Part shown: one piece after another, positions 1-64,000 of the stretch
Layout of the letters: each line of letters opens with the position of its first letter
How positions within the stretch are numbered: position 1 is the stretch's first letter
Origin: Ancylobacter sp. Lp-2
GTDB lineage: Bacteria > Pseudomonadota > Alphaproteobacteria > Rhizobiales > Xanthobacteraceae
Assembly (NCBI RefSeq): GCF_020523795.1
Contig: NZ_JAJALI010000011.1
Coordinates: 62,001-126,000 of the forward strand
DNA length: 64,000 nt
Reading direction: 5' to 3'
Program-made: the position numbers and the translations under genes
The notes under the pieces: generated by a model
The model's database searches: none
What the model was told of the DNA's origin: nothing
The model's input: only the letters and a program-made list of their open reading frames with translations

Positions 1-1100
1 GGGAAGCCGGCCTCGTCCAGCATCTTGTTGGCGAGGGCGGGGTCGTAATCGTACTGCCGCACGTCCTGGGTGTAGAAGATCGGCTGCTCGGAGGAGACCG
101 GGCCGACCGCCACCTTGCCGTAGCCGAAGCCGGCCTTGTCGAGCATGGCCTTGCGGTTCATCGCGTAGTAGAGCGCCTGGCGCACCTCCTTCTTGGCGAG
201 CGGACCCTCGCGGGTGTTGAGGAACGCCATGTACTCGCCGGCGATCATCCGCTTGGCGAAGGTCACGACCAGCTTGTCGTTCTTGCGCAGCCCCTCGGTC
301 TGCCCGAGCGGCATGGCGTAATAGGGGATGAAGTCGATGTCGCCCTTCTCCAGCGCGATGGAGCGCGCGCCCTCGTTCGGGATGATCTGGAACACCACGC
401 GGTCCAGATAGGGCAGGCCCGCGAGATGGTAGTTGGGGTTCTTCTCCAGAATGATGTGGCTGCCCTTCTTGTATTCCTTGAACACGAAGGGGCCGGTGCC
501 GATCGGCTTCAGGTTGGCGGGGTTGTTCCGCGGGTCCTGGCCGTTGTCGAAGACATGCTTGGGCACGATGGTCGACGAGTTGAAATAGGCGAGCCCGCGC
601 AGCAGCGGCGGCGAGGGGTATTTCAGCTTGAACACCACGGTATTGGGGTCGACGGCGACGATTTCCTCCACGGGTGCCAGCAGGCCGGAGGATGGGCCGT
701 TATACTTCTTGTTGACGTTCCACAGGCCCCACGCGACATCCTCGGCGGTGAACGGCGCGCCGTCGTGCCATTTGATGCCTTCATAAAGATGGAACGTGTA
801 GGTCAGCCCGTCCGGCGAGATGTCCCAGGACTTGGCGAGCGACGGCAGCACCTTGCCATTGGCGTCGAGGCGGACGAGCGTGCTGTAGACCTGCCCGGAG
901 ATGTTACTGGACGAGATATCGGTGGTGATCGCCGAATTGATCACTGGCGGATCGCCCGGCAGGGCAACCACCATAGTGCCGCCATCCTTGCCGCCGGGCG
1001 GTGCCGCCGAGCCCGGGGCGGCGAACAGAGCCAGTGAGACGAGAGCGATGCAGGCGCCGAGAGCGCCACGTCGCAAGCTTTCCATCATCATGGATTTCAT
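1..1100 (-). CDS. Peptide-type ABC transporter substrate-binding protein (SBP_bac_5), partial
   Basis: About 366 N-terminal codons are present; the C-terminus lies beyond base 1. A signal peptide is visible ([15 protein letters not shown] followed by a hydrophobic stretch ending near residue 32). Family 5 signatures are readable: LAKSWDISPDGLTYTFHL, GIKWHDGAPFTAEDV and PIGTGPFVFKEY. Known members bind peptides, nickel or other solutes in the periplasm. The chosen ATG (1098-1100) forms an ATGA overlap with the stop of the upstream ATPase gene; in-frame ATGs at 1091, 1088 and 1085 are alternatives. Unusually for this family it is downstream of its ATPases. Substrate cannot be told from sequence. 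Confidence 0.9.
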   Translation of the reverse strand, partial: MKSMMMESLRRGALGACIALVSLALFAAPGSAAPPGGKDGGTMVVALPGDPPVINSAITTDISSSNISGQVYSTLVRLDANGKVLPSLAKSWDISPDGLTYTFHLYEGIKWHDGAPFTAEDVAWGLWNVNKKYNGPSSGLLAPVEEIVAVDPNTVVFKLKYPSPPLLRGLAYFNSSTIVPKHVFDNGQDPRNNPANLKPIGTGPFVFKEYKKGSHIILEKNPNYHLAGLPYLDRVVFQIIPNEGARSIALEKGDIDFIPYYAMPLGQTEGLRKNDKLVVTFAKRMIAGEYMAFLNTREGPLAKKEVRQALYYAMNRKAMLDKAGFGYGKVAVGPVSSEQPIFYTQDVRQYDYDPALANKMLDEAGF

Positions 1101-2218
1101 GGAGCCAACCCTGTTCTCTGGAAGTTGTTGTTGTGTTTGGAGATGTCGCTGGGGAGCGCACTGTCCTGAGCGGAAGGTACGTCGAGAAGCGGATAATGGC
1201 AGGCAGCCAGCCGGCCGGGCGCATGCTCGCGCAGTTCAGGGGTCTCGACCGCGCAGCGGTCGCGCCGCTGCGGGCAGCGCGGATGGAAGGCGCAGCCGCT
1301 GGGCGGGTTTATTGGCGAGGGCATGTCGCCTTTGAGCACGATGCGCGTAGCGCCGGTGCGCGGGCCAAGGCGCGGCAGGGCTGAAAGCAGAGCTTCCGAA
1401 TAGGGATGCAGCGGACGCCGATAGAGCGAGGCCGTGTCGCTCAGTTCCACGAGGCGGCCGAGATACATGACCCCAACTCGGTCGCTGATGTGCCGCACCA
1501 CCCGCAAGTCGTGGGAGATGAACACATAGGTGAGCCCCAGGCGCTTCTGCAGCGTCACCATCAGGTTCAGCACCTGGGCCTGCACGGAGACATCAAGGGC
1601 GGAGACCGCCTCGTCGGCGACGATCAGTTTGGGATCGAGCGCGATGGCGCGCGCGATGCAGATGCGCTGGCGCTGGCCGCCGCTGAATTCATGCGGGTAG
1701 CGGTGGATGTGCTCGGTGCGCAGCCCGACCATGTCGAGCAGGGCGCGCGCCTTGTCCATCCGTTCGGCCGGCATGTAGAGGCCGTGGATGCGGTAGGCCT
1801 CGGTCAGGATGGAGCCGACCGTCTTGCGCGGGTTGAGCGCCGAATAGGGATCCTGGAAGACGATCTGCATCTCGCGGCGGCGGCGGCGCATCTCCTCGGC
1901 CGAGAGCGTCGCCAGATCCTGTCCGTCGAACAGTACCTGGCCGGCGGTTGGCGGCTCGAGATGCAGGATGCAGCGTCCGAGCGTGCTCTTGCCGCAACCC
2001 GACTCGCCAACCAATCCTAGGGTTTCGCCGCGGCGAACCGACAGAGACACGCCGTCTACCGCCTTCACCGCCACCATGTCGGAGCGCAGGAAGGCACGGC
2101 GTCCGGGAAAATATTTCCGCACATCGACGAGGCGCAGCAGGGGCGTCGCGTCGCCGGGTGCCTCGTTGGCGATCTCCGGATGAAGGGTGGTCGGCAGGGG
2201 GACGGGATCATGCATCAT
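1097..2218 (-). CDS. Dipeptide/oligopeptide-type ABC transporter ATP-binding protein (DppF/OppF family)
   Basis: 373 residues. Walker [13 protein letters not shown], signature [14 protein letters not shown] and Walker [13 protein letters not shown] are all visible, followed by the C-terminal oligopeptide-transporter extension with [10 protein letters not shown] and the cysteine-bearing [15 protein letters not shown]. It would energise peptide-type import at the inner membrane with the neighbouring ATPase. Its start overlaps the previous gene by 11 bases and its stop overlaps the binding-protein ATG (ATGA). A second ATG one codon in (2215) is equally possible. The permease genes are not in the window and presumably lie beyond base 1. 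Confidence 0.93.
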
Positions 2219-3185
2219 GGAGCCAGCACCTGACCTTGTGAGCCGGACGGGCTTCGCGCAGCGGCGGTTCCTCTATCCGGCAACGCGGCTGCACATGCGG
2301 GCAGCGGGTTTGGAAGGCGCACCCGTCGGGAAGTTCCGCGAGATTGGGGACCACGCCGCCGATCACCGGCAGCAGGCGATCCTCCGGCAGATCCTCGTCG
2401 AGCTTCGGCACCGAGCGCATCAGGCCGAGCGTGTAGGGATGCAGCGGTTCGTCGAACAGCGCGGCGACCTCGGCGAACTCGACGATCTGGCCGGCATACA
2501 TCACCGCAACGCGGTCGGCGGTCTCCGAGATGACGCCGAGATCGTGGGTGATCAGCAGCACGGAGCAACCGACGTCGTGCTTGAGATCGATCAGCAGATC
2601 GAGAATCTGCGCCTGAATGGTGACGTCGAGCGCTGTGGTGGGCTCGTCGGCGATGATGAGTTTCGGGCGGCAGGCGAGGGCGGTAGCGATCATCACGCGC
2701 TGACGTTGGCCGCCGCTCAGCTCATGAGGAAAATTGGCGAGCCGCGCCTGCGGGTCGGGAATGCCGACGCGGCCGAGAAGGTTCTTCGCTTCGTCCAGCG
2801 CCTGTGCTTTCGACAGACCCCGATGCAGGCGCAGCACGTCGGCAACCTGCTCGCCGATGCGCAGCACCGGATTGAGCGAGGTCATCGGCTCCTGGAAGAT
2901 CATGGCGATGCGGTTGCCCCGCACCTTCTGCATCTGCCGCACCGAGGCGTGGGCGAGATCTTCGCCCTCGAACAGGATCTCGCCCTGCACGATGCGGCCG
3001 GAGGATGGAATGAGGCGCATGATGGAATGCGCCGTCACGCTTTTCCCCGAGCCGGATTCCCCGACCAGCCCGACGACCTCGCCGGGACCGATGTCGAGGT
3101 CGACGCCGCGAACCGACTTCACCACGCCGTCTTCGGTACGAAAATGGGTGTGAAGGTTGCGGATACTTAGGACGTCTTCGGACAC
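2208..3185 (-). CDS. Dipeptide/oligopeptide-type ABC transporter ATP-binding protein (DppD/OppD family)
   Basis: 325 residues, normal family length. Walker [14 protein letters not shown], signature [15 protein letters not shown], Walker [17 protein letters not shown], and the C-terminal oligo-HPY region with [10 protein letters not shown] and [15 protein letters not shown]. It pairs with the DppF-type ATPase downstream as the heterodimeric motor. It follows the VOC gene on the same strand after an 83-base gap, so the whole set is probably one transcript starting at the operator region near 3660-3860. Confidence 0.93.
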
Positions 3186-3268
3186 GACTCCCTCATTTCG
3201 GCAAGCGGCGGTTCAGGGGGCGGAGGGGCCTTGGCTCCTCCGCGTCAGCAGGTCGCCGGCGACGGCGC

Positions 3269-3661
3269 TCAGATCGTCTCGTGCTGGGTGTGCTCGACCC
3301 GCTTCTCGTCGCTCAGCTGCAGGCGCCAGCCGTCGGGATCGCGCAGCAGAGCGTTCTTGCGCCCGGTGGACGGGGAGGGGTGCACGTCGCGGTAGAAGCT
3401 GATCCCCTTGTTCACCAGATCGGCGTGGGTGTCGTCGATGTCCCGCACCTTGAAGGAGATGTGATTGATCCCGGGGTTCTCTTCGGTCAGTAGCTGATGA
3501 ATTTCGAAGATCGGCTGGTTGTCGCCCGGAAGCTGAAGTTCGGCCGACCCCCCATGGTGATCGGTCCAATTGAGGAGCTTGAAGCCGAGCTTCTGATAAA
3601 ACTCGACGTATTCTTTCACATCGCGAACGATGATCTCGATGTGATCGATGCCGACAATCAT
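3269..3661 (-). CDS. VOC (glyoxalase/dioxygenase fold) family protein
   Basis: 130 residues from the ATG at 3661, chosen because the protein then begins MIVGIDHIEII, the usual first strand of the fold, and GGGAGA lies just upstream. An in-frame extension to 3841 exists but has no homologous look. Putative metal ligands: His6 in IDHIEI, Glu in IFEIHQ, His in INHISF; the last position, normally Glu in DPDGNxIEL, reads DPDGWRLQL, so Gln may replace it. VOC proteins include lyases, dioxygenases and epimerases; the substrate is unknown. It leads the peptide-transporter operon, suggesting it modifies the imported compound. Confidence 0.8.
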   Translation of the reverse strand: MIVGIDHIEIIVRDVKEYVEFYQKLGFKLLNWTDHHGGSAELQLPGDNQPIFEIHQLLTEENPGINHISFKVRDIDDTHADLVNKGISFYRDVHPSPSTGRKNALLRDPDGWRLQLSDEKRVEHTQHETI

Positions 3662-3975
3662 GGAGGTCTCCCATACACGTTGAAATGATGCGCGCGACCG
3701 GCGCATTGCAGGCGATATTATTGGTTTCGCGGCGGGCGCAGCCGCGGAAATCCGGACGACCAGGGCTTGATGAGAGGCCCTCGCGCCCTCTGAAAGTGGC
3801 CCGGAGCAATCCGCATCGCGCTTAACCAATCGTTTGACCAATTAAGGACCGATTATAAATTGGTTTGCAAGCGCCATTCTCCGCTGCGACGCATTTTTTG
3901 CGCTTGACACGGCATCTCCCACTCGCCATCACCCTTTATGTCGATTGGTCCGCACGCTTCGACACGAGGAGAGCG
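3662..3975. promoter_or_regulatory. Divergent promoter region between VOC operon and GntR gene
   Basis: 314 bases without a gene. The first part (3700-3820) shows nothing recognisable. 3825-3864 is a cluster of ACCAAT/ATTGGT boxes (3825-3830, 3837-3842, reverse at 3859-3864) containing a FadR-type operator match. Both flanking genes are read outward, so this segment should hold both promoters. Confidence 0.6.
3830..3840. promoter_or_regulatory. Candidate FadR-subfamily GntR operator
   Basis: TCGTTTGACCA fits the published FadR-subfamily consensus TNGTNNNACNA at every fixed position. It is nested in a longer inverted repeat, ACCAATT (3837-3843) and AATTGGT (3858-3864). It sits between the FCD-type GntR gene and the operon it probably controls. 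Confidence 0.55.
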
Positions 3976-4683
3976 ATGGAATCTGCGGACGTGGCAGGTG
4001 CCGCCGAAATTCAGTCCGGTAGGGAGCTGGCAGCCTTTACCCAGTTGCAGGCTTTTCTTGCCCAATCCCAATTGGTTGCCAATCAGCGCCTTCCACCGGA
4101 GCGCGAGTTGTGCGATTTGCTGGGCGTTTCACGCGGCGAGTTGCGCAAGGCGCTCGCGATCGCGGAAGCCGATGGCCAGGTCTGGCGGCATGTGGGGAAG
4201 GGTACTTTCATCGGTCCCCGACAGGCGGAGGGGCCGATGGAGGTCGTCAATCTGGCGCACCTGACCAGTCCGGCGGAAGTCATGCGGGCGCGGATACTGT
4301 TCGAGCCGATGATGGCGCGTGAGGCCGCTACGAATGCGACCTCGGCAAACATCTCCGAGATGCGTGTATGTCTTTCACGGGGTAAGGAAGCCAGTTCGTG
4401 GCGCCGCGCCGAGCACTGGGACAATCGCTTGCACAGGGCCATTGCGGAATCGGCCCGCAATCCGCTGCTTCTTGTCATGTTCGATACGCTGAATACTGTC
4501 CGGCGCGCTGTCGCATGGGGGCGGTTCCGGGCGGATCCAGACGGACCGCAGCCGGAGCGTAGCGAATTCAGAGAGCATGAGAATATCGTGATGGCCATCT
4601 CGGACCGGAATCCGGCCAATGCCGAGCGGCACATGCGCATTCATCTCGAGAACGTGGCGCTCAAAATGCTCGGTGCGCGGTAG
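3976..4683 (+). CDS. GntR family transcriptional regulator, FadR/FCD subfamily
   Basis: 235 residues from the ATG at 3976, which has AGGAGAG six bases upstream; a TTG start at 3865 would add a non-conserved leader. The N-terminal winged helix is clear: RLPPERELCDLLGVSRGEL then GQVWRHVGKGTFIGP. The C-terminal part is an all-helical FCD effector domain (VMRARILFEPMMAREA, HRAIAESARNPLLLVMFDTL, RNPANAERHMRIHLENV). FCD regulators usually bind carboxylates or metals and repress an adjacent operon; here the divergent VOC/peptide-transporter operon is the obvious target. Confidence 0.9.
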   Translation: MESADVAGAAEIQSGRELAAFTQLQAFLAQSQLVANQRLPPERELCDLLGVSRGELRKALAIAEADGQVWRHVGKGTFIGPRQAEGPMEVVNLAHLTSPAEVMRARILFEPMMAREAATNATSANISEMRVCLSRGKEASSWRRAEHWDNRLHRAIAESARNPLLLVMFDTLNTVRRAVAWGRFRADPDGPQPERSEFREHENIVMAISDRNPANAERHMRIHLENVALKMLGAR

Positions 4684-4768
4684 CCCGGCATTGACGGGCG
4701 GGCGCCAAGGCTTCCGGGAGGGCATCCTTTCCGATGGGCGAGGCTACGGCACGCCGGAGGGGTATTCC

Positions 4769-5020
4769 TCAGCCCGGCTCGGCGGCTTTCTTGGCGAACA
4801 GGAAGCCGCCCAGGCCGCCCATGAGCCCGCCATTCACGTAGATGACGAGGAGCGGCGCAAATTCCTCGAACTGACCGAAGCGCACGGCGGCGACCGCAGC
4901 CAGTATCGCCAAGGCCGCGATGAGCAGCGCGGCAGGAACAATCTTTCGGATCAGAAAGGCGATCGCCCCCGAGATGCAGAGGATGAGGAAGCCGGAGATC
5001 AGAGCGAACGGGTCTATCAT
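4769..5020 (-). CDS. Small hydrophobic membrane protein, unknown function
   Basis: 83 residues with three likely membrane segments: FALISGFLILCISGAIAFLI, VPAALLIAALAILAAVAAV and LLVIYVNGGLMGGLGGFLF. AAGGGAC precedes the ATG at 5020 at suitable spacing. It stands alone, convergent with the GntR gene, and I recognise no family. The hydrophobic periodicity and ribosome site support a real gene. Confidence 0.6.
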   Translation of the reverse strand: MIDPFALISGFLILCISGAIAFLIRKIVPAALLIAALAILAAVAAVRFGQFEEFAPLLVIYVNGGLMGGLGGFLFAKKAAEPG

Positions 5021-5565
5021 TGATTGTCCCTTGGGGAAGGCGCCGGCGGCATGGCGGTGTTATTACGAATTGACGCTTGATTGGCCAGAAATATCTGGGC
5101 CGCTGCCGTCGGCAGGGGAGTAGACCTTTCAGGGCAGGGGCGCCACAAGGTGCCGGAGGGCCAGGCGACCTCGGCTCTCATCCAGTGGCCACACTCAACG
5201 GCTTTTCACGAAAGGCAGGCGAGGGGGTATGGGGCTCCGCGTCCACCGCGTGGTGTTCCTGATGGCCAAGAAGGGCTAGCGCTTGGCAGGCTGCAGCGTT
5301 GCCGAGGGCTTAGCGCCCTCGTCCATGCACTGGCGCGTAACGCACGTTGGGAGCGAGGTCCGGGCTCTCCAGTCGACGGGCGAACCAATTCACGGGCGAC
5401 CCGCGTCAGCGTCGCGGGCTCGCAACTGACGATCGCTCACGCCGATGTGCGGTCGAATGCGGCGGCAGATCTTTCGAAATTTGCATGTAGTTCTCGAATA
5501 AATTCCCTCGCTTAGTGCAGGATTGTCCGGCGATTCGGTTTGGCGGGCGAGGCGGGGAGAAGAAA
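5021..5565. other. Gene-free stretch upstream of the autotransporter
   Basis: About 545 bases between the small membrane protein and the autotransporter, read outward from both. Reading frames here show no family signature. A 7-bp GC stem with a 5-base loop is at 5303-5321 (CGAGGGC/GCCCTCG). The last 80 bases (from about 5470) are A+T-richer and may hold the autotransporter promoter, but no convincing -35/-10 pair is visible. Confidence 0.5.
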
Positions 5566-8500
5566 GTGGGTTTCGGGGCTCGGGATATTTACGGGGTTCA
5601 AAGGAAAAGCGAGCCGGTTAGCCGGTTCTGCCGCCGCCGAGCCAGCCTTCTGCGTTCCACCGCAAGCGTAACCACCCTGGCCGCGACCTTTTCCGCTGCG
5701 GCATTTCTCCTGGCTTCTCCGGCCCGCGCCGCCTGCAATTTTTCCAGCGGCGCGACGAATGAGCTGATCTTCGGCCTCGGGGGGCGCACCTGCCTCGTGG
5801 CGCCGGCCAATGTCGGGGCGGGCGTCGCCGTCACCGGGCGCGGCGTCGGCTCGCTGGGCAGCGTCACCAATGAGGGCCAGATCAGCAATGATTTCGCCTC
5901 GGGTACCGTCAATGCCGTCGACATCGATACGTTGTTCGTCGGCAATTATTCCGGTGCCGGCGACGTCACCTCGACCGCGGGCACCGGCATCGACATCGTT
6001 GCCGGCTCGTCGACGGTGACCACCGGCGCTGGGACCATCATCGGCGGTGGCGGCGATGCGATTAGCATCGTCGCGGCGACCGCCAGCCTCACCGGTACCG
6101 GCACCAGCTTTCGGGGTGCCGATGACGGCATCGACATCGCCGCCGCCGTCTCCACCGTCGACCTCACCGGGGGCTCGGTTACCGGCGTTGCCGGTGACGG
6201 CATCGCCGTCGATGGCGTCACGACGTCGGTTACCACGCGCGGCACCCTCGTGCTTGGCGGCGCCAGCGGTATCCGTGTCGACACGCTGGGCGGCGGGGCG
6301 ACAGTGGAGGTCGAAGGCGGATCGGTGACCGGCGCGGTCGGCCAGGCCGTCAGCGCCACCTCGCTCGGCCTCCTCGGCTCGGGAGGAACGACGTCGGTGA
6401 CGACGCGCGACGGGGCGGTGCTGCTCGGCGGCGACGACGGCATCTTTGCGCTGTCCGCCGGGCTCGATCTCGACGCGTCGACCACGGTGAGGGCCGATGG
6501 CGCGTCGGTGACCGGTACCTCCGGCATTGGCATCCTCGCAGGTTCGCTGGCCGGCTCGCTGACTGGCGGCGAGGGCCATGCGGCGACGCAGGTGACGGGC
6601 AGCGCCGACATCACCGGCGATCAGTTCGGCATCGTTGCGGTCGCCGGTAGTATCGGTGGCGATGTCGGGGGGCTCGATCCGGTCGATCCGCTGGCCTGGA
6701 CGGCGGGAGCCGGCGGAGCCAGCGTCGATGTCGTCACCAGCGGCACAGTGACCGGCGTCAGCGGTACCGGAATTCTCGCGCTTGGCATCGGTAATGGCGG
6801 CAACGAGGTCGCCGTGGACACGACCGGCGGCCAGGTCATCGGCGGCGCCGGCTTCGGCATCGTCGCGGGGGCGATCGCGAGCGGCGCGGCCGGCTCGGTC
6901 GACGTGCGGGCCGGAGAGGTGACGGGCACCGCGGGCGGCGTGCTCGGCTTTGCCCTCGGCGACGATGCGCGGGTGACGGTCGAGACCTCCGGCCCCGTTA
7001 CCGGCGATCTGCTCGGCGTTGGCGGCGCGGTGATCGGCGAGGAGGGTGATCTCACTCTCACGACCTATGGTACCGTTACCGCTGACGACGGCTTCGGCGT
7101 CGCCGCGCTGGGTATCGGCACGAACATGGCGGCCGGGATCGTCAGCGACGGCACGGTCGAGGGGCGCTATCTCGGCATTGGTGGCCTTGTGCTGGGCACC
7201 GGCGCCTCTCTGTCCATCGAAGCGTCGGGTACGGTGTCCTCGTCCGACGGCCTCGGCGTCGCCGGCCTCGCCTTTGGCGACGAGACGACGGTCGATGTGA
7301 CGACGCTGGGGGCGATCTCCGGCCGGTATCTTGGCGTCGGCGCGCTGGCGTTCGGCAGCGACAGCATGGTGCATCTCTACAGTTCCGGAACGGTATCGTC
7401 CGAGGACGGGATTGGCGTGTTCGGCGGCGTGCTCGGCACGTCGGAGAACGACGTCACCATCATCGTCGAGGCGGCGGTGAACGGCGGCATTCTCGGGGTC
7501 GGCGGCATCGTGGCCGGCAGCGACAGCACCCTGGCCATCGAGACGCTGGGTGCGGTGGAGTCCGTGAACGGCCTCGGCGTGCTGGGCATCGGGCTGGGCG
7601 ACGAAACCGCCGTCGAGGTCATCGGTGCCGGCAGCACGGCGGGACGCTATCTCGGTGTGGGCGGGCTGGTCGTCGGCAGTCGGTCCACCTTGTCGGTCGA
7701 GGCGACGGGCGCGGCATCTGCGACCGAGGGATTCGGTGTTGCCGGCCTCGGCCTTGGCGACGGTACCGATGTCGATGTCGCAGCCAGCGGCCCGGTCGCA
7801 TCGATGTCCGGCATCGGCGTGCTCGGCGGTGTCGTCGGCGCGGGCGGCACGGTGAGCGTGACCACGTCCGGCCCGGTCTCGGCCGGGCTCGCTGGTGTGG
7901 TCGGCTTCAACACCGGCGGTGATGTCAAGGTCACCACGAGCGGCAAGATCTCGGTCGCCGATGACGGCTATGTCGGTGCGTTGGCGCTGGCCACGGGCGG
8001 TGGCAACGCGACGCTCACCGTGAATGGTGTCATCGACCCGCCGCAGGTCGGGGCTGCCGCCGTCACGCTCGGTTCCGGCGCGGCGACGCTGACCGCCAAT
8101 GCCAATGTGCAGGCGCAATCGATCGGCCTTGTCGGGGCCAATATCGGGTCGGGGGCCGTCGCCGTCACGATCGGGGAGGGTGGTTCGGTCCGCTCCGATG
8201 GCGTCGGCGTGCTGGCTCTCAAGATCGGCGACGGTGATACCACCGTCCAGGCGAATGGGCCCGTCGGCGGGCTTTCCAGTTTCACGGCGGGCGATGACGG
8301 CATTCTGGTGGTGAACGCCGGTGGCGACGGTCTCGTCTCGGTGACCACTGGCCCATCTGGCACCCTTACGGCTGGTGGCGACGGCATTGCCGTCAACAAG
8401 CTGGCCAGCAACGGCAATGGCGCCGATGCGGTGGTGGTCCGTGCCGGCAGCGCCATCACCGCCGGTGGCAATGGCATTGTCCTCGAACAGACGGATGGCG

Positions 8501-10962
8501 ACGGCAATGTCTCGGCGGTGAACCTCGCGAGCATCGTCGCCGGCGGGATCGGCATCAGTGCGGCGAAGACTTCCGGTGCCGGCGATATTGGCGTGCTGGT
8601 GCTGGGCGACATCACTGCAGCGGACGGCGTGACGGCCTATGGCGAGGGACAGTCGGGCGACGCGATCGTCGTTACCGGAACAGGCACGACGATTGCCGCT
8701 ACCAATACCGGCATAGCGGCGACCAAGCTGTCGGGCGGGTCCGGCAATGCGGTGGTGATCACCGGCGATTCCTCGCGCATTGTCGCCGGGGGCACCGGCA
8801 TTTCGGCCTATAGCAATATCGGCGGCGGCGGTAATGAGGCGACCGTCGCTACCGGCTTCGGCAGCGTGATCCGCGCGGGAACGGATGCGATCAGCGCCGG
8901 CAGCTGGGACGATGTCGGCGTGACCGTCAGCCAGAACAGCGTCGTGCGCGGCGATTCCGGCGCGGCGGGCATTGGATCGGCGATCCGTATCATCAATGCG
9001 GACAGCGCAACGGTGACGCTGGAGCAGGGAGCCACTGTTTCCGGCTCGGGTCAGTCCTGGAACATGGCGGTGATCTCGGTCGCCAGCGACGATGCGACGA
9101 CGATCTCCATCGGGGCGGGTGCGCTGGTGACGCCCTGGGCTTTCGACGGCAGCACGTCGGCGAACAACGATGTCGTGACCGCCGCGAGCCGTATCGTGCT
9201 CGACACGGATGGCGGCGCCACCACGATCAGCAATGCGGGCACGCTCGTCGGGCGCATCGGCCTCACCGACAATACCGACAGCCTGGCCAATCTCAGCTCG
9301 ACCAGCTGGATCGTCACCGGCACGAGCAGCTTCGGCGGCGGCGCCGATGCGCTGACCAACCCGGGCCGCATCGTCGCGGCCCTGCAAGGTGACGTCGCCG
9401 AGCAGACGAGCTTCCTGTCGCTGGAGAGCTTTACCAATGGCGATCCGGCGGGCGCCGGCGCTGGCTTGCTGACGATGATCGACGAGACGCCGGGTGCGCG
9501 CGCCTTCGACGCTTCCCGCGATGTCACCTATACCAGCGGCATCTTCGCCGGCACGGGCAACAGCACGCTCGGCGTCGATGCCTGGCTTGGCGGGCCGGGT
9601 GCGACGTCCGACCAGCTTCAAATCGGCGGGCTCGATATGAACGGCAATCCCGTGGCGGGTGCCGCCACGACAGGGACGACCAAGATCCGGATCAACGACC
9701 TCAATACCGGCCCGGGTGGCTTCAACCCGGAGGGCATCCTGGTGGTTAGTGTCCGCAACGGGACGACGGATGCCTCGAATTTCGTCATCGATCCGACCTC
9801 GGCCAACTATGCCGACAAGTTCGGCGGCGTCATCGACAAGGGCCTGTTCATCTACGACCTCGCCGTGGCGCCGGTCGCCGGTGGCGGCACCGGGCAGTAT
9901 CTCGTCGGCGTGCCGGATCAGGAGGCGTTCGAGCTTCCCTCGCTTATCACCGGCGCGCAGACCGTCTGGCATGAGACGGCCGGTCTCTGGCTCGACCGGC
10001 AGGCCGATTTGCGCTCCTATCTCACGAACCCGGCGCCACCCTCTCCGGGCACGCCGGTCGTCACCAAGGAACAGGGGCTCGTTACCAAAGCGCCGCCCGC
10101 GGCCGCCCCCGGGGTCACGCCCGGCGTGTGGGCCAAGGCGGTCGGCAGCTGGATGTCGCGTGACAATTCCGCAAGCTATGGCGCGCTCGGCAACCAATAC
10201 GGCTTCGACACGTCCTATAGCCAGGATACTTACGGCTTCATCGCCGGCGCCGATTTCGGTAAGACCACCGACAGTTCGGCCTGGATTTTCGGCGTGATGG
10301 GCGGCTACGTCACCTCGTCGCTCGATTTCGACGGGTCACCGACCTCGGCCGACTATTCCGGCGGCACGGTCGGCGTCTACGCCACCTATCTGAACGGCGG
10401 CTTCTTCCTCGACGCGCTGTTCAAGGCCGATATCCTCGATCTCGACTATAGCGCGCCGACGCTGGGCGATGTCGGCTATACCGGTGAGAGCACCGACGCT
10501 ACCTCGCTGGGTTTCGTGCTCGACACCGGCTATCGCATCGCCTGGACCGACAAGCTGTTCGTCGAGCCGGTGGCCACGCTCGCCTATGTGAGCACCGGCA
10601 TCGACGACCTCGTCGGCCTTTCCGGCAACACCGTGCAGTTCCACGATGGCGAAAGTCTGCGCGGCGCTATCGGTGCGCGGGTAGGCGGCCGGCTTTACGA
10701 AACCGATGCCTACTGGATGGAGGCTTCGGCCGTCGGGCGCCTGTGGTACGAGTTTGACGGTGACAATCGCGTCACTCTCCTCAATACCGGCCTCCCGTTC
10801 AGCGTGTCGGACGATTTCGATGGAGCCTTCGGTGAGATCGGCGGTAATTTGAACTGGTTCGCCAAGACGAGCGGCTGGAACGGCTTCGTGAATGCCAACG
10901 TGAAGTTCAACGGCGACTTCACCTCGGGCACTGCGCTCACCGGGCTGCGCTACAAGTGGTGA
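5566..10962 (+). CDS. Giant autotransporter (type Va) with beta-solenoid repeat passenger
   Basis: 1798 residues from a GTG at 5566 preceded by GGGGAGAA; a GTG at 5515 would add 17 residues. An extended signal peptide (RRRASLLRSTASV then a hydrophobic core ending SPARA, about residue 55) is followed by some 1400 residues of Gly/Thr/Val-rich repeats typical of a right-handed beta-helix. From about residue 1515 a 12-strand autotransporter beta-barrel domain is visible (GVWAKAVGSWMSRD, YGFIAGADFGKT, WNGFVNANVKFNGDF) ending in LRYKW; the terminal aromatic is Trp rather than the common Phe. No protease, lipase or other catalytic motif was seen, so an adhesin or biofilm role is the likeliest. It is the only surface-structure gene in the window. 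Confidence 0.9.
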   Translation: MGFGARDIYGVQRKSEPVSRFCRRRASLLRSTASVTTLAATFSAAAFLLASPARAACNFSSGATNELIFGLGGRTCLVAPANVGAGVAVTGRGVGSLGSVTNEGQISNDFASGTVNAVDIDTLFVGNYSGAGDVTSTAGTGIDIVAGSSTVTTGAGTIIGGGGDAISIVAATASLTGTGTSFRGADDGIDIAAAVSTVDLTGGSVTGVAGDGIAVDGVTTSVTTRGTLVLGGASGIRVDTLGGGATVEVEGGSVTGAVGQAVSATSLGLLGSGGTTSVTTRDGAVLLGGDDGIFALSAGLDLDASTTVRADGASVTGTSGIGILAGSLAGSLTGGEGHAATQVTGSADITGDQFGIVAVAGSIGGDVGGLDPVDPLAWTAGAGGASVDVVTSGTVTGVSGTGILALGIGNGGNEVAVDTTGGQVIGGAGFGIVAGAIASGAAGSVDVRAGEVTGTAGGVLGFALGDDARVTVETSGPVTGDLLGVGGAVIGEEGDLTLTTYGTVTADDGFGVAALGIGTNMAAGIVSDGTVEGRYLGIGGLVLGTGASLSIEASGTVSSSDGLGVAGLAFGDETTVDVTTLGAISGRYLGVGALAFGSDSMVHLYSSGTVSSEDGIGVFGGVLGTSENDVTIIVEAAVNGGILGVGGIVAGSDSTLAIETLGAVESVNGLGVLGIGLGDETAVEVIGAGSTAGRYLGVGGLVVGSRSTLSVEATGAASATEGFGVAGLGLGDGTDVDVAASGPVASMSGIGVLGGVVGAGGTVSVTTSGPVSAGLAGVVGFNTGGDVKVTTSGKISVADDGYVGALALATGGGNATLTVNGVIDPPQVGAAAVTLGSGAATLTANANVQAQSIGLVGANIGSGAVAVTIGEGGSVRSDGVGVLALKIGDGDTTVQANGPVGGLSSFTAGDDGILVVNAGGDGLVSVTTGPSGTLTAGGDGIAVNKLASNGNGADAVVVRAGSAITAGGNGIVLEQTDGDGNVSAVNLASIVAGGIGISAAKTSGAGDIGVLVLGDITAADGVTAYGEGQSGDAIVVTGTGTTIAATNTGIAATKLSGGSGNAVVITGDSSRIVAGGTGISAYSNIGGGGNEATVATGFGSVIRAGTDAISAGSWDDVGVTVSQNSVVRGDSGAAGIGSAIRIINADSATVTLEQGATVSGSGQSWNMAVISVASDDATTISIGAGALVTPWAFDGSTSANNDVVTAASRIVLDTDGGATTISNAGTLVGRIGLTDNTDSLANLSSTSWIVTGTSSFGGGADALTNPGRIVAALQGDVAEQTSFLSLESFTNGDPAGAGAGLLTMIDETPGARAFDASRDVTYTSGIFAGTGNSTLGVDAWLGGPGATSDQLQIGGLDMNGNPVAGAATTGTTKIRINDLNTGPGGFNPEGILVVSVRNGTTDASNFVIDPTSANYADKFGGVIDKGLFIYDLAVAPVAGGGTGQYLVGVPDQEAFELPSLITGAQTVWHETAGLWLDRQADLRSYLTNPAPPSPGTPVVTKEQGLVTKAPPAAAPGVTPGVWAKAVGSWMSRDNSASYGALGNQYGFDTSYSQDTYGFIAGADFGKTTDSSAWIFGVMGGYVTSSLDFDGSPTSADYSGGTVGVYATYLNGGFFLDALFKADILDLDYSAPTLGDVGYTGESTDATSLGFVLDTGYRIAWTDKLFVEPVATLAYVSTGIDDLVGLSGNTVQFHDGESLRGAIGARVGGRLYETDAYWMEASAVGRLWYEFDGDNRVTLLNTGLPFSVSDDFDGAFGEIGGNLNWFAKTSGWNGFVNANVKFNGDFTSGTALTGLRYKW
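7162..7890 (+). repeat. Tandem 53-54 residue repeats in the autotransporter passenger
   Basis: The motif GRYLGVGGLVVGS...STLSVEA recurs with Gly at bases 7162, 7321, 7483 and 7642, a spacing of 159-162 bases. Each unit splits into two half-repeats of about 27 residues, one GRYLGxGxLxxG, the other DGLGVAGLxxGDETxVDV. More degenerate copies extend on both sides from about 6000 to 8900. Confidence 0.75.
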
Positions 10963-11045
10963 CGACCCCCGTATTGTCGGATTGAGCTGCCGCAGGAAGT
11001 TACCTTTGCTGGACGGCAGGCCCGCGGCGGATTAGATCGCTCGAT

Positions 11046-11750
11046 ATGCGTCCCGGTCTCATCATCTTCGATTGCGATGGCGTGCTGATCGACAGCGAGG
11101 TGCTCAGCGCGCGCGCGCTCATCGACGAGCTGGCCTGTCACGGCGTCGCCGTCGACATGGAGTTCGTGGCGCGCCACTTCATCGGCCGGGCCTACCAGGT
11201 GATCCTGGCCGAGGTGCGCGAACGGTTCGGCGTCGTGCTGCCGGCGAGCTTCGAGGCGGAGTATCGCGCGCGGCTGATCGCCGTCTTCGAAGGCGCGCTC
11301 TCGCCGATGCCCGGCGCCGTAGAGACGCTGGAGACGCTCGACATTCCCTATTGCCTCGCCACCTCATCGACGCCGATGCGGCTTGCCGCGTCGCTGCGGA
11401 TCGCGCGGCTCGATCACTTCTTCGCCGGCCGCGCCTTCACCGCGAGCGAGGTGTCGCGCGGCAAGCCGGCACCTGACCTTTTCCTGCATGCCGCCGCCCG
11501 CATGGGCGCCGAGCCGGCCGCCTGCGTCGTGGTGGAGGACAGCGTCGCTGGCCTTCAGGCGGGCGTGGCAGCCGGCATGCGGGTATGGCATTTTACCGGC
11601 GGTAGCCATCTGGCCCTCAGGGCGGCTGTCCTGCCGGACGATCTCCGCCCTGAACGGAGCTACGCCAGTTTCACCGAATTGCGGGCGGCGCTGCCGGACC
11701 TCTTCCGGTCGCCCGCCCTCATGTCTGCCGATCGGGCCAATCCCGCATGA
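11046..11750 (+). CDS. HAD superfamily (subfamily IA) sugar-phosphatase-like hydrolase
   Basis: 234 residues. Motif I FDCDGVLIDSE gives the nucleophile and acid aspartates (Asp9, Asp11); motif II is CLATSSTP, motif III Lys is in SRGKPAPDLF, and motif IV is VVVEDSVAGLQA. Close families dephosphorylate sugar phosphates such as 2-deoxyglucose-6-phosphate or act as beta-phosphoglucomutases. Its stop overlaps the start of the SorC-type regulator by ATGA, and the polyol import operon follows, so a role in clearing a sugar or polyol phosphate is inferred. Confidence 0.88.
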   Translation: MRPGLIIFDCDGVLIDSEVLSARALIDELACHGVAVDMEFVARHFIGRAYQVILAEVRERFGVVLPASFEAEYRARLIAVFEGALSPMPGAVETLETLDIPYCLATSSTPMRLAASLRIARLDHFFAGRAFTASEVSRGKPAPDLFLHAAARMGAEPAACVVVEDSVAGLQAGVAAGMRVWHFTGGSHLALRAAVLPDDLRPERSYASFTELRAALPDLFRSPALMSADRANPA

Positions 11751-12706
11751 ACCTTCCCACCGAGCTCGATGCCTCCGCCGACGACCAGGCCGCCCGCGCC
11801 GCCTGGCTCTACTACATTGGCGGCCTGACGCAGGACCAGATCGCCGCCGAGATGGGGGTCTCGCGCCAGCGCGCCCAGCGGCTGGTGAGCCGGGCGGTGG
11901 CCGCCGGCCTCATCCATGTGCGGCTGAACCATCACCTGGCGAGCTGCCAGGAGCTGGAGACCGCGCTACGCGAGCGTTTCCGGCTGGTGCGCTGCCGGGT
12001 CATGCCCGGGCTGGGCGCCGACCGCGACCCGGTGCGCGCCATCGCGCCGGCGGCGGCGGCAGAGATGGAGCGGGTATTGCGCCAGCCCGAGCCACTGGTC
12101 ATCGCGCTCGGCACCGGCCGCGCCATGCGTGGCATGGCGGAGGCGCTCAGCGCGATCGAGGCGCCGCAGCATCGGCTGGTGTCGCTGATCGGCAATATCG
12201 CGCCGGACGGCTCGGCCTCCTATTTCGACGTCATCATGCGGATGGCGGAGAAGGTGCATGCGCCGCACTACCCGATGCCGGTGCCGGTGATTTCCGACAC
12301 CGCCGAGGAGAACGCCACCTTCCAGTCGCTCGGCCCGGTGCGCAAGGTGCGCGAGCTGGCGCGCGCGGCGGACGTCATCTTCGTCGGCGTCGGCCAGATG
12401 AGCGACGACGCGCCGCTGTTGACCGACGGCTTCCTCAAGCCGTCGGAGCTGCACGAGGTGCAGGCGGCCGGGGCGGTCGGCGAGGTCGCCGGTCGTATCT
12501 TCGATGTCGAGGGCCGCTATCTCGATCTCGCGATCAACCAGCGCTTCGGCGGCATGCAGGCGCCGGCCGCCCGGCCCGACCGGCCGGTCATCGGCGTGGC
12601 CGCCGGCCCGTCGAAGATTTCGGCCATCGCGGCGGCGCTGCGCTCGGGCATCCTCAATGGCCTGATCACCGACGAGCCCACCGCGCGCGGCGTGCTGGCC
12701 GTCTGA
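11747..12706 (+). CDS. SorC/DeoR-type sugar-binding transcriptional regulator
   Basis: 319 residues. An N-terminal helix-turn-helix is readable (LTQDQIAAEMGVSRQRAQRLVSRA, residues 27-50), followed by a large sugar-phosphate-binding domain (PLVIALGTGRAMRGMAEAL, VSLIGNIAPDGSASYFDV, FVGVGQMSDDAPLLTDGF, GVAAGPSKISAIAAAL). SorC-family proteins sense phosphorylated sugars. Position between the HAD gene and smoE suggests it controls the polyol operon, probably through the 246-base region that follows it. Confidence 0.9.
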   Translation: MNLPTELDASADDQAARAAWLYYIGGLTQDQIAAEMGVSRQRAQRLVSRAVAAGLIHVRLNHHLASCQELETALRERFRLVRCRVMPGLGADRDPVRAIAPAAAAEMERVLRQPEPLVIALGTGRAMRGMAEALSAIEAPQHRLVSLIGNIAPDGSASYFDVIMRMAEKVHAPHYPMPVPVISDTAEENATFQSLGPVRKVRELARAADVIFVGVGQMSDDAPLLTDGFLKPSELHEVQAAGAVGEVAGRIFDVEGRYLDLAINQRFGGMQAPAARPDRPVIGVAAGPSKISAIAAALRSGILNGLITDEPTARGVLAV

Positions 12707-12904
12707 GGCTCCCGCCGCTCAGGCGGCTTCCAGCGATTCCCGCGTCACGCCAACGTGTCGCCGCGCCTGGCAACCGGCGCGGGGCCGGCGGCGTTGAATC
12801 CCCGCATTTCCACGCGTTGAGCTCCCTCCGGCCGGGAGAAGGGAGCCTGCGTCTCGCAGGTGCAGCACAGCATGGGAATTGACGACGCGTCATCTCGGGT
12901 GAAT

Positions 12905-12935
12905 ATTTGCCCACAAGGCGATGAATTGCTCAAAT
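12905..12935. promoter_or_regulatory. Candidate operator upstream of the polyol operon
   Basis: An inverted repeat ATTTG (12905-12909) and CAAAT (12931-12935) lies in an A+T-richer patch just upstream of the smoE ribosome site. The arms are short, so this is only a suggestion for SorC-type regulator binding. Confidence 0.3.
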
Positions 12936-12952
12936 CGCCAGGGAGGAAAGCC

Positions 12953-14272
12953 ATGAACGTCACCGCCCGCGCCCTTATGGGCGCGTCGCTGCTGCTTGCC
13001 GCCACCAGCGCCGTCTCGGCGCAGACCACCATCACCGTCGCCACGGTGAACAATGGCGACATGATCCGCATGCAGCGGCTCACATCCGACTTCAACGCCA
13101 AGCATCCCGACATCAAGGTCAACTGGGTGACGCTGGAGGAGAACGTGCTGCGCCAGCGCGTCACCACCGACATCGCCTCCAAGGGCGGCCAATACGACGT
13201 GCTGACGATCGGCAATTACGAGGTGCCGATCTGGGCCAAGCAGAACTGGCTGCTGCCGCTCGACAATCTCGGCGCCGACTACGACCAGGCCGACCTGCTG
13301 CCGCAGGTGGCGGCGGCGCTCACCGTGGGCGGCAAGCTGTATGCGGCGCCGTTCTATGCCGAGAGCTCGATGCTGATGTATCGCACCGACCTTCTGGAGA
13401 AGGCCGGGCTGAAGATGCCGGAGAACCCCGACTGGGGCTTCATCACCGACGCGGCGGCCAAGATGACCGACAAGGCGGCCGGCGTGTACGGCATCTGCCT
13501 GCGCGGCAAGGCCGGCTGGGGCGAGAACATGGCGTTCCTCACCTCGATGAACAATTCCATGGGCGGCGCCTGGTTCGACATGCAGTGGAAGCCGCAATTC
13601 GACAAGCCGGAATGGAAGAAGACCCTCGACGCCTATCTGAAGCTGATGACCAGCTACGGCCCGCCCGGCTCGTCGTCAAACGGCTTCAACGAGAACCTCG
13701 CGCTGTTCCAGACTGGCAAATGCGGCATGTGGATCGACGCCACCGTCGCGGCCTCCTTCATCTCCGACCCGAAGGAATCCAAGGTCGCCGACAAGGTTAG
13801 CTTCGCCCCGGCGCCGACCCGCGCGGGTGGCTCGAACCACGGCAACTGGCTGTGGTCGTGGAACCTCGCCATTCCCGCCAGCACCACCAAGGCGGATGCC
13901 GCCAAGACCTTCGTCGCCTGGGCGACCTCGCCGGCCTACACCAAGCTGGTGGCGGAGAAGGAGGGCATCGCCAACGTGCCGCCGGGCACCCGCACCTCGC
14001 TCTACAAGAACGAGGCCTATCTGAAGGCCGCGCCCTTCGCGCCGATGACGCTGAAGGCCATCGAAGCGGCGAACACCCAGAAGCCGTCCGAGCAGCCGGT
14101 GCCCTATACCGGCGGCCAGTTCGTGGCGATCCCCGAGTTCCAGGCGATCGGCACCGCGGTCGGCCAGCAATTCTCGGCGGCGCTCGCCGGCAAGGCGACC
14201 GCCGACCAGGCGCTGGCCGCCTCGCAGGCGCTGACGTCCCGCGAGATGACCCGCGCCGGCTATCCCAAATAG
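12953..14272 (+). CDS. smoE: Sorbitol/mannitol ABC transporter substrate-binding protein (SmoE-like)
   Basis: 439 residues from the ATG at 12953, which follows a strong GGGAGGAAAG. Signal peptide residues 1-23 end at VSA-QTT. The mature start TITVATVNNGDMIRMQRLT and the stretch NWVTLEENVLRQRVTTDIA are characteristic of the SmoE/MtlE polyol-binding proteins of alphaproteobacteria. It captures sorbitol, mannitol or a related polyol in the periplasm for SmoFGK. The downstream mannitol dehydrogenase supports a polyol substrate. A GC stem-loop separates it from smoF. Confidence 0.92.
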   Translation: MNVTARALMGASLLLAATSAVSAQTTITVATVNNGDMIRMQRLTSDFNAKHPDIKVNWVTLEENVLRQRVTTDIASKGGQYDVLTIGNYEVPIWAKQNWLLPLDNLGADYDQADLLPQVAAALTVGGKLYAAPFYAESSMLMYRTDLLEKAGLKMPENPDWGFITDAAAKMTDKAAGVYGICLRGKAGWGENMAFLTSMNNSMGGAWFDMQWKPQFDKPEWKKTLDAYLKLMTSYGPPGSSSNGFNENLALFQTGKCGMWIDATVAASFISDPKESKVADKVSFAPAPTRAGGSNHGNWLWSWNLAIPASTTKADAAKTFVAWATSPAYTKLVAEKEGIANVPPGTRTSLYKNEAYLKAAPFAPMTLKAIEAANTQKPSEQPVPYTGGQFVAIPEFQAIGTAVGQQFSAALAGKATADQALAASQALTSREMTRAGYPK

Positions 14273-14286
14273 CGGGCGCCGCAGGC

Positions 14287-14313
14287 CGGGCGGCGCTTCT
14301 CCCGCGCCGCCCG
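14287..14313 (+). terminator. Intercistronic stem-loop between smoE and smoF
   Basis: A perfect 10-bp stem, CGGGCGGCGC (14287-14296) with GCGCCGCCCG (14304-14313), 7-base loop, 14 bases after the smoE stop. No T-run follows, so partial termination or mRNA 3'-end protection to keep binding-protein levels high is more likely than full termination. Confidence 0.6.
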
Positions 14314-14404
14314 CCACCCGCTTCGCAGCCTCACCTGTGCCTCACCCTTGCCTCGCAGGCGCGGCGGATGCCGCCGGCCGCCTGCTCACGCCGGGAGCCC
14401 ACCC

Positions 14405-15277
14405 ATGGCGACGCAAGCCTCGCAGACCGCAAGCCGGCTGATGCTCTCCCCGGCGGTGCTGCTGCTGTTCCTCTGGATGATCGTGCCGCTCGGCATGACC
14501 ATCTATTTCTCCTTCCTGCGCTTCAACCTGCTGATGCCGGGGACGGAGGCGTTCACTGGCTTCGAGAACTACGTCTATTTCTTCACCGATCCGGCGTTCT
14601 GGCCGGCGCTGGCCAACACGCTGACGCTGGTGCTGGGCGTGCTGTTCATCACGGTGATCGGCGGGGTGGCGCTGGCGGTGCTGCTCGACCAGCCGATGTG
14701 GGGGCAGGGGATCGTCCGCGTCCTCGTCATCGCGCCGTTCTTCGTCATGCCCAGCGTCTCGGCGCTGGTGTGGAAGAACATGCTGATGAACCCGGTGAAC
14801 GGGCTGTTCGCCGCCTTCGCCCGCGGGCTCGGCCTCGAGCCCTTCGACTTCTTCGCCGACGCGCCGCTCGCCTCGATCATCGTCATCGTCGCCTGGCAAT
14901 GGCTGCCCTTCGCCACGCTCATCCTGCTCACCGCGATGCAGAGCCTCGACCGCGAGCAGATGGAGGCGGCGGAGATGGACGGCGCCGGCCCGTTCTGGCG
15001 CTTCCTGCACCTCACCGTGCCGCATCTGACGCGGGCGACCACCGTGGTGGTGCTGATCCAGACCATCTTCCTGCTGTCGGTGTTCGCCGAGATCCTCGTC
15101 ACCACCAATGGCGGGCCGGGCACCGCTTCCACCACGCTGACCTTCCTCGTCTACATGCAGTCCATGCTGCAATTCGACGTCGGGCTCGGCTCCGCGGGCG
15201 GCATCGTCGCCGTCATCCTCGCCAACATCGTCGCGATCTTCCTGATGCGGATGATCGGCAAGAACCTGGAGGCTTGA
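14405..15277 (+). CDS. smoF: Polyol ABC transporter permease (SmoF/MalF type)
   Basis: 290 residues from the ATG at 14405 (the frame is open to 14348 but the extra residues are not transporter-like). Six membrane segments are apparent, starting LMLSPAVLLLFLWMIVPLGM. The cytoplasmic EAA loop reads QMEAAEMDGAGPFWRFLHLTVPHL, which docks the ATPase. It forms the channel heterodimer with SmoG. The SmoG start is one base after its stop. Confidence 0.92.
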   Translation: MATQASQTASRLMLSPAVLLLFLWMIVPLGMTIYFSFLRFNLLMPGTEAFTGFENYVYFFTDPAFWPALANTLTLVLGVLFITVIGGVALAVLLDQPMWGQGIVRVLVIAPFFVMPSVSALVWKNMLMNPVNGLFAAFARGLGLEPFDFFADAPLASIIVIVAWQWLPFATLILLTAMQSLDREQMEAAEMDGAGPFWRFLHLTVPHLTRATTVVVLIQTIFLLSVFAEILVTTNGGPGTASTTLTFLVYMQSMLQFDVGLGSAGGIVAVILANIVAIFLMRMIGKNLEA

Positions 15278-15278
15278 G

Positions 15279-16110
<832 letters not shown>

Positions 16111-16118
16111 AGACTGCC

Positions 16119-17120
<1,002 letters not shown>

Positions 17121-17144
17121 CGCCGCCGCAGCTGGCACGACATT

Positions 17145-17163
17145 CCTCGCGTGCCGCGCGAGG
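17145..17163 (+). terminator. Stem-loop between smoK and the mannitol dehydrogenase gene
   Basis: CCTCGCG (17145-17151) pairs with CGCGAGG (17157-17163) around a 5-base loop in the 101-base gap. It has no T-run; attenuation or RNA processing is possible. Confidence 0.4.
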
Positions 17164-17221
17164 TGGATCAAGACGTTGCCCGAGGCGCTGGCGCCGACGG
17201 CGGCAAACCGGATGACACGAG

Positions 17222-18658
17222 ATGAGTACGCCCGCCCCATCGCTTCCCGCCTATGACCGCTCGGCACTGACGCCGGGCATCGTCCATATCGGGCTGGGCA
17301 ATTTCCACCGCGCGCACCAGGCCGTCTATCTCGACGACCTGTTCGCGCTCGGCGAGGGCCATGACTGGGCGATCATCGGCGCCGGGGTGCGCCCGGCCGA
17401 TGCGCGGATGCGCGACGCGCTGAAGGCGCAGGACTGCCTGTCCACTGTCATCGAGCTCGACCCCTCCGGCAAGCGGGCGCGCCGCATCGGCGCGATGATC
17501 GATTTCCTCCCCGTCGAGCCGGGCAATGGCGCGCTGATCGCCGCCATGTCGCGGCCGGAGATCCGCATCGTCAGCCTGACGGTGACCGAGGGCGGCTATT
17601 TCATGGACCCGCACGGCCGGCTCGACACCGCCGTCACCGAGATCCGCGCCGACGCCGCCGATCCCGCCGCGCCGCAGACCGCCTTCGGCGCCATCCTCGC
17701 CGCGCTGAAGGCGCGCCGCGCTGCCGGCATCGCACCCTTCACGGTGATGAGCTGCGACAACCTGCCGGGCAACGGCCATGTCACCCGGCAGGTGGTGGTC
17801 GGGCTGGCCGGGCTGTTCGACGCCGAGCTGGCGCAATGGGTCGACGCCCATGTCGCGTTTCCCAATGGCATGGTCGACCGCATCACCCCGGCGACCGGCG
17901 AGCGCGAATGCGCCATGGCGGCCGCCTTCGGCCTCGACGACCCGGTGCCGGTGACCTGCGAGCCATTCCGCCAATGGGTGCTGGAGGACGACTTCCCCAC
18001 CGGGCGGCCGGCGCTGGAGAAGGTGGGCGTCGTCTTCACCGATCACGTCCATGCCTATGAGGCGATGAAGATCCGCATCCTCAATGGCGGCCACGCGATC
18101 ATCGCCTACCCCGGCGGGCTGATGGACGTCGAGCTGGTGCACGAGGCGATGGAGGAGAAGCTGATCCTCGCCTTCCTCGACAAGGTGGAGCGCGAGGAGA
18201 TCATCCCCATCGTGCTGCCGGTGCCCGGCACCGACCTCGCGGCCTATTACGCGATCATCCGCGAGCGCTTCGCCAACCCCGAGGTGGCGGACACGGTGCG
18301 GCGGCTCTGCCTCGACGGCTCGAACCGCCAGCCGAAATTTATCGTGCCCTCGATCCGCGACAACCGCACCGCCGGGCGGCTGCCGAGCGGGCTGATTCTC
18401 GCCTCGGCGCTGTGGTGCCGCTACTGCGCCGGCGTGTCGGATTCCGGAGTGGTCATCGCCCCGAACGATCCCAACTGGGAGGCGCTGACAGCGCGGGCGT
18501 GGCAGGCCAAGGCCGATCCCGCCGTGTGGCTGGCCATGCAGGAGGTCTATGGCGATCTCGGCGAGGATGCCGAGGTGGTGGCTGCCTTCAAGGAAGCGCT
18601 GGAGGCGCTGTGGGCGAAGGGCGCGCGCGCGGTAATCACCGAATATCTCGGTGGCTGA
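17222..18658 (+). CDS. mtlK: Mannitol 2-dehydrogenase (polyol-specific long-chain dehydrogenase/reductase)
   Basis: 478 residues, full family length. The N-terminal nucleotide-binding motif is GIVHIGLGNFHRAHQAVYLDDL, and the catalytic Lys/Asn/His arrangement of this family is visible in KIRILNGGHAIIAYPG. The family oxidises D-mannitol (or D-arabinitol, D-sorbitol) to the ketose with NAD+. Last gene of the polyol operon, 101 bases after smoK. No separate short-chain sorbitol dehydrogenase (SmoS) or fructokinase is present, so the ketose must be phosphorylated by an enzyme encoded elsewhere. Confidence 0.92.
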   Translation: MSTPAPSLPAYDRSALTPGIVHIGLGNFHRAHQAVYLDDLFALGEGHDWAIIGAGVRPADARMRDALKAQDCLSTVIELDPSGKRARRIGAMIDFLPVEPGNGALIAAMSRPEIRIVSLTVTEGGYFMDPHGRLDTAVTEIRADAADPAAPQTAFGAILAALKARRAAGIAPFTVMSCDNLPGNGHVTRQVVVGLAGLFDAELAQWVDAHVAFPNGMVDRITPATGERECAMAAAFGLDDPVPVTCEPFRQWVLEDDFPTGRPALEKVGVVFTDHVHAYEAMKIRILNGGHAIIAYPGGLMDVELVHEAMEEKLILAFLDKVEREEIIPIVLPVPGTDLAAYYAIIRERFANPEVADTVRRLCLDGSNRQPKFIVPSIRDNRTAGRLPSGLILASALWCRYCAGVSDSGVVIAPNDPNWEALTARAWQAKADPAVWLAMQEVYGDLGEDAEVVAAFKEALEALWAKGARAVITEYLGG

Positions 18659-18714
18659 CGCGGGGGCCGCGACGGATCGGGTGGCGTGACCGGCGGCTTC
18701 CCCGGCGCGTGAAC

Positions 18715-21570
18715 CTATCTCGGCTCGGGATGCGTGGTGATCGACACGCCCTTGATCGCGTGTCGAGCGTTGCGATAATCCGGCTTGGCATGGCCCTCGC
18801 CGAAGGTGGCGGCGATCTCACCCAACCGCTCGACGAAGAGGCGTGCCTGCGGCCTTAGCCCGACCGCCGTCGTGGCAACGCGCAGCGCCCAAGAACGCAG
18901 GCCGGTGCGTTGGGCGATCCGCCAGGCCTCATCGAGGTCGTCCATCGCTTCATCCGCCGACATCGGCGCGACGATGTCGGCGCGAATGCGCAGCAGTTCC
19001 GGCAGGATCCACCCTTCGCCGCTTGCACGGCAAAAGCCGATCGCCTCGTCGACACGGGAGAGCGCCTCCGCCCCGCGTCCGAGCCCATGAAGCGCTTGTG
19101 CGTGATGGCCGAGGAACATCGCCCGTCGGATCGGCCAGCGCGTCCGTTCCAGCGCCTCGATTCCCGCGGCCAGATCTTCGGCAGCCGGTGCGAAATCGCC
19201 CTTCAGCAGATGGAGAGATCCGCGATAGCACCGATGCCAGGCCCGCCACGGCCCGAAAGGATAACGGCTTGAAACATCGGCCAGCACCTCCAGCCGCTCG
19301 GCCAACGCCTCGGTCTCCCCGCAGTAGAAGGCAACCGGGCAGCCGGAATCGACGAGGTTGAGCGCCAACGTTGTGGCATGGCCGTGGGCGCGGGCGTCGA
19401 TCGTGTTACGAGCTGCGAGCGCGGAGGCCTGATCCGGCAAGCCGAGCAAATAAAGGGTTGCCGAATAGAAGGCTCGCCCGTTCAACTGCTGATCGTACTG
19501 CATGCGGACGATGGCGTTGGCGGTGGTGACGCCGCCGAGCGCTGCCTCGAATGCCGTTCGTGCCTCCTCAACGCGACCGAGGAACATCAGCGAAATGCCG
19601 GTGAGGCGATGGGCGATGACGAGATCGGTTGCTTCCGAGGTCCCACCGGCCGAGCGCGCCAGTTCGGCGAAGACCTCGGCCAATTCCAGCGAAGAGACGT
19701 ATCGACCGGAACAGAACTCGACCAGCCACAGAGCCCAGTTCGCGCGGAGCTGCAGGTCGATGCTGCCGGTCTCCCGCGCAATCCGGCAGGCGGTTCGCAA
19801 GGGCTCTTCGGCCTCCGAGCCCGGTCCGATGGTGTAGATCAGAGATGTGCCCAGCGTCGTCAGCAGCGACACCTCGCGAGCGGCGTCGAGCGGCAGGCCC
19901 TCGTCAAGACTCGCCACCGCGCGTTCGAAACGTGCGCGACATTCATTCACCAGAGACAGTTGGAACCACAGCACCGCGGAAGAGATGGTTATCGCGGCCC
20001 CGATCTCCCGGTCGCCCTTCGGCCCGAAACACCAGTCGAGTGCGGCGCGTACGTTGTCGAGCTGTCCGGCGTAGGTGGCGAGCCACTCTTCAGGGCGCGC
20101 GCGTGGCCATTCCTGCTCGGCGGCGGCGGCGAGCTCCTTGACCAGCAGGGCGTGGCGGCGGCTCAGTCGCTCGAAGGAGCCGCTCTGCCTAAGCTTCTCC
20201 AGCGCATAGGCGCGGGTGATTTCCAGAAGGCGATAGCGGGGCAGCGCCTGCGAGAAATCCGCGGCGATCAGCGATTTCGACACGAGACTGGTGAGATTCT
20301 CGATGGTCTCCCAACTCGCTTCCTCGATGGCGGCGACCTTGCTAGCGGCGTCGAGCGAAAAATGTCCGGCGAAGACGGCCAGTCGGCAGAGCGTGGTCTG
20401 CTCGCCGGGGCTGAGATGATCGTAACTCCAGCTCAGCGTCGCCTGCAGCGTCTGGTGGCGCGGAAGCGCGGTGCGCCGGCCGGCGACCAGAAGGCGAAAC
20501 ACGTCGTCCAGCCGCTGGGCCAGTTCCTTGATCCCGAAGGCGTCGACCCGCCCGGCCGCGAGCTCGATGGCGAGGGGAAACCCGTCGAGGCGGCGACAAA
20601 TGCCGACGATGACCGATACCTCTTCCGACGTCGGCTGGTAACTGCCCAACGTCGCCGCCGCGCGCTCCACGAACAACCGCACCGACGGGAAGGCGAGGGC
20701 ATCGGCCCCCGGGGAGCCTTCGCGCGGCGGCACTTCCAGCCCTGCCAGTCGGAAGACGTGTTCGCCTTTGGCCCGCAACGGCTCACGGCTGGTAACGAGC
20801 AGACGCAGCTCCGGATTCGCGTTGAGCACGAGCTCGGCAAGCGTCGCGGCTGCCGCCGCCACCTGCTCGCAATTGTCGAGGATGAGCAGCCCCCGCTCTA
20901 CCGGCAGTCGCTCGGCGAGTTGCACGGGTCCGGATCCCAACGTCATGCCGATGGCAGAGGCCACCGTGTTTTCCACCAGCGCCGGATCGCTGATCTGCGC
21001 GAGTTCGACCAGGACGACGGCATCCGGAACGGGGCCTGCGTCCGGTGCCAGTGCGGCACGCGCCGCATCGAGCGCCACCGTCGTTTTGCCGACGCCGCCG
21101 GCACCGACCACGCTCACGAAGCGATGGCGGGCGAGCTCCTCGCGGATCACCGTTACGGCGGCTTCGCGTCCCAGTACCGGGGTGAGGTTGAGAGGCAGGT
21201 TCTGCCGGATCGAGGGGACGTGTGCGGTGTCGCGGTCGGCAATGTCGGTGAAGGTGACATCGGCGATGAAGCTGTAGCCGCGGCGGGCGATATTGGCGAT
21301 GTAGTGCCGTCCGTCCTGACCGTCACCGAGCACGCGACGCAGCGCCGTCATCTGCACCCGCAGATTGGCTTCCTCCACGAACAGGTCAGGCCAGGCGCTC
21401 GCCAGCAGTTCCTGCTTGGTGACCACCTCGCCGGCGCGTCCCACCAGCGTTACCAGCAGTTCGAGCGCGCGGCCGCCCATGGGGACGACGCCGCCGTCCT
21501 TCAACAATTGCTTCGAGGCGAGGGAGAGGCGGAACGGGCCAAAGAGAGCGGCACGTGAGGCGGGTTTCAT
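18715..21570 (-). CDS. Large winged-helix / P-loop ATPase / TPR transcriptional regulator
   Basis: 951 residues. Residues 8-105 are an OmpR/PhoB-type winged helix (GPFRLSLASKQLL, GGRALELLVTLV, YIANIARRGYSFIA). Residues 130-480 form a signal-transduction ATPase: P-loop VGAGGVGKTT at 155-164, Walker B LLILDNCEQV, and the sensor-like LPLRLLVTSREPLRAKGE segment. The last 400 residues are TPR-like helices. Such proteins are ATP-dependent switches in the STAND class. It is divergent from an MFS transporter, which is its most likely target. Inducer unknown. Confidence 0.85.
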   Translation of the reverse strand: MKPASRAALFGPFRLSLASKQLLKDGGVVPMGGRALELLVTLVGRAGEVVTKQELLASAWPDLFVEEANLRVQMTALRRVLGDGQDGRHYIANIARRGYSFIADVTFTDIADRDTAHVPSIRQNLPLNLTPVLGREAAVTVIREELARHRFVSVVGAGGVGKTTVALDAARAALAPDAGPVPDAVVLVELAQISDPALVENTVASAIGMTLGSGPVQLAERLPVERGLLILDNCEQVAAAAATLAELVLNANPELRLLVTSREPLRAKGEHVFRLAGLEVPPREGSPGADALAFPSVRLFVERAAATLGSYQPTSEEVSVIVGICRRLDGFPLAIELAAGRVDAFGIKELAQRLDDVFRLLVAGRRTALPRHQTLQATLSWSYDHLSPGEQTTLCRLAVFAGHFSLDAASKVAAIEEASWETIENLTSLVSKSLIAADFSQALPRYRLLEITRAYALEKLRQSGSFERLSRRHALLVKELAAAAEQEWPRARPEEWLATYAGQLDNVRAALDWCFGPKGDREIGAAITISSAVLWFQLSLVNECRARFERAVASLDEGLPLDAAREVSLLTTLGTSLIYTIGPGSEAEEPLRTACRIARETGSIDLQLRANWALWLVEFCSGRYVSSLELAEVFAELARSAGGTSEATDLVIAHRLTGISLMFLGRVEEARTAFEAALGGVTTANAIVRMQYDQQLNGRAFYSATLYLLGLPDQASALAARNTIDARAHGHATTLALNLVDSGCPVAFYCGETEALAERLEVLADVSSRYPFGPWRAWHRCYRGSLHLLKGDFAPAAEDLAAGIEALERTRWPIRRAMFLGHHAQALHGLGRGAEALSRVDEAIGFCRASGEGWILPELLRIRADIVAPMSADEAMDDLDEAWRIAQRTGLRSWALRVATTAVGLRPQARLFVERLGEIAATFGEGHAKPDYRNARHAIKGVSITTHPEPR

Positions 21571-21709
21571 GAAGGATCCGGGGGACGTCTATTCGGCCAT
21601 CGCGTCCTCGATCATAATGCGTATAGACATATCCTGAAAAGAGAACCACTCATCAATTTTCCCCAGCGATGGCAACGGGTTCTATGGACGTAAGGGAACG
21701 GCGGCTTTC

Positions 21710-22885
21710 ATGAGAAAGATCCCTTCCGCAGCGGCGGTGCAGGTGGAGCCGCGACCGGGCGGACTGCGGGTTGCCGTGCTGCTGGCGCTGCTTGCCATGG
21801 CGGGGCCGCTCTATATCGACATCATGCCTTCCATCGTGGCCGCGCTGCGCACCGAATATGGCCTGAGCGCTGCGCAGGCCGGGTTTGTCGCGGCCAGCAA
21901 CGGCTATGGTTCGACGCTCGGGGCATTGCTCGCTTTGTTCATCGTGTCGCGCGTGCCTTGGCGACCTCTGGCGACCTCTCTGCTCATCTGTCTCGTTGCG
22001 GCCGACATCGCCACCACCATGGTGCGCAGCTATGAAGTGCTGGTGGCCGTACGTGCCGGCCATGGCGTGGTCGGCGGGTTGCTGGTCGGCCTCTGCTACG
22101 GATTGATTGCCCGCACCGCCGACCCGCGCCAGGGGTTCGGCATCCTTTTCATGTTCCATTTCGGCTTCGGTGGCCTAGGGGTGGTCGCGTCCACCTTTCT
22201 CGCGCCTTACATGACACATGGCGTCGTTTTCCTGGTGCTCGCTGTCTTCGGACTGCTCGCGCTCCTGGTGGTGCCGCAGCTGCCGGCATTTCGACAGGAG
22301 GCCAGGTCGGACAAGGCGCCTGATGGCGGTGGCCGGCTTCCCGCGCGCAATCTCATGCGGATCGGCGCACTGTTCCTGTTTCAGGCCGCCAATCTTGGAC
22401 TTGGTGCCTTTCTGATCGGCATCGGCTCCGATTTTGGTCACGCGGCGGGCTTTTCCGGTGCGGCGGTCGGCTTCGGCTTGTGGGCGGGCGTACCCGGAGC
22501 CCTGGCCATGCTGATGCTGAGCCGCTCCTTCGGCTGGCGCCCGATGGTGCCGATCGTGCTAGCGGCCGGCTTCAGCAAGGTACTGGTCGGGTTCGGGCAG
22601 GATCCGGCCATGTTCGCCATCGCCGTCGCGGCGGTGTTCCTCACCATGGCGATGGCGCTGCCCTATGCCTTCGCGCTCTGTGCCGAGGGGGACGGCACTG
22701 GTCGCTCGGCCGTGCTGGCCGGGTTTGCCTCCAAGCTCGGATTGTCCACTGGCCCCGCGGTTGGCGGCCTCGTCTATTCGTTGGGTCCCGAAGCGCTGAT
22801 TGCCACCGCCATCGCTGCCGTGGTGGCAGCCTCCATTCTGTTCGCCCTGTCGCTGCGACCGCAAACAAGGCGACAGCTGGCCTGA
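21710..22885 (+). CDS. Major facilitator superfamily transporter
   Basis: 391 residues with about twelve hydrophobic segments. The N-terminal half begins VAVLLALLAMAGPLYIDIMPSIVAALR and has a degenerate loop 2-3 (LALFIVSRVPWRPLAT). The fold is that of sugar/drug antiporter-like MFS proteins; the substrate is not identifiable. The 139-base divergent gap with the large STAND-type regulator suggests control by that regulator. No partner efflux genes are present. Confidence 0.85.
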   Translation: MRKIPSAAAVQVEPRPGGLRVAVLLALLAMAGPLYIDIMPSIVAALRTEYGLSAAQAGFVAASNGYGSTLGALLALFIVSRVPWRPLATSLLICLVAADIATTMVRSYEVLVAVRAGHGVVGGLLVGLCYGLIARTADPRQGFGILFMFHFGFGGLGVVASTFLAPYMTHGVVFLVLAVFGLLALLVVPQLPAFRQEARSDKAPDGGGRLPARNLMRIGALFLFQAANLGLGAFLIGIGSDFGHAAGFSGAAVGFGLWAGVPGALAMLMLSRSFGWRPMVPIVLAAGFSKVLVGFGQDPAMFAIAVAAVFLTMAMALPYAFALCAEGDGTGRSAVLAGFASKLGLSTGPAVGGLVYSLGPEALIATAIAAVVAASILFALSLRPQTRRQLA

Positions 22886-22971
22886 CGGAGATTTTGCAGT
22901 TTTTTGCACCTTCGCGCGCTCCGCATCGGCTAACTCATAGGTGCCACCCGGATGGTGGCGGGAGAATTGCC

Positions 22972-23472
22972 GTGGCCGGAGCGATGGGAATGCACGCGAA
23001 ACATCCCTTGGATGGCGAGGGGGGTGCCTCGCTCGACCCGTGCGAATTCGAGCTCATTCGCCAAGCGATGGCCGAAGCTCTCGGCAGCGGCGAGGACTGT
23101 GAGATCGAGCAGATGGTGCGCCTGCGCACGGTGTTGCCGGTACGCAGGCGCGTTCAGGTTCGACTGGAGCGCGATGCCAACGACAAGATCGCCGCGGTGC
23201 GGATCACCATCGAACGTGACGGCGAGCCGACGGCAGCCTGGACGTTGGGCCCGGCTCACCCTGCGACCGGTGATGACACCGTTTCAGCGATGGTCGAGGC
23301 CATCAACGCCTTCACGGCCGTAGTGCTGCATGCCGAGGCGGTGAAGCGGCAGATCGAGCGCAATCAGCTGGCGGATGTTTCCGGCTCGATGGAACACATC
23401 CTCTCCAACGTCCACCGGGCCTGGCAGCATGTCGGAGGCCTGTGCCGGGAACGCGCGGTATCCGCCTCCTAG
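22972..23472 (+). CDS. Hypothetical protein, no recognised family
   Basis: 166 residues from a GTG at 22972 with GGGAGA seven bases upstream; an ATG at 22984 would remove four residues. The sequence is hydrophilic and helical, without signal peptide or membrane segment. It has an alternating charged centre (VRRRVQVRLERDANDKIAAVRITIERDGEPTA split over two strands) and a C-terminal helix (NAFTAVVLHAEAVKRQIERNQ). It starts 86 bases after the MFS gene and may be co-transcribed. I do not recognise it. Confidence 0.55.
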   Translation: MAGAMGMHAKHPLDGEGGASLDPCEFELIRQAMAEALGSGEDCEIEQMVRLRTVLPVRRRVQVRLERDANDKIAAVRITIERDGEPTAAWTLGPAHPATGDDTVSAMVEAINAFTAVVLHAEAVKRQIERNQLADVSGSMEHILSNVHRAWQHVGGLCRERAVSAS

Positions 23473-23548
23473 CCGAGGCGAGGTGGCGTGGGCCATTCCG
23501 GCGCGGCTCTAAGCCTTGGCGTCGCGCGATTCATGCAAGGAGCTATTG

Positions 23549-23588
23549 CCGGCAACCAGGCATGACGAGCATGCAACCTGGCTGCCGG
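23549..23588. terminator. Bidirectional terminator-like hairpin between convergent genes
   Basis: CCGGCAACCAGG (23549-23560) pairs with CCTGGCTGCCGG (23577-23588) at 11 of 12 positions around a 16-base loop that itself carries CATG repeats. It lies between the stops at 23472 (plus) and 23639 (minus). Confidence 0.6.
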
Positions 23589-23638
23589 GGTTCGACGTCA
23601 GGCGGCACTGACCGCCGTTGCGAGGCGTCGCGGCGGCC

Positions 23639-24415
23639 TTATGCGCCGAACGCCTTCGCTAGGGCATCGGCGATATCGGGTACGACCTGTTCCAGCACGG
23701 CCTTCCCCTTTTCCGCCGAAGCCGATTTGGCCGAGGACAGCACGCCGGTGGGCGGAATTGGCCGGGTGTCGAACGGGTAGATGTCGTAGGGCGGGAAATC
23801 GGCCGCCGGGTCGTCGGGGATGCGGTCCTGCCGGACGAGATCCGGCCGGATATGCAGCATGACCGAGGTTTCCATCACCGCCGCGTGCTCCAGCTCCCAG
23901 CTCGGAAAGCCGTCGGGGAACAGCACCTTCTCCGTCGCCTTGGTGATGAACTCCCAGTAGCCGAGCTTGATGATCTGCACATCCGTACGGCCGAGCATCG
24001 CCTGGTCGCGAAGCGCGAGGTCGGCCGCCTCGACGAGGAACCACTGGTTCTCCATGTGGCCGTCGAACAGCACGATGCGGCGCGCGCCATGGCGCACCAG
24101 TTCGTTGACGACATTGCGCACGAGGCCGATCAGCACGCCGGCATCGAGGCTCAGCGTGCCGGGGAAGTGGTTGCCACCGCCGGATTTCGGCTGCGACTTG
24201 TAGCCATAGGCGACCGGCGGGGCGACGAGGCCCCCGACGCGCCCGGCGACCTCGACGGCGATCGCCTGCGGCAGCAGCGTATCGGTGGCGAGGGGCAAAT
24301 GCGGGCCGTGCTGCTCCACCGAGCCGATGGGCAGGAACACGATCGGGTTCGCCTTGATCCGCTCGGCGAAATCGTACCAGGTCAGGTCGGCGAGGAGAGG
24401 GGTGGGCGTGCTCAT
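23639..24415 (-). CDS. Creatininase family amidohydrolase
   Basis: 258 residues from the ATG at 24415. The metal-site motif GSVEQHGPHLPLATDTLLP near residue 35 and the downstream NHFPGTLSLD and LFDGHMENQ segments are typical of the creatininase/formamide hydrolase fold, which opens cyclic amides or hydrolyses formamides using two divalent metals. Two bases separate it from the amidohydrolase stop upstream, so they are co-translated in effect. It is last in the polyamine-type transporter operon. Actual substrate unknown: creatinine, a dihydropyrimidine-type lactam, or a formylated amine are options. Confidence 0.88.
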   Translation of the reverse strand: MSTPTPLLADLTWYDFAERIKANPIVFLPIGSVEQHGPHLPLATDTLLPQAIAVEVAGRVGGLVAPPVAYGYKSQPKSGGGNHFPGTLSLDAGVLIGLVRNVVNELVRHGARRIVLFDGHMENQWFLVEAADLALRDQAMLGRTDVQIIKLGYWEFITKATEKVLFPDGFPSWELEHAAVMETSVMLHIRPDLVRQDRIPDDPAADFPPYDIYPFDTRPIPPTGVLSSAKSASAEKGKAVLEQVVPDIADALAKAFGA

Positions 24416-24417
24416 GA

Positions 24418-25953
24418 TCAGAAGTTCCCCGCCGGGCTGGCCGGCCACATATCGCTGTTGCCGATGAGCCGGTGCACCCCGATGTCGATCTGGTTGCAGC
24501 GGCGGTGAATGGCGTCGAAGGCCGGCTCGAAGGCCCGGTTCGTGGCCTCGACGCCCGAATGGTAGGTGTTGAAGGCCGGCATCGCCGCCTGCAATTCGGC
24601 GAGCAGCGCCTCCTCGTCGATCTTGGTCAGGCGGCCGTTCTCGACGACGATCTCGCCGTTCACCATCACCTTCTCGATGGAGGAGCCGTTCTCGCAATAG
24701 ACGAGGTGGTTGAGGATGTCGTTGCGCGGCGTGAAGCTCACCGTGTTGAGGTTGATGACGAGCAGATCCGCCTTCTTGCCGGCCTCCAGCGAGCCGGTCT
24801 CGTGGCCGATCAGCGCGCTCTTCGCGCCGGCCAGCGTGCAGGCGTTGAGCACTTCGGCGGCGCTGACCCACTTGGTGTAGTCCGGCGTCGTCACCTTGTG
24901 GATCAGGCCGCAGGCATGCATCACGTCGAACATACGCGGCGTGTCGTTGGAGCAGATGCCGTCCGAGCCGAGCGCGACATTGACGCCGGCGTCGAGCAAC
25001 TGGCGCACCGGGGCGACGCCAGCGCCGAGCTTCTGGTTCGAGATGGTGTTGTGGACGATGGAGACTCCCGCCTCGCCCATCAGCGCGATGTCGTCCGGCG
25101 TCACCCAGATTGAATGGGCGATGGTGGTACCGGAATGCATGAGGCCGAGATCGGCCATGTAGCGCATCAGCGTCTTGCCGTAATTGGCCGGGCCGGTGAC
25201 GCCTTGCACCTTCGTCTCGACGATGTGGGTGTGGAACGGCACCTTCCATTCCAGCGCCAGCTCGTTGGCCGCCTGCATCAGCTCCGGCGTGCAGCGCTGC
25301 GGCGCCGAGGGGGCGACCATGAAGCGGATACGCCCGGAACGGCCGTGGAAGGCGGCGTAGGCCTCCTTGGCGAAGTCGATATATTCGGCGGTCGTCGGTA
25401 CGCCGAGCTTGGCGACCTCGGCCTGCAGATCGGCCGGGACGTGCTCGCGCGAGAACGGGATGGAATCGAGGAAGTCCCGGTCCATCACATGGCCGGAGAC
25501 GGTGGCGCGGATGCCGGCATCGTCATAGGCCTGCACGGCGGCGCCGAGTTGGGCGAGCGACTGGCGGGGCGCCTCGAAGATGTCGTCGGTGAGGCAGGTC
25601 ACACCGGTCTTCAGCGACTCGATGGCGACCACCATGGAGCGCAAATAGATCATCCGCTCGGCGAGCGCCTTCGCCCCGAGGATCGGATAGGAATAGAGCA
25701 TCCACAGTTCGAGTGGCAGGTTGTCGTAGCGCCCCTTGAACAGCGCCTCGCCGGAATGCAGGTGGGCGTTGACGAGGCCCGGCATCACCAGCTTGCCGGC
25801 GCCCTCGATGATCGTGGCGCCGTCCGGCACCGGCAGGTCCGGGCCGATCGCCGCGACGCGGTCGCCTTCGATGAGGATGTCACCGGTGAAGGGCGTGCTG
25901 CCGGACGCACCGCCCATGGCGAGCACGGTGGCGCCGCGGATGAAGATCGACAT
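24418..25953 (-). CDS. Metal-dependent amidohydrolase (TRZ/ATZ, nucleobase/SAH deaminase group)
   Basis: 511 residues. Metal ligands of the amidohydrolase fold are visible: HLH in GLVNAHLHSGEAL, His in PFHTHIVETK, His in TIAHSIWVT, and Asp in ALGSDGICSND. The N- and C-terminal beta-sandwich is intact (ADLLVINLNTVSFTP). Relatives deaminate or dechlorinate purines, triazines, SAH or 5-methylthioadenosine. Slightly longer than typical (about 450-480), with a 40-residue C-terminal tail. Preceded by GGAG at 25953 and followed after 2 bases by the creatininase gene; substrate probably delivered by the adjacent ABC importer. Confidence 0.88.
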   Translation of the reverse strand: MSIFIRGATVLAMGGASGSTPFTGDILIEGDRVAAIGPDLPVPDGATIIEGAGKLVMPGLVNAHLHSGEALFKGRYDNLPLELWMLYSYPILGAKALAERMIYLRSMVVAIESLKTGVTCLTDDIFEAPRQSLAQLGAAVQAYDDAGIRATVSGHVMDRDFLDSIPFSREHVPADLQAEVAKLGVPTTAEYIDFAKEAYAAFHGRSGRIRFMVAPSAPQRCTPELMQAANELALEWKVPFHTHIVETKVQGVTGPANYGKTLMRYMADLGLMHSGTTIAHSIWVTPDDIALMGEAGVSIVHNTISNQKLGAGVAPVRQLLDAGVNVALGSDGICSNDTPRMFDVMHACGLIHKVTTPDYTKWVSAAEVLNACTLAGAKSALIGHETGSLEAGKKADLLVINLNTVSFTPRNDILNHLVYCENGSSIEKVMVNGEIVVENGRLTKIDEEALLAELQAAMPAFNTYHSGVEATNRAFEPAFDAIHRRCNQIDIGVHRLIGNSDMWPASPAGNF

Positions 25954-25986
25954 CGGATCACTCCATGAAACAACTGAAAGGTGGTG

Positions 25987-27084
25987 TCAGGCCGGCAGGA
26001 AGTAGCCTTCGTCCTGCGACCAGCGGGCGATCACGGCCTGACCGGGATTGAGAGGGGTATCTTCGATCTGATGCAGCGACCGCTGCACGCTCAGTTCGGC
26101 GCCGCCCGCGGTTTCCAGGAAGACGGTGGCAGAGGAGCCGACGACTTCCATCGTCACCACCCGAGCCTCGATCTCGTTGCCGGTGCCCGTACGGGTCGCG
26201 GCGATGTCGATGCGGTCGGCCGCGACCACCAGTGTGACCGACGCTCCCTCGCCGATCGCCGGGTCGGGCGGAAGCGGCGCGAGCGCCGAGCCGAACGGCC
26301 CGTCTATGCGCAGCGACCCGCTGCTGGCGCGCGAGGCCTTGCCGGCAAACAGGTTATTGCCGCCGACGAATTCGGCGACGAAGCGATTGGCGGCGCGGCG
26401 GTAGATGGCGCGCGGCGCGCCGATCTGCTGCACCCGTCCCTCGCTCATGATCACCACGCGGTCGGCCATGGCGAAGGCTTCCGAATGGCTGTGCGTCACG
26501 CAGACGAAGGTGATGCCGAGCTCGCGATGCAGCCGCACCAGTTCCGACTGCATGCGCACCCGCAGATGCGGGTCGAGGGCGGAGAGCGGCTCATCGAGCA
26601 GCAGCATGTCGGGTTCGAGGGCGAGCGCGCGCGCGAGCGCGACGCGCTGGCGCTGGCCGCCGGAGAGTTGGTCGACGCTGCGCTCGGCAAAGCCGGCAAT
26701 GCCGAGCCGCTCCATCCATTCCATCGCCTTCTTGCGGCGCTCGGCGGCGGGCAGGCCGCGTTGCTTCAGGCCGAATTCGACGTTCTTCACCACCGAGAGG
26801 AAGGGGAACAGCGCGTAGTTCTGCCAGACCAGCGGCGCGTCGCGCTCCCAGGGGGCGTCCTCATTGATGCGGCGCCCCCACAGGCGCAGTTCGCCCTCGC
26901 TCGGCGTGTCGAGCCCGGCGATCATGCGCAGCGTCGTGGTCTTACCGCAGCCCGACGGACCCATCAGCGCGATGAACTCGCCCTTCTCGATGTTGAAGGA
27001 GACCTCGGCGACCGCGACCGTGTCGCCGTAGCGCTTGGCCACGCGGTCGATCTCCAGCATCGGTCCGGCTTTGGTTCCGGTCAT
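25987..27084 (-). CDS. Polyamine-type ABC transporter ATP-binding protein (PotA-like)
   Basis: 365 residues from the ATG at 27084, which has AAGGAAG upstream. Walker A GPSGCGKTTTLR, Q-loop VWQNYALFPFLSV, signature [15 protein letters not shown], Walker B LLLDEPLSALDPHL, H-loop VTHSHSEAFAMAD, and a C-terminal TOBE domain (RIDIAATRTGTGNEIEARV). The family drives import of putrescine, spermidine, thiamine-like or other cationic solutes. Two bases follow the preceding permease stop. Confidence 0.9.
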   Translation of the reverse strand: MTGTKAGPMLEIDRVAKRYGDTVAVAEVSFNIEKGEFIALMGPSGCGKTTTLRMIAGLDTPSEGELRLWGRRINEDAPWERDAPLVWQNYALFPFLSVVKNVEFGLKQRGLPAAERRKKAMEWMERLGIAGFAERSVDQLSGGQRQRVALARALALEPDMLLLDEPLSALDPHLRVRMQSELVRLHRELGITFVCVTHSHSEAFAMADRVVIMSEGRVQQIGAPRAIYRRAANRFVAEFVGGNNLFAGKASRASSGSLRIDGPFGSALAPLPPDPAIGEGASVTLVVAADRIDIAATRTGTGNEIEARVVTMEVVGSSATVFLETAGGAELSVQRSLHQIEDTPLNPGQAVIARWSQDEGYFLPA

Positions 27085-27086
27085 GG

Positions 27087-27890
27087 TCAGGCTTCCTTGC
27101 TGCGGCGGCCGAGGCGCCGGCCGATCAGGATCTGGGCGACGACGACCAGCGTCATCGAGACGATGAACACGATGGCGCCGATGGCGTTGATGCGCGGCGA
27201 CACCTGCCCCTGCAGCATGGCGAGCACCCGCACCGGCAGCGTCTCGTTCACCCCCGACACGAACCAGGCGATCATGAACTCGTCGAAGGAGACGGCGGCG
27301 GTGAGGAACACCGAGGCGAGGATGGCCGGCAGGCAGAACGGCATCACCACGCCGGTCATCGTGGCCCAAGGCGTGGCGCCGAGGTTCCAGGCGGCGCGCT
27401 CGATGCCGGGATCGAGGTCGGCGAGCCGCATGCGGATGAGCGCCATGGCGAAGGGCGCCGCCAGCACCACATGGCCGACGGTGACGCCGGTGAGCGTGCC
27501 CGACAGTCCTACCCGCCCCTCGAAGGTGAGCATGGCGACGCCGAGGATCACCACCGGCACGGTCGGCGGCATGGCGACGAGCGCCGTATAGGCCATCTTG
27601 CCGAAGAAGCGGTAGCGGTAATCGACATAGGCGGCGGCGAAGCCGAGGAAGGTCGCCAGCACCGAGGTGGCGCCGGCGACGATCAGGCTGTTGATCAGGC
27701 CGCGCTGGACCGAGGCATCGGCGAAGATCGCCTCATACCATTGCAGGCTGAAGCCGCCCCAGGGCAGGCTGGGGAAGCGGTCGGCGTTGAAGGAGAACAC
27801 GATCGTCGAGACGATCGGCGCGAAGATGAAGGCGAAGACCAGCGCGGTCCAGATGAGGAGCGCCCCGCGGCGCAGCAGGCCGGCGTTCAT
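27087..27890 (-). CDS. Polyamine-type ABC transporter permease (PotC-like)
   Basis: 267 residues from the ATG at 27890, which overlaps the stop of the preceding permease (ATGA at 27887-27890). Six membrane segments; EAA loop GIERAAWNLGATPWATMTGV. The N-terminal FAFIFAPIVSTIVFSFNADR is the usual PotC/YdcV start. The frame stays open to 28925, but that part is a shadow of the upstream permease. Confidence 0.9.
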   Translation of the reverse strand: MNAGLLRRGALLIWTALVFAFIFAPIVSTIVFSFNADRFPSLPWGGFSLQWYEAIFADASVQRGLINSLIVAGATSVLATFLGFAAAYVDYRYRFFGKMAYTALVAMPPTVPVVILGVAMLTFEGRVGLSGTLTGVTVGHVVLAAPFAMALIRMRLADLDPGIERAAWNLGATPWATMTGVVMPFCLPAILASVFLTAAVSFDEFMIAWFVSGVNETLPVRVLAMLQGQVSPRINAIGAIVFIVSMTLVVVAQILIGRRLGRRSKEA

Positions 27891-28795
27891 CGCTTGCCTC
27901 CCTTGCGACCATAGGCGAGGGCGAGCATCGCCGTCATCACCGCGATCAGCGTCGCGATCATGATCACCGCGACCACCGAGGCGCGCGGCCAGTGATTGCC
28001 GGATTTCACCTGGTCGGCGATGAGGATCGACAGGGTGGGCGGCTTGGAGCCGCCGAGATAGAGCGGCGCCACATAGTCGCCGAAGGCCAGCACGAAGGCG
28101 AAGGTGGCCGCGACGATCAGGCCTACACGGGCGGAGGGGACGATCACCGTGAGGATGGTGCGCAGCCGTCCGCAGCCGAGATTGTGCGCCGCCTCGATCA
28201 GCGTTCTCGGCACATTGGCCAGCGCGAAGGTCTGGAGCAGCACCACCAGCGGCAGCGTCAGCACGAGATAGCCGATCACCGTGCCGGCTGGCGTGTTGAG
28301 CACCGAGATCGGCCCGAGCCCGAACGGGTGCAGCGCCGCGTTGATGATGCCCTGCGGGCTGAAGAAGATCTGCGTGGAGTAGATACGCACCGGGTAGGAG
28401 GTGAAGAACGGCACCACCAGCATGAAGACGAGGAAGCGCCGGGTCGCCGGCTTTAGTCGGAAGGCGAGGGTATAGGCGGCCGGAAAGGCGATGACACTCG
28501 CCAGCAGTGCCGTCAGCCCGGCCAGCCAGAAGGTGTAGACATAGGCGTTGCGGAAGAAGCCGGCGTTGAGGATGAAGGTCCAGTTGGCCAGCGTCGCATC
28601 GGGGGTCAGGCGGAAGCTCTTCACCGACCAGAAGGTCATGGCGACGAGGAAGCCGAGCGGCACCACGAAGAAGGCGAACTGCCACAGCAGCGGCGGAAGG
28701 CCCCAGAAAGCGGCGAAACGCCACCGTGTCGCCCGGGCCGATGAGGTGACCGGTGCGGCCAATGGCCGTGTCTGGGTGGATCGTGCGTCCGGCAT
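27887..28795 (-). CDS. Polyamine-type ABC transporter permease (PotB-like)
   Basis: 302 residues from an ATG at 28795; a GTG at 28873 would add 26 residues and neither has a good ribosome site. Membrane segments begin at PPLLWQFAFFVVPLGFLVAM; the EAA loop is LIEAAHNLGCGRLRTILTVI. The segment PFFTSYPVRIYS is typical of PotB-type permeases. Forms the inner-membrane channel with the PotC-like protein. Confidence 0.87.
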   Translation of the reverse strand: MPDARSTQTRPLAAPVTSSARATRWRFAAFWGLPPLLWQFAFFVVPLGFLVAMTFWSVKSFRLTPDATLANWTFILNAGFFRNAYVYTFWLAGLTALLASVIAFPAAYTLAFRLKPATRRFLVFMLVVPFFTSYPVRIYSTQIFFSPQGIINAALHPFGLGPISVLNTPAGTVIGYLVLTLPLVVLLQTFALANVPRTLIEAAHNLGCGRLRTILTVIVPSARVGLIVAATFAFVLAFGDYVAPLYLGGSKPPTLSILIADQVKSGNHWPRASVVAVIMIATLIAVMTAMLALAYGRKGGKR

Positions 28796-28850
28796 GATAG
28801 GGCGAGCGCTCGCGGCGGTGGAAAGGTCGGAGGGAGGGGGCGGGCCGGAA

Positions 28851-28881
28851 GCCGGACAGCGACGGCAGGTCACCGTCCGGC
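28851..28881 (-). terminator. Stem-loop between the PotD-like and PotB-like genes
   Basis: GCCGGAC (28851-28857) pairs with GTCCGGC (28875-28881) around 17 bases that hold an alternative inner pair. It directly follows the binding-protein stop, as at the other ABC operons in this window. Confidence 0.4.
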
Positions 28882-28888
28882 GCGGGGG

Positions 28889-30049
28889 TCACATCGACTT
28901 GAATTCGGACCAGACGTCGTTCCATTCCTCGATGGACTGCTTCACCGGGGTCTGGCGGATGTGGATCCTGCCGTCCTTGTACTCATCCATGACGTTGCGG
29001 GCGTCATAGGTGTGGCGCAGCGCCTTGGCCTCGGCGGGGTGATCCTTGATCAGCACGTCCCAACCCTTCTTGTTGGGGATCGACGCCCAGTAGGACGGCA
29101 GGATCGCCGAGCGGGCCTGGCCTTCCGGCGAGGAGGCGTACTGGATGAACGCCTTGGCGAGGTCCTTCTTGGTGGAGGACGACACGATGGACATCGATTC
29201 CGTCCACTGGATGCCGCCTTCCTTCGGAACGGTGGCGGAAACGGGCACGCCGTTCTTCTGCAAGAGCAGCACCACCCAGTCGCCGACGCCGGGGATCGCG
29301 GCCGCGGTGCCGTTGGTCAGCATCGAGAACTGGTCCGCCATCGAGTAGAAGCCCGAGGTCTGCGGCTTCAGCGAGAACAGCGTCTTCTTCAGCTTGTCGA
29401 AGGCTTCGGCGGAGATGTCGAAGGGAGCGGGGTTGCCGTCATACAGGCTGAGGCAGCCCATGGTCGGCAGGTACCAGTCGAAGAAGCCGAGCTTGCCCTT
29501 GATTTTGTCGTCCCACAGCACCTTGTAGGATTCGACATCCTTCTCGCTGAGCACGTCGGTGCGGTAGGCGATGCCGAGATAGCCGAAGCGGATCAGCACC
29601 GAGTAAAGGCTCTCGTTGACCCAGTGCGGGCCGAACTTCTGGAACTCCGGCCAGTAGTCGGCGAGCGGGTAGTCGGCGGGGTCCATCTTGTCGATGAGGC
29701 CGCCCTGGGCGAGCATGCCGATATACTCGGCGTCCGCCAGCACCACGTCGAACGTGCCGGGAGGCGACTGGTTCATCAGCGCCAGCATCGGCTCGCCGCC
29801 GACATATTCCTTGGCGACGACCTTGCAGCCATACTTCTCCTCGAAGGGCTTCACGAAGGCCGGGTCGCCATGTCCGGGCCAGCTGAGCAGGTTCAGCACC
29901 TTGTCCTGCGCATAGGCTTCCTCCGGCACGGCGGCAGCGCCGACCGCGGCGGCGCCGGCGAGCGCGCCGGTGGCTTGCAGGAAGCGGCGGCGATTGAGCG
30001 GGTGAAGCAGCGCACGGAAATCCGTGATCTTGTCGTCGAACTCGTTCAT
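28889..30049 (-). CDS. Polyamine-type ABC transporter substrate-binding protein (PotD-like)
   Basis: 386 residues from the ATG at 30049. A twin-arginine leader is evident: NRRRFLQATG followed by an Ala-rich core ending EEAYAQ. The mature start KVLNLLSWPGHGDPAFVKPFEEKYGCKV and the GTFDVVLADAEYIGMLAQGGLI stretch fit the PotD/YdcS fold (SBP type 8). It is first in the operon with two permeases, ATPase, amidohydrolase and creatininase. The ligand is unknown, but an amine or N-heterocycle is plausible. Confidence 0.88.
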   Translation of the reverse strand: MNEFDDKITDFRALLHPLNRRRFLQATGALAGAAAVGAAAVPEEAYAQDKVLNLLSWPGHGDPAFVKPFEEKYGCKVVAKEYVGGEPMLALMNQSPPGTFDVVLADAEYIGMLAQGGLIDKMDPADYPLADYWPEFQKFGPHWVNESLYSVLIRFGYLGIAYRTDVLSEKDVESYKVLWDDKIKGKLGFFDWYLPTMGCLSLYDGNPAPFDISAEAFDKLKKTLFSLKPQTSGFYSMADQFSMLTNGTAAAIPGVGDWVVLLLQKNGVPVSATVPKEGGIQWTESMSIVSSSTKKDLAKAFIQYASSPEGQARSAILPSYWASIPNKKGWDVLIKDHPAEAKALRHTYDARNVMDEYKDGRIHIRQTPVKQSIEEWNDVWSEFKSM

Positions 30050-30152
30050 TGACGATGGCTCCGTCGGGAAGGTTATTTGCGGGAAGGTTGTTTGAAGATC
30101 TTGGCCGGCCTTTTCCGCGGCCGGCATCGGTGCAGGCACAGGCGTGGGCACG

Positions 30153-30629
30153 TCACTGAAAGGCGCTGAACCCCGGCGAGGCGACCCACTCGTCCAGCAC
30201 CTCGCGCGCCTCGGCGGCGAGCAGGCGTTCGGCTGGGAGGGCGCGGTCGTGGAGATCTGAGCGAACCGCCTGCGTCAGCGGCTCGAGGTCGAAGCCGACC
30301 TCGGTGCAGTCCTTGAGCGTGTTCGCGTAGTACAGGCGCGAGATCTTCGCCCAGAACATCGAGGCGACGCACATCTCGCAGGGCTCGCAGGTGGTGTAGA
30401 GGTCGCAGCCGCTGAGGTCCCAGCTCTTCAGCCGGCGGCCGGCGTCGCGGATCGCCTCCACCTCGCCATGCGAGGTGGCGTCATGGTTGTTGACGACGTT
30501 GTTCACCCCTTCGCCGACGATCTCGCCATCCTTGACGATGACGCAGCCGAACGGCGCTGAGCCGTCGGCGCGCATCTTCTCGCGGCTGATCTCGATGGCG
30601 CGGCGCATGAAGAAGTCGGGCGTGCTCAT
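30153..30629 (-). CDS. Cytidine/guanine deaminase-like zinc nucleoside (nucleobase) deaminase
   Basis: 158 residues from the ATG at 30629, which overlaps the amidase stop (ATGA). The zinc-binding signature is intact: H-G-E in ATSHGEVEAI and PCxxC in TTCEPCEMCVAS. The N-terminal FFMRRAIEISREKM and PFGCVIVKDGEIV match guanine deaminase/TadA-like proteins. It should hydrolytically deaminate a nucleobase-like ring. Terminal gene of the Liv-type operon. Confidence 0.88.
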   Translation of the reverse strand: MSTPDFFMRRAIEISREKMRADGSAPFGCVIVKDGEIVGEGVNNVVNNHDATSHGEVEAIRDAGRRLKSWDLSGCDLYTTCEPCEMCVASMFWAKISRLYYANTLKDCTEVGFDLEPLTQAVRSDLHDRALPAERLLAAEAREVLDEWVASPGFSAFQ

Positions 30630-32080
30630 GGGTGGGCCTCGGTTGACGGGGGGCGGAAGGCGGGAGGAACCGGATCGAAGGCGGGGCGTACCCGTTCGAC
30701 GGCGCTGGCCACCCGCACGACATCCGCCTCGCCGAGCGTGCGGCCGACGATCTGCAGGCCGACCGGCATGCCGGCGGCATCGAGGCCGGCGCAGACGCTG
30801 GCGGCGGGCTGGCCCGTGAGATTGAACGGGTAGGTGTAGAACACCCAGCTCACCAGGTTGCGGTCGGCGAGATGCGCGGGCATGTCGAGGCCGGCATCCA
30901 GCGAGGTGACCGGCAGCACCGGCGAGACCAGCGCGTCGTAGCGCTCGAAGAAGCGACACATCTCGTCGCGCAGCGCGTAGCGCGCGAACACCGTCTCGTA
31001 ATAGGCGCGCATCTCCTGGCCGAGTGCGGCCTCCAGCACCACCGCGACCGAGGGATCGAGCAGCTCGCGCCGGGTCTCGACCACCTCGCGCAGGCGAGTG
31101 CCGACGCCGGCGTAGAATTCGGCGATCCAGAGGTCGGCGGGGTCGGTGGCGAAGACGCTCTCCACCTCCTCGACGATGGCGCCGAGATCGGCGAGGCGCC
31201 GGACCGCCGCCTCGGTCACCCGCAGCACCTCGGCATCCGGGCGGGCATAGCCCAGCGTCGGGCTCCAGGCGATGCGCATGCCCTCGATCGGGGCACCGAC
31301 CGCGCCTTCCACGTCCGGCACCGGGCCGGCGACGCTGAACGGGTCGCGTGCGTCATGGCCGGCGATGGCGGCGAACAGCATCGCCGCATCGGCGATGTCG
31401 CGGGCGATCGGCCCGACATGGGCTAGCGTCGGCGTCGCCGAGACCGGCCACACCGGCACCCGGCCGAACTGTCCCTTGAGGCCGGCGAGGCCCGAGAAGG
31501 CGCAGGGAATGCGGATCGACCCGCCGCCATCGGTGCCGAGCGCGAAGGGGGTGATGCCGGCCGCCACCGAGGCGGCCGCGCCGGCGCTGGAGCCGCCCGG
31601 CGTCTTGGCAGGGTTCCACGGGTTGCGGGTGATGCCGGTGAGCGGACTGTCGCCCACCGGCTTGCAGCCGAACTCGCTGGTGGTGGTCTTACCGATGAGG
31701 ATGGCGCCGGCTGCCTTCGTCCGCTCCACCGCCGGCGCATCGACAGTGGCGATATTGCCCGCCATGGCGCGCGAGCCGGAGGCATAGGGCGCGTCCTTCA
31801 CCGCCATCAGGTCCTTGGCGGAGAACGGCACGCCGTGCAGCGGGCCAAGCGCCTCGCCATTGAGAACGGCGGCTTCGGCGGCCCGCGCGGTGGCCATCGC
31901 CTCCTCCTCGAAGATGAGGAAGAAGGCGTTGAGGCTCGCCTGCGTCTCCCGCGCCGCGCCGAGCGCCGCGCGGGTGAGCTCCACCGGCGACAATTCGCGG
32001 CGCGCGATGCGGTCGCGTGCCTCGTGGGCGCTCAGCCGCGAAAAGGGAGCATGTGCTGGTAGACCGGATATCATGACCAT
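30626..32080 (-). CDS. Amidase signature family hydrolase
   Basis: 484 residues from the ATG at 32080; a GTG one codon earlier and an ATG at 32074 are alternatives and none has a clear ribosome site. The Ser-cisSer-Lys triad is visible: Lys in VPFSAKDLMAVK, cis-Ser/Ser region KTPGGSSAGAAASVAAG and GTDGGGSIRIPCAFSG. Family members hydrolyse linear amides, including products of ring-opening (for example allophanate, N-carbamoyl or indole-acetamide-type). It lies between a cyclase-type hydrolase and the deaminase, consistent with stepwise breakdown of a cyclic amide. Confidence 0.9.
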   Translation of the reverse strand: MVMISGLPAHAPFSRLSAHEARDRIARRELSPVELTRAALGAARETQASLNAFFLIFEEEAMATARAAEAAVLNGEALGPLHGVPFSAKDLMAVKDAPYASGSRAMAGNIATVDAPAVERTKAAGAILIGKTTTSEFGCKPVGDSPLTGITRNPWNPAKTPGGSSAGAAASVAAGITPFALGTDGGGSIRIPCAFSGLAGLKGQFGRVPVWPVSATPTLAHVGPIARDIADAAMLFAAIAGHDARDPFSVAGPVPDVEGAVGAPIEGMRIAWSPTLGYARPDAEVLRVTEAAVRRLADLGAIVEEVESVFATDPADLWIAEFYAGVGTRLREVVETRRELLDPSVAVVLEAALGQEMRAYYETVFARYALRDEMCRFFERYDALVSPVLPVTSLDAGLDMPAHLADRNLVSWVFYTYPFNLTGQPAASVCAGLDAAGMPVGLQIVGRTLGEADVVRVASAVERVRPAFDPVPPAFRPPSTEAHP

Positions 32081-32125
32081 CACGCAGCAAGAACGATGCC
32101 GGACGGCGGACCGCCCGGCTGGAGC

Positions 32126-32821
32126 TCAGTCAACAATCGCGAAGGCGCGCACCGGCGAGCCGGAGCCGCCCTTGAACTTCAGCGGCACGCCGAAGAACTG
32201 GAACTCGCCCTTGCCGATCAGCTCTTCCAGATTGACCAGCCACTCCCAGTGGCTCATGCCGAGCTCGCGGCAGAGCCGATGCTGGGCGAAGATGTCGTCG
32301 GTCGGCTTGTCGGTGGAGGGGCCTTCGACGCCCTGCATCTTCGAGCCGCGGTCATAGAGCCAGCGCGTGGCCTCGACGGTGAGCAGCGGGTTCTTCCACA
32401 CCGAATCCAGCCTCGGATAGTTGCGGGCGTGGAAGCCGGTGCAGAGCAGGACGATGTGGCCGTCGACCTTCACGCCGGCCTTCGCCTCGGCTTCCTGCAT
32501 GTGCTCGGCGGTGATGTCGCCGAGATCGGGAATGTGCCTGAGGTCGAAGCACACTGCCTTGCCCATGAACATATCGAGCGGCATCTCGTCGATGGGCGCG
32601 CCATTGGGGTTCACGTGGCGGAACGCGTCGACATGGGTGCCGACATGGTCGAGCATGGCGATGAAATTGGTCTGGAAGGTCATGGCGTCGCCGGGCACGC
32701 CGAGTCCCAGCGCCTTGGAGCCCTCATGGCTGAGATGGGTGGTGATGACCGGCCGCTGGAACAGCTTGTGGGCCGGCATATTGTCCTCGATGAGCAGGCT
32801 CAGGTCGATGACGCGGGACAT
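32126..32821 (-). CDS. Cyclase/kynurenine-formamidase-like metal hydrolase
   Basis: 231 residues from the ATG at 32821, preceded by AAGGAG at 7 bases. The family metal motif HxGTHxDxPxH appears as DHVGTHVDAFRHV, with Ala-Phe in place of the Pro region. DLSLLIEDNMP at the start and LLCTGFHARNYP are other family landmarks. Members hydrolyse formamides or lactones, for example N-formylkynurenine or isatin. It precedes the amidase in the operon after a 45-base gap, and follows LivF by 43 bases. Confidence 0.85.
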   Translation of the reverse strand: MSRVIDLSLLIEDNMPAHKLFQRPVITTHLSHEGSKALGLGVPGDAMTFQTNFIAMLDHVGTHVDAFRHVNPNGAPIDEMPLDMFMGKAVCFDLRHIPDLGDITAEHMQEAEAKAGVKVDGHIVLLCTGFHARNYPRLDSVWKNPLLTVEATRWLYDRGSKMQGVEGPSTDKPTDDIFAQHRLCRELGMSHWEWLVNLEELIGKGEFQFFGVPLKFKGGSGSPVRAFAIVD

Positions 32822-32864
32822 GGTCACTCCTTAAAGTTCTGAATAAGAGATGTGCCACAAAGCA

Positions 32865-33614
32865 CTATAAAGAAACGGCTTTCTTCTTGCCGAGGAAGGA
32901 TTCCATCACCTCGGGATCGCGGGCGATCTCCGCGCTCGGCCCGTGTCGCACCACGCGGCCATTGGCGATGACGTAAGCGTGGTCGGCGATGGCCAGCGCG
33001 TGCGCGGCCAACTGCTCGACGAGCAGGATCGACAGGCCCTGCCGGTTGAGCTCGGCGAGCACCGCCATCAGCTGGTCGACGATCTTCGGCGCGAGTCCGA
33101 GCGACAGCTCGTCGATGATCAAGAGCTCGGGTTCGCCCATCAGGCCGCGGGCGATGGCGAGCATCTGCTGCTCGCCGCCCGACATCGAGCCGGCCTGCTG
33201 GCCGAGCCGCTCCTTGAGGCGGGGAAATAGCGTCAGCACCTTGTCGAGCGTCGCGCGGGCGCGGGCGCCCTTCAGCCCGCCATGGGCGTAGGCGCCGAGG
33301 ATGAGATTGTCCTCGACGCTCTGGTCGGGGAACAAGAGGCGTCCCTCCGGCACCATGACGAGGCCGCGCCGTACCTTGCGGTGGGCGGGGAGCGCCGTCG
33401 TGTCCTCGCCGCGGAACAGCACCTGGCCCTTGGAGGGGCGGACGAGGCCGGTGGCGCCGCGCACCATCGAGGACTTGCCGGCGCCGTTATTGCCGATCAC
33501 CGCTACCAGCTGGCCGCGCCGCACGGCGAGCGAGATGTCGCGCACCGCCACCGCCGCACCGTAGCGCAGTTCGAGATGGCGGATGTCGAGAAGGGTATCG
33601 CCGCTCGTCGTCAT
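32865..33614 (-). CDS. livF: Branched-chain-type ABC transporter ATP-binding protein LivF
   Basis: 249 residues; its ATG overlaps the preceding stop (ATGA at 33611-33614). Walker A GNNGAGKSSMVR, signature MSGGEQQMLAIARGL, Walker B LLIIDELSLGLAPK, H-loop region LLVEQ. Typical LivF size. It energises hydrophobic-amino-acid-type import with the fused LivM-LivG. The frame is open far upstream but that part is antisense-like shadow. Confidence 0.92.
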   Translation of the reverse strand: MTTSGDTLLDIRHLELRYGAAVAVRDISLAVRRGQLVAVIGNNGAGKSSMVRGATGLVRPSKGQVLFRGEDTTALPAHRKVRRGLVMVPEGRLLFPDQSVEDNLILGAYAHGGLKGARARATLDKVLTLFPRLKERLGQQAGSMSGGEQQMLAIARGLMGEPELLIIDELSLGLAPKIVDQLMAVLAELNRQGLSILLVEQLAAHALAIADHAYVIANGRVVRHGPSAEIARDPEVMESFLGKKKAVSL

Positions 33615-35407
33615 GCCGAGGCCTCCGCGAGGTTGGCGTGGCTGGCCGAGCTGCCGAAATAGGCCTCGACGACGCGCGGATCGGCCTGGACGACGGCCGG
33701 AGTGTCGCTGGCGATCACCTGCCCGTAGTCGAGCACGGTCACGGTGTCGGCCACCGCCATGATCAGCTCGACATGGTGCTCGATGAGCAGCACGCTGATG
33801 CCGAGGCCGGCGATCCGGCGGATCATGGCTTCCAGCTCGTCGATCTCCTGCGTGGTCAGGCCGGCGGCGGGCTCGTCGAGCAGCAGCAGGCGCGGCCCGG
33901 CGGCGAGCGCGCGGGCGATCTCCAGCCGGCGCTGCAGGCCGAAGGGCAGGAAGCGCGCCTGCTCGTGCCGGTAGTCCGCCAGCCCGACGAAGGCGAGCAG
34001 CCCGGCCGCCGTCTCGCGGCAGCGGTTCTCCTCGCGGCGCATGGCCGGCGTGTGCAGCAACGCGGCGGCAAGGCCGTAGGCGAGGCGCTGCTGGTAGCCG
34101 ACCATCACGTTCTCCAGCACCGTCATTTCTCCGAACAGCTCGGTGTTCTGGAAGGTACGGGCGAGGCCGGCGCGGGCGATCTCGTGGGAGGACAGGCCGG
34201 TGAGCTGGACGCCATCGAGTTCGAAGGCGCCGGAGGTCGGCCGGTAGAAGCCGGAAATGGTGTTGACGAAGGTGGACTTGCCCGCGCCGTTCGGCCCGAT
34301 CAGCGCGTGGATCTCGCCCGGCTTCACCCGCAGCGAGGCTTCGGCGAGCGCGGTGAGGCCGCCGAAGCGCACGGTGAGCGCACGCGCCACCAGCTCGGCA
34401 TGCGGGCGTCGCTCGTCCGGCGCCAGCGTGATCTCCGCCGGCAGCCCGGCCGTCGGCGTCGCCGCCTTCGCCGCGGGCCGCAGCCGGGCGGCGAGCGCGC
34501 CGAGCGAGCCCATGATGCCGCGCGGCAGCACGAACATCACCGCGAGGAGCAGCGCGCCATAGGCGAATTTCTGCCAGACGGCGAATTCCTGAAGGTATTC
34601 CGGCAGATAGGTGAGGATGTAGGCGCCGATCACCGGGCCGAAGGTGGAGGCGGCCCCGCCGAGGATCACCATCAGCAGGAAGCGCACGCTGTCGGTGAAG
34701 GTGAAGATGTCCGGCGAGATATAGGCGTTGAGGAAGGCGTAATAGGTGCCGGCGATGCCGGAGGTCACCGCCGCCACCACGAAGGCGAGGGTGCGCATGG
34801 CGGTGGGGTTCAGCCCCAGCGCCCGCGCCGCCGTCTCGCTCTGCGCGATCGCCAGCATGGCGCGGCCGTAGCGCGAGAATTTCAGATTGTGGGCCGCCAG
34901 CACCAGCAGAAACAACGAGGCCGCCAGCACGCCGTAATAGGCATAGCCCGACAGCACGGCGCCGAAGACGTTTGGGGCGGGAATGGAGGTGAGGCCGGTC
35001 GTGCCGCCGGTGAGCGACTGCCACTCGATGGCGACGTTCTCGACGATCAGCCCGAAGGCAATGGTGACAACGGCGAGATAGACGCCGCGCACCCGCACCG
35101 TCGGATAGGCCAGCAGCACGCCGAACAGCCCGGCCACCACGGCGGCGACCAGCGCCGAACCGATCATGTCGAAACCGAGCCGGGTCGCCACGATGGCGCC
35201 GGTATAGGAGCCGAGCGCGAACAGGCCGGCCTGGCCGAGCGAGACGAGGCCGGCGAGCCCGACCAGCACGTTGAGCCCGACCGCGATGATCGCGTAGATC
35301 AGGAACAGCATGAACAGCCGGAGCTCGTACTCGTTGCCCGAGGTGAGCGGCACGGCGAGGAGAAGCGTGGCGAGGGCGAGGAAGCCGAGGGTGTGGAGGC
35401 GGGTCAT
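33611..35407 (-). CDS. Fused LivM permease - LivG ATPase of a branched-chain-type ABC transporter
   Basis: 598 residues, about the sum of LivM and LivG. Residues 1-300 are a LivM-type permease (YAIIAVGLNVLVGLAGLVSLGQAGLF, VILGGAASTFGPVIGAYI). Residues 300-345 are an Ala/Pro-rich linker. Residues 345-598 are a LivG ATPase (GPNGAGKSTFVNTISGF, the YG-type signature as LPFGLQRRLEIARAL, Walker B LLLLDEPAAGLT). No stop or frameshift lies between them. Such fusions exist in some proteobacteria. Its start overlaps the LivH stop by ATGA. Confidence 0.9.
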   Translation of the reverse strand: MTRLHTLGFLALATLLLAVPLTSGNEYELRLFMLFLIYAIIAVGLNVLVGLAGLVSLGQAGLFALGSYTGAIVATRLGFDMIGSALVAAVVAGLFGVLLAYPTVRVRGVYLAVVTIAFGLIVENVAIEWQSLTGGTTGLTSIPAPNVFGAVLSGYAYYGVLAASLFLLVLAAHNLKFSRYGRAMLAIAQSETAARALGLNPTAMRTLAFVVAAVTSGIAGTYYAFLNAYISPDIFTFTDSVRFLLMVILGGAASTFGPVIGAYILTYLPEYLQEFAVWQKFAYGALLLAVMFVLPRGIMGSLGALAARLRPAAKAATPTAGLPAEITLAPDERRPHAELVARALTVRFGGLTALAEASLRVKPGEIHALIGPNGAGKSTFVNTISGFYRPTSGAFELDGVQLTGLSSHEIARAGLARTFQNTELFGEMTVLENVMVGYQQRLAYGLAAALLHTPAMRREENRCRETAAGLLAFVGLADYRHEQARFLPFGLQRRLEIARALAAGPRLLLLDEPAAGLTTQEIDELEAMIRRIAGLGISVLLIEHHVELIMAVADTVTVLDYGQVIASDTPAVVQADPRVVEAYFGSSASHANLAEASA

Positions 35408-36279
35408 ACCTTAGCCACCTCGCGCTTGCCGAACAGGCCCTGCGGGAAGACGAGCAGCACCACGATCATCAGCGAGAAGCCGACGATCTCGCGCGCGGCG
35501 GTGGAGACGTAGCCCTCGACGAACTTCTCGATCACCCCATAGGCGAGGCCGGTGAGCACCACGCCCGGCGCCGAGGTGATGCCGCCCATGATGGCGACCG
35601 CGAAGCCCTTGAGGCCGGGCAGCACGCCCATGGTGGCGGAAGCCTGCACCACCGGGGCTATGAGCACGCCGGCCGCCGCGCCGGTGAGGCTGGCCAGCGC
35701 GAAGGAGAAGGCGATCACGAGGTTGACGTCGATGCCCATCAGCGCCGCCGCGTTGCGGTTATGGGCGACGGCCTGCATGGCGCGACCGATCAGCGTGCGC
35801 CGCTGGAGCAGGCGCAGCCCGGCCATGGCGACCAGCGCGATGACGGGAATGGCCAGCTCCTGCGGGTAGAGCCCGGCACCGAGCACCTGCACCGAGCCGG
35901 CGACGCCGGGCGAGGGCAGCGGCAGCGCGTAGCCCTGCGTCTCGATCGTCGCCACGCTCTCGACCATGATGCCGATGGCGATGGTGGTCAGCATCCAGCC
36001 GATGGAGTTCGCCTGCCCGGCGAAGGGGCGCACGGCCAGCCGCTCGATCACGAAGCCGAAGGCGCCGCCGACCAGCACCGCCAGCCCGCAGGCGAGGGCC
36101 AGCGGCCAGCCGGCTCCCACCAGATAGGCCGCCAGCAGACCGCCGATCATCAGCGTGTCGCCATGGGCGAAGTTCACCGCGCGGGCGGCGGACCACATGA
36201 TGTGGAAGCCGAGCGCGACCAGCGCATAGATGCCGCCGATGGCGAGCCCGGAAAATATGTATTGCGCCACCGTCGACAT
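35404..36279 (-). CDS. livH: Branched-chain-type ABC transporter permease LivH
   Basis: 291 residues, GAGGAGA upstream of the ATG at 36279. Opening AQYIFSGLAIGGIYALVALGFHIMW and the internal NRNAAALMGIDVNLVIAFSFALAS are LivH landmarks. Around eight membrane segments. Partner of the LivM half of the downstream fusion. Confidence 0.92.
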   Translation of the reverse strand: MSTVAQYIFSGLAIGGIYALVALGFHIMWSAARAVNFAHGDTLMIGGLLAAYLVGAGWPLALACGLAVLVGGAFGFVIERLAVRPFAGQANSIGWMLTTIAIGIMVESVATIETQGYALPLPSPGVAGSVQVLGAGLYPQELAIPVIALVAMAGLRLLQRRTLIGRAMQAVAHNRNAAALMGIDVNLVIAFSFALASLTGAAAGVLIAPVVQASATMGVLPGLKGFAVAIMGGITSAPGVVLTGLAYGVIEKFVEGYVSTAAREIVGFSLMIVVLLVFPQGLFGKREVAKV

Positions 36280-36344
36280 CGGCGGGGGTCTCCTCGCGCG
36301 TGAACGCCGTTGGGGGGAGGGCGAAAGTTGCTGCTGCGAAAGGC

Positions 36345-36363
36345 GGCGGGCGCTGGGCCCGCC
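36345..36363 (-). terminator. Stem-loop between the LivK-like and livH genes
   Basis: GGCGGGC (36345-36351) pairs perfectly with GCCCGCC (36357-36363) around a 5-base loop in the 93-base gap. No T-run; likely to protect or attenuate the binding-protein mRNA. Confidence 0.5.
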
Positions 36364-36372
36364 ATCTCCGTC

Positions 36373-37563
36373 TCACTTGTCGTAGGGCGAGCCCTTGAAG
36401 GGGATCAGCTTGCCGTCGTGCCACACGGCGAGCAGGTAATGCTCCGGCAGCAGGGCGTCGTTGCGCTCGGGATCGGCCTTGTCGAAGGCCGGCTTGTAGG
36501 GAGCGACCAGCCCGTCGCGATTGACCTCGTAGAGCGCCTTCTGGACCTTCGCCCAGTCGAAGGCGCCGGCGATCCTGATCGCGTCGGCAAGGATGTAGAC
36601 GGCGTCATAGGCATCGGCGATGCCGGAGGCGGCCTTGATCGCCGAGGGATCGTTCAGCCCGTATTTCGCCGCGAGCGCCGCGAGGACCTTCTTGCCCGTC
36701 TCGCCCTGCGGCGTCAGGAAGGAATAGGTCTGCATGACCCGCACGCCATTGGCGAGCGGGCCGGCGAGTTCGCCGAGATTGCCGCTGATGCCCCAGGCGC
36801 CGATCACCGCCGGCTTGTAGCCGATCTTGTCCATGGCGCGCAGGATCTGGTTGCCTTCGCGGTCGAGCGACCAGACCATCACCACTTCCGCCCCGGCATC
36901 GCGGGCGCGGATGACCTGCGGGGACATGTCCTGGTCGTTCCAGTTGAAGGTCTCGGCGGCGACCAGTTCCTTGCCGCGCGCGGCCATCGCCGCCTTGATG
37001 TCCGGCAGCGCGCCGTTGCCCCAGCCGGTGTTCTCGTAGAAGAAGGCGATCTTGCCGTCCTTCGAGACCTTCAGCGCCTCGTCGACGAGGAAGCGGGCCA
37101 CCCACTTGTCCTTGGCGGAGACGCGGAACATGAAGTTCGGGTCGCGCCCGTTCTCGATGGCCTTGGTGTTGGCCGCCCACACGCCGATGTAGGGAATGCC
37201 GATCTCGTTGACCGGCTCGACCTGCGCCACCGCGACGGTGGAGTGGAAGCCACCGAGCACCGCGATGCACTTGTCGGCCAGCGCGATGCGCCTCGTGTTG
37301 TCGACGCCGCGCGGCGGCGCGCCGGCATCGTCATACTGGACGAGGCGCAGCTTCTGGCCGAGCACGCCGCCGGCCTCGTTGATCTCGTCGATGGCGATCT
37401 GCGCGCCCATCTTGATCGCCTGCCCGGAAAAGGCGGCCGGGCCGGTGACGGCGGCCGAATTGCCGATGCAGGGCTGCTGCTGCGCGTGGGCCATCGAGCC
37501 CGCAAGGCCGAACGCCACCGTCGCCGCCAGAAGCTGGCCGCGCATAAGTCCTTTGGAAGACAT
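36373..37563 (-). CDS. Branched-chain-type ABC transporter substrate-binding protein (LivK-like)
   Basis: 396 residues, AGGAGA upstream of the ATG at 37563. Signal peptide ends at MAHAQQQP. The fold landmarks of leucine/amide-binding proteins are visible (GPAAFSGQAIKMGAQIAIDEIN, LRLVQYDDAGAPP, VDNTRRIALADKCIAVLGG). Known ligands range from branched-chain amino acids to amides and urea, so with amidase, cyclase and deaminase genes in the operon an amide or N-heterocycle is as likely as an amino acid. First gene of the operon, divergent from LysR. Confidence 0.9.
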   Translation of the reverse strand: MSSKGLMRGQLLAATVAFGLAGSMAHAQQQPCIGNSAAVTGPAAFSGQAIKMGAQIAIDEINEAGGVLGQKLRLVQYDDAGAPPRGVDNTRRIALADKCIAVLGGFHSTVAVAQVEPVNEIGIPYIGVWAANTKAIENGRDPNFMFRVSAKDKWVARFLVDEALKVSKDGKIAFFYENTGWGNGALPDIKAAMAARGKELVAAETFNWNDQDMSPQVIRARDAGAEVVMVWSLDREGNQILRAMDKIGYKPAVIGAWGISGNLGELAGPLANGVRVMQTYSFLTPQGETGKKVLAALAAKYGLNDPSAIKAASGIADAYDAVYILADAIRIAGAFDWAKVQKALYEVNRDGLVAPYKPAFDKADPERNDALLPEHYLLAVWHDGKLIPFKGSPYDK

Positions 37564-37869
37564 GTTTATTTCTCCTGTCGTGGCCAGGATGAACGGAGGG
37601 GGTGGGCGTCGAGGCCCGTCTCTGTCGGGTACTGAGCTAGGCTACGTATAAGGACTGCCTATCGACAAAGATGATTTTCCAATCGGAGATATAGGCTGTG
37701 GCTATTGTGTGTAATTATAGGCAATTCATATAACACAGTGGATCGTATATCTTATTGTTTTTACGGTATTAATTGAAAACATATGTCAATAGTTTGTGCA
37801 TATGGACTATTTTTTAGTCGTTTGACATTTGGTTTTTGAGCGGCAGAGTTGGCGACGAAAGGCCTTTCC
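37564..37869. promoter_or_regulatory. A+T-rich divergent control region between the Liv operon and the LysR gene
   Basis: 306 bases far richer in A+T than the surroundings. Four copies of TAGGC/ATAGGC occur in 85 bases: 37638-37642, 37657-37662 (reverse), 37690-37696 and 37716-37722; the first two form an inverted pair and the last two a direct repeat 26 bases apart. TTGACA is at 37822-37827 on the plus strand without a clear -10. LysR-type regulators usually bind such divergent regions. Confidence 0.5.
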
Positions 37870-38832
37870 ATGGATCTGCGTCAGCTCAAATATTTCGTTC
37901 AGATCGCCGAAAGCGGGAATTTCTCGCGCGCGGCGGAGGTGCTGCGCATCGCCCAGCCCTCACTCAGCCAGCAGATGAAGAATCTGGAGGAGGAGCTGGG
38001 GGTGGACCTGCTGCTGCGCCATGCGCGCGGTGTCACCCCAACGGAGATAGGCCAGCAGTTCTACGACCACGCGCGGCGCATCCTCGAGGAGGTCGAGCGC
38101 ACCCGCGACGTCGTCCGGTCGCAGTCGCTGAACCCGTCCGGGCGGGTGTCGGTGGGCCTGCCCACCTCGGCCTGCCGCGGCCTGTCGCTGCCGTTGATCA
38201 CCGCGATGGAGGAGCGCCAGCCCAACATCACCCTGCACATCGTGGAGGCGATGACCGGCTACCTCGACGACTTCATCCAGATGGGTCGGCTCGACGTTGC
38301 CCTGCTCTACGACCACAAGGCCTTCGAGCATGTGGCGTGGACCGAGATGATGGTGGAGGACCTGATGCTGTTCGCGCCGCCGGATCATCCGGTGGTGGCG
38401 CAGGGCAGCATTTCCTTCCGCGACATGTTCGCGCTGCCCATCGTGCTGCCCGGCGCGCCCAATGTGATGCGCACGGTGATCGAGCAGTTCGCCGCCCGCC
38501 ACGACGTGGTGCCCAACGCCATGGCCTGCGACAGCCTTCCCGCCATCGCCCGCATGGTTCGCGCCCGCAAGGCGCTGGCGGTGATGCCGCATTTCGCCTT
38601 TTCCGACGAGATGGAGCGCGGCGAGATGGTCGCCGTTCCCATCGTCGACCCCACCCCGTCCTGGCGCCTGTCGGTCGTGGTCTCCCAGCGCACGATGAAC
38701 CCGCGCGGCAGCGAGGCGGTGGCCAAGGTGATGGCCGACGTCATCGCCGAGATGGTGGGAGCGGGGGTCTGGCTCGCCCGGCTCCGGGGCGACCGCGCCC
38801 GCCTTGAAACACTGCGTACCGTCACGCGCTGA
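37870..38832 (+). CDS. LysR family transcriptional regulator
   Basis: 320 residues from the ATG at 37870, chosen because MDLRQLKYFVQIAESGNFSRAA is the canonical LysR start. The helix-turn-helix is residues 16-45 (RAAEVLRIAQPSLSQQMKNLEEEL); the effector domain begins about residue 90 (GRVSVGLPTSACRGLSLPLI). The subfamily resembles Nac/CynR regulators of nitrogen or cyanate use (by sight, not by search). It is divergent from the Liv-type operon and 31 bases before an amidohydrolase gene, so it may control both. Confidence 0.9.
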   Translation: MDLRQLKYFVQIAESGNFSRAAEVLRIAQPSLSQQMKNLEEELGVDLLLRHARGVTPTEIGQQFYDHARRILEEVERTRDVVRSQSLNPSGRVSVGLPTSACRGLSLPLITAMEERQPNITLHIVEAMTGYLDDFIQMGRLDVALLYDHKAFEHVAWTEMMVEDLMLFAPPDHPVVAQGSISFRDMFALPIVLPGAPNVMRTVIEQFAARHDVVPNAMACDSLPAIARMVRARKALAVMPHFAFSDEMERGEMVAVPIVDPTPSWRLSVVVSQRTMNPRGSEAVAKVMADVIAEMVGAGVWLARLRGDRARLETLRTVTR

Positions 38833-38863
38833 CGCGCGCCCCCGATGCCGAGGAGACCGTCCG

Positions 38864-40111
38864 ATGGAACTGATCGTAACCAATGCCCGACTGGCGGATG
38901 AGCCGGAGCGGCTCGTCGACATCGCCATCGCCGACGGCCGCTTCGTGGCGATCGGGGCGGGTCTGGCGGGCGATGCCGAGCGGCTGGACGCGCAGGGCCG
39001 GCTGGTCGCGCCCGGTTTCGTCGAGACGCATATCCACCTCGACAAGTCCTGCATCCTGGAGCGCTGCCGCTCCGCGCGCGGCGATCTCACCGAGGCCATC
39101 GCCGAGGTCGCCCGGGTCAAGGGCGACTTCACCGCGGAGGACGTCTACGCCCGGGCCAGCCGCACCATCGAGAAATGCATCGCGCAGGGCACCACGCACA
39201 TGCGCACCCATCTGGAGGTCGATCCCGGCATCGGCCTGCGCAGCCTCGAGGGCGTGCTGGCGGCGCGCGAGGCTTATCGCTGGGCCATCGACATCGAGAT
39301 CTGCGTGTTTCCGCAGGAGGGGCTGCTCAACAATCCCGGCACCGACGAACTGATGGTGGAGGCGCTGAAGCGCGGGGCCGGCTGCGTCGGCGCGGCGCCC
39401 TACACCGACAGCGACCCGCACGGGCAGATCGACCGGGTGTTCGAGATGGCGCGCGAGTTCGACGTCGATGTCGATATGCATCTCGACTTCGGCACCGACA
39501 CGGCGGGGCTCGACCTGCATCACGTCTGCGATTGCGCGATGCGCTTCGGCTGGGGCGGGCGCACGGCGATCGGCCACGTGACCAAGCTCGCCTATGTCCC
39601 GCCGGCGCAGCGGGCCGAGATCGCCCGGCGCATGAGCGACGCCGGCGTGGCGCTCACCGTGCTGCCCGCGACCGACCTGTTCCTGATGGGGCGCGACCGC
39701 GACCATGCCAAGACGCGCGGCGTGGCGGAGGCGCACGAATTCCTGCATCACGGCGTGAACTGCTCGCTCTCCACCAACAACGTGCTCAACCCCTTCACGC
39801 CGTTCGGCGACTGCTCGCTGGTGCGGATGGCGAACCTCAACGCCAATATCTGCCATGTCGGCTCGGCGCACGACATGGGCGAGTGCTTCCAGATGGTCAC
39901 CGGCCGCTCCGCTCGCCTGCTGAACCTCGAAGATTACGGCATCGCGGTCGGTAATCCGGCGGATTTCGTCGTGCTCGACGCTGCCAGCCCGCAGGCGGCG
40001 GTGGCCGAGCTGGCGCCGGTGCTGCACGCCTTCAAGCGGGGGCGCCGGACGCTCACCCGCCAGCCGGCGCATCTCCATTTTCCCGAAGGGGCGTCCCATG
40101 CCCGTTCCTGA
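38864..40111 (+). CDS. Cytosine deaminase-like amidohydrolase
   Basis: 415 residues from the ATG at 38864 with GAGGAGA upstream. Metal motif HIHLDK in GFVETHIHLDKSCIL is diagnostic of the CodA-type group; further ligands are in HMHLDFGTDT-like DVDMHLDFGTD, GHVTKLAYV (His) and the TNNVLNPFTPFGD region, where the catalytic Asp of the usual SDN motif is less obvious because the sequence reads LSTNNVLNP. This Asp-to-Thr change deserves checking. Relatives deaminate cytosine, isoguanine or open cyclic ureides. It overlaps the next amidase by 14 bases. Confidence 0.87.
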   Translation: MELIVTNARLADEPERLVDIAIADGRFVAIGAGLAGDAERLDAQGRLVAPGFVETHIHLDKSCILERCRSARGDLTEAIAEVARVKGDFTAEDVYARASRTIEKCIAQGTTHMRTHLEVDPGIGLRSLEGVLAAREAYRWAIDIEICVFPQEGLLNNPGTDELMVEALKRGAGCVGAAPYTDSDPHGQIDRVFEMAREFDVDVDMHLDFGTDTAGLDLHHVCDCAMRFGWGGRTAIGHVTKLAYVPPAQRAEIARRMSDAGVALTVLPATDLFLMGRDRDHAKTRGVAEAHEFLHHGVNCSLSTNNVLNPFTPFGDCSLVRMANLNANICHVGSAHDMGECFQMVTGRSARLLNLEDYGIAVGNPADFVVLDAASPQAAVAELAPVLHAFKRGRRTLTRQPAHLHFPEGASHARS

Positions 40112-41309
40112 CGCCACGGCGACCGGCGCCTTCTGCGGGCCGAACAACGCCACCGCCAAGGGAGGCGGCGCGGGGCCGCTCGCCGGCCTCAGCTTCGTGG
40201 CCAAGGACATGTTCGACATCGCGGGCTCCGTCACCGGCAACGGCAATCCGGATTGGCTGCGTACGCATGAGCCCGCGCCGCGCCATGCCTGGGCGGTCGC
40301 TCGGCTGCTGGAGGCCGGCGCGGACCTGGTCGGCCGGACGGTCTGCGACGAGCTGTGCTACTCGCTGACCGGGGAGAACACCCATTACGGCGCGCCGCTG
40401 AACCCGGCCGCGCCGGCGCGGGTGTCGGGCGGCTCGTCGAGCGGCTCGGCCAGCGCGGTGGCGGCGGGGCTGGCCGATATCGGGCTCGGCTCGGATTGCG
40501 GCGGTTCCATCCGGGTGCCGGCCAGCTATTGCGGGCTCTACGGCATCCGTCCGACCCATGGCGTCGTTTCGCTCGACGGCTGCGCGCCGTTCGCGCCCAG
40601 TTTCGATTGCGTCGGCTGGATGGCGCGCGACGCCGCGACGCTGCTGCGGGTCGGCGAGGCGATGCTGGGCGCGGCGGCCGGGGAGCCGCCGCCGCCTCGC
40701 CTGCTGATGCCGCGCGAGGCGTTGGAGGCGCTGGCGCCGGACGTGCGGGAGGCGCTGGTGCCGGCGTTGCGGCGGGTAGAGGAGCTGTTCGGCGCGGCCG
40801 AGACGATCGACCTCGCCCCCGAAGGGCTGGCGCGGTGGTCGGCGGTGTTCCGCACGCTGCAGGCGGCGGAGATCTGGAACTCGCTAGGCGGCTGGATCGA
40901 ACGCGTCGGCCCGCAATTCGGCCCCGGCGTCGCCGAGCGCTTCGCCCTCGCCGGCACGGTGACGGCGGCGGAGGTGGGGCAGGCGAAGATCGAGCGCACG
41001 CGGATCGTCGAGGCTGTGCGGCGGCAGCTGGTGCCCGGCACGTTCCTCGTACTGCCGACGGTGCCGCGCGTCGCGCCGCTTAAGGGCCTCCCGGTGGCCG
41101 AGGTCGAGGTCGCCTATCGGAACCTCGCCATGAACCTCTTGTGCATCGCCGGGCTTGCCGGCCTGCCGCAGGTCTCGCTGCCGCTGGCTCACAGCGAGGG
41201 ATGCCCACTGGGACTGTCGCTGGTGGGCGCGGCCGGATCGGATCTGGCGCTTCTCGGGATGGCGCGGCAGATCGACCGGCACCGGTCGGCGCCGGGCGGG
41301 CCGGCCTGA
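40098..41309 (+). CDS. Amidase signature family hydrolase (short form)
   Basis: 403 residues. Catalytic Lys in LSFVAKDMFDIAG, glycine/serine-rich motif RVSGGSSSGSASAVAAG and GSDCGGSIRVPASYCG. The C-terminal region (LCIAGLAGLPQVSLPLA) is normal; the family is often 450-500 long, so this is a compact member lacking the usual N-terminal helices. Translation is probably coupled to the preceding deaminase-like gene through the 14-base overlap. Together they suggest ring-opening or deamination followed by amide hydrolysis. Confidence 0.88.
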   Translation: MPVPDATATGAFCGPNNATAKGGGAGPLAGLSFVAKDMFDIAGSVTGNGNPDWLRTHEPAPRHAWAVARLLEAGADLVGRTVCDELCYSLTGENTHYGAPLNPAAPARVSGGSSSGSASAVAAGLADIGLGSDCGGSIRVPASYCGLYGIRPTHGVVSLDGCAPFAPSFDCVGWMARDAATLLRVGEAMLGAAAGEPPPPRLLMPREALEALAPDVREALVPALRRVEELFGAAETIDLAPEGLARWSAVFRTLQAAEIWNSLGGWIERVGPQFGPGVAERFALAGTVTAAEVGQAKIERTRIVEAVRRQLVPGTFLVLPTVPRVAPLKGLPVAEVEVAYRNLAMNLLCIAGLAGLPQVSLPLAHSEGCPLGLSLVGAAGSDLALLGMARQIDRHRSAPGGPA

Positions 41310-41310
41310 G

Positions 41311-41417
41311 CTAGAGCGCTTTCGAGCGAAGTGGAATCCGGTTCGCGTGAAGAAAACGCGTCCGAACAAGACCCTGGAGCCTTTCCGGTGAAGCAGAGTT
41401 CACCGGAAAGGCTCTAG
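41311..41417. repeat. RIME-like intergenic palindromic element
   Basis: A 107-base element of two palindromic halves, starting CTAGAGCGCTTTCGAGCG and containing AGTGGAATCCGGTTCGCGTG. It resembles the roughly 108-bp RIME repeats of rhizobia and related Hyphomicrobiales in length, two-palindrome design and the AGAGC...GTGG...CCGGTT core. It fills the gap between convergent genes. No second copy was seen in the window. Confidence 0.6.
41377..41414. terminator. Bidirectional terminator hairpin (second half of the repeat)
   Basis: GAGCCTTTCCGGTGAA (41377-41392) and TTCACCGGAAAGGCTC (41399-41414) form a perfect 16-bp stem with a 6-base loop. Its last base is the first base of the PrpD stop on the minus strand, so it could end transcription from both sides. 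Confidence 0.75.
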
Positions 41418-42841
41418 AGGCGGGCGGCGAGCGCGGCGCCGAGGTCGGGCACGTTCTCGATGTCCTCGATGAGGGCAAGGAGATCGGCGCCGCGCCGGGC
41501 GTCGAGGACGACGGCGGCGTTACGGCGGAATTTTTCCGCCACGGCGTCGTCGGCAAGCGGCAGCCGCACGCCGCCGGGCGCGTCGACGGCAAGCGGCGAA
41601 CCAAGCACGGTGCCATCCTTCAACCGGACATCGACCCGGCCGGCGGGCCGGCGCTGGCCGCTCATCAGCGCACTCGCCTCCGCATCGACGGCACCGGAGA
41701 CGCGGGCGGCGAGGCCCTTCAGCGCCGGCGAGGCCATGCTAGCCGCGTCGTACCAGTGCGGCCGGTCGAGCCGCAGGGCGAGCGCCGCCATGGCGTAGGG
41801 GAACGAGAACTGCGCGTCGTTGATGCTGAGCGGGGTCGCATCCATGAAGTCGCGCAGCAGCGCGGCGTCGGTATGCACCACGATGGCCTCGATCGCCTCG
41901 GCCGGGATGGCGTGCGCGACCAGCAGTGCCTCATAGGCGCTGAGCGTCGCGTGCATCCAGCGGCAGGCGGGGTAGGGCTTGAGGGTGTTGAAGCCGAGCG
42001 TCCAGCGTTCGCCGAGGCCATCGGTGAGGCGTTCCGGCTCGAACTGGTCCGAACCCAGCATGCGCCACAGGCCGGAGGGGCCATCCAGCACCGCCCTGGC
42101 GCCGACGAGGCCGGCGCGGTGCAGGGCGACGCCGCGCACGCCAGCCTCCGCCGCCGGGGCGAGGAAATCCTTGAAGGTGATGAGCGGCCGGCGTTCCCAA
42201 TTGTATTTGCGCAGGCTCGGCACATTGGCGAAGGTGCCGGCGAAGCCGAGCGCGTTTTCCATGCCGTCGGCATCGAGGCCCGCCAGCCGGCCATAGGCGA
42301 TGGCGGCGCCGATGGCCTGGTGCTGGCAGACGCCATAGACGAGGCGGAAGCGCTCGATGCTCGGCTGGATCGCGCGGATCAGCCGGTTGTTCACCTCATA
42401 GGCCAGTGCCACGGCGGCGACGAAGGCGGCGCCGGACACCGGCCGCTCGAAGACGGCACTGAGCGCGGCGGCGACGTTGGAGGCCCCGGGATGCCCCATG
42501 CCGCGGCCGGCTTCATCCTCCAGCCCGTCGTCGAAATCGAGCGCGTTCATCGCCGCGGCATTGACGAAGGCCGCCGCCACCGGGCCGAAGCCTTCCGCCT
42601 CGCCCAGCACCCGGCAGGGGCCGGGCCGCGCCTCGGCCCGCGTCGCGGTGAGGATGCGCCTCTGCATGTCGGTCGGCGCACCGGCGAGGCCGCAGCCTAG
42701 GGCGTCGAGGATGTGGAGGCGCGCCTTCGCCCGCACGGCCGCCGGGATGCCGGCGCCGTCGAAGCTGGCGGCGAAGCGGCTGACGGCGGCGGTGACGCCG
42801 GCCTCCGCGGGGAGGGGATCAGGCGAGGAAGGCGCGGTCAT
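41414..42841 (-). CDS. MmgE/PrpD family protein
   Basis: 475 residues, normal length for the family that includes 2-methylcitrate dehydratase, cis-aconitate decarboxylase and related proteins. Landmarks: HILDALGCGLAGAPTDMQRRIL, AAAMNALDFDDGLEDEAGRGMGHPGASNVAAALS, and FNTLKPYPACRWMHATLSAYEAL. Substrate unknown; many members in catabolic clusters have no known reaction. Last gene of the amino-acid transporter operon and overlapping the aminotransferase-like gene by 23 bases. Confidence 0.88.
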   Translation of the reverse strand: MTAPSSPDPLPAEAGVTAAVSRFAASFDGAGIPAAVRAKARLHILDALGCGLAGAPTDMQRRILTATRAEARPGPCRVLGEAEGFGPVAAAFVNAAAMNALDFDDGLEDEAGRGMGHPGASNVAAALSAVFERPVSGAAFVAAVALAYEVNNRLIRAIQPSIERFRLVYGVCQHQAIGAAIAYGRLAGLDADGMENALGFAGTFANVPSLRKYNWERRPLITFKDFLAPAAEAGVRGVALHRAGLVGARAVLDGPSGLWRMLGSDQFEPERLTDGLGERWTLGFNTLKPYPACRWMHATLSAYEALLVAHAIPAEAIEAIVVHTDAALLRDFMDATPLSINDAQFSFPYAMAALALRLDRPHWYDAASMASPALKGLAARVSGAVDAEASALMSGQRRPAGRVDVRLKDGTVLGSPLAVDAPGGVRLPLADDAVAEKFRRNAAVVLDARRGADLLALIEDIENVPDLGAALAARL

Positions 42842-43727
42842 AGAGATCCGACAGGCGGGCGGTGACGGGACAGGGCAGCGCGGAGCCGATGGCGCGGCCG
42901 TCGAGGCTCCGCACCGGCGTGAGGCCGCCGAAGGTGCCGGTGACGAAGGCGCCGTCGGCGTTATAGGCCTCGGCGAGGGTGAAGTCGGTCTCGCGGCAGG
43001 CGATGCCTTCCCTGGCGCAGAGCTCGATCACCTTGCGCCGGGTGATGCCCTTGAAGCAGGTGCGGCCGGTGGAGGTGAGCAACTCGCCGCGCTTCACGAT
43101 GAAGAAATTGGTCGAGTTGCAGCTCGCCACGAAGCCGGCGGGATCGAGCATCAGCGCCTCATGCGCGCCGGCGGCGATAGCCTGCAACAGCGGGCGGATG
43201 AAGTTGAGCCGGCTGTGCGAATTCAGGTGCAGGTCGAAGCTGTCCGGGCCGGAGGTGCGGAAGGTGGAGGTGAACAGCTTGATGCCGGCCTTCTTGATCT
43301 CCGGATCCGGCACCTTGAACTCGGCGGTGATGGCGATGGTCGGCCGACCCAGCGCGTTGCGCGGATCCTGATGCACGGTGTGCTTCTCGCCGCGTGTGAC
43401 CATCAGCCGGAGATGGCCGCCATCGGTGATGCCGTTGGCGGCGCAGAGCTCCTCCAGCGCCGCCTTCATCTCGGCCTTGGTCCGTCCGATGTCGAGGGCG
43501 ATGGTGTTGGCGCCCTCATAGAGCCGGTCGAGGTGATCATCGACCAGCACCAGCCGGCCCTTGGCCATGCGGATGCCCTCCCACACGCCGTCGCCGAGGC
43601 CGAAGCCGGCGTCGAAGATCGACACCAGCGCCTCGGCGCGTTTCACCAGCCGTCCGTTGAGCCAGATCCACAGATCGTGGTTGCGCGGGTCCTCGACCGG
43701 CGTCTGCGCGCCCTTTTCCTCGGCCAT
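42819..43727 (-). CDS. Class IV aminotransferase homologue lacking the catalytic lysine
   Basis: 302 residues. The fold is plain: FDAGFGLGDGVWEGIRMAKGR, the PLP-phosphate Arg in DDHLDRLYEGA, GITRRKVIEL and TGTFGGLTPVRSLDG. By-eye alignment with D-amino-acid aminotransferase, ADC lyase and IlvE puts Asn169 (LHLNSHSRLNF) where the Schiff-base lysine should be (21 residues before EAL), and Ser202 (FVASCNSTNFF) where the glutamate contacting the PLP ring nitrogen should be. No lysine is nearby. It may be a pseudoenzyme, bind a different ligand, or use another chemistry. Second to last in the polar amino-acid transporter operon, 13 bases after the ATPase. Confidence 0.85.
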   Translation of the reverse strand: MAEEKGAQTPVEDPRNHDLWIWLNGRLVKRAEALVSIFDAGFGLGDGVWEGIRMAKGRLVLVDDHLDRLYEGANTIALDIGRTKAEMKAALEELCAANGITDGGHLRLMVTRGEKHTVHQDPRNALGRPTIAITAEFKVPDPEIKKAGIKLFTSTFRTSGPDSFDLHLNSHSRLNFIRPLLQAIAAGAHEALMLDPAGFVASCNSTNFFIVKRGELLTSTGRTCFKGITRRKVIELCAREGIACRETDFTLAEAYNADGAFVTGTFGGLTPVRSLDGRAIGSALPCPVTARLSDLYDRAFLA

Positions 43728-43740
43728 TCGCGGCTCCCGT

Positions 43741-44520
43741 TCAGAAATGGAAGGCGGAGAAGCGGCGCAGGAAGGCCTGCGTGCGCTCCTCGCGCGGGTT
43801 CTTCAGCACCTCGTCCGGGGTGCCCTGCTCGTGGATGCGCCCCTCGTGCAGGAACAGCACCCGCGTCGCGAAATGGTAGGCGAAGCCGAGCTCGTGGGTG
43901 ACCAGCAGCATGGTGCGGCCCTCCTGCGACAGGCCGAGGATGACATCCAGCACCTCGCCGACCAGTTCCGGATCGAGCGAGGAGGTCGGCTCGTCGAACA
44001 GCAGGATTTCCGGCTCCATGGCGAGCGCGCGGGCGATGGCGACGCGCTGCTGCTGGCCGCCGGAGAGGCGCTGGGGATACTGGTCTGCCTTCTCGGCGAG
44101 GCCGACGCGCTTGAGATAGTCCTGCGCCTTGGCGCGGGCCTCCTCGCGCTTCATGCCCTTCACCGTCACCGGGCCTTCCATCACGTTCTCCAGCACCGTC
44201 ATGTGCGGGAACAGGTTGAACTGCTGGAAGATCATGCCGACGCGGGTGCGCAGCCGGCGCAGCTCGCCGGATTTGGCGGTGAGGACGCCGTCCCGGCCCT
44301 GCGTGCCGATCGGCGCGCCGTCGAGCTCGATGCGCCCGGCGCTCGGCGTCTCCATGAAGTTGATGCAGCGCAGGAAAGTGCTCTTGCCGGAGCCGGAGGA
44401 GCCGAGGATGGCGATGCGCTCGCCGGCGCCGACCTTCAGGTCGATGCCCTTGAGCACCTCGTTGGGGCCGAAGCTCTTGCGCAGCCCCTCGACGGCGAGG
44501 ACGGGTGTCGCATCAGCCAT
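43741..44520 (-). CDS. Polar amino-acid ABC transporter ATP-binding protein (GlnQ-like)
   Basis: 259 residues from the ATG at 44520. Walker A GSSGSGKSTFLRCINF, Q-loop MIFQQFNLFPHMTV, signature LSGGQQQRVAIARAL, Walker B ILLFDEPTSSLDPEL, H-loop VTHELGFAYH. These are standard for the HisP/GlnQ group. Follows the second permease by 2 bases. Confidence 0.93.
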   Translation of the reverse strand: MADATPVLAVEGLRKSFGPNEVLKGIDLKVGAGERIAILGSSGSGKSTFLRCINFMETPSAGRIELDGAPIGTQGRDGVLTAKSGELRRLRTRVGMIFQQFNLFPHMTVLENVMEGPVTVKGMKREEARAKAQDYLKRVGLAEKADQYPQRLSGGQQQRVAIARALAMEPEILLFDEPTSSLDPELVGEVLDVILGLSQEGRTMLLVTHELGFAYHFATRVLFLHEGRIHEQGTPDEVLKNPREERTQAFLRRFSAFHF

Positions 44521-44522
44521 TC

Positions 44523-45191
44523 TCAGGCTCCCTTCGAGTTGAGGCGGCGCTCGAGCGCATAGGCGGCCAGCGTTCCCGGATAGATGAGGACGAAATAGAT
44601 CACCGCCACCACGGTGAAGGTCTCCAGCGGCAGGAAGGTCTGCGTGCTCAGCATCTTCGCCTCGTACATCAGCTCCTGCACGGTGATGGTGGAGGCGATG
44701 GAGGTCATCTTGGCGAGCTCGACGCCACGATTGGTGAAGGCCGGCACCATGCGGGCGATCGCCTGCGGCACGACGATCCGGCGCAGCAATTGCCACTCGC
44801 TCATGCCGATGGCGCGGCCAGCTTCCCACTGCCCGGCGGGCAGGGATTGCAGGCCGGCGCGCCAGATCTCGGCGCAATAGGCGGAGGTGTTGAGGAACAG
44901 GCCGAGCGCGGCGGCGGTGAAGGCGGTGGGCTGCCAGCCGGAGAGCGCGGGAAGCGCGTAGTAGAACCAGATCAGCTGGACCAGCACCGGGGTGTTGCGG
45001 AACAGCTCGATATAGGCGGTGGCGACGAGGTTGGGGATGCGGCGCGTGGAGGCGCGCGCGAGGCCGATGAACAGGCCGCAGACCAGCGCGCCGGAAAAGG
45101 CGAGGGCGAACAGCAGGATGGTGAGCTTCAGGCCGCGCAGCAGCAGGTCGCTATTGGCCAGGATCTCGCCGAACTGGAAGGAATAGCTCAT
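44523..45191 (-). CDS. Polar amino-acid ABC transporter permease
   Basis: 222 residues from the ATG at 45191. FRNTPVLVQLIWFYYALP and the EAA loop AGQWEAGRAIGMSEWQLLRRIVVPQA are typical of the HisMQ group. Five or so membrane segments. Five bases after the first permease stop. Confidence 0.92.
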   Translation of the reverse strand: MSYSFQFGEILANSDLLLRGLKLTILLFALAFSGALVCGLFIGLARASTRRIPNLVATAYIELFRNTPVLVQLIWFYYALPALSGWQPTAFTAAALGLFLNTSAYCAEIWRAGLQSLPAGQWEAGRAIGMSEWQLLRRIVVPQAIARMVPAFTNRGVELAKMTSIASTITVQELMYEAKMLSTQTFLPLETFTVVAVIYFVLIYPGTLAAYALERRLNSKGA

Positions 45192-45196
45192 GGCGA

Positions 45197-45868
45197 TCAC
45201 CGTGCCGCGCGGCGGGCGAGGCGGTGCTCCACCGCACGCATGCCCAAACTGGCGAGGAACAGCACGGTGAAGAACAGCGCCGCGACCGTGGAGTAGATCT
45301 CCATCGGCCGGTAGGTCTGCGTCGCCAGCACCATCGCCTGGTAGACGAGTTCGCCATAGGTGAGGGTGGCGGCGAGCGAGGTGGTCTTCACCAGCTCGAA
45401 GGAGCGCTCCATCAGCGGCGGGATCATGCGGCGGAAGGCCTGGGGCAGGATGATGCGCCGCATCAGCTGCGCATGGCCCATGCCGATGGCGCGGCCGGCT
45501 TCCCACTGGCCGCGCTCCACCGAGACGATGCCGCCGCGAAACACCTCCGCGAAGAAGGCGCCGGACTGCACCGACAAGGCCGCCGCCGCCGCCGCGAACG
45601 GGGTCAGGCTGATGCCGGTCAGGATCGGCAAGCCATAGAAATACCAGAAGAAATGCACCAGCGGCGGGGTGTTGCGGTAGAACTCGATGATCGCGGTGGC
45701 GGGGATGGAGAGGAACCGCGTCGGCGCCAGCCGCCCCATTGCCAGCACGAGGCCGATGACGAGGCCGAGGCCGATCGAGAAGCCGGAGAGCTTCAGCGTG
45801 TTGACGAGGCCTTCCAGCAGCACGCCGAAATTGAGCCAGACCGGCCGGAAATCCCACACATATTGCAT
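45197..45868 (-). CDS. Polar amino-acid ABC transporter permease
   Basis: 223 residues. FYRNTPPLVHFFWYFYGLP and the EAA loop RGQWEAGRAIGMGHAQLMRRIILPQA. Paired with the permease just downstream to form a heterodimer. It follows the binding-protein gene after a 94-base gap that holds a strong hairpin. Confidence 0.92.
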   Translation of the reverse strand: MQYVWDFRPVWLNFGVLLEGLVNTLKLSGFSIGLGLVIGLVLAMGRLAPTRFLSIPATAIIEFYRNTPPLVHFFWYFYGLPILTGISLTPFAAAAAALSVQSGAFFAEVFRGGIVSVERGQWEAGRAIGMGHAQLMRRIILPQAFRRMIPPLMERSFELVKTTSLAATLTYGELVYQAMVLATQTYRPMEIYSTVAALFFTVLFLASLGMRAVEHRLARRAAR

Positions 45869-45915
45869 TCGGATCCACCTTGCCGGCTGCGGGAGCGGAG
45901 GGGCGCGACAGCGAA

Positions 45916-45945
45916 CCGGCGCGCCGCGACGGGGCGGCGCGCCGG
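45916..45945 (-). terminator. Strong stem-loop between binding-protein and permease genes
   Basis: CCGGCGCGCCGC (45916-45927) pairs perfectly over 12 bp with GCGGCGCGCCGG (45934-45945), 6-base loop. It lies 17 bases downstream of the binding-protein stop with no T-run. Strong enough for partial termination. Confidence 0.6.
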
Positions 45946-45962
45946 ACCGGTGAGGTGTACGA

Positions 45963-46832
45963 TCAGGCTTTCCAGCGCTCGCGCATGATCGCCGGCGTCG
46001 AGGCCGGGTCGATGCCGCGGAAGGCGAGATAATCCTCGAAGATCTTCTGCGTCTGGCCGGTGGCGTAGAAATAGGCGAGGCAGACGCCCAGCCAGTCGCG
46101 CCAGCTCTTGTCGGCGACGTTCGGCACCGCGGCGGAGGAGGGCGACTCGCGCAGCGGCTGCGGCAGGATGACCTTGCCGCGCTTGAGACGCGACTGCAGC
46201 ATCACCAGCGCCGGGTGGAACAGCGAGATGCCGTCCATGCGGCCGGCAATGAAGGCGGCGCCGGTTTCGTCGGCGCTGGGGAAGCGCTCGATGGTGGCCT
46301 TGGGCAGGCGCACGGTGATGTCGCGATCGGGCGAGGTACCGAGCACGACACCGATGCGGAATTCCGGCTTGTTCATCTCCTCCCACGAGGTGACGGTGAC
46401 GCCGTCGGCGAGGAGCACGCCCTGCGCGTACCAGAACATGGGCTGTACCGGGAAATCCACCGCCAGCGCGCGCTGCGGGGTGGCGTCCATGGTGAACATG
46501 ACGTCGAACTGGCCGGCCTGGAGCGCGGCGACGGCATTGCCCCAGGTGGTCTCGACCGGCACCGGCTTCACGCCGAGTTCCTTGGCGACGGCGACGCCGA
46601 GGCCCCAGCCGAGGCCGTACCACTCGCCGCTGCGCTGGTCCTTGTAGAACCACGGCTCGCCCGGCGCGACGCCGATGCGCAGCTCGCCGCGGTCGCGGAT
46701 CGCCTTCAGCGAGCCGCCGGCGGCGTCCTGGGCCGACGCGGAGGATGAGGAGGCGGCGGCGAGGGTCGCGGCGGCTCCGACGAGCGATCCGGCGGCCAGG
46801 AAGGCGCGGCGACTGCCGACCTGTTCAGTCAT
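45963..46832 (-). CDS. Polar amino-acid-type ABC transporter substrate-binding protein
   Basis: 289 residues from the ATG at 46832, preceded by AGAGGAT. A twin-arginine-like leader (SRRAFLAAGSL) precedes an Ala/Ser-rich signal ending SASAQDA. The mature protein has the family 3 pattern RDRGELRIGVAPGEPWFYKD, GWGLGVAVAKELG and GQFDVMFTMDATPQRALAVDF. Binds an amino acid or related zwitterion in the periplasm; ligand not determinable. Confidence 0.9.
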   Translation of the reverse strand: MTEQVGSRRAFLAAGSLVGAAATLAAASSSSASAQDAAGGSLKAIRDRGELRIGVAPGEPWFYKDQRSGEWYGLGWGLGVAVAKELGVKPVPVETTWGNAVAALQAGQFDVMFTMDATPQRALAVDFPVQPMFWYAQGVLLADGVTVTSWEEMNKPEFRIGVVLGTSPDRDITVRLPKATIERFPSADETGAAFIAGRMDGISLFHPALVMLQSRLKRGKVILPQPLRESPSSAAVPNVADKSWRDWLGVCLAYFYATGQTQKIFEDYLAFRGIDPASTPAIMRERWKA

Positions 46833-46903
46833 GTGAATATCCTCTGGAACGAGCGGGTTAATTATATAGTTATTTGATATATAATTTTGCAATTCATTTC
46901 TTA

Positions 46904-46922
46904 TGAGAACATTTTATTCTCA
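46904..46922. promoter_or_regulatory. Candidate operator between XRE-cupin gene and binding-protein gene
   Basis: TGAGAA (46904-46909) and TTCTCA (46917-46922) form an inverted repeat around 7 A+T bases, inside a strongly A+T-rich 100-base gap (46833-46933). Suitable for the dimeric XRE-cupin regulator to control the transporter. Confidence 0.4.
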
Positions 46923-46933
46923 ATACGAAACTG

Positions 46934-47554
46934 TCAAGATGCTTCCGGCGGTGTCTCTCTGAAATTGAGGCTCTGGTCGGCGGCGCAGACCCAGAAAATC
47001 TCGGCATCGTCCTCGCCGGCGCTGAGCAGGGCATGGCCCATGGTGCTGTCGAAATAGGCGCTGTCGCCCTCGTCGAGCGTCACCGGCGCATAGAACTCGG
47101 TGAGCAGCGTCACCCGGCCCTTGAGCACCAGAACGACCTCCTCGCCGGCATGGGCGACCAGCGTGCCGAATTCGCGCGTCTCATGGGCGCGCAGCCGTGC
47201 CTTCATCGGCTGCATGCGCTTGGCGGTGAGGTCGGAGCACAGCATTTCCAGCGTGTAGGCGGGGGTGCGGATGTAGTCGCCCTGCCCGGCGCGGGTGAGC
47301 GAGCGGCGACCATGCGGCACCTGCTTGCGGGTGGAGGAGAACAGCTCGGAAATATCGACATCCAGCCCTTTGGCGAGGCGGATGATGTTGTCATAGGTCG
47401 GGGAGAGCAGGTTGTTCTCGATCTTGGAGATCGCCGACGGCGAAATGCCGGAACGGGCCGACACCTGCTTGATGGTGAGACCGGAACGGCCGCGCAGCCC
47501 TCTCACACGGGCACCGAGATCGACCCCGAGGCTCTCGCCGGTCTTCATGTCCAT
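46934..47554 (-). CDS. XRE-type helix-turn-helix regulator with C-terminal cupin domain
   Basis: 206 residues from the ATG at 47554, chosen for the GGAGG upstream; a longer frame to 47617 lacks a ribosome site. HTH at about residues 25-65 (LTIKQVSARSGISPSAISKIENNLLSP). The cupin half contains VLVLKGRVTLLTEFYAPVTLDEGDSAYFDSTMGHALLS. Such regulators (PuuR type) often sense amino acids or amines for adjacent catabolic genes. It is first on the strand leading to the amino-acid transporter. Confidence 0.9.
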   Translation of the reverse strand: MDMKTGESLGVDLGARVRGLRGRSGLTIKQVSARSGISPSAISKIENNLLSPTYDNIIRLAKGLDVDISELFSSTRKQVPHGRRSLTRAGQGDYIRTPAYTLEMLCSDLTAKRMQPMKARLRAHETREFGTLVAHAGEEVVLVLKGRVTLLTEFYAPVTLDEGDSAYFDSTMGHALLSAGEDDAEIFWVCAADQSLNFRETPPEAS

Positions 47555-48821
47555 GGTCGTGCCTCCGCCGGCAATACGAGTCCGACACATCAAAGCATTG
47601 GCGGCGGAAGCGAACAATATATTCCGATAGGAAAATCGATGACGTCCTTGCGTCCGTCTGCTCGGGGGTAAGCGGTGGTCGCTGTGGGCGGATCCCGGGC
47701 CGCGTGGGCGTTACGGCTGACGCCGCTTCCGTCGAAAGCCTGTTTCGGGAGGTGGTTCGCCGCCATGCCGACCGACGGCAATCCTGGCATTCAATCCCCG
47801 ATATGGCGCCGCTCATTGCGTTGCGATGGCGGCGCCACCGGGGCTGGATGAAAGGTGCCGGTGATCGCCGGCGGGCCGGCGAGGAGGCGTGAAAGCGGCC
47901 TCGGTTTCGGGTTCAGCTTCGGTGCCTCAGATCTCGTGCCCGGCATCGACAAGCTGTCGGCCACCGTCGCGCGGCAGATATCGAGCGGCTGGTTCGCTCC
48001 GGAGCGCCGGGCGCTGATGCGGCGCGGGTCGTATCGGGGATCCACACCGTGACGACCTCCGGCGGTGTGGGATGCCGCGCGCGCCGTGTGTTGGTGGAGC
48101 GCGCATCGGGGAGGCGGGAAACCGTGCCCGGGAAACCGCGCATGATCGCGTGGAATCTTCGCTCGATCGAACCTGCCGTGGATTGCTCCCGAACCGATCC
48201 GGTCGGCGGCGAGCCGTGGAAGCGGATGCGGAGGAGGCGGGGTTCAGGCCGGGGGCATCGTTCGGCGACGATGTCCTTTTTTCCCGCCTCGCGGGTGCAC
48301 GGGTTCTCGCTCGGCGGCGTGGGGGGACAATCGCGACCTGCAGAGTTGGTCGGCGCGAGCCCGGCTGTTGCACCCTATGTCCCGAGGCTTCGTGCGGCTG
48401 GGAAGACGAATGACGGCGCGGCTGCCGGCCATTGCAGGCGACGCAAGGTCGGCGTCTGGTTTTACTGCGCTGCACCATGCCCGGCCGCGCTCGAAGACTT
48501 TCCTCGACATTATAAATCATGATCGGAAGGATAAGATCTTATCATTGGAAAATATCGGGTCGAGCTAACACGCTACCCCTTGCCGGGCGATGACGCGCCG
48601 GCATTCCGCCGAAACTCGGAGACACGAGGCGGCTGGAGGAAAACGCCAACGCCATCCGCCGCCGGACAGTGAGGACGGAGGCGGCCTCCCGTTCATCCTC
48701 CCGCCGATGACGCGGGAGCGATCGACGCGAAGGCCGCACCGGTGCAGCCCGGGCGTGCGCCCGGCTTGCCCCGGCGGTCCACCCCTGCCGGCCCGCGGGA
48801 CTGAGCCCCGGAGGTGGTGCC
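47555..48821. other. 1.27-kb stretch without a recognisable gene
   Basis: Six-frame reading gives only short arginine- and serine-rich frames of the kind produced by chance in GC-rich DNA. A small A+T-rich patch at 48500-48560 carries palindromes. The right end should contain the promoter of the TctC-like gene. Decayed genes cannot be excluded. Confidence 0.5.
48530..48543. promoter_or_regulatory. 14-bp perfect palindrome, possible operator
   Basis: GATAAGATCTTATC is self-complementary over 14 bases, with ATCATGAT (48516-48523) just before it, in the only A+T-rich patch of a long gene-free region. It is 280 bases upstream of the TctC-like gene. Confidence 0.35.
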
Positions 48822-49808
48822 ATGAAATTCGCCCGTACGCTGTTGTGTGGCCTGGTCGGCGCGGTGCTCGCCACCGGTGCCGCCCTTGCCGATACCTATC
48901 CCTCGAAGCCGGTGAAGATCCTCGTGCCCTATGCGCCGGGCGGGGCCACCGACATCGTGGCACGCCTGCTCGCCGACCGGCTGCGCGAGAAGCTCGGCCA
49001 GGCCTTCGTCGTCGAGAACAAGCAGGGCGCCTTCGGCATCCTCGCCATCGAGGAGATGGTGCGCGCCAAGCCCGACGGCTACACGCTGATGGTCGGCAAC
49101 GTCTCGACCAACGCCATCACGCCGATCATCTACGCCGGCAAGTTCAAGATCGACTACCAGAAGGACGTGGTGGCCGTGGCGCGGCTGGCGGTGATCCCGG
49201 CTGTGGTGGTGGCGACGACGGCGAACGGCTTCAAGGTCGACACGCTCGCCGAGCTGGTCGCCTACGCCAAGCAGAATCCGGGCAAGCTGCGCTACACCAG
49301 CGCCGGCGTCGGCAGCTACCCGCATTTCGACATGGCGGTGTTCGCCAAGAAGGCCGGCTTCGACGCCGTGCACGTGCCAACCAAGGCGGGTGCCTCCGGC
49401 ATGATCAACGACCTCATCACCGGTGACGTGCAGGCCGCCTTCATCAATGTGGCGAGCTCCATGGCCATGGTGAAGTCCGGCGACCTCAAGCCGCTGGCGG
49501 TCATCACCGACACCCGCATGAAGGAATATCCCGACGTGCCCACCCTGAAGGAGCTCGGCTATGCCGGCATCGGCACCTTCAACTGGCAGGGGCTGTTCGC
49601 ACCGGCCGGCACGCCGAAACCGGTGCTCGATGCGCTGCACAAGGCGGTCGTCGAGGCGCTCGCCTCGCCGGAGATCGTCGCCGCCTTCCAGAAGCAGGTC
49701 ATCGCCGCCGAGCCGAGCGCCTCGCAGGAGGACGCCCAGGCCTGGCTGAGCGCCGAGATCGAGAAATGGCGCAAGACGGTGGCCGACGCCAACGTTTCGC
49801 TGGAGTGA
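48822..49808 (+). CDS. TctC/Bug-type tripartite tricarboxylate transporter substrate-binding protein
   Basis: 328 residues, GGAGG upstream. Signal peptide ends at ALADTYPSKPV; the family opening YPSKPVKILVPYAPGGATDIVARLLADRL is textbook, as are ENKQGAFGILAIEEM and GAGGN-like KAGASGMINDLITGDVQAAF. Bug proteins capture carboxylates, aromatics or nicotinate and feed TctAB or act as sensors. TctB and TctA lie downstream with a CocE hydrolase gene inserted between. Confidence 0.93.
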   Translation: MKFARTLLCGLVGAVLATGAALADTYPSKPVKILVPYAPGGATDIVARLLADRLREKLGQAFVVENKQGAFGILAIEEMVRAKPDGYTLMVGNVSTNAITPIIYAGKFKIDYQKDVVAVARLAVIPAVVVATTANGFKVDTLAELVAYAKQNPGKLRYTSAGVGSYPHFDMAVFAKKAGFDAVHVPTKAGASGMINDLITGDVQAAFINVASSMAMVKSGDLKPLAVITDTRMKEYPDVPTLKELGYAGIGTFNWQGLFAPAGTPKPVLDALHKAVVEALASPEIVAAFQKQVIAAEPSASQEDAQAWLSAEIEKWRKTVADANVSLE

Positions 49809-49857
49809 GCCTCGCGCCCGCCGCCGCCTTTCCCGATCATCGCCCGGAATCCCGCTC

Positions 49858-51558
49858 ATGAACGCGCCCACGACCCTCGCCCCGCAAACGGCCACCGCGT
49901 CCCGGATCGTCATCGAGAGGGATGTCGACATCCCCATGCGTGACGGCGTGATGCTCAAGGCCGACATCTTCCGGCCGGAAGGCGAGGGGCCGTTTCCGGT
50001 CATCATGAATCTCGGCCCCTACCAGAAGGACAAGATCTGGGTGCCGCCGGAGGATCTGGCGGAGAAGGCCAACCCGCTGATGAACTGGGAGACGGTCAAT
50101 CCCGAATGGTGGGTGCCGCGCGGCTATGCGCTGGTGCGGGTGGATGCCCGCGGCACCGGAAAATCGCCCGGCCAGGGCGAGCCCTGGTCCTACCAGGAGG
50201 CGGTCGACTATTACGACGCCATCGAATGGGCGGCGGTGCAGCCGTGGTCGAGCGGCAAGATCGGCCTGAGCGGCATCTCCTATTTCGCGATCAACCAGTG
50301 GTTCGTTGCCAATCTCCAGCCGCCCTCGCTCACGGCGATGATCCCCTGGGAGGGCTTCGCCGACCTCTATCGCGACGCGCTGTTCCATGGCGGGCTCTTG
50401 AACCTGTTCATGACCAACTGGTTCGTCACCCACATGATGCACCACCTGCTGGGGCGGGCCTACCGGCACAACCCCGACACCTTCCAGACCAACACGCTGT
50501 GGAAGTGGGTGCGCAACAGCCTCGACAGCGGCGCCTTCCGCGGCGAGCAGGCGCAGTGGGACCGGATCACCGTGCCGTTCCTCACCGTCGGCAACTGGTC
50601 CGGCATGGGGCTGCACATGCGCGGCAACACCGAGGCCTTCATGCGCGCCGCCTCGCCGCACAAGAAGCTGCGCATGCATGCCGGCAACCATGTGCACCCC
50701 TTCTACACCGAGGACGGCCGCAACGATCAGCTGCGCTTCTTCGACCACTGGCTGAAGGGCGAGCCCAACGGGGTGATGGACGAGCCGCCGGTGAAGCTGT
50801 GGATCCGCCAGGGCAACAGCGAGGGCTTCTGGCGCCACGAGAACGAGTGGCCGCTGGCGCGTACCCGGTGGACCAAGTTCCATTTCGACCTGTCGCCGCC
50901 GGCGGCGGACCAGCCGAAGAATTCAGGCCGGCTGACGCGGCAGGCGCCGGAGGAGGACGCTTCGCGCACCTATTTCGCCAGCGGCGCCGGCAAGGCGGGG
51001 CAGGCCTCGGCCTCGTCCACCTTCCTCGCGGCCGGGGCGATGATGGCGGGCATGGGCATCGCGCTGGAAACGCCGCCGCTGGAGGAAGACGTCGAGGTCA
51101 CCGGGCCGGTGATGGCGCGCTTCTGGGTGTCGAGCTCCACCGAGGACATGGACCTGTTCCTGACGCTGCGCAACATCGATGCCGAGGGCAACGACGTCTT
51201 CGAGGTCGGCCAGCAGGGCCAGCAGGTGCCGGTGGCCAAGGGCTGGCTACGCGTGTCGCATCGCGAGCTGGACCCGGAGCTGAGCCGGCCCTACCGTCCC
51301 TATCACGCCCATAAGCGGCGGCTGTGGCTGTCGCCGGGCGAGAAGGTCGAGGTGCAGGTCGAGGTCTGGTCGACCAGCATGGTGTTCCGCAAGGGCCATC
51401 GCATCCGGCTGGACATCCAGCCGCGCGACGGCCTCGGCAGCATCCACTACACGCATTATCACGCGGATTATAATACCGGTAACAACACCATCCATTCGGG
51501 CGGCTCGCACGAATCCTACCTGCTGCTGCCGATCATCCCGGCCGCCGATCATGGTTGA
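49858..51558 (+). CDS. CocE/NonD family serine hydrolase
   Basis: 566 residues. Alpha/beta core with the nucleophile in GISYFAINQW (Ser141; family GxSYxG with Ala at the last Gly), a helical cap, and the C-terminal jelly-roll X-Pro domain (VTGPVMARFWVSSSTEDMDLFLTL, GHRIRLDIQP). His278 in GNHVHPFY is a likely catalytic His. The usual Asp in GWYD is Ser248 in the reading GNWSGMGLH, as in the paralogue where it is Gly. The family hydrolyses esters or acyl amides such as cocaine and acyl-peptides. No signal peptide seen. Overlaps TctB by 8 bases. Likely processes the imported compound. Confidence 0.88.
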   Translation: MNAPTTLAPQTATASRIVIERDVDIPMRDGVMLKADIFRPEGEGPFPVIMNLGPYQKDKIWVPPEDLAEKANPLMNWETVNPEWWVPRGYALVRVDARGTGKSPGQGEPWSYQEAVDYYDAIEWAAVQPWSSGKIGLSGISYFAINQWFVANLQPPSLTAMIPWEGFADLYRDALFHGGLLNLFMTNWFVTHMMHHLLGRAYRHNPDTFQTNTLWKWVRNSLDSGAFRGEQAQWDRITVPFLTVGNWSGMGLHMRGNTEAFMRAASPHKKLRMHAGNHVHPFYTEDGRNDQLRFFDHWLKGEPNGVMDEPPVKLWIRQGNSEGFWRHENEWPLARTRWTKFHFDLSPPAADQPKNSGRLTRQAPEEDASRTYFASGAGKAGQASASSTFLAAGAMMAGMGIALETPPLEEDVEVTGPVMARFWVSSSTEDMDLFLTLRNIDAEGNDVFEVGQQGQQVPVAKGWLRVSHRELDPELSRPYRPYHAHKRRLWLSPGEKVEVQVEVWSTSMVFRKGHRIRLDIQPRDGLGSIHYTHYHADYNTGNNTIHSGGSHESYLLLPIIPAADHG

Positions 51559-52036
51559 GCGCTCCGCCTCCGACCCGTCGGCGCGCGCGCCGGGGCCGTC
51601 GGGCCGTCCCGACCTGTGGGCGGGCGTCATGTTCGCCGCCATCGGCGCGGCCGGCCTCTATCTGATGCGCGGCTACGAGATGGGGACGGCGGCGCGCATG
51701 GGGGCGGGCTACGTGCCGCGACTGGTGTGCTGGGGGCTGGTGGCGCTCGGCTCCGTCATCGCCCTGCGCGGGTTCTCGGCGGAGCGGGAAGAGGAGGACG
51801 GGGTCGCCTGGCGGCCGCTGGCCTTCGTCTCGCTCGCCATCGTCGCCTTCGGCCTGATGGTGGAGCGCACCGGCCTGGTGGCCGCGGCGGCCGGGCTGAT
51901 CGGGCTCGGCGCGCTGGCCGGACGCGACGTGCGCCCGCTGGAGACGCTCACCCTCGGCGCCGCGCTGATCGCCGGCTCGGTGCTGGTCTTCGTCTGGTGC
52001 CTCGGGCTGTCCCTCCCGATCTGGCCGGAGTTCTAG
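51551..52036 (+). CDS. tctB: TctB-type small membrane subunit of a tripartite tricarboxylate transporter
   Basis: 161 residues, four hydrophobic segments (WAGVMFAAIGAAGLYLM, LVCWGLVALGSVIALRGF, VAAAAGLIGLGALAG, ALIAGSVLVFVWCLGLSL). Low sequence conservation is normal for TctB. It overlaps the CocE gene by 8 bases and abuts TctA with no gap. Confidence 0.85.
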   Translation: MVERSASDPSARAPGPSGRPDLWAGVMFAAIGAAGLYLMRGYEMGTAARMGAGYVPRLVCWGLVALGSVIALRGFSAEREEEDGVAWRPLAFVSLAIVAFGLMVERTGLVAAAAGLIGLGALAGRDVRPLETLTLGAALIAGSVLVFVWCLGLSLPIWPEF

Positions 52037-53554
52037 ATGCACGATTTGCTCGCCCATCTCGCGCTCGGCTTCGACGCCGCCCTGACCCCGGCCAATCTCG
52101 GCTTCGCCCTCATCGGCTGCCTGGTGGGCACGCTGATCGGCGTGTTGCCGGGGATCGGGCCGGTGGCGACGGTGGCGATGCTGCTGCCGCTGACCTTCTA
52201 CCTCACCCCGATATCCGGGCTGATCATGCTGTCGGGCATTTTCTACGGCGCCCAGTATGGCGGCTCGACCACGGCGATCCTGGTCAACCTGCCGGGGGAG
52301 ACCTCGGCCGTCGTGACCTGTCTCGACGGCTACCAGATGGCGCGGCAGGGGCGCGCCGGTCCGGCGCTGGCGGCGGCGGCGCTGGGCTCCTTCTTCGCCG
52401 GCACGGTGGCGACGGTGCTCATCGCGCTCGCCGCGCCGCCGCTCGCCATGGTCGGACGCTCCTTCGGCGCGCCGGAATATTTCTCGCTGATGACCTTCGG
52501 CCTGCTCGCCACCGTGGTGCTGGCGAGCGGCTCTGTGCCGAAGGCGATCGCGATGATCTTCCTCGGCGTGCTGCTCGGCATGGTCGGCACCGACGTCAAT
52601 AGCGGCAATGCCCGCTTCGACCTCGGCATCGCCAACCTCGCCGACGGCATCAATTTCGTCCCGCTCTCCATCGGCCTGTTCGGGCTGAGCGAGATCATCG
52701 TCACGCTGGCACACGGGTCGCAGGACCGCTCGGTGCTGGGCGGCCGGATCGCGCATCTGTGGCCGAGCCGCGAGGACTTCCGGCGCGGCTTCCCGGCGGT
52801 GCTGCGCGGCACGGCCATCGGCTCGTTCCTCGGCGTGCTGCCCGGCGGCGGCGCCACACTGAGCTCCTTCGCCGCCTACATGTTCGAGAAGAAGCTGTCG
52901 CGCCAGCCGGAACGCTTCGGCCACGGCGCCATCGAGGGCGTGGCGGCACCGGAAGCGGCGAACAATGCCGGCGCGCAGACCTCCTTCATCCCGATGCTGA
53001 CGCTCGGCATTCCCGGCAACGCCACCATGGCGTTGATCATCGGGGCGCTGACCATCCACGGCATCCAGCCGGGGCCGACGGTGATGACCGAGAACCCCCA
53101 GCTTTTCTGGGGTGTGGTCGCCAGCATGTGGATCGGCAACCTGATGCTGGTGGTCATCAACCTGCCGCTGATCGGCCTGTGGGTGAGCCTGCTGCGCATC
53201 CCCTACCGGCTGCTCTACCTCGCCATCCTGCTGTTCTGCGCCATCGGCGTGTACACGGTGAACAATTCCAGCTTCGACGTGCTGCTCGCCGCCGGCTTCG
53301 GCGTGCTCGGCTACGTCTTCATCCGCCTGCGCTGCGAGCCGGCGCCGCTGCTGCTCGGCTTCGTCCTCGGGCCGCTGATGGAGGAGAACCTCCGGCGCTC
53401 CATGCTGATCTCCGGCGGCGATCCGCTGATCTTCCTGCAAAGGCCGATCTGCCTCGCGCTGCTGCTCGCGACGGCGGTCCTGCTGGCGCTGATCGTGCTG
53501 CCGTCGATCCGTCGCACACGGGAGGTCGCCTTTCACGAGCCGGAGGGAGCATGA
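52037..53554 (+). CDS. tctA: TctA-type large membrane subunit of a tripartite tricarboxylate transporter
   Basis: 505 residues with about 11-12 membrane segments. Hallmarks: GVLPGIGPVATVAMLLPLTF and FYGAQYGGSTTAILVNLPGE near the N-terminus, and a repeat of the same glycine motifs (GVLPGGGATLSSFAAY, AAPEAANNAGAQTSFIPMLTLGIPG). It imports the ligand of the TctC-like protein using the proton or sodium gradient. Ends by ATGA overlap with the 2Fe-2S gene. Confidence 0.93.
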   Translation: MHDLLAHLALGFDAALTPANLGFALIGCLVGTLIGVLPGIGPVATVAMLLPLTFYLTPISGLIMLSGIFYGAQYGGSTTAILVNLPGETSAVVTCLDGYQMARQGRAGPALAAAALGSFFAGTVATVLIALAAPPLAMVGRSFGAPEYFSLMTFGLLATVVLASGSVPKAIAMIFLGVLLGMVGTDVNSGNARFDLGIANLADGINFVPLSIGLFGLSEIIVTLAHGSQDRSVLGGRIAHLWPSREDFRRGFPAVLRGTAIGSFLGVLPGGGATLSSFAAYMFEKKLSRQPERFGHGAIEGVAAPEAANNAGAQTSFIPMLTLGIPGNATMALIIGALTIHGIQPGPTVMTENPQLFWGVVASMWIGNLMLVVINLPLIGLWVSLLRIPYRLLYLAILLFCAIGVYTVNNSSFDVLLAAGFGVLGYVFIRLRCEPAPLLLGFVLGPLMEENLRRSMLISGGDPLIFLQRPICLALLLATAVLLALIVLPSIRRTREVAFHEPEGA

Positions 53555-54045
53555 GCGCGCTGGCTCCCCAGATGGTCCGCTTCACGGTCAACGGGCAGGG
53601 CGTCGAGGTCGACGCCGCCGGCGACGTGCCGCTGCTTGCGGTGCTGCGGGGGGAGCTCGGGCTCACCGGCTCGCGCTTCGGCTGCGGCCTGGAACAGTGC
53701 GGCGCCTGCACGGTGCTGGTGGACGGCGAGCCGGCCTATGCGTGCTCGCGCCCGGCCTGGAGCGTGGCGGACCGATCGGTAGCCACGATCGAGGCGGCCG
53801 AGCACGACCTTGTCCTCGCCGCGCTCCGGCGGGCCTTTCTCGACGAGCAGGCCGGCCAGTGCGGCTATTGCCTGTCGGGCATCATCCTGAGCGCGCGTGC
53901 CTTGCTGGCGCGCGAGCCTTCGCCGGACCGTCCCGCCATCGTGGCGGCGCTCGACCGGCATCTGTGCCGGTGCGGGGCGCATAACCGCATCGTCCGGGCG
54001 GTGCAGCGCGCCGCGGCGCGCCTCGCCGAGGAGGTCGCGCCATGA
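53551..54045 (+). CDS. 2Fe-2S subunit of a molybdenum hydroxylase (IorA/CoxS-like)
   Basis: 164 residues from the ATG at 53551. First cluster ligands in GCGLEQCGACTVLVDGEPAYAC, second cluster in GQCGYCLSG and LCRCGAHN. Equivalent to the small subunit of isoquinoline 1-oxidoreductase or nicotinate dehydrogenase. It transfers electrons from the molybdenum centre. ATGA overlaps on both sides tie it to TctA and the large subunit. No FAD subunit gene is present. Confidence 0.92.
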   Translation: MSALAPQMVRFTVNGQGVEVDAAGDVPLLAVLRGELGLTGSRFGCGLEQCGACTVLVDGEPAYACSRPAWSVADRSVATIEAAEHDLVLAALRRAFLDEQAGQCGYCLSGIILSARALLAREPSPDRPAIVAALDRHLCRCGAHNRIVRAVQRAAARLAEEVAP

Positions 54046-56153
54046 TCGCCAACCAGCTGCCGCGCAGCCTCGCCGACAATCCGCGCCTCGACGCCTGGAT
54101 CGGTTTCGACCGGCCGGGGCAGGTGCGGATTTCCACCGGGAAGGTGGAGTTGGGCCAGGGGGTGCTCACCGCCATCGCCCAGATCGCTGCCGAGGAACTC
54201 GACGTCGCTCCCACGCGCCTGCGCCTGGTCTCCGGCGAGGCCGGGGAGGGGCCGAACGAGGGCTACACCGCCGGCAGCTATTCGGTGGAGAATTCCGGCG
54301 GCGCGCTCCGCATCGTCTGCGCCGAGGTGCGGGCGCTGTTCCTGGAGCGGACGGCGGTGCTGCTCGACTGCGCCGCTGAGGAGCTCGACGTCGATGACGG
54401 GGCGTTCCGCCGCGACGGCCGGCCCACCGGCTTCGACTACTGGCGGCTCGCCGGCGATATCGACCTGTCCCGCGAGGCCACGGGCGGCGCCTCGCCCAAG
54501 CCGGTTGCCGCCTACCGGCTGGTCGGGCGCTCGCTGCCGCGTACGGACCTGCCGGAGAAGATCGGCGGCGGCGCCTTCATCCATGACATGCGGATGCCGG
54601 ACCTGCTGCATGCGCGCGTGCTGCGGCAGGCCTGGCGCGGCGCCGTGCTCGGCGCGCTCGACGAGCGGGCGCTGCATCGCGCGGCGCGGCGGACCATCGA
54701 GGTGGTGCGCGAGGGGAGCTTCCTCGCCCTGCTCGGCGACGACGAGGCGAGCGTCGAGGCGGCCGCGGCGGTCGCGCGCGAGAAGGCCACGTGGAGCGGC
54801 GGCGAGAGGCCGCCCGACGAGGTGGCGGACGCCGGCTGGCTGATGGCGCAGCCCACGGTGGAGCGGGTGATCGCCGAAGGCGAGCCGGCGGAGGCCGGAG
54901 AGAAGATCGAGGCGACCTATTCGCGGGGCTTCATCGCCCATGCCTCCATTGGCCCCAGCTGCGCACTGGCCCATTGGGACGGGACACGCCTCGACGTCTG
55001 GACGCATTCGCAGGGGGTCTATCCGCTGCGCCAGTCGCTGGCCCGTGCGCTGGGGCTCGATCCGGGCGCGGTGGCGGTGCGGCACCGGCAGGCGGCGGGA
55101 TGCTACGGCCATAACGGCGCTGACGATGCCGCCTTCGACGCCGCTCTGCTGGCGACGCGGCGGCCCGGCCGCACGGTGCGGGTGCAGTGGACGCGGGCGG
55201 ACGAGCTCACCGCCTCTCCCTTCGGTGCGCCGATGGCGGTGCGGCTGCGCGCCGCGCTGGGGCCGCAGGGGCGACCGGCCGACTGGGGCATCGAGATCTG
55301 GTCGGCGCCGCACGGCCAGCGGCCGGGCATGCATGGCGTGGTCAACCTGATCGGCGCCGAGGCGCTGCCGGGCGCGCCGCCGCGCGTGCCGCCGGGCGAC
55401 GTGCCCGATGCCAACGGCTTCGGTTCGGCGCGCAACGCCCATGCGCCCTACGATCTGCCGGCGCAGCGCATCGTCACCCATTTCGTCGCCGGCCATCCGG
55501 TGCGCACCTCCTCGCTGCGCGGGCTCGGCGCCTTCGCCAATGTCTTCGCCATCGAAAGCTTCATCGACGAGCTGGCGGAGGCGGCGGGGCGGGATCCCGT
55601 GGCCTATCGGCTGTCGCTGCTGGCCGACCCGCGGGCGCGCGCGACCATCGAGGCGGTCGCCGCCATGGCCGGCTGGTCGCCGGACGCGCCGGCGGGCGAG
55701 GGGACGGCGAAGGGCATCGGCTTCTCCCGCTACAAGAACAAGGCCGCCTACATGGCCGCCATCGCCGAGGTCGAGCTCGACGAGGAGGTCCGCGTCACCC
55801 GCGTGTGGTGCGCGGTGGATGCGGGGCTGGTGATCAACCCGGACGGCGCGGCGAACCAGGTGGAGGGCGGCGTCGTCCAGGCCGCGAGCTGGGCGCTGAA
55901 GGAGAGCGTCCGCTTCCAGGACGGCCGGGCCGGCTGCGTCCAGTGGGACGACTACCCGATCCTGCGTTTCTCCGAGGTGCCGGCGGTGGAGATCCGCTTC
56001 ATGGACATGGCGAGCGAACCGCCGCTCGGCCTCGGCGAAGTGGCGCAGGGACCCACGGCGGCGGCCATCGGCAATGCGGTGGCGCGGGCGCTCGGCGCGC
56101 GCATCCGCGACCTGCCGCTGAGCCGCGACCGCATCATCGAGGCGCTGCTGTGA
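54042..56153 (+). CDS. Molybdopterin-binding large subunit of a two-component hydroxylase (IorB/nicotinate-dehydrogenase type)
   Basis: 703 residues. The order is that of the IorB group: the KVELGQGVLTAIAQIAAEELD segment comes first, and the DLPEKIGGGAFIHDM segment, first in xanthine dehydrogenase, lies after residue 160. The catalytic Glu is Glu666 in GLGEVAQGPTAAAIGNAV. No twin-arginine leader was seen. It should hydroxylate a ring carbon next to nitrogen or an aldehyde. Its electron acceptor and cofactor-inserting factor (XdhC/CoxF type) are not encoded in this window. Confidence 0.9.
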   Translation: MIANQLPRSLADNPRLDAWIGFDRPGQVRISTGKVELGQGVLTAIAQIAAEELDVAPTRLRLVSGEAGEGPNEGYTAGSYSVENSGGALRIVCAEVRALFLERTAVLLDCAAEELDVDDGAFRRDGRPTGFDYWRLAGDIDLSREATGGASPKPVAAYRLVGRSLPRTDLPEKIGGGAFIHDMRMPDLLHARVLRQAWRGAVLGALDERALHRAARRTIEVVREGSFLALLGDDEASVEAAAAVAREKATWSGGERPPDEVADAGWLMAQPTVERVIAEGEPAEAGEKIEATYSRGFIAHASIGPSCALAHWDGTRLDVWTHSQGVYPLRQSLARALGLDPGAVAVRHRQAAGCYGHNGADDAAFDAALLATRRPGRTVRVQWTRADELTASPFGAPMAVRLRAALGPQGRPADWGIEIWSAPHGQRPGMHGVVNLIGAEALPGAPPRVPPGDVPDANGFGSARNAHAPYDLPAQRIVTHFVAGHPVRTSSLRGLGAFANVFAIESFIDELAEAAGRDPVAYRLSLLADPRARATIEAVAAMAGWSPDAPAGEGTAKGIGFSRYKNKAAYMAAIAEVELDEEVRVTRVWCAVDAGLVINPDGAANQVEGGVVQAASWALKESVRFQDGRAGCVQWDDYPILRFSEVPAVEIRFMDMASEPPLGLGEVAQGPTAAAIGNAVARALGARIRDLPLSRDRIIEALL

Positions 56154-56196
56154 CAGCCGCCGGGAACGCACGAGACAGGCAATGGGAGACGCCGAC

Positions 56197-56598
56197 ATGA
56201 CCACGACGCAGACGGCCCGCACGCCGGGCGCCCTGAGGGCCGGGCCCCGGGACTATGCCTTCGAGCTGGCAAGTGTGAACCACCTGCTCGGCGGGCCGGA
56301 CTATTCCAGCGCCGCCGGCTCCTGCGTCGAGGGCGACCGCATGATGGTGGCGCTGATGCGCATGAAGGCCGGCACCGGCGCCGAGCCGCATTCGCATCCC
56401 AACGAGCAGTGGATCTTCATCCTCGAGGGGACCTTCCACGCCACGGTGGGCGGCAAGCCGATCACCGCCACGCCGGGAACGCTGATCTACATCCCCTCGG
56501 ACACGCTGCATCAGGGCAAGGCCGGCGCTGAGGCCGACGTGGTGTTCTTCACGGTGAAGGACACCTCGCACGGCCTGCACGGCATCAAGGCTGTCTGA
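56197..56598 (+). CDS. Cupin domain protein
   Basis: 133 residues from the ATG at 56197 with GGGAGA upstream; an ATG at 56182 is possible. A single cupin barrel: motif 1 PHSHPNEQWIFILEGTFHATVG and motif 2 TPGTLIYIPSDTLHQG keep the metal His residues. Function could be an isomerase, dioxygenase or sensor. It lies between the hydroxylase and the second CocE gene in the same operon. Confidence 0.85.
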   Translation: MTTTQTARTPGALRAGPRDYAFELASVNHLLGGPDYSSAAGSCVEGDRMMVALMRMKAGTGAEPHSHPNEQWIFILEGTFHATVGGKPITATPGTLIYIPSDTLHQGKAGAEADVVFFTVKDTSHGLHGIKAV

Positions 56599-56619
56599 CC
56601 AACGGAGCTCGACACCGCC

Positions 56620-58413
56620 ATGGACAACCGCACCGCGACCGGCCGTGCCTCGCAGGATCCTGCCGCGCCGGACCCCTCCGCTCGCGCCTCCGAAATCCGC
56701 GACGGCATGCGCATCGACTGGGATGTGCCGATCGCCATGGATGACGGGCTGGTGCTGCGCGCCGACGTCTACCGGCCGGTGGTGGAGGGGCGCCATCCGG
56801 TGCTGATCACCTACGGCCCCTATGCCAAGGGGCTCGCCTTCCAGGAGGGCTATCCCAGCGCCTGGGAGCGCATGTCGAGGGAGCATCCCGACGTCACCGC
56901 CCATTCCAGCAACCTCTACCAGAGCTGGGAGGTGGTGGACCCGGAGAAATGGGTGCGCGAGGGCTATGCCTGCGTGCGGGTGGATTCGCGCGGCTGCGGC
57001 GGCTCGCCCGGCTATATCGATCCGTTCTCGCCGCGCGAGACCCGCGACTATCACGACTGCATCGAATGGGCGGGCACGCAGCCCTGGTCGAACGGCAAGG
57101 TCGGCCTCAACGGCGTCTCCTATTTCGGCAGCAACCAGTGGCACGTCGCCGGGCTGCAGCCGCCGCACCTCGCCGCCATGTGCATCTGGGAGGGCGCGGC
57201 GGACTGGTACCGCGACATGACCCATCATGGCGGCATCCTCTCGACCTTCTGGGCCAACTGGTACGACATGCAGGTCAAGACGGTGCAGCACGGCATCGGC
57301 GAGCGCGGCCGCCGCTCGCGCGTGCATGGCGGGCTGGTCTGCGGGCCGACGGAGCTCGGCGAGGAAGAGCTCGCGCGCAACCGCTGCGATTTCGGCGGCG
57401 AGATCCGCGCCCATCCGCTTGACGACGCCTATCACCAGGCGCGCTCGCCGGACTGGGATCGGGTGGTGACGCCGTTCCTCTCCTGCGCCAATTGGGGCGG
57501 GGCGGGGCTGCACGCCCGCGGCAATTTCGAGGGGTTCGTACGCGCGGCGTCCAGCCAGAAATGGCTGGAGGTGCACGGCATCGAGCACTGGACCGAGTTC
57601 TACACCGACTATGGACGGGAACTGCAACTGCGCTTCTTCGACCATTTCCTCAAGGGCGAGGACAATGGCTGGGACCGCGAGCCGCCGGTGCTGTTGCAGG
57701 TGCGCCATCCCGGCGAGCGCTTCGTGCCGCGCAAGGAGGGCGAGTGGCCGCTCGCCCGCACGCAATGGAGCGCCCTGCATCTCGATCCCGACGGCCTGCG
57801 CCTGACGCCCGACGCGCCGGCGGGGAACGGCACGGTGCGCTTCGAGGCGATGGGCGAGGGGGTGACGTTCCTGTCCGAGCCGCTCGCCGGGGAGACCGAG
57901 CTGACCGGCCCCTCGGCGCTCCGGCTGGCGGTGTCGTCCAGCACCAGCGATTGCGACATCTTCGCCGTGCTGCGCGTGTTCTCGGCCGACATGAAGGAGA
58001 TCGTGTTCCAGGGCGCCATCGACCCGCACACGCCGGTCGCGCAGGGATGGTTGCGCGCCTCGCATCGCAAGACCGATCCCGAGCTGTCGCGACCCTACCG
58101 GCCCTATCATGTACATGGCGAGACCGAGCCGCTGACGCCGGACGAGCCGGTGATGCTGGACATCGAGATCTGGCCGACATCGATCGTGATACCGGCCGGC
58201 GCGCGCATCGGCCTGACGCTGCGCGGGCGGGACTATGTCTATGGCGGCGGCAGCGGCGGCCGGCTTTCCGCCTTCAAGAACGAACTGACCGGCTGCGGCC
58301 CGTTCCTTCACGACGATCCGCTCGACCGCCCGCCGGAGATTTTCGCGGGGACGACGACGCTGCATTTCGATGCCGCCTCGCCCAGCCGTCTGCTGCTGCC
58401 GCGCATGCCCTGA
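56620..58413 (+). CDS. CocE/NonD family serine hydrolase (second copy)
   Basis: 597 residues. Nucleophile in GVSYFGSNQW (Ser167, canonical GxSYxG), His323 in GIEHWTEFY, C-terminal X-Pro jelly-roll (LTGPSALRLAVSSSTSDCDIFAVL). As in the first copy, the spot of the usual triad Asp reads ANWGGAGLH, Gly293. Overall similar to the first copy but diverged, with an insertion after residue 200 (GERGRRSRVHGGLVCGPTEL). Last gene of the cluster; may split a different ester or amide of the same pathway. Confidence 0.88.
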   Translation: MDNRTATGRASQDPAAPDPSARASEIRDGMRIDWDVPIAMDDGLVLRADVYRPVVEGRHPVLITYGPYAKGLAFQEGYPSAWERMSREHPDVTAHSSNLYQSWEVVDPEKWVREGYACVRVDSRGCGGSPGYIDPFSPRETRDYHDCIEWAGTQPWSNGKVGLNGVSYFGSNQWHVAGLQPPHLAAMCIWEGAADWYRDMTHHGGILSTFWANWYDMQVKTVQHGIGERGRRSRVHGGLVCGPTELGEEELARNRCDFGGEIRAHPLDDAYHQARSPDWDRVVTPFLSCANWGGAGLHARGNFEGFVRAASSQKWLEVHGIEHWTEFYTDYGRELQLRFFDHFLKGEDNGWDREPPVLLQVRHPGERFVPRKEGEWPLARTQWSALHLDPDGLRLTPDAPAGNGTVRFEAMGEGVTFLSEPLAGETELTGPSALRLAVSSSTSDCDIFAVLRVFSADMKEIVFQGAIDPHTPVAQGWLRASHRKTDPELSRPYRPYHVHGETEPLTPDEPVMLDIEIWPTSIVIPAGARIGLTLRGRDYVYGGGSGGRLSAFKNELTGCGPFLHDDPLDRPPEIFAGTTTLHFDAASPSRLLLPRMP

Positions 58414-58433
58414 GGAGATAGCGGGTCGGGGGC

Positions 58434-58536
58434 CCTGGCGGGAGACGCGCCGGGCCGGCGCCGGCCGTCAGGTTCCATGCTTCGATCCCGCGTGGCCTGA
58501 ACGGGGTGAACACTGCACCGGCGACCTCCCGCCAGG
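58434..58536. terminator. Long-loop inverted repeat between convergent genes
   Basis: CCTGGCGGGAG (58434-58444) and CTCCCGCCAGG (58526-58536) are perfect 11-base arms 81 bases apart; inside is a 14-base palindrome GGCCGGCGCCGGCC (58453-58466). It separates the second CocE gene (plus) and the SARP-type regulator (minus), so bidirectional termination is possible. Confidence 0.4.
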
Positions 58537-58539
58537 AGT

Positions 58540-60582
58540 TCAGCCGGCGACGAGCCGGCGCGCGCCGGCCTGGAACAAGGCGCGCGCGTCCGGCGAGAAA
58601 CGGAACGTGCCGAGAAAGTCCTCGACGCGGTAATCGGGGCGGAGCGCGCGGACGGCGTGCATGTAGTCGCGCGCTTCCTCGATGCGTCCGGCAAGCGCCA
58701 GGCAATGCGCGGCTATGGCGAGGATGATGACATGCGCGTTCGGGCGGGCCGCCGCCTTGAGCGCCCATTCCGCGGCTTCCTCGAATTGCCCGAGCCGGAC
58801 ATGGGCCATGGCCCGCGCCCCCAGCATGCCGAACAGCAGAGGGTCGAACGGGCTGAGATGCCGCGAGTGGTCCGCCGCGTCGATGGCGGTGCTCGCGTCG
58901 CCGCTCTGCGAATGCACGAAGGCGAGCGCGTAGTGTCCCAGCGCGAAATTCGGGCTGAGGTCGACCGCGCGCTCAAGCGAGAGAACCGCCTCGTCGGAGC
59001 GGTCGCGCAGCCAGAGTGCCCGCCCCATCGCCCAATGCGCCGACGGATCATATTCGTCGACGATGAGGCTCTGGCCGGCGGCCTTGAACGCCAGTTCCGC
59101 ATCCTGGTTGCGATGGCCCCATTCCTGGAAGGCGCTCTGCCAATGGGTGAAGGACAGGCCGGAATAGGCACGGGAATAGGTGGGGTCGAGCGCGATCGCG
59201 CGCTCGAAGAAGTGCCGTGCCATCGCGTTTTCGTCGCGGGTGAAGCGGTACATGTGCCAGAGGCCGCGATGATAGGCCTCCCACGCATTGAGCGAATTGG
59301 GGGGCTTCAATATGGCCCGGTCGCGCTCGACCTTCTCGATGCCGCCGGCGATCGCCGCCACGATGCGGTCGCCGATCTCCTCGAGGCAGGCAAAGGCATC
59401 GTCCGGCCGGTAGTCATAGGCCTCGGCCCAGACGATGCGGGCGGTCCGCGCCTCGACCAGCTCGACATCGATGGCGGTCTGGCTGCCGAGGCGCCTCACC
59501 GTGCCGCTGGCGACATAGTCGACGTTGAGCCGCCGCGCGGCGGCCTCCGGCGACAGGCCGCGTTCGGCCAGGGCATAGACCGATCCGCGGGCGATGATGA
59601 ACAGGCTGCGCAGCTTGGCGAGCCGGGTGATGATGTCGTGCGTGAGCCCGTCGGCCACGCCGCCCGACACGTGCTGCCCGGCGAAGGGCATGACCGCCAG
59701 CGACGCGCGGCGCGACGCGGCGAGGTCGGCTTCCGGCTCGGGTGGGAGGAGCGCCGCTACCGCCGCGGGGAGCGACACGGGCTGCATTGTCGGGCCTCGC
59801 ATCCGCAGTGACCGCCAGGCCCGGCGCACCGGCGCGACATCCAAGGCCTCGGCCGTAAAAAGCTTCGCGACGGCCGCGAGATGCTCCTCGGCGTCGGAAT
59901 GGCGCCCCTGACAGGCGAGAGCGCCCAGCAGCGCGGTGTGGGCGCGGGGATCGAACGGAGAGAGTTCGATCCAGCGTTCGAGGTGAGGCATGCTCGCCTC
60001 ATCCCCCGCGAGGCGCGTGGCGAGTTGCTCCAGTATCGCGACGTGACACGCGTGTAACCGCCGCCGCTGCGCCGCGAGCCACGTGTCGAAGGTGGGGCAG
60101 CGCTCGAGCGCGAGACCTTCCAGGACATTGCCGACGAAGCGCCCGGCCAACCGGGTGAGCTGTTCGACACCCAGGCCATCGATGCCGCTGCTCATCGCCG
60201 CCTCGATGTCGGCGATGTCGATGTCGCAATCCTCGAGGTCGAGCGCCACCATGTCCCCGGAGGCGACCACGCGCGGGCGCCCGGGCGTGTCGAGCGCGGC
60301 GCGCATCCGGCTCAGGCACCAGCGCAATTCGCTGCGCGGATCGTCGGGCACGTCCCATAACATGTCGCACAGCCGGCTGCGCGCCACCGGGCGCGGCGAC
60401 AGCGCGAGAAAGGCGAGCAATGCGCGGACCTTGCGCGACGCGGGAAGTTCGACCGGCCGGCCGTCGCGCTCGACCTTCAGCGCGCCAAGCAGACGCAGCC
60501 GCAGACCGGATGCCGCCGCATCCGCCGGGGACAGATCGCTTTCCTCGCGCGTTTCCACGGTCATGCCCACGCTGGCTCCCAT
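58540..60582 (-). CDS. SARP/BTAD-type regulator with TolB-like and TPR domains
   Basis: 680 residues from the ATG at 60582; an ATG at 60564 with GGGAGCC upstream is an alternative. Residues 25-110 form a winged-helix DNA-binding domain (LRLRLLGALKVERDGRPVELPASRK split by a short turn), 110-260 a bacterial transcriptional activator region, 290-400 a TolB/FlgO-like segment (LAVMPFAGQHVSGGVADGLTHDI), and 430-660 TPR helices. This architecture is found in soluble or membrane-signal regulators of many rhizobia. It is divergent from the cysteine-synthase/decarboxylase pair, which it probably controls. Confidence 0.88.
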   Translation of the reverse strand: MGASVGMTVETREESDLSPADAAASGLRLRLLGALKVERDGRPVELPASRKVRALLAFLALSPRPVARSRLCDMLWDVPDDPRSELRWCLSRMRAALDTPGRPRVVASGDMVALDLEDCDIDIADIEAAMSSGIDGLGVEQLTRLAGRFVGNVLEGLALERCPTFDTWLAAQRRRLHACHVAILEQLATRLAGDEASMPHLERWIELSPFDPRAHTALLGALACQGRHSDAEEHLAAVAKLFTAEALDVAPVRRAWRSLRMRGPTMQPVSLPAAVAALLPPEPEADLAASRRASLAVMPFAGQHVSGGVADGLTHDIITRLAKLRSLFIIARGSVYALAERGLSPEAAARRLNVDYVASGTVRRLGSQTAIDVELVEARTARIVWAEAYDYRPDDAFACLEEIGDRIVAAIAGGIEKVERDRAILKPPNSLNAWEAYHRGLWHMYRFTRDENAMARHFFERAIALDPTYSRAYSGLSFTHWQSAFQEWGHRNQDAELAFKAAGQSLIVDEYDPSAHWAMGRALWLRDRSDEAVLSLERAVDLSPNFALGHYALAFVHSQSGDASTAIDAADHSRHLSPFDPLLFGMLGARAMAHVRLGQFEEAAEWALKAAARPNAHVIILAIAAHCLALAGRIEEARDYMHAVRALRPDYRVEDFLGTFRFSPDARALFQAGARRLVAG

Positions 60583-60695
60583 GCCTGCGTGAAAGGATCC
60601 AATGACATCACCAGTCAGGACGTGGTGTCGCCGCGAATTCTAGCCGAGACCGGCCGGAAAATCTCGCCGCGGCGCACTCATACGGGAGCACGCCT

Positions 60696-61781
60696 ATGTC
60701 ATCTCAACCGACGATCAGGACGACGGCCGGCCGCGGCCGGCTGTTCGACAGCATTCTCGACACCGTCGGCGACACGCCCACCGTGCGCATCAACAATCTG
60801 GGCGTTCCGGGACGGACGATCTACGTCAAGGCGGAGTTCTTCAATCCGGCGGCCTCGGTCAAGGATCGGCTGGCGCTGAACATCATCGAAGAGGGCGAGC
60901 GCACCGGCGCGCTCCAGCTCGGCCAGACGGTGGTCGAGGCCACCAGCGGCAATACCGGGATCGGCCTTGCCATGGTGTGCGCCCAGAAGGGGTACCCGCT
61001 CGTCGTTACCATGGCGGACAGCTTCTCCGTCGAGCGGCGCAAGCTGATGCGCCTGCTCGGCGCCAAGGTGGTGCTGACGCCGCGGGCCGAGAAGGGTTTC
61101 GGCATGTATCGCAAGGCGGTCGAACTCGCCGAGGCCAATGGCTGGTTCCTGGCGCATCAGTTCGAGACGCGCGCCAATGCCGATATCCACGAGGCCACCA
61201 CCGGCCGGGAGATCATCAACGATTTCGCCGGATCGCGGCTCGACCTGTTCGTCACCGGCTACGGCACCGGCGGGACGCTGGCAGGGGTCGGGAGGGTGCT
61301 GCGCCGCGAGCGTCCCGAGACCCGCATCGTGCTCGCCGAACCGGCCAATGCGCAGCTGCTCGGCAGCGGGACGACGCAGCCGCGTACCGGCGAGGGCGCG
61401 CCGGCGGCAAGCCATCCGGCATTCGAGCCGCACCCGATCCAGGGATGGACGCCGGACTTCATCCCGCTGGTGCTGCAGGAGGCGATCGACCGCCGGTTCT
61501 ATGACGAGGTGCTGCCCATCGCCGGGGCCGACGGCATCCGATGGGCGCGCGACCTCGCGCAGAAGGAGGGCCTGTTCACCGGCATTTCCGGCGGCGCGAC
61601 CTTCGGCGTGGCGCGGCAGGTCGCCGAGCGGGCGCCCGAGGGCTCGGTGATCCTGTGCATGCTTCCCGATACCGGCGAGCGCTACATGACGACGCCGCTG
61701 TTCGACAGCATCGAGGCCGAGATGGATGAGGAGGAGCTGGCCCTGTCGCGTTCGACACCCGGCTTCCAGTTCGCCGCATGA
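60696..61781 (+). CDS. PLP-dependent cysteine synthase family (fold-type II) enzyme
   Basis: 361 residues. PLP lysine Lys56 in NPAASVKDRLAL, the Asn-loop TSGNTGIGLAMVCAQKG, GTGGTLAGVGRVL and SGGATFGVARQVA are standard. The family includes O-acetylserine sulfhydrylase, cystathionine beta-synthase, cysteate synthase and diaminopropionate synthase, which differ by few residues. The coupling to a decarboxylase (ATGA overlap at 61778-61781) argues against a plain housekeeping cysteine synthase. A C-terminal tail of about 30 residues (EMDEEELALSRST) is unusual. Confidence 0.88.
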   Translation: MSSQPTIRTTAGRGRLFDSILDTVGDTPTVRINNLGVPGRTIYVKAEFFNPAASVKDRLALNIIEEGERTGALQLGQTVVEATSGNTGIGLAMVCAQKGYPLVVTMADSFSVERRKLMRLLGAKVVLTPRAEKGFGMYRKAVELAEANGWFLAHQFETRANADIHEATTGREIINDFAGSRLDLFVTGYGTGGTLAGVGRVLRRERPETRIVLAEPANAQLLGSGTTQPRTGEGAPAASHPAFEPHPIQGWTPDFIPLVLQEAIDRRFYDEVLPIAGADGIRWARDLAQKEGLFTGISGGATFGVARQVAERAPEGSVILCMLPDTGERYMTTPLFDSIEAEMDEEELALSRSTPGFQFAA

Positions 61782-63340
61782 CCGCGCGGCAGGAGGGGGC
61801 GGTGGACCGGCCGGCGGGCCGGCGGGCCGCTCCCGAGCGCACGCTCGATCCGGCGGACTGGGCGTCGGTGCGTGCCTTGTCCCATCGCATCGTCGACGAC
61901 GCGATCGACCATCTGCGCGACGTCCGCTCACGCCCCTGCTGGCGGCCGATGCCGCCCGAGGTGGAGGCCACCTTCGCCACCGCCTTGCCGCGCGAGCCGA
62001 TGCCGCTCGCCGAGGTCTATGGCGAGGTCGCCGCCCGGGTGATGGCCTATCCGATGGGCAACATCCATCCGCGCTTTTGGGCCTGGTACATGGGCGCGAG
62101 CAACTATACCGGCGCGCTGGCGGATTTCCTGGCCGCGATACAGGGCTCGAACCTGGGCGGAGGCAACCATGCCGCCGCCTGCCTCGACCGGCAGGTGGTG
62201 GACTGGTGCAAGGAAATGGTCGGCTTTCCCGCCTCCGCCAGCGGCACGCTGGTGAGCGGCGGGTCGATGGCCAACCTCATCGGCCTCACCGTGGCGCGAA
62301 ACATCCATGCCGGCATCGACGTGCGCGAGCATGGCGTCGCCGCCATCGCGCGGCCGCTGCGCTTCTACGGCTCGGACCAGATGCACAGCTGCCACCGCAA
62401 GGCCGTGGAAGCGCTGGGGCTGGGCAACCGCGCGCTGATCCGCATTCCCAGCGACGAGGAGTGCCGCATCGACCTCGCCGCGCTGCGCCGGGCCATTGCC
62501 AATGATCGGACGGCCGGGCTCGAGCCTGCCTGCATCATCGCCACCGCCGGCACGGTCAACACCGGCGCGATCGACGACCTGCCGGCACTGGCGGAACTGG
62601 CGCGCGAGGAGCGCCTCTGGCTGCATGTCGATGGCTGCATCGGCGCGCTGCTCGCCATCGCTCCGGAAAACCGCTGGCGCGTGGAGGGCATCGAGCGGGC
62701 GGATTCCCTCGCTCTCGATCCGCATAAGGGGCTGCATGCGCCGTTCGAGGCCGGATGCGCGCTGGTGCGCGACGCCTGCGCCCATCACGCGGCATTCGCC
62801 GTGACGCCCGAATATCTCGAGGGCAAGCCCCGGGGCCTGGCGGCGGCGCCCTGGCTGCATGAATACGGGCCGCAGACCTCGCGCGGCTTCCGGGCCCTGA
62901 AGATCTGGATGGCGCTCAAGGAGCACGGCGTTGCGGCATTCGGAGCGCTGATCGACCAGAACATCGCGCAGGCCCGTCACCTCGCCGAACTCGTCGCGGC
63001 CGAGCCGTTGCTGGAACTGGTCGCGTCCGCCGGTCTCCCCATCGTCTGCTTTCGCTATCGCCCGCCGGGCTTGAAGGAGAAGGCGCTTCACGCGCTCAAC
63101 GTCGAGATCATGCTGCGGGTACAGGAGAGCGGCATCGCGGTCTTGTCCGATACGACGGTGAAGGGCCGGCACTGCCTGCGCGTCGCCGTCGCCAGCCACC
63201 GGACCCGGAGCGACGATCTCGACGTGCTGGTGGAGGAGGTGGTCCGGATCGGTCAGTCCCTGACGGGCGCCGAGAGCGGCTTCGCCGCCTATCTGCGCAC
63301 TCCCGGTAATCCCTCCGCCGAGGGGCGGGCAGTGCGATAG
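61778..63340 (+). CDS. Group II PLP-dependent amino-acid decarboxylase
   Basis: 520 residues. PLP lysine Lys317 in LALDPHKGLHAPFEAG; other family motifs are NLGGGNHAAACLDRQVVDW, GTLVSGGSMANLIGL and WLHVDGCIGALLAI. The usual aromatic after HK is Gly here. Known members decarboxylate aromatic amino acids, glutamate, cysteine sulfinate, aspartate or 2,4-diaminobutyrate. Paired with the cysteine-synthase-type gene it could make the amine of a cysteine-derived amino acid (cysteate to taurine, or cysteine to cysteamine); this is inference only. Confidence 0.88.
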   Translation: MTARQEGAVDRPAGRRAAPERTLDPADWASVRALSHRIVDDAIDHLRDVRSRPCWRPMPPEVEATFATALPREPMPLAEVYGEVAARVMAYPMGNIHPRFWAWYMGASNYTGALADFLAAIQGSNLGGGNHAAACLDRQVVDWCKEMVGFPASASGTLVSGGSMANLIGLTVARNIHAGIDVREHGVAAIARPLRFYGSDQMHSCHRKAVEALGLGNRALIRIPSDEECRIDLAALRRAIANDRTAGLEPACIIATAGTVNTGAIDDLPALAELAREERLWLHVDGCIGALLAIAPENRWRVEGIERADSLALDPHKGLHAPFEAGCALVRDACAHHAAFAVTPEYLEGKPRGLAAAPWLHEYGPQTSRGFRALKIWMALKEHGVAAFGALIDQNIAQARHLAELVAAEPLLELVASAGLPIVCFRYRPPGLKEKALHALNVEIMLRVQESGIAVLSDTTVKGRHCLRVAVASHRTRSDDLDVLVEEVVRIGQSLTGAESGFAAYLRTPGNPSAEGRAVR

Positions 63341-63363
63341 CAACCCCGCATATCGCCTGCCTT

Positions 63364-63391
63364 CCGCCCGTCGCCGCCGGTTGGCGGGCGG
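63364..63391 (+). terminator. Terminator-like hairpin after the decarboxylase gene
   Basis: CCGCCCG (63364-63370) pairs with CGGGCGG (63385-63391) around 14 bases, 24 bases after the stop. A T-run (TATTTTTT) occurs 48 bases later at about 63439 and is not attached. Confidence 0.45.
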
Positions 63392-63575
63392 GGTGGGCGA
63401 GATCGGGCTGCCACACGACCATGGCGCGACCGGGTGTCTATTTTTTAGGCGAGCCCATGTCGCGAGCAGCTAAACCAAGCTTCGTGTGTTGGCGATACTT
63501 CCTGTCCGCCACGCCGCCTTACCTTCTGCACCGCGTCGGCGCTCTCCGATGCGGTCACAGGAGTAAGGTGCGTTA

Positions 63576-64000
63576 ATGCCCGCGAATCCGTTTCATCTCG
63601 CCTGGTTTCTCCAAGGTTCCAGTATTCAGGCCTGGGGGGAGCCGTGGACCGGCAACATCGCGCAGGAATGGATGACCGCCGACATGTTCCTCGACCTCGT
63701 AAGGTCGATGGAGCGCGCCTGCTTCGACTACATCCTCATCGAGGATTCCATCTATATCGGCCAGAACTGGCAGGATTCGCGCGATATCTTCCTGAAGGGC
63801 GGCATCTGCGCGCCGCGGCAGGAGCCTTCGGTGGTGGCGACGCTGATGGCCGCCGCCACCAAGCGCCTCGGCATCGTGCCGACGCTCTCCACCTTCGCCT
63901 ACCATCCCTATCTGACGGCGCGCATCGTCTCCTCGCTGGACCAGATCTCCGGCGGCCGCGCCGGCTGGAACATGGTGACCGGTTCGTCGGATTTCTCGGC
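63576..64000 (+). CDS. FMN-dependent monooxygenase (DszA/NtaA/SnaA type), partial
   Basis: 142 N-terminal residues, truncated by the window end. The ATG at 63576 follows CAGGAG at 12 bases. FHLAWFLQGSSIQAWGEPW, DSIYIGQ, LSTFAYHPYLTARIVSSLDQISGGRAGWNMVTGSS match the LLM-fold class acting on nitrilotriacetate, dibenzothiophene sulfone or pristinamycin precursors. These enzymes use reduced FMN from a separate reductase. 235 bases separate it from the decarboxylase gene. Confidence 0.9.
   Translation, partial: MPANPFHLAWFLQGSSIQAWGEPWTGNIAQEWMTADMFLDLVRSMERACFDYILIEDSIYIGQNWQDSRDIFLKGGICAPRQEPSVVATLMAAATKRLGIVPTLSTFAYHPYLTARIVSSLDQISGGRAGWNMVTGSSDFS

Follow-up and report, generated by a model that had tools for sequence, protein, structure and literature searches.

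What does a protein of the class IV aminotransferase type do when it lacks both the Schiff-base lysine and the glutamate that contacts N1 of PLP? The question is raised by a gene in the window, the whole stretch of 64,000 nucleotides of Ancylobacter sp. Lp-2 DNA that was analysed. The gene and its informative codons are as follows.

42819..43727, minus strand: lysine-less class IV aminotransferase-like protein P0002, 302 amino acids (translation, Pfam Aminotran_4, PDB match 7z79)
43221..43223, minus strand: codon 169, AAT (Asn), at the Schiff-base lysine position; Asn in 66/66 family rows, Lys in 20/20 outgroup rows
43122..43124, minus strand: codon 202, AGC (Ser), at the PLP-N1 glutamate position; 101 Ser and 57 Thr in the family (n=158), Glu in 20/20 outgroup rows
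43209..43211, minus strand: codon 173, Arg; all family members read have Arg or Lys (102 Arg and 56 Lys, n=158)
43524..43526, minus strand: codon 68, phosphate-cup Arg, kept; Arg in 66/66 family and 20/20 outgroup rows
43041..43049, minus strand: codons 227-229, phosphate-cup Gly-Ile-Thr, kept; Thr229 in 66/66 family and 20/20 outgroup rows
42933..42941, minus strand: codons 263-265, phosphate-cup Thr-Gly-Thr, kept; Thr263 in 64/66, Gly264 in 66/66 and Thr265 in 63/66 family rows

Both its profile match and its fold place P0002 in the PLP fold type IV superfamily. The alignment to Pfam Aminotran_4, which the initial annotation had proposed as a check, covers residues 47-274 of P0002 and positions 1-222 of the 223-position profile (E 2.5e-43). 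Eighteen NCBIfam families (PRK08320, ilvE_I, D_amino_aminoT and others) match P0002 at scores below their curated cut-offs, the best reaching 223.2 of 363 bits. In the HMMER alignment to 5mqz, an archaeal transaminase, Asn169 stands opposite the lysine of NIKSLN and Ser202 opposite the glutamate of GYVSEGSGDN, which confirms the original placing of these residues at the Schiff-base lysine and the PLP-pyridine glutamate. P0002 has asparagine where the fold type IV transaminases (BCAT, DAAT and R-amine transaminase) have their lysine, and serine where they have the N1-contacting glutamate. Residues 163-180 read SFDLHLNSHSRLNFIRPL, and the structure model has a pLDDT below 50 at residues 162-169. 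The claim that no lysine lies within about 15 residues of position 169 also holds, the closest being 145, 146 and 150, at least 19 residues away, and 212 on the downstream side.

The phosphate cup of these enzymes is retained, as judged by sequence (Arg68, Ile228-Thr229 and Thr265), in agreement with the earlier statement that the phosphate-binding arginine and the Gly-Ile-Thr motif are intact; Ile228 is found in 52/66 family rows, with Val or Leu in the rest. Ten putative active-site positions, which we take to map onto the active site of IlvE, have a mean conservation of 0.91, against 0.70 for all columns, a level reached by 51 of 20,000 random sets. Residues newly fixed in the family include Asn204, Ser172, His105, Arg107 and Gln120. 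His171, two residues past Asn169, is histidine in 156/158 family genes and leucine in the other two, and the Arg/Lys at position 173 is present also in 7/20 outgroup rows.

The family set comprised 158 distinct genes of at least 40% identity, the window gene included. All have Asn169 and all have Ser or Thr at 202, so that the Asn/Ser pair for which a survey of orthologues had been suggested is universal in its asparagine, with threonine standing in for serine in 57 of the genes. In a tree of 66 family members, with 20 Lys/Glu homologues as the outgroup, the family forms a single branch (support 100) with one K/N change; outgroup row L081 has Thr at position 169 in the tblastn alignment and Lys in the MAFFT alignment. 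The dN/dS of the window gene against four relatives is 0.12-0.22, indicating purifying selection. The loss of both contacts from a well-kept, operon-embedded gene, to which the initial annotation had drawn attention, is therefore real, family-wide and under purifying selection. On the alignments and the tree, P0002 is a member of one selected fold type IV branch in which the lysine has become Asn and the glutamate Ser or Thr, with the cup kept. Such a protein is very probably functional and not an ordinary transaminase. Of the earlier conclusion, ‘pseudoenzyme or new catalysis’, the exclusion of a normal transaminase is thus well supported, and either of the two readings is compatible with the sequence. 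The names given to family members in the annotated plasmid records examined (‘aminotransferase class IV’, ‘D-amino acid aminotransferase’ and ‘branched-chain amino acid aminotransferase/4-amino-4-deoxychorismate lyase’) are probably misleading for the whole lysine-less branch.

In the window, P0002 is encoded within an inferred operon, and the genes around it are as follows.

43741..44502, minus strand: polar-amino-acid ABC transporter ATPase (Pfam ABC_tran)
44523..45200, minus strand: ABC permease 2 (Pfam BPD_transp_1)
45197..45868, minus strand: ABC permease 1 (Pfam BPD_transp_1)
45963..46892, minus strand: family-3 solute-binding protein (Pfam SBP_bac_3)
46934..47617, minus strand: XRE-cupin regulator (Pfam HTH_3 and Cupin_2), at the head of the inferred operon
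41414..42841, minus strand: MmgE/PrpD-family protein (Pfam MmgE_PrpD_N/C)

The ATPase gene lies 13 bp upstream of the P0002 gene and is the upstream neighbour in many relatives too. On the other side, the listed ATG of the MmgE/PrpD gene overlaps the 3' end of the P0002 gene by 23 bp, and a MmgE/PrpD gene adjoins the family also at loci L001-L006, L092, L098 and L223. Nearest to the solute-binding protein by sequence in the PDB are AncCDT-1, a reconstructed ancestor (E 2.6e-27), and general amino-acid binders, which do not point to a ligand.

Many lineages that lack the ABC transporter have a sulfotransferase as the gene partner, Sulfotransfer_5 (PF19798). This domain was found in 25/36 genomes with the family against 2/253 without it in the class sample, and in 36/41 against 1/357 in the phylum sample; genome G053 has a strong PF19798 match (7.7e-52) without a family member at E 1e-30, and G261 and G604 have weak ones. 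The two genes are adjacent on the same strand in 44 of the 56 distinct genomes having both, in two orders (37 and 7), often with a spacing of -1 or -4 bp. No fused sulfotransferase-aminotransferase gene was seen among 79 loci with both matches (some genes being counted twice), and the queried sulfotransferase had no clear PDB relative by sequence (best E 0.14). An ABC transporter lies near the family gene in 69/125 loci, and 24/125 have neither partner nearby. The gene calls at these loci were codon-scored, with genes still missed at some (L130, L132 and L135). Partner labels were assigned with raised score limits, since the ST_L169 ORF, which runs upstream into neighbouring DNA, gave false ‘ST’ labels at L093 and L095 under lower ones. 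Other neighbours scanned in the non-ABC loci were uninformative and (among them Ada/AlkA, EamA, response regulator, PhoU, argininosuccinate synthase, MutS and Atg22-like) look like local synteny.

The branch thus travels with Sulfotransfer_5 or, in the window's lineage, where a polar-amino-acid ABC transporter takes the place of the sulfotransferase, with the importer. Neither PF19798 nor the two-gene pair was found in the window's own genome, and it is therefore through its family, not through the window locus, that P0002 is linked to sulfate chemistry. Because the lysine and glutamate have been lost and yet the protein is conserved beside a sulfotransferase or an amino-acid importer, the job of the family is probably a different one, on a sulfur- or amino-acid-like compound.

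What that job is can be suggested tentatively, by analogy with ColD: P0002 may carry out elimination chemistry with non-covalently held PLP or PMP. The cofactor would sit in the phosphate cup, held non-covalently as in ColD and E1, and Ser/Thr202 would lie beside its uncharged ring nitrogen. The conserved polar residues His171, Arg/Lys173, Arg107 and His105 would bind the substrate and serve as acids and bases. The sulfotransferase may make that substrate, a sulfated amino or hydroxy-amino compound whose sulfate, as a guess from the gene neighbourhood, would be the leaving group; in the transporter lineages the same or a related compound might be taken in rather than made. A fuller version of this scheme seems unlikely as a whole: that the lysine-less protein and Sulfotransfer_5 provide two steps of an undescribed bacterial sulfated-amino-compound pathway, with the former as a PMP/PLP-holding or cofactor-free sulfate eliminase, and that lineages such as Ancylobacter, having lost the sulfotransferase, take the compound up through a dedicated ABC transporter. 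The links to sulfotransferase and transporter make a sulfated, amino-acid-like metabolite a testable idea.

The main rival to an enzymatic role is that of a sensor or partner protein. A pseudoenzyme could bind PLP or an amino-acid-like ligand and act as a regulator of, or scaffold for, the ABC ATPase or sulfotransferase encoded next to it. In favour of this, the two canonical catalytic contacts have been lost, the gene adjoins the ATPase in ABC-type loci and the sulfotransferase elsewhere, and no constant third pathway gene was seen around the pair in the neighbourhoods scanned. However, conservation is higher at the putative active-site positions than elsewhere in the protein, with newly fixed residues among them, and the two partners are unrelated to each other, which is more easily explained by a metabolite in common than by physical contact with both; we consider a pseudoenzyme possible, if rather unlikely.

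An enzyme that has dispensed with the cofactor is distinctly unlikely, although it too could account for the retention of the cup despite the loss of both PLP-specific contacts, and for the sulfotransferase partner. The cup would hold the substrate by its sulfate (or phosphate) group, and Asn169, His171, Arg/Lys173 and Ser/Thr202 would handle the amino end. There is a precedent in AziU3/U2, which has a different fold and forms aziridine rings by PLP-free sulfate elimination. The strict Ser/Thr at 202, however, is equally expected from a contact with N1 of PLP.

It is very doubtful that P0002 is a slow or altered PLP transaminase in which another residue or a free amine replaces the lysine. P0002 shares its overall fold and its cup with the branched-chain and D-amino-acid transaminases, and the K145Q mutant of a D-amino-acid transaminase retains a trace of activity, but the family has no conserved lysine at or near the lysine position, and its glutamate is gone too. 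A surrogate lysine close by was sought in 40 rows and rejected: the only invariant lysines there are Lys115 and Lys138, with Lys145 nearly so. Of the two rescuing lysines named in the initial annotation, Lys150 lies at a position where no residue reaches 50% of the 40 rows, and Lys226, present in the window and many close relatives (40-row consensus), is elsewhere Asn, Pro, Ala, Gly, Arg, His, Leu or Thr; neither is supported. There is virtually no chance of a decaying pseudogene or of a sequencing error, envisaged earlier at 43221-43223, since the AAT codon is common to Ancylobacter oerskovii, A. defluvii, A. radicis and a Rhizobium, the same residues recur throughout the family under purifying selection, and the crystal structure 7Z79 has the same Asn.

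Elimination with a non-covalently held cofactor, the reading favoured here, can be set against several known proteins. The best PDB match of P0002 (E 1.5e-105) is 7Z79, an ‘aminotransferase-like protein’ of Variovorax paradoxus that is 56-57% identical to it in Foldseek alignments and has the same LNSHSRLN and SCNSTN motifs, with Asn at the lysine position; P0002 falls within the lysine-less family of 7Z79 (Asn, Ser/Thr and at least 40% identity). The entry 9J32 is the N174K mutant of the same protein. The missing lysine is thus already known to others, and the gene partners of the family were not found in print: literature searches, which covered few subscription journals, returned no published function or paper for 7Z79, 9J32 or the Variovorax protein, and nothing on point for lysine-less class IV proteins or the sulfotransferase link. 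In plants, the proteins called ‘branched-chain-amino-acid aminotransferase-like’ may combine the same two domains, Sulfotransfer_5 and the aminotransferase-like one, in a single chain.

Among the 50 Foldseek matches listed, all apart from 7Z79 and 9J32 are fold type IV transaminases by title. The archaeal-type branched-chain transaminases 5mqz and 5cm0, and 7p3t, resemble the P0002 model in fold (TM 0.81-0.84), and the Arg, Ile-Thr and Thr of the phosphate cup are common to them and P0002. In the alignments, the Schiff-base Lys and the N1 Glu are present in 5mqz and 5cm0, where the P0002 family has Asn and Ser/Thr. D-amino-acid transaminases are more distant relatives within fold type IV. The lysine-less branch is a natural experiment in how fold type IV works once its lysine and glutamate are gone. 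ColD and E1 are of fold type I, not IV. They are nucleotide-sugar 3-dehydratases and, like P0002, aminotransferase relatives without the catalytic lysine; ColD has histidine for lysine and uses PMP (PMC8987622). The two have His in the lysine's place and act on sugars (PMC8987622), whereas P0002 has Asn at the exact position and His171 two residues on.

Asn169 occupies the Schiff-base lysine position and Ser202 that of the glutamate at the PLP ring nitrogen in the window protein, as alignment with 5mqz bears out, and the phosphate cup (Arg68, Ile228-Thr229, Thr263-Gly264-Thr265) is, as judged from its residues, intact. Fold type IV enzymes are described as having a lysine in the active site and a glutamate at the ring nitrogen (PMC9309667), and one of them has been shown to form a K143-PLP Schiff base (PMC8401098). 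The loss of both cofactor contacts proposed in the initial annotation is thus confirmed. Aminotran_4 is the one Pfam domain found (E 2.5e-43), and 18 NCBIfam transaminase or aminodeoxychorismate-lyase models match, every one below its cut-off. The same genome has eight further Aminotran_4 genes; lysine and glutamate are present in all seven read (L082 lies outside this count). The features concerned are:

42819-43727, minus strand, lysine-less gene, encoding 302 residues
43221-43223, minus strand, codon 169 (AAT)
41414-42841, minus strand, MmgE/PrpD-family gene, a recurrent companion of the ABC transporter and lysine-less gene

The window protein belongs to a lysine-less family for which one solved structure is already known. 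In the PDB it matches 7Z79 best, an entry released 2022-04-13 under the title 'Crystal structure of aminotransferase-like protein from Variovorax paradoxus', and next 9J32 ('mutant N174K', released 2025-01-29); since this mutant exists, its depositors had presumably spotted the missing lysine. Literature searches found no paper on either entry, nor the family-wide glutamate loss, sulfotransferase pairing or importer variant described here. AlphaFold models the window protein with a mean pLDDT of 83, which falls below 50 at residues 162-169.

Both replacements extend throughout the family, taken as relatives at 40% identity or more. Asn and Ser were found in all of the best 80 of 346 relatives from a genome_contigs scan, whose patterns included CNSTNFFI and whose sample is consequently biased to close kin; a protein search of 289 class genomes was therefore made. 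Here 36 genomes gave a match of at least 40% identity, all 36 genes having Asn169 with Ser or Thr202, and the 14 genes fetched below 40% all have lysine and glutamate. In the phylum sample the family is present in 41 of 398 genomes, and all but one carrier's gene (that of G388) were fetched. Pooling the fetched loci at 40% or above, window included, gives Asn in 158/158 distinct genes, with Ser in 101 and Thr in 57 at position 202. Among 20 distinct genes below 40%, tblastn alignment places lysine with glutamate in 19; the twentieth (L081), an apparent lysine-less gene, was rejected as an alignment slip, MAFFT giving lysine. A plasmid search yielded a sister group at 43-50% identity, with NSHSKLN and Thr202 in the five records read of nine. 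Carriers include Alphaproteobacteria and other Pseudomonadota, plus a few Chloroflexota metagenome assemblies in the genome_contigs scan. A second genome of the window's genus (G365) had no match to the window protein in the phylum sample search, so the gene is an accessory one.

A link to the sulfotransferase family PF19798 (Sulfotransfer_5) was first seen on scanning the neighbours of transporter-free loci and was then tested in the genome samples. PF19798 occurs in 27/289 class genomes, 25 of them among the 36 family carriers (Fisher p 3e-25), and in 37/398 phylum genomes, 36 of them among the 41 carriers (p 1e-44); these p values are a guide only, because the two samples have genomes in common and relatedness makes the counts non-independent (22 of the 41 belong to one family code, f24). 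The class-sample overlap covers 16 family codes. In the phylum sample, two of the genomes carrying both genes fall outside the class. Three genomes have PF19798 without the family, one by a strong match (G053) and two by weak ones (G261, G604). The two genes are same-strand neighbours in 21/25 class genomes, 27/36 phylum genomes and 44/56 distinct genomes overall. In these 56 the lysine-less gene comes first in 37 and the sulfotransferase in seven, and the genes lie apart in 12; the spacing is often -1 or -4 bp, in a tally that holds some genes twice. The pair is also present at the family's lowest identity (L135, 40%). No constant third gene was found around it, synteny blocks of related genomes set aside.

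The neighbours' sulfotransferase function is predicted from their Pfam assignment (E 3e-52 to 6e-104, ten scanned). One source (PMC11625862) lists PF19798 among sulfotransferase domains, and another (PMC12506393) used it to collect sulfotransferases; a PDB sequence search with one neighbour gave no clear solved relative. A choline-sulfatase-like gene adjoins the lysine-less gene at two loci (L096:7930-9468, L160:6987-8528), a putative second link to sulfate esters.

PF19798 has no match in the window's own genome. There the minus-strand order is XRE-cupin regulator, solute-binding protein, two permeases, ATPase, lysine-less gene and MmgE/PrpD, with 13 bp between the ATPase end and the lysine-less gene, whose own end is overlapped by the listed MmgE/PrpD start. 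We scored context at 125 family loci, of which genome_contigs supplied 80, the class search 35 and plasmid records 10. A transporter was called where an ATPase of at least 200 bits lay no more than 3.5 kb away or two permease hits no more than 6 kb away, and a sulfotransferase where Sulfotransfer_5 lay within 2.5 kb. An amino-acid ABC transporter was found at 69, Sulfotransfer_5 at 23, both at one and neither at 24, with eight clipped by contig ends. Thirteen distinct genomes have the family and no PF19798. Among the eleven whose context was read (all but G288 and G596), the transporter adjoins the gene in nine (window, L134, L150-L152, L154, L155, L158, L223) and was not seen beside it in G107 or G226. 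At L234 and L235 the gene follows a transporter and the sulfotransferase lies elsewhere in the genome. This sulfotransferase-or-transporter pattern suggests that one compound, made or imported, stands behind both contexts.

MmgE/PrpD accompanies the family in Ancylobacter, Rhizobium, Roseomonas (L001-L006), Pantoea, Paracoccus yeei (L092, L098) and, outside the class, L223. A CLC chloride channel lies downstream at 10/80 genome_contigs loci (Azospirillum and others, e.g. L010:6961-8736) and in Agrobacterium (L090:7925-9709), a possible sign of anion release or charge balance. In Agrobacterium (L090:2969-3805) and at L150:1966 the transporter operon includes a ProC-like (pyrroline-5-carboxylate reductase) gene. 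Convergent to the window operon, behind a LysR regulator, are amidohydrolase and amidase genes (37849-41309, plus strand); in the 80 genome_contigs loci the former had no match and the latter two, both weak.

A quick IQ-TREE analysis of the window, 65 of the 125 family rows (60 at 82% identity or more dropped) and 20 outgroup rows gives the split between family and outgroup a support of 100, and one Lys/Asn change suffices, on a root set on the outgroup by choice and with long outgroup branches flagged. Context switches at least four times among rows labelled for either context. Sulfotransferase-linked rows lie on either side of the deepest family split, so this context may be the older.

We infer that the protein lacks a normal transamination cycle. 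The strict Ser/Thr202 and the intact cup lead us to prefer, tentatively, the reading that PLP or PMP may be bound non-covalently. Alternatively, the protein may be cofactor-free, its cup binding the substrate's sulfate; a non-catalytic sensor or scaffold likewise stands as a rival. Simple decay is argued against by new residues fixed beside the two losses, Trp49, Arg53, His105, Lys115, Gln120, Glu136, Ser172, Asn204 and Ser219 each appearing in 66/66 family sequences. Mean conservation is 0.91 at ten positions that we map to the active site by reference to the E. coli branched-chain transaminase, versus 0.70 overall (51 of 20,000 random sets as high); dN/dS is 0.22 against Ancylobacter oerskovii, 0.14 against A. 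defluvii and 0.12 against both A. radicis and a Rhizobium, values that show purifying selection.

Serine or threonine at the ring nitrogen is a trait of fold type II lyases. With a non-covalent cofactor, Ser/Thr202 would be suited to elimination, for which a sulfate ester of the substrate would provide a good leaving group, every substrate proposal here being drawn from gene neighbourhood. Such a protein would resemble the 3-dehydratases ColD and E1, in which the cofactor is PMP, but these have histidine in place of the lysine (PMC8987622).
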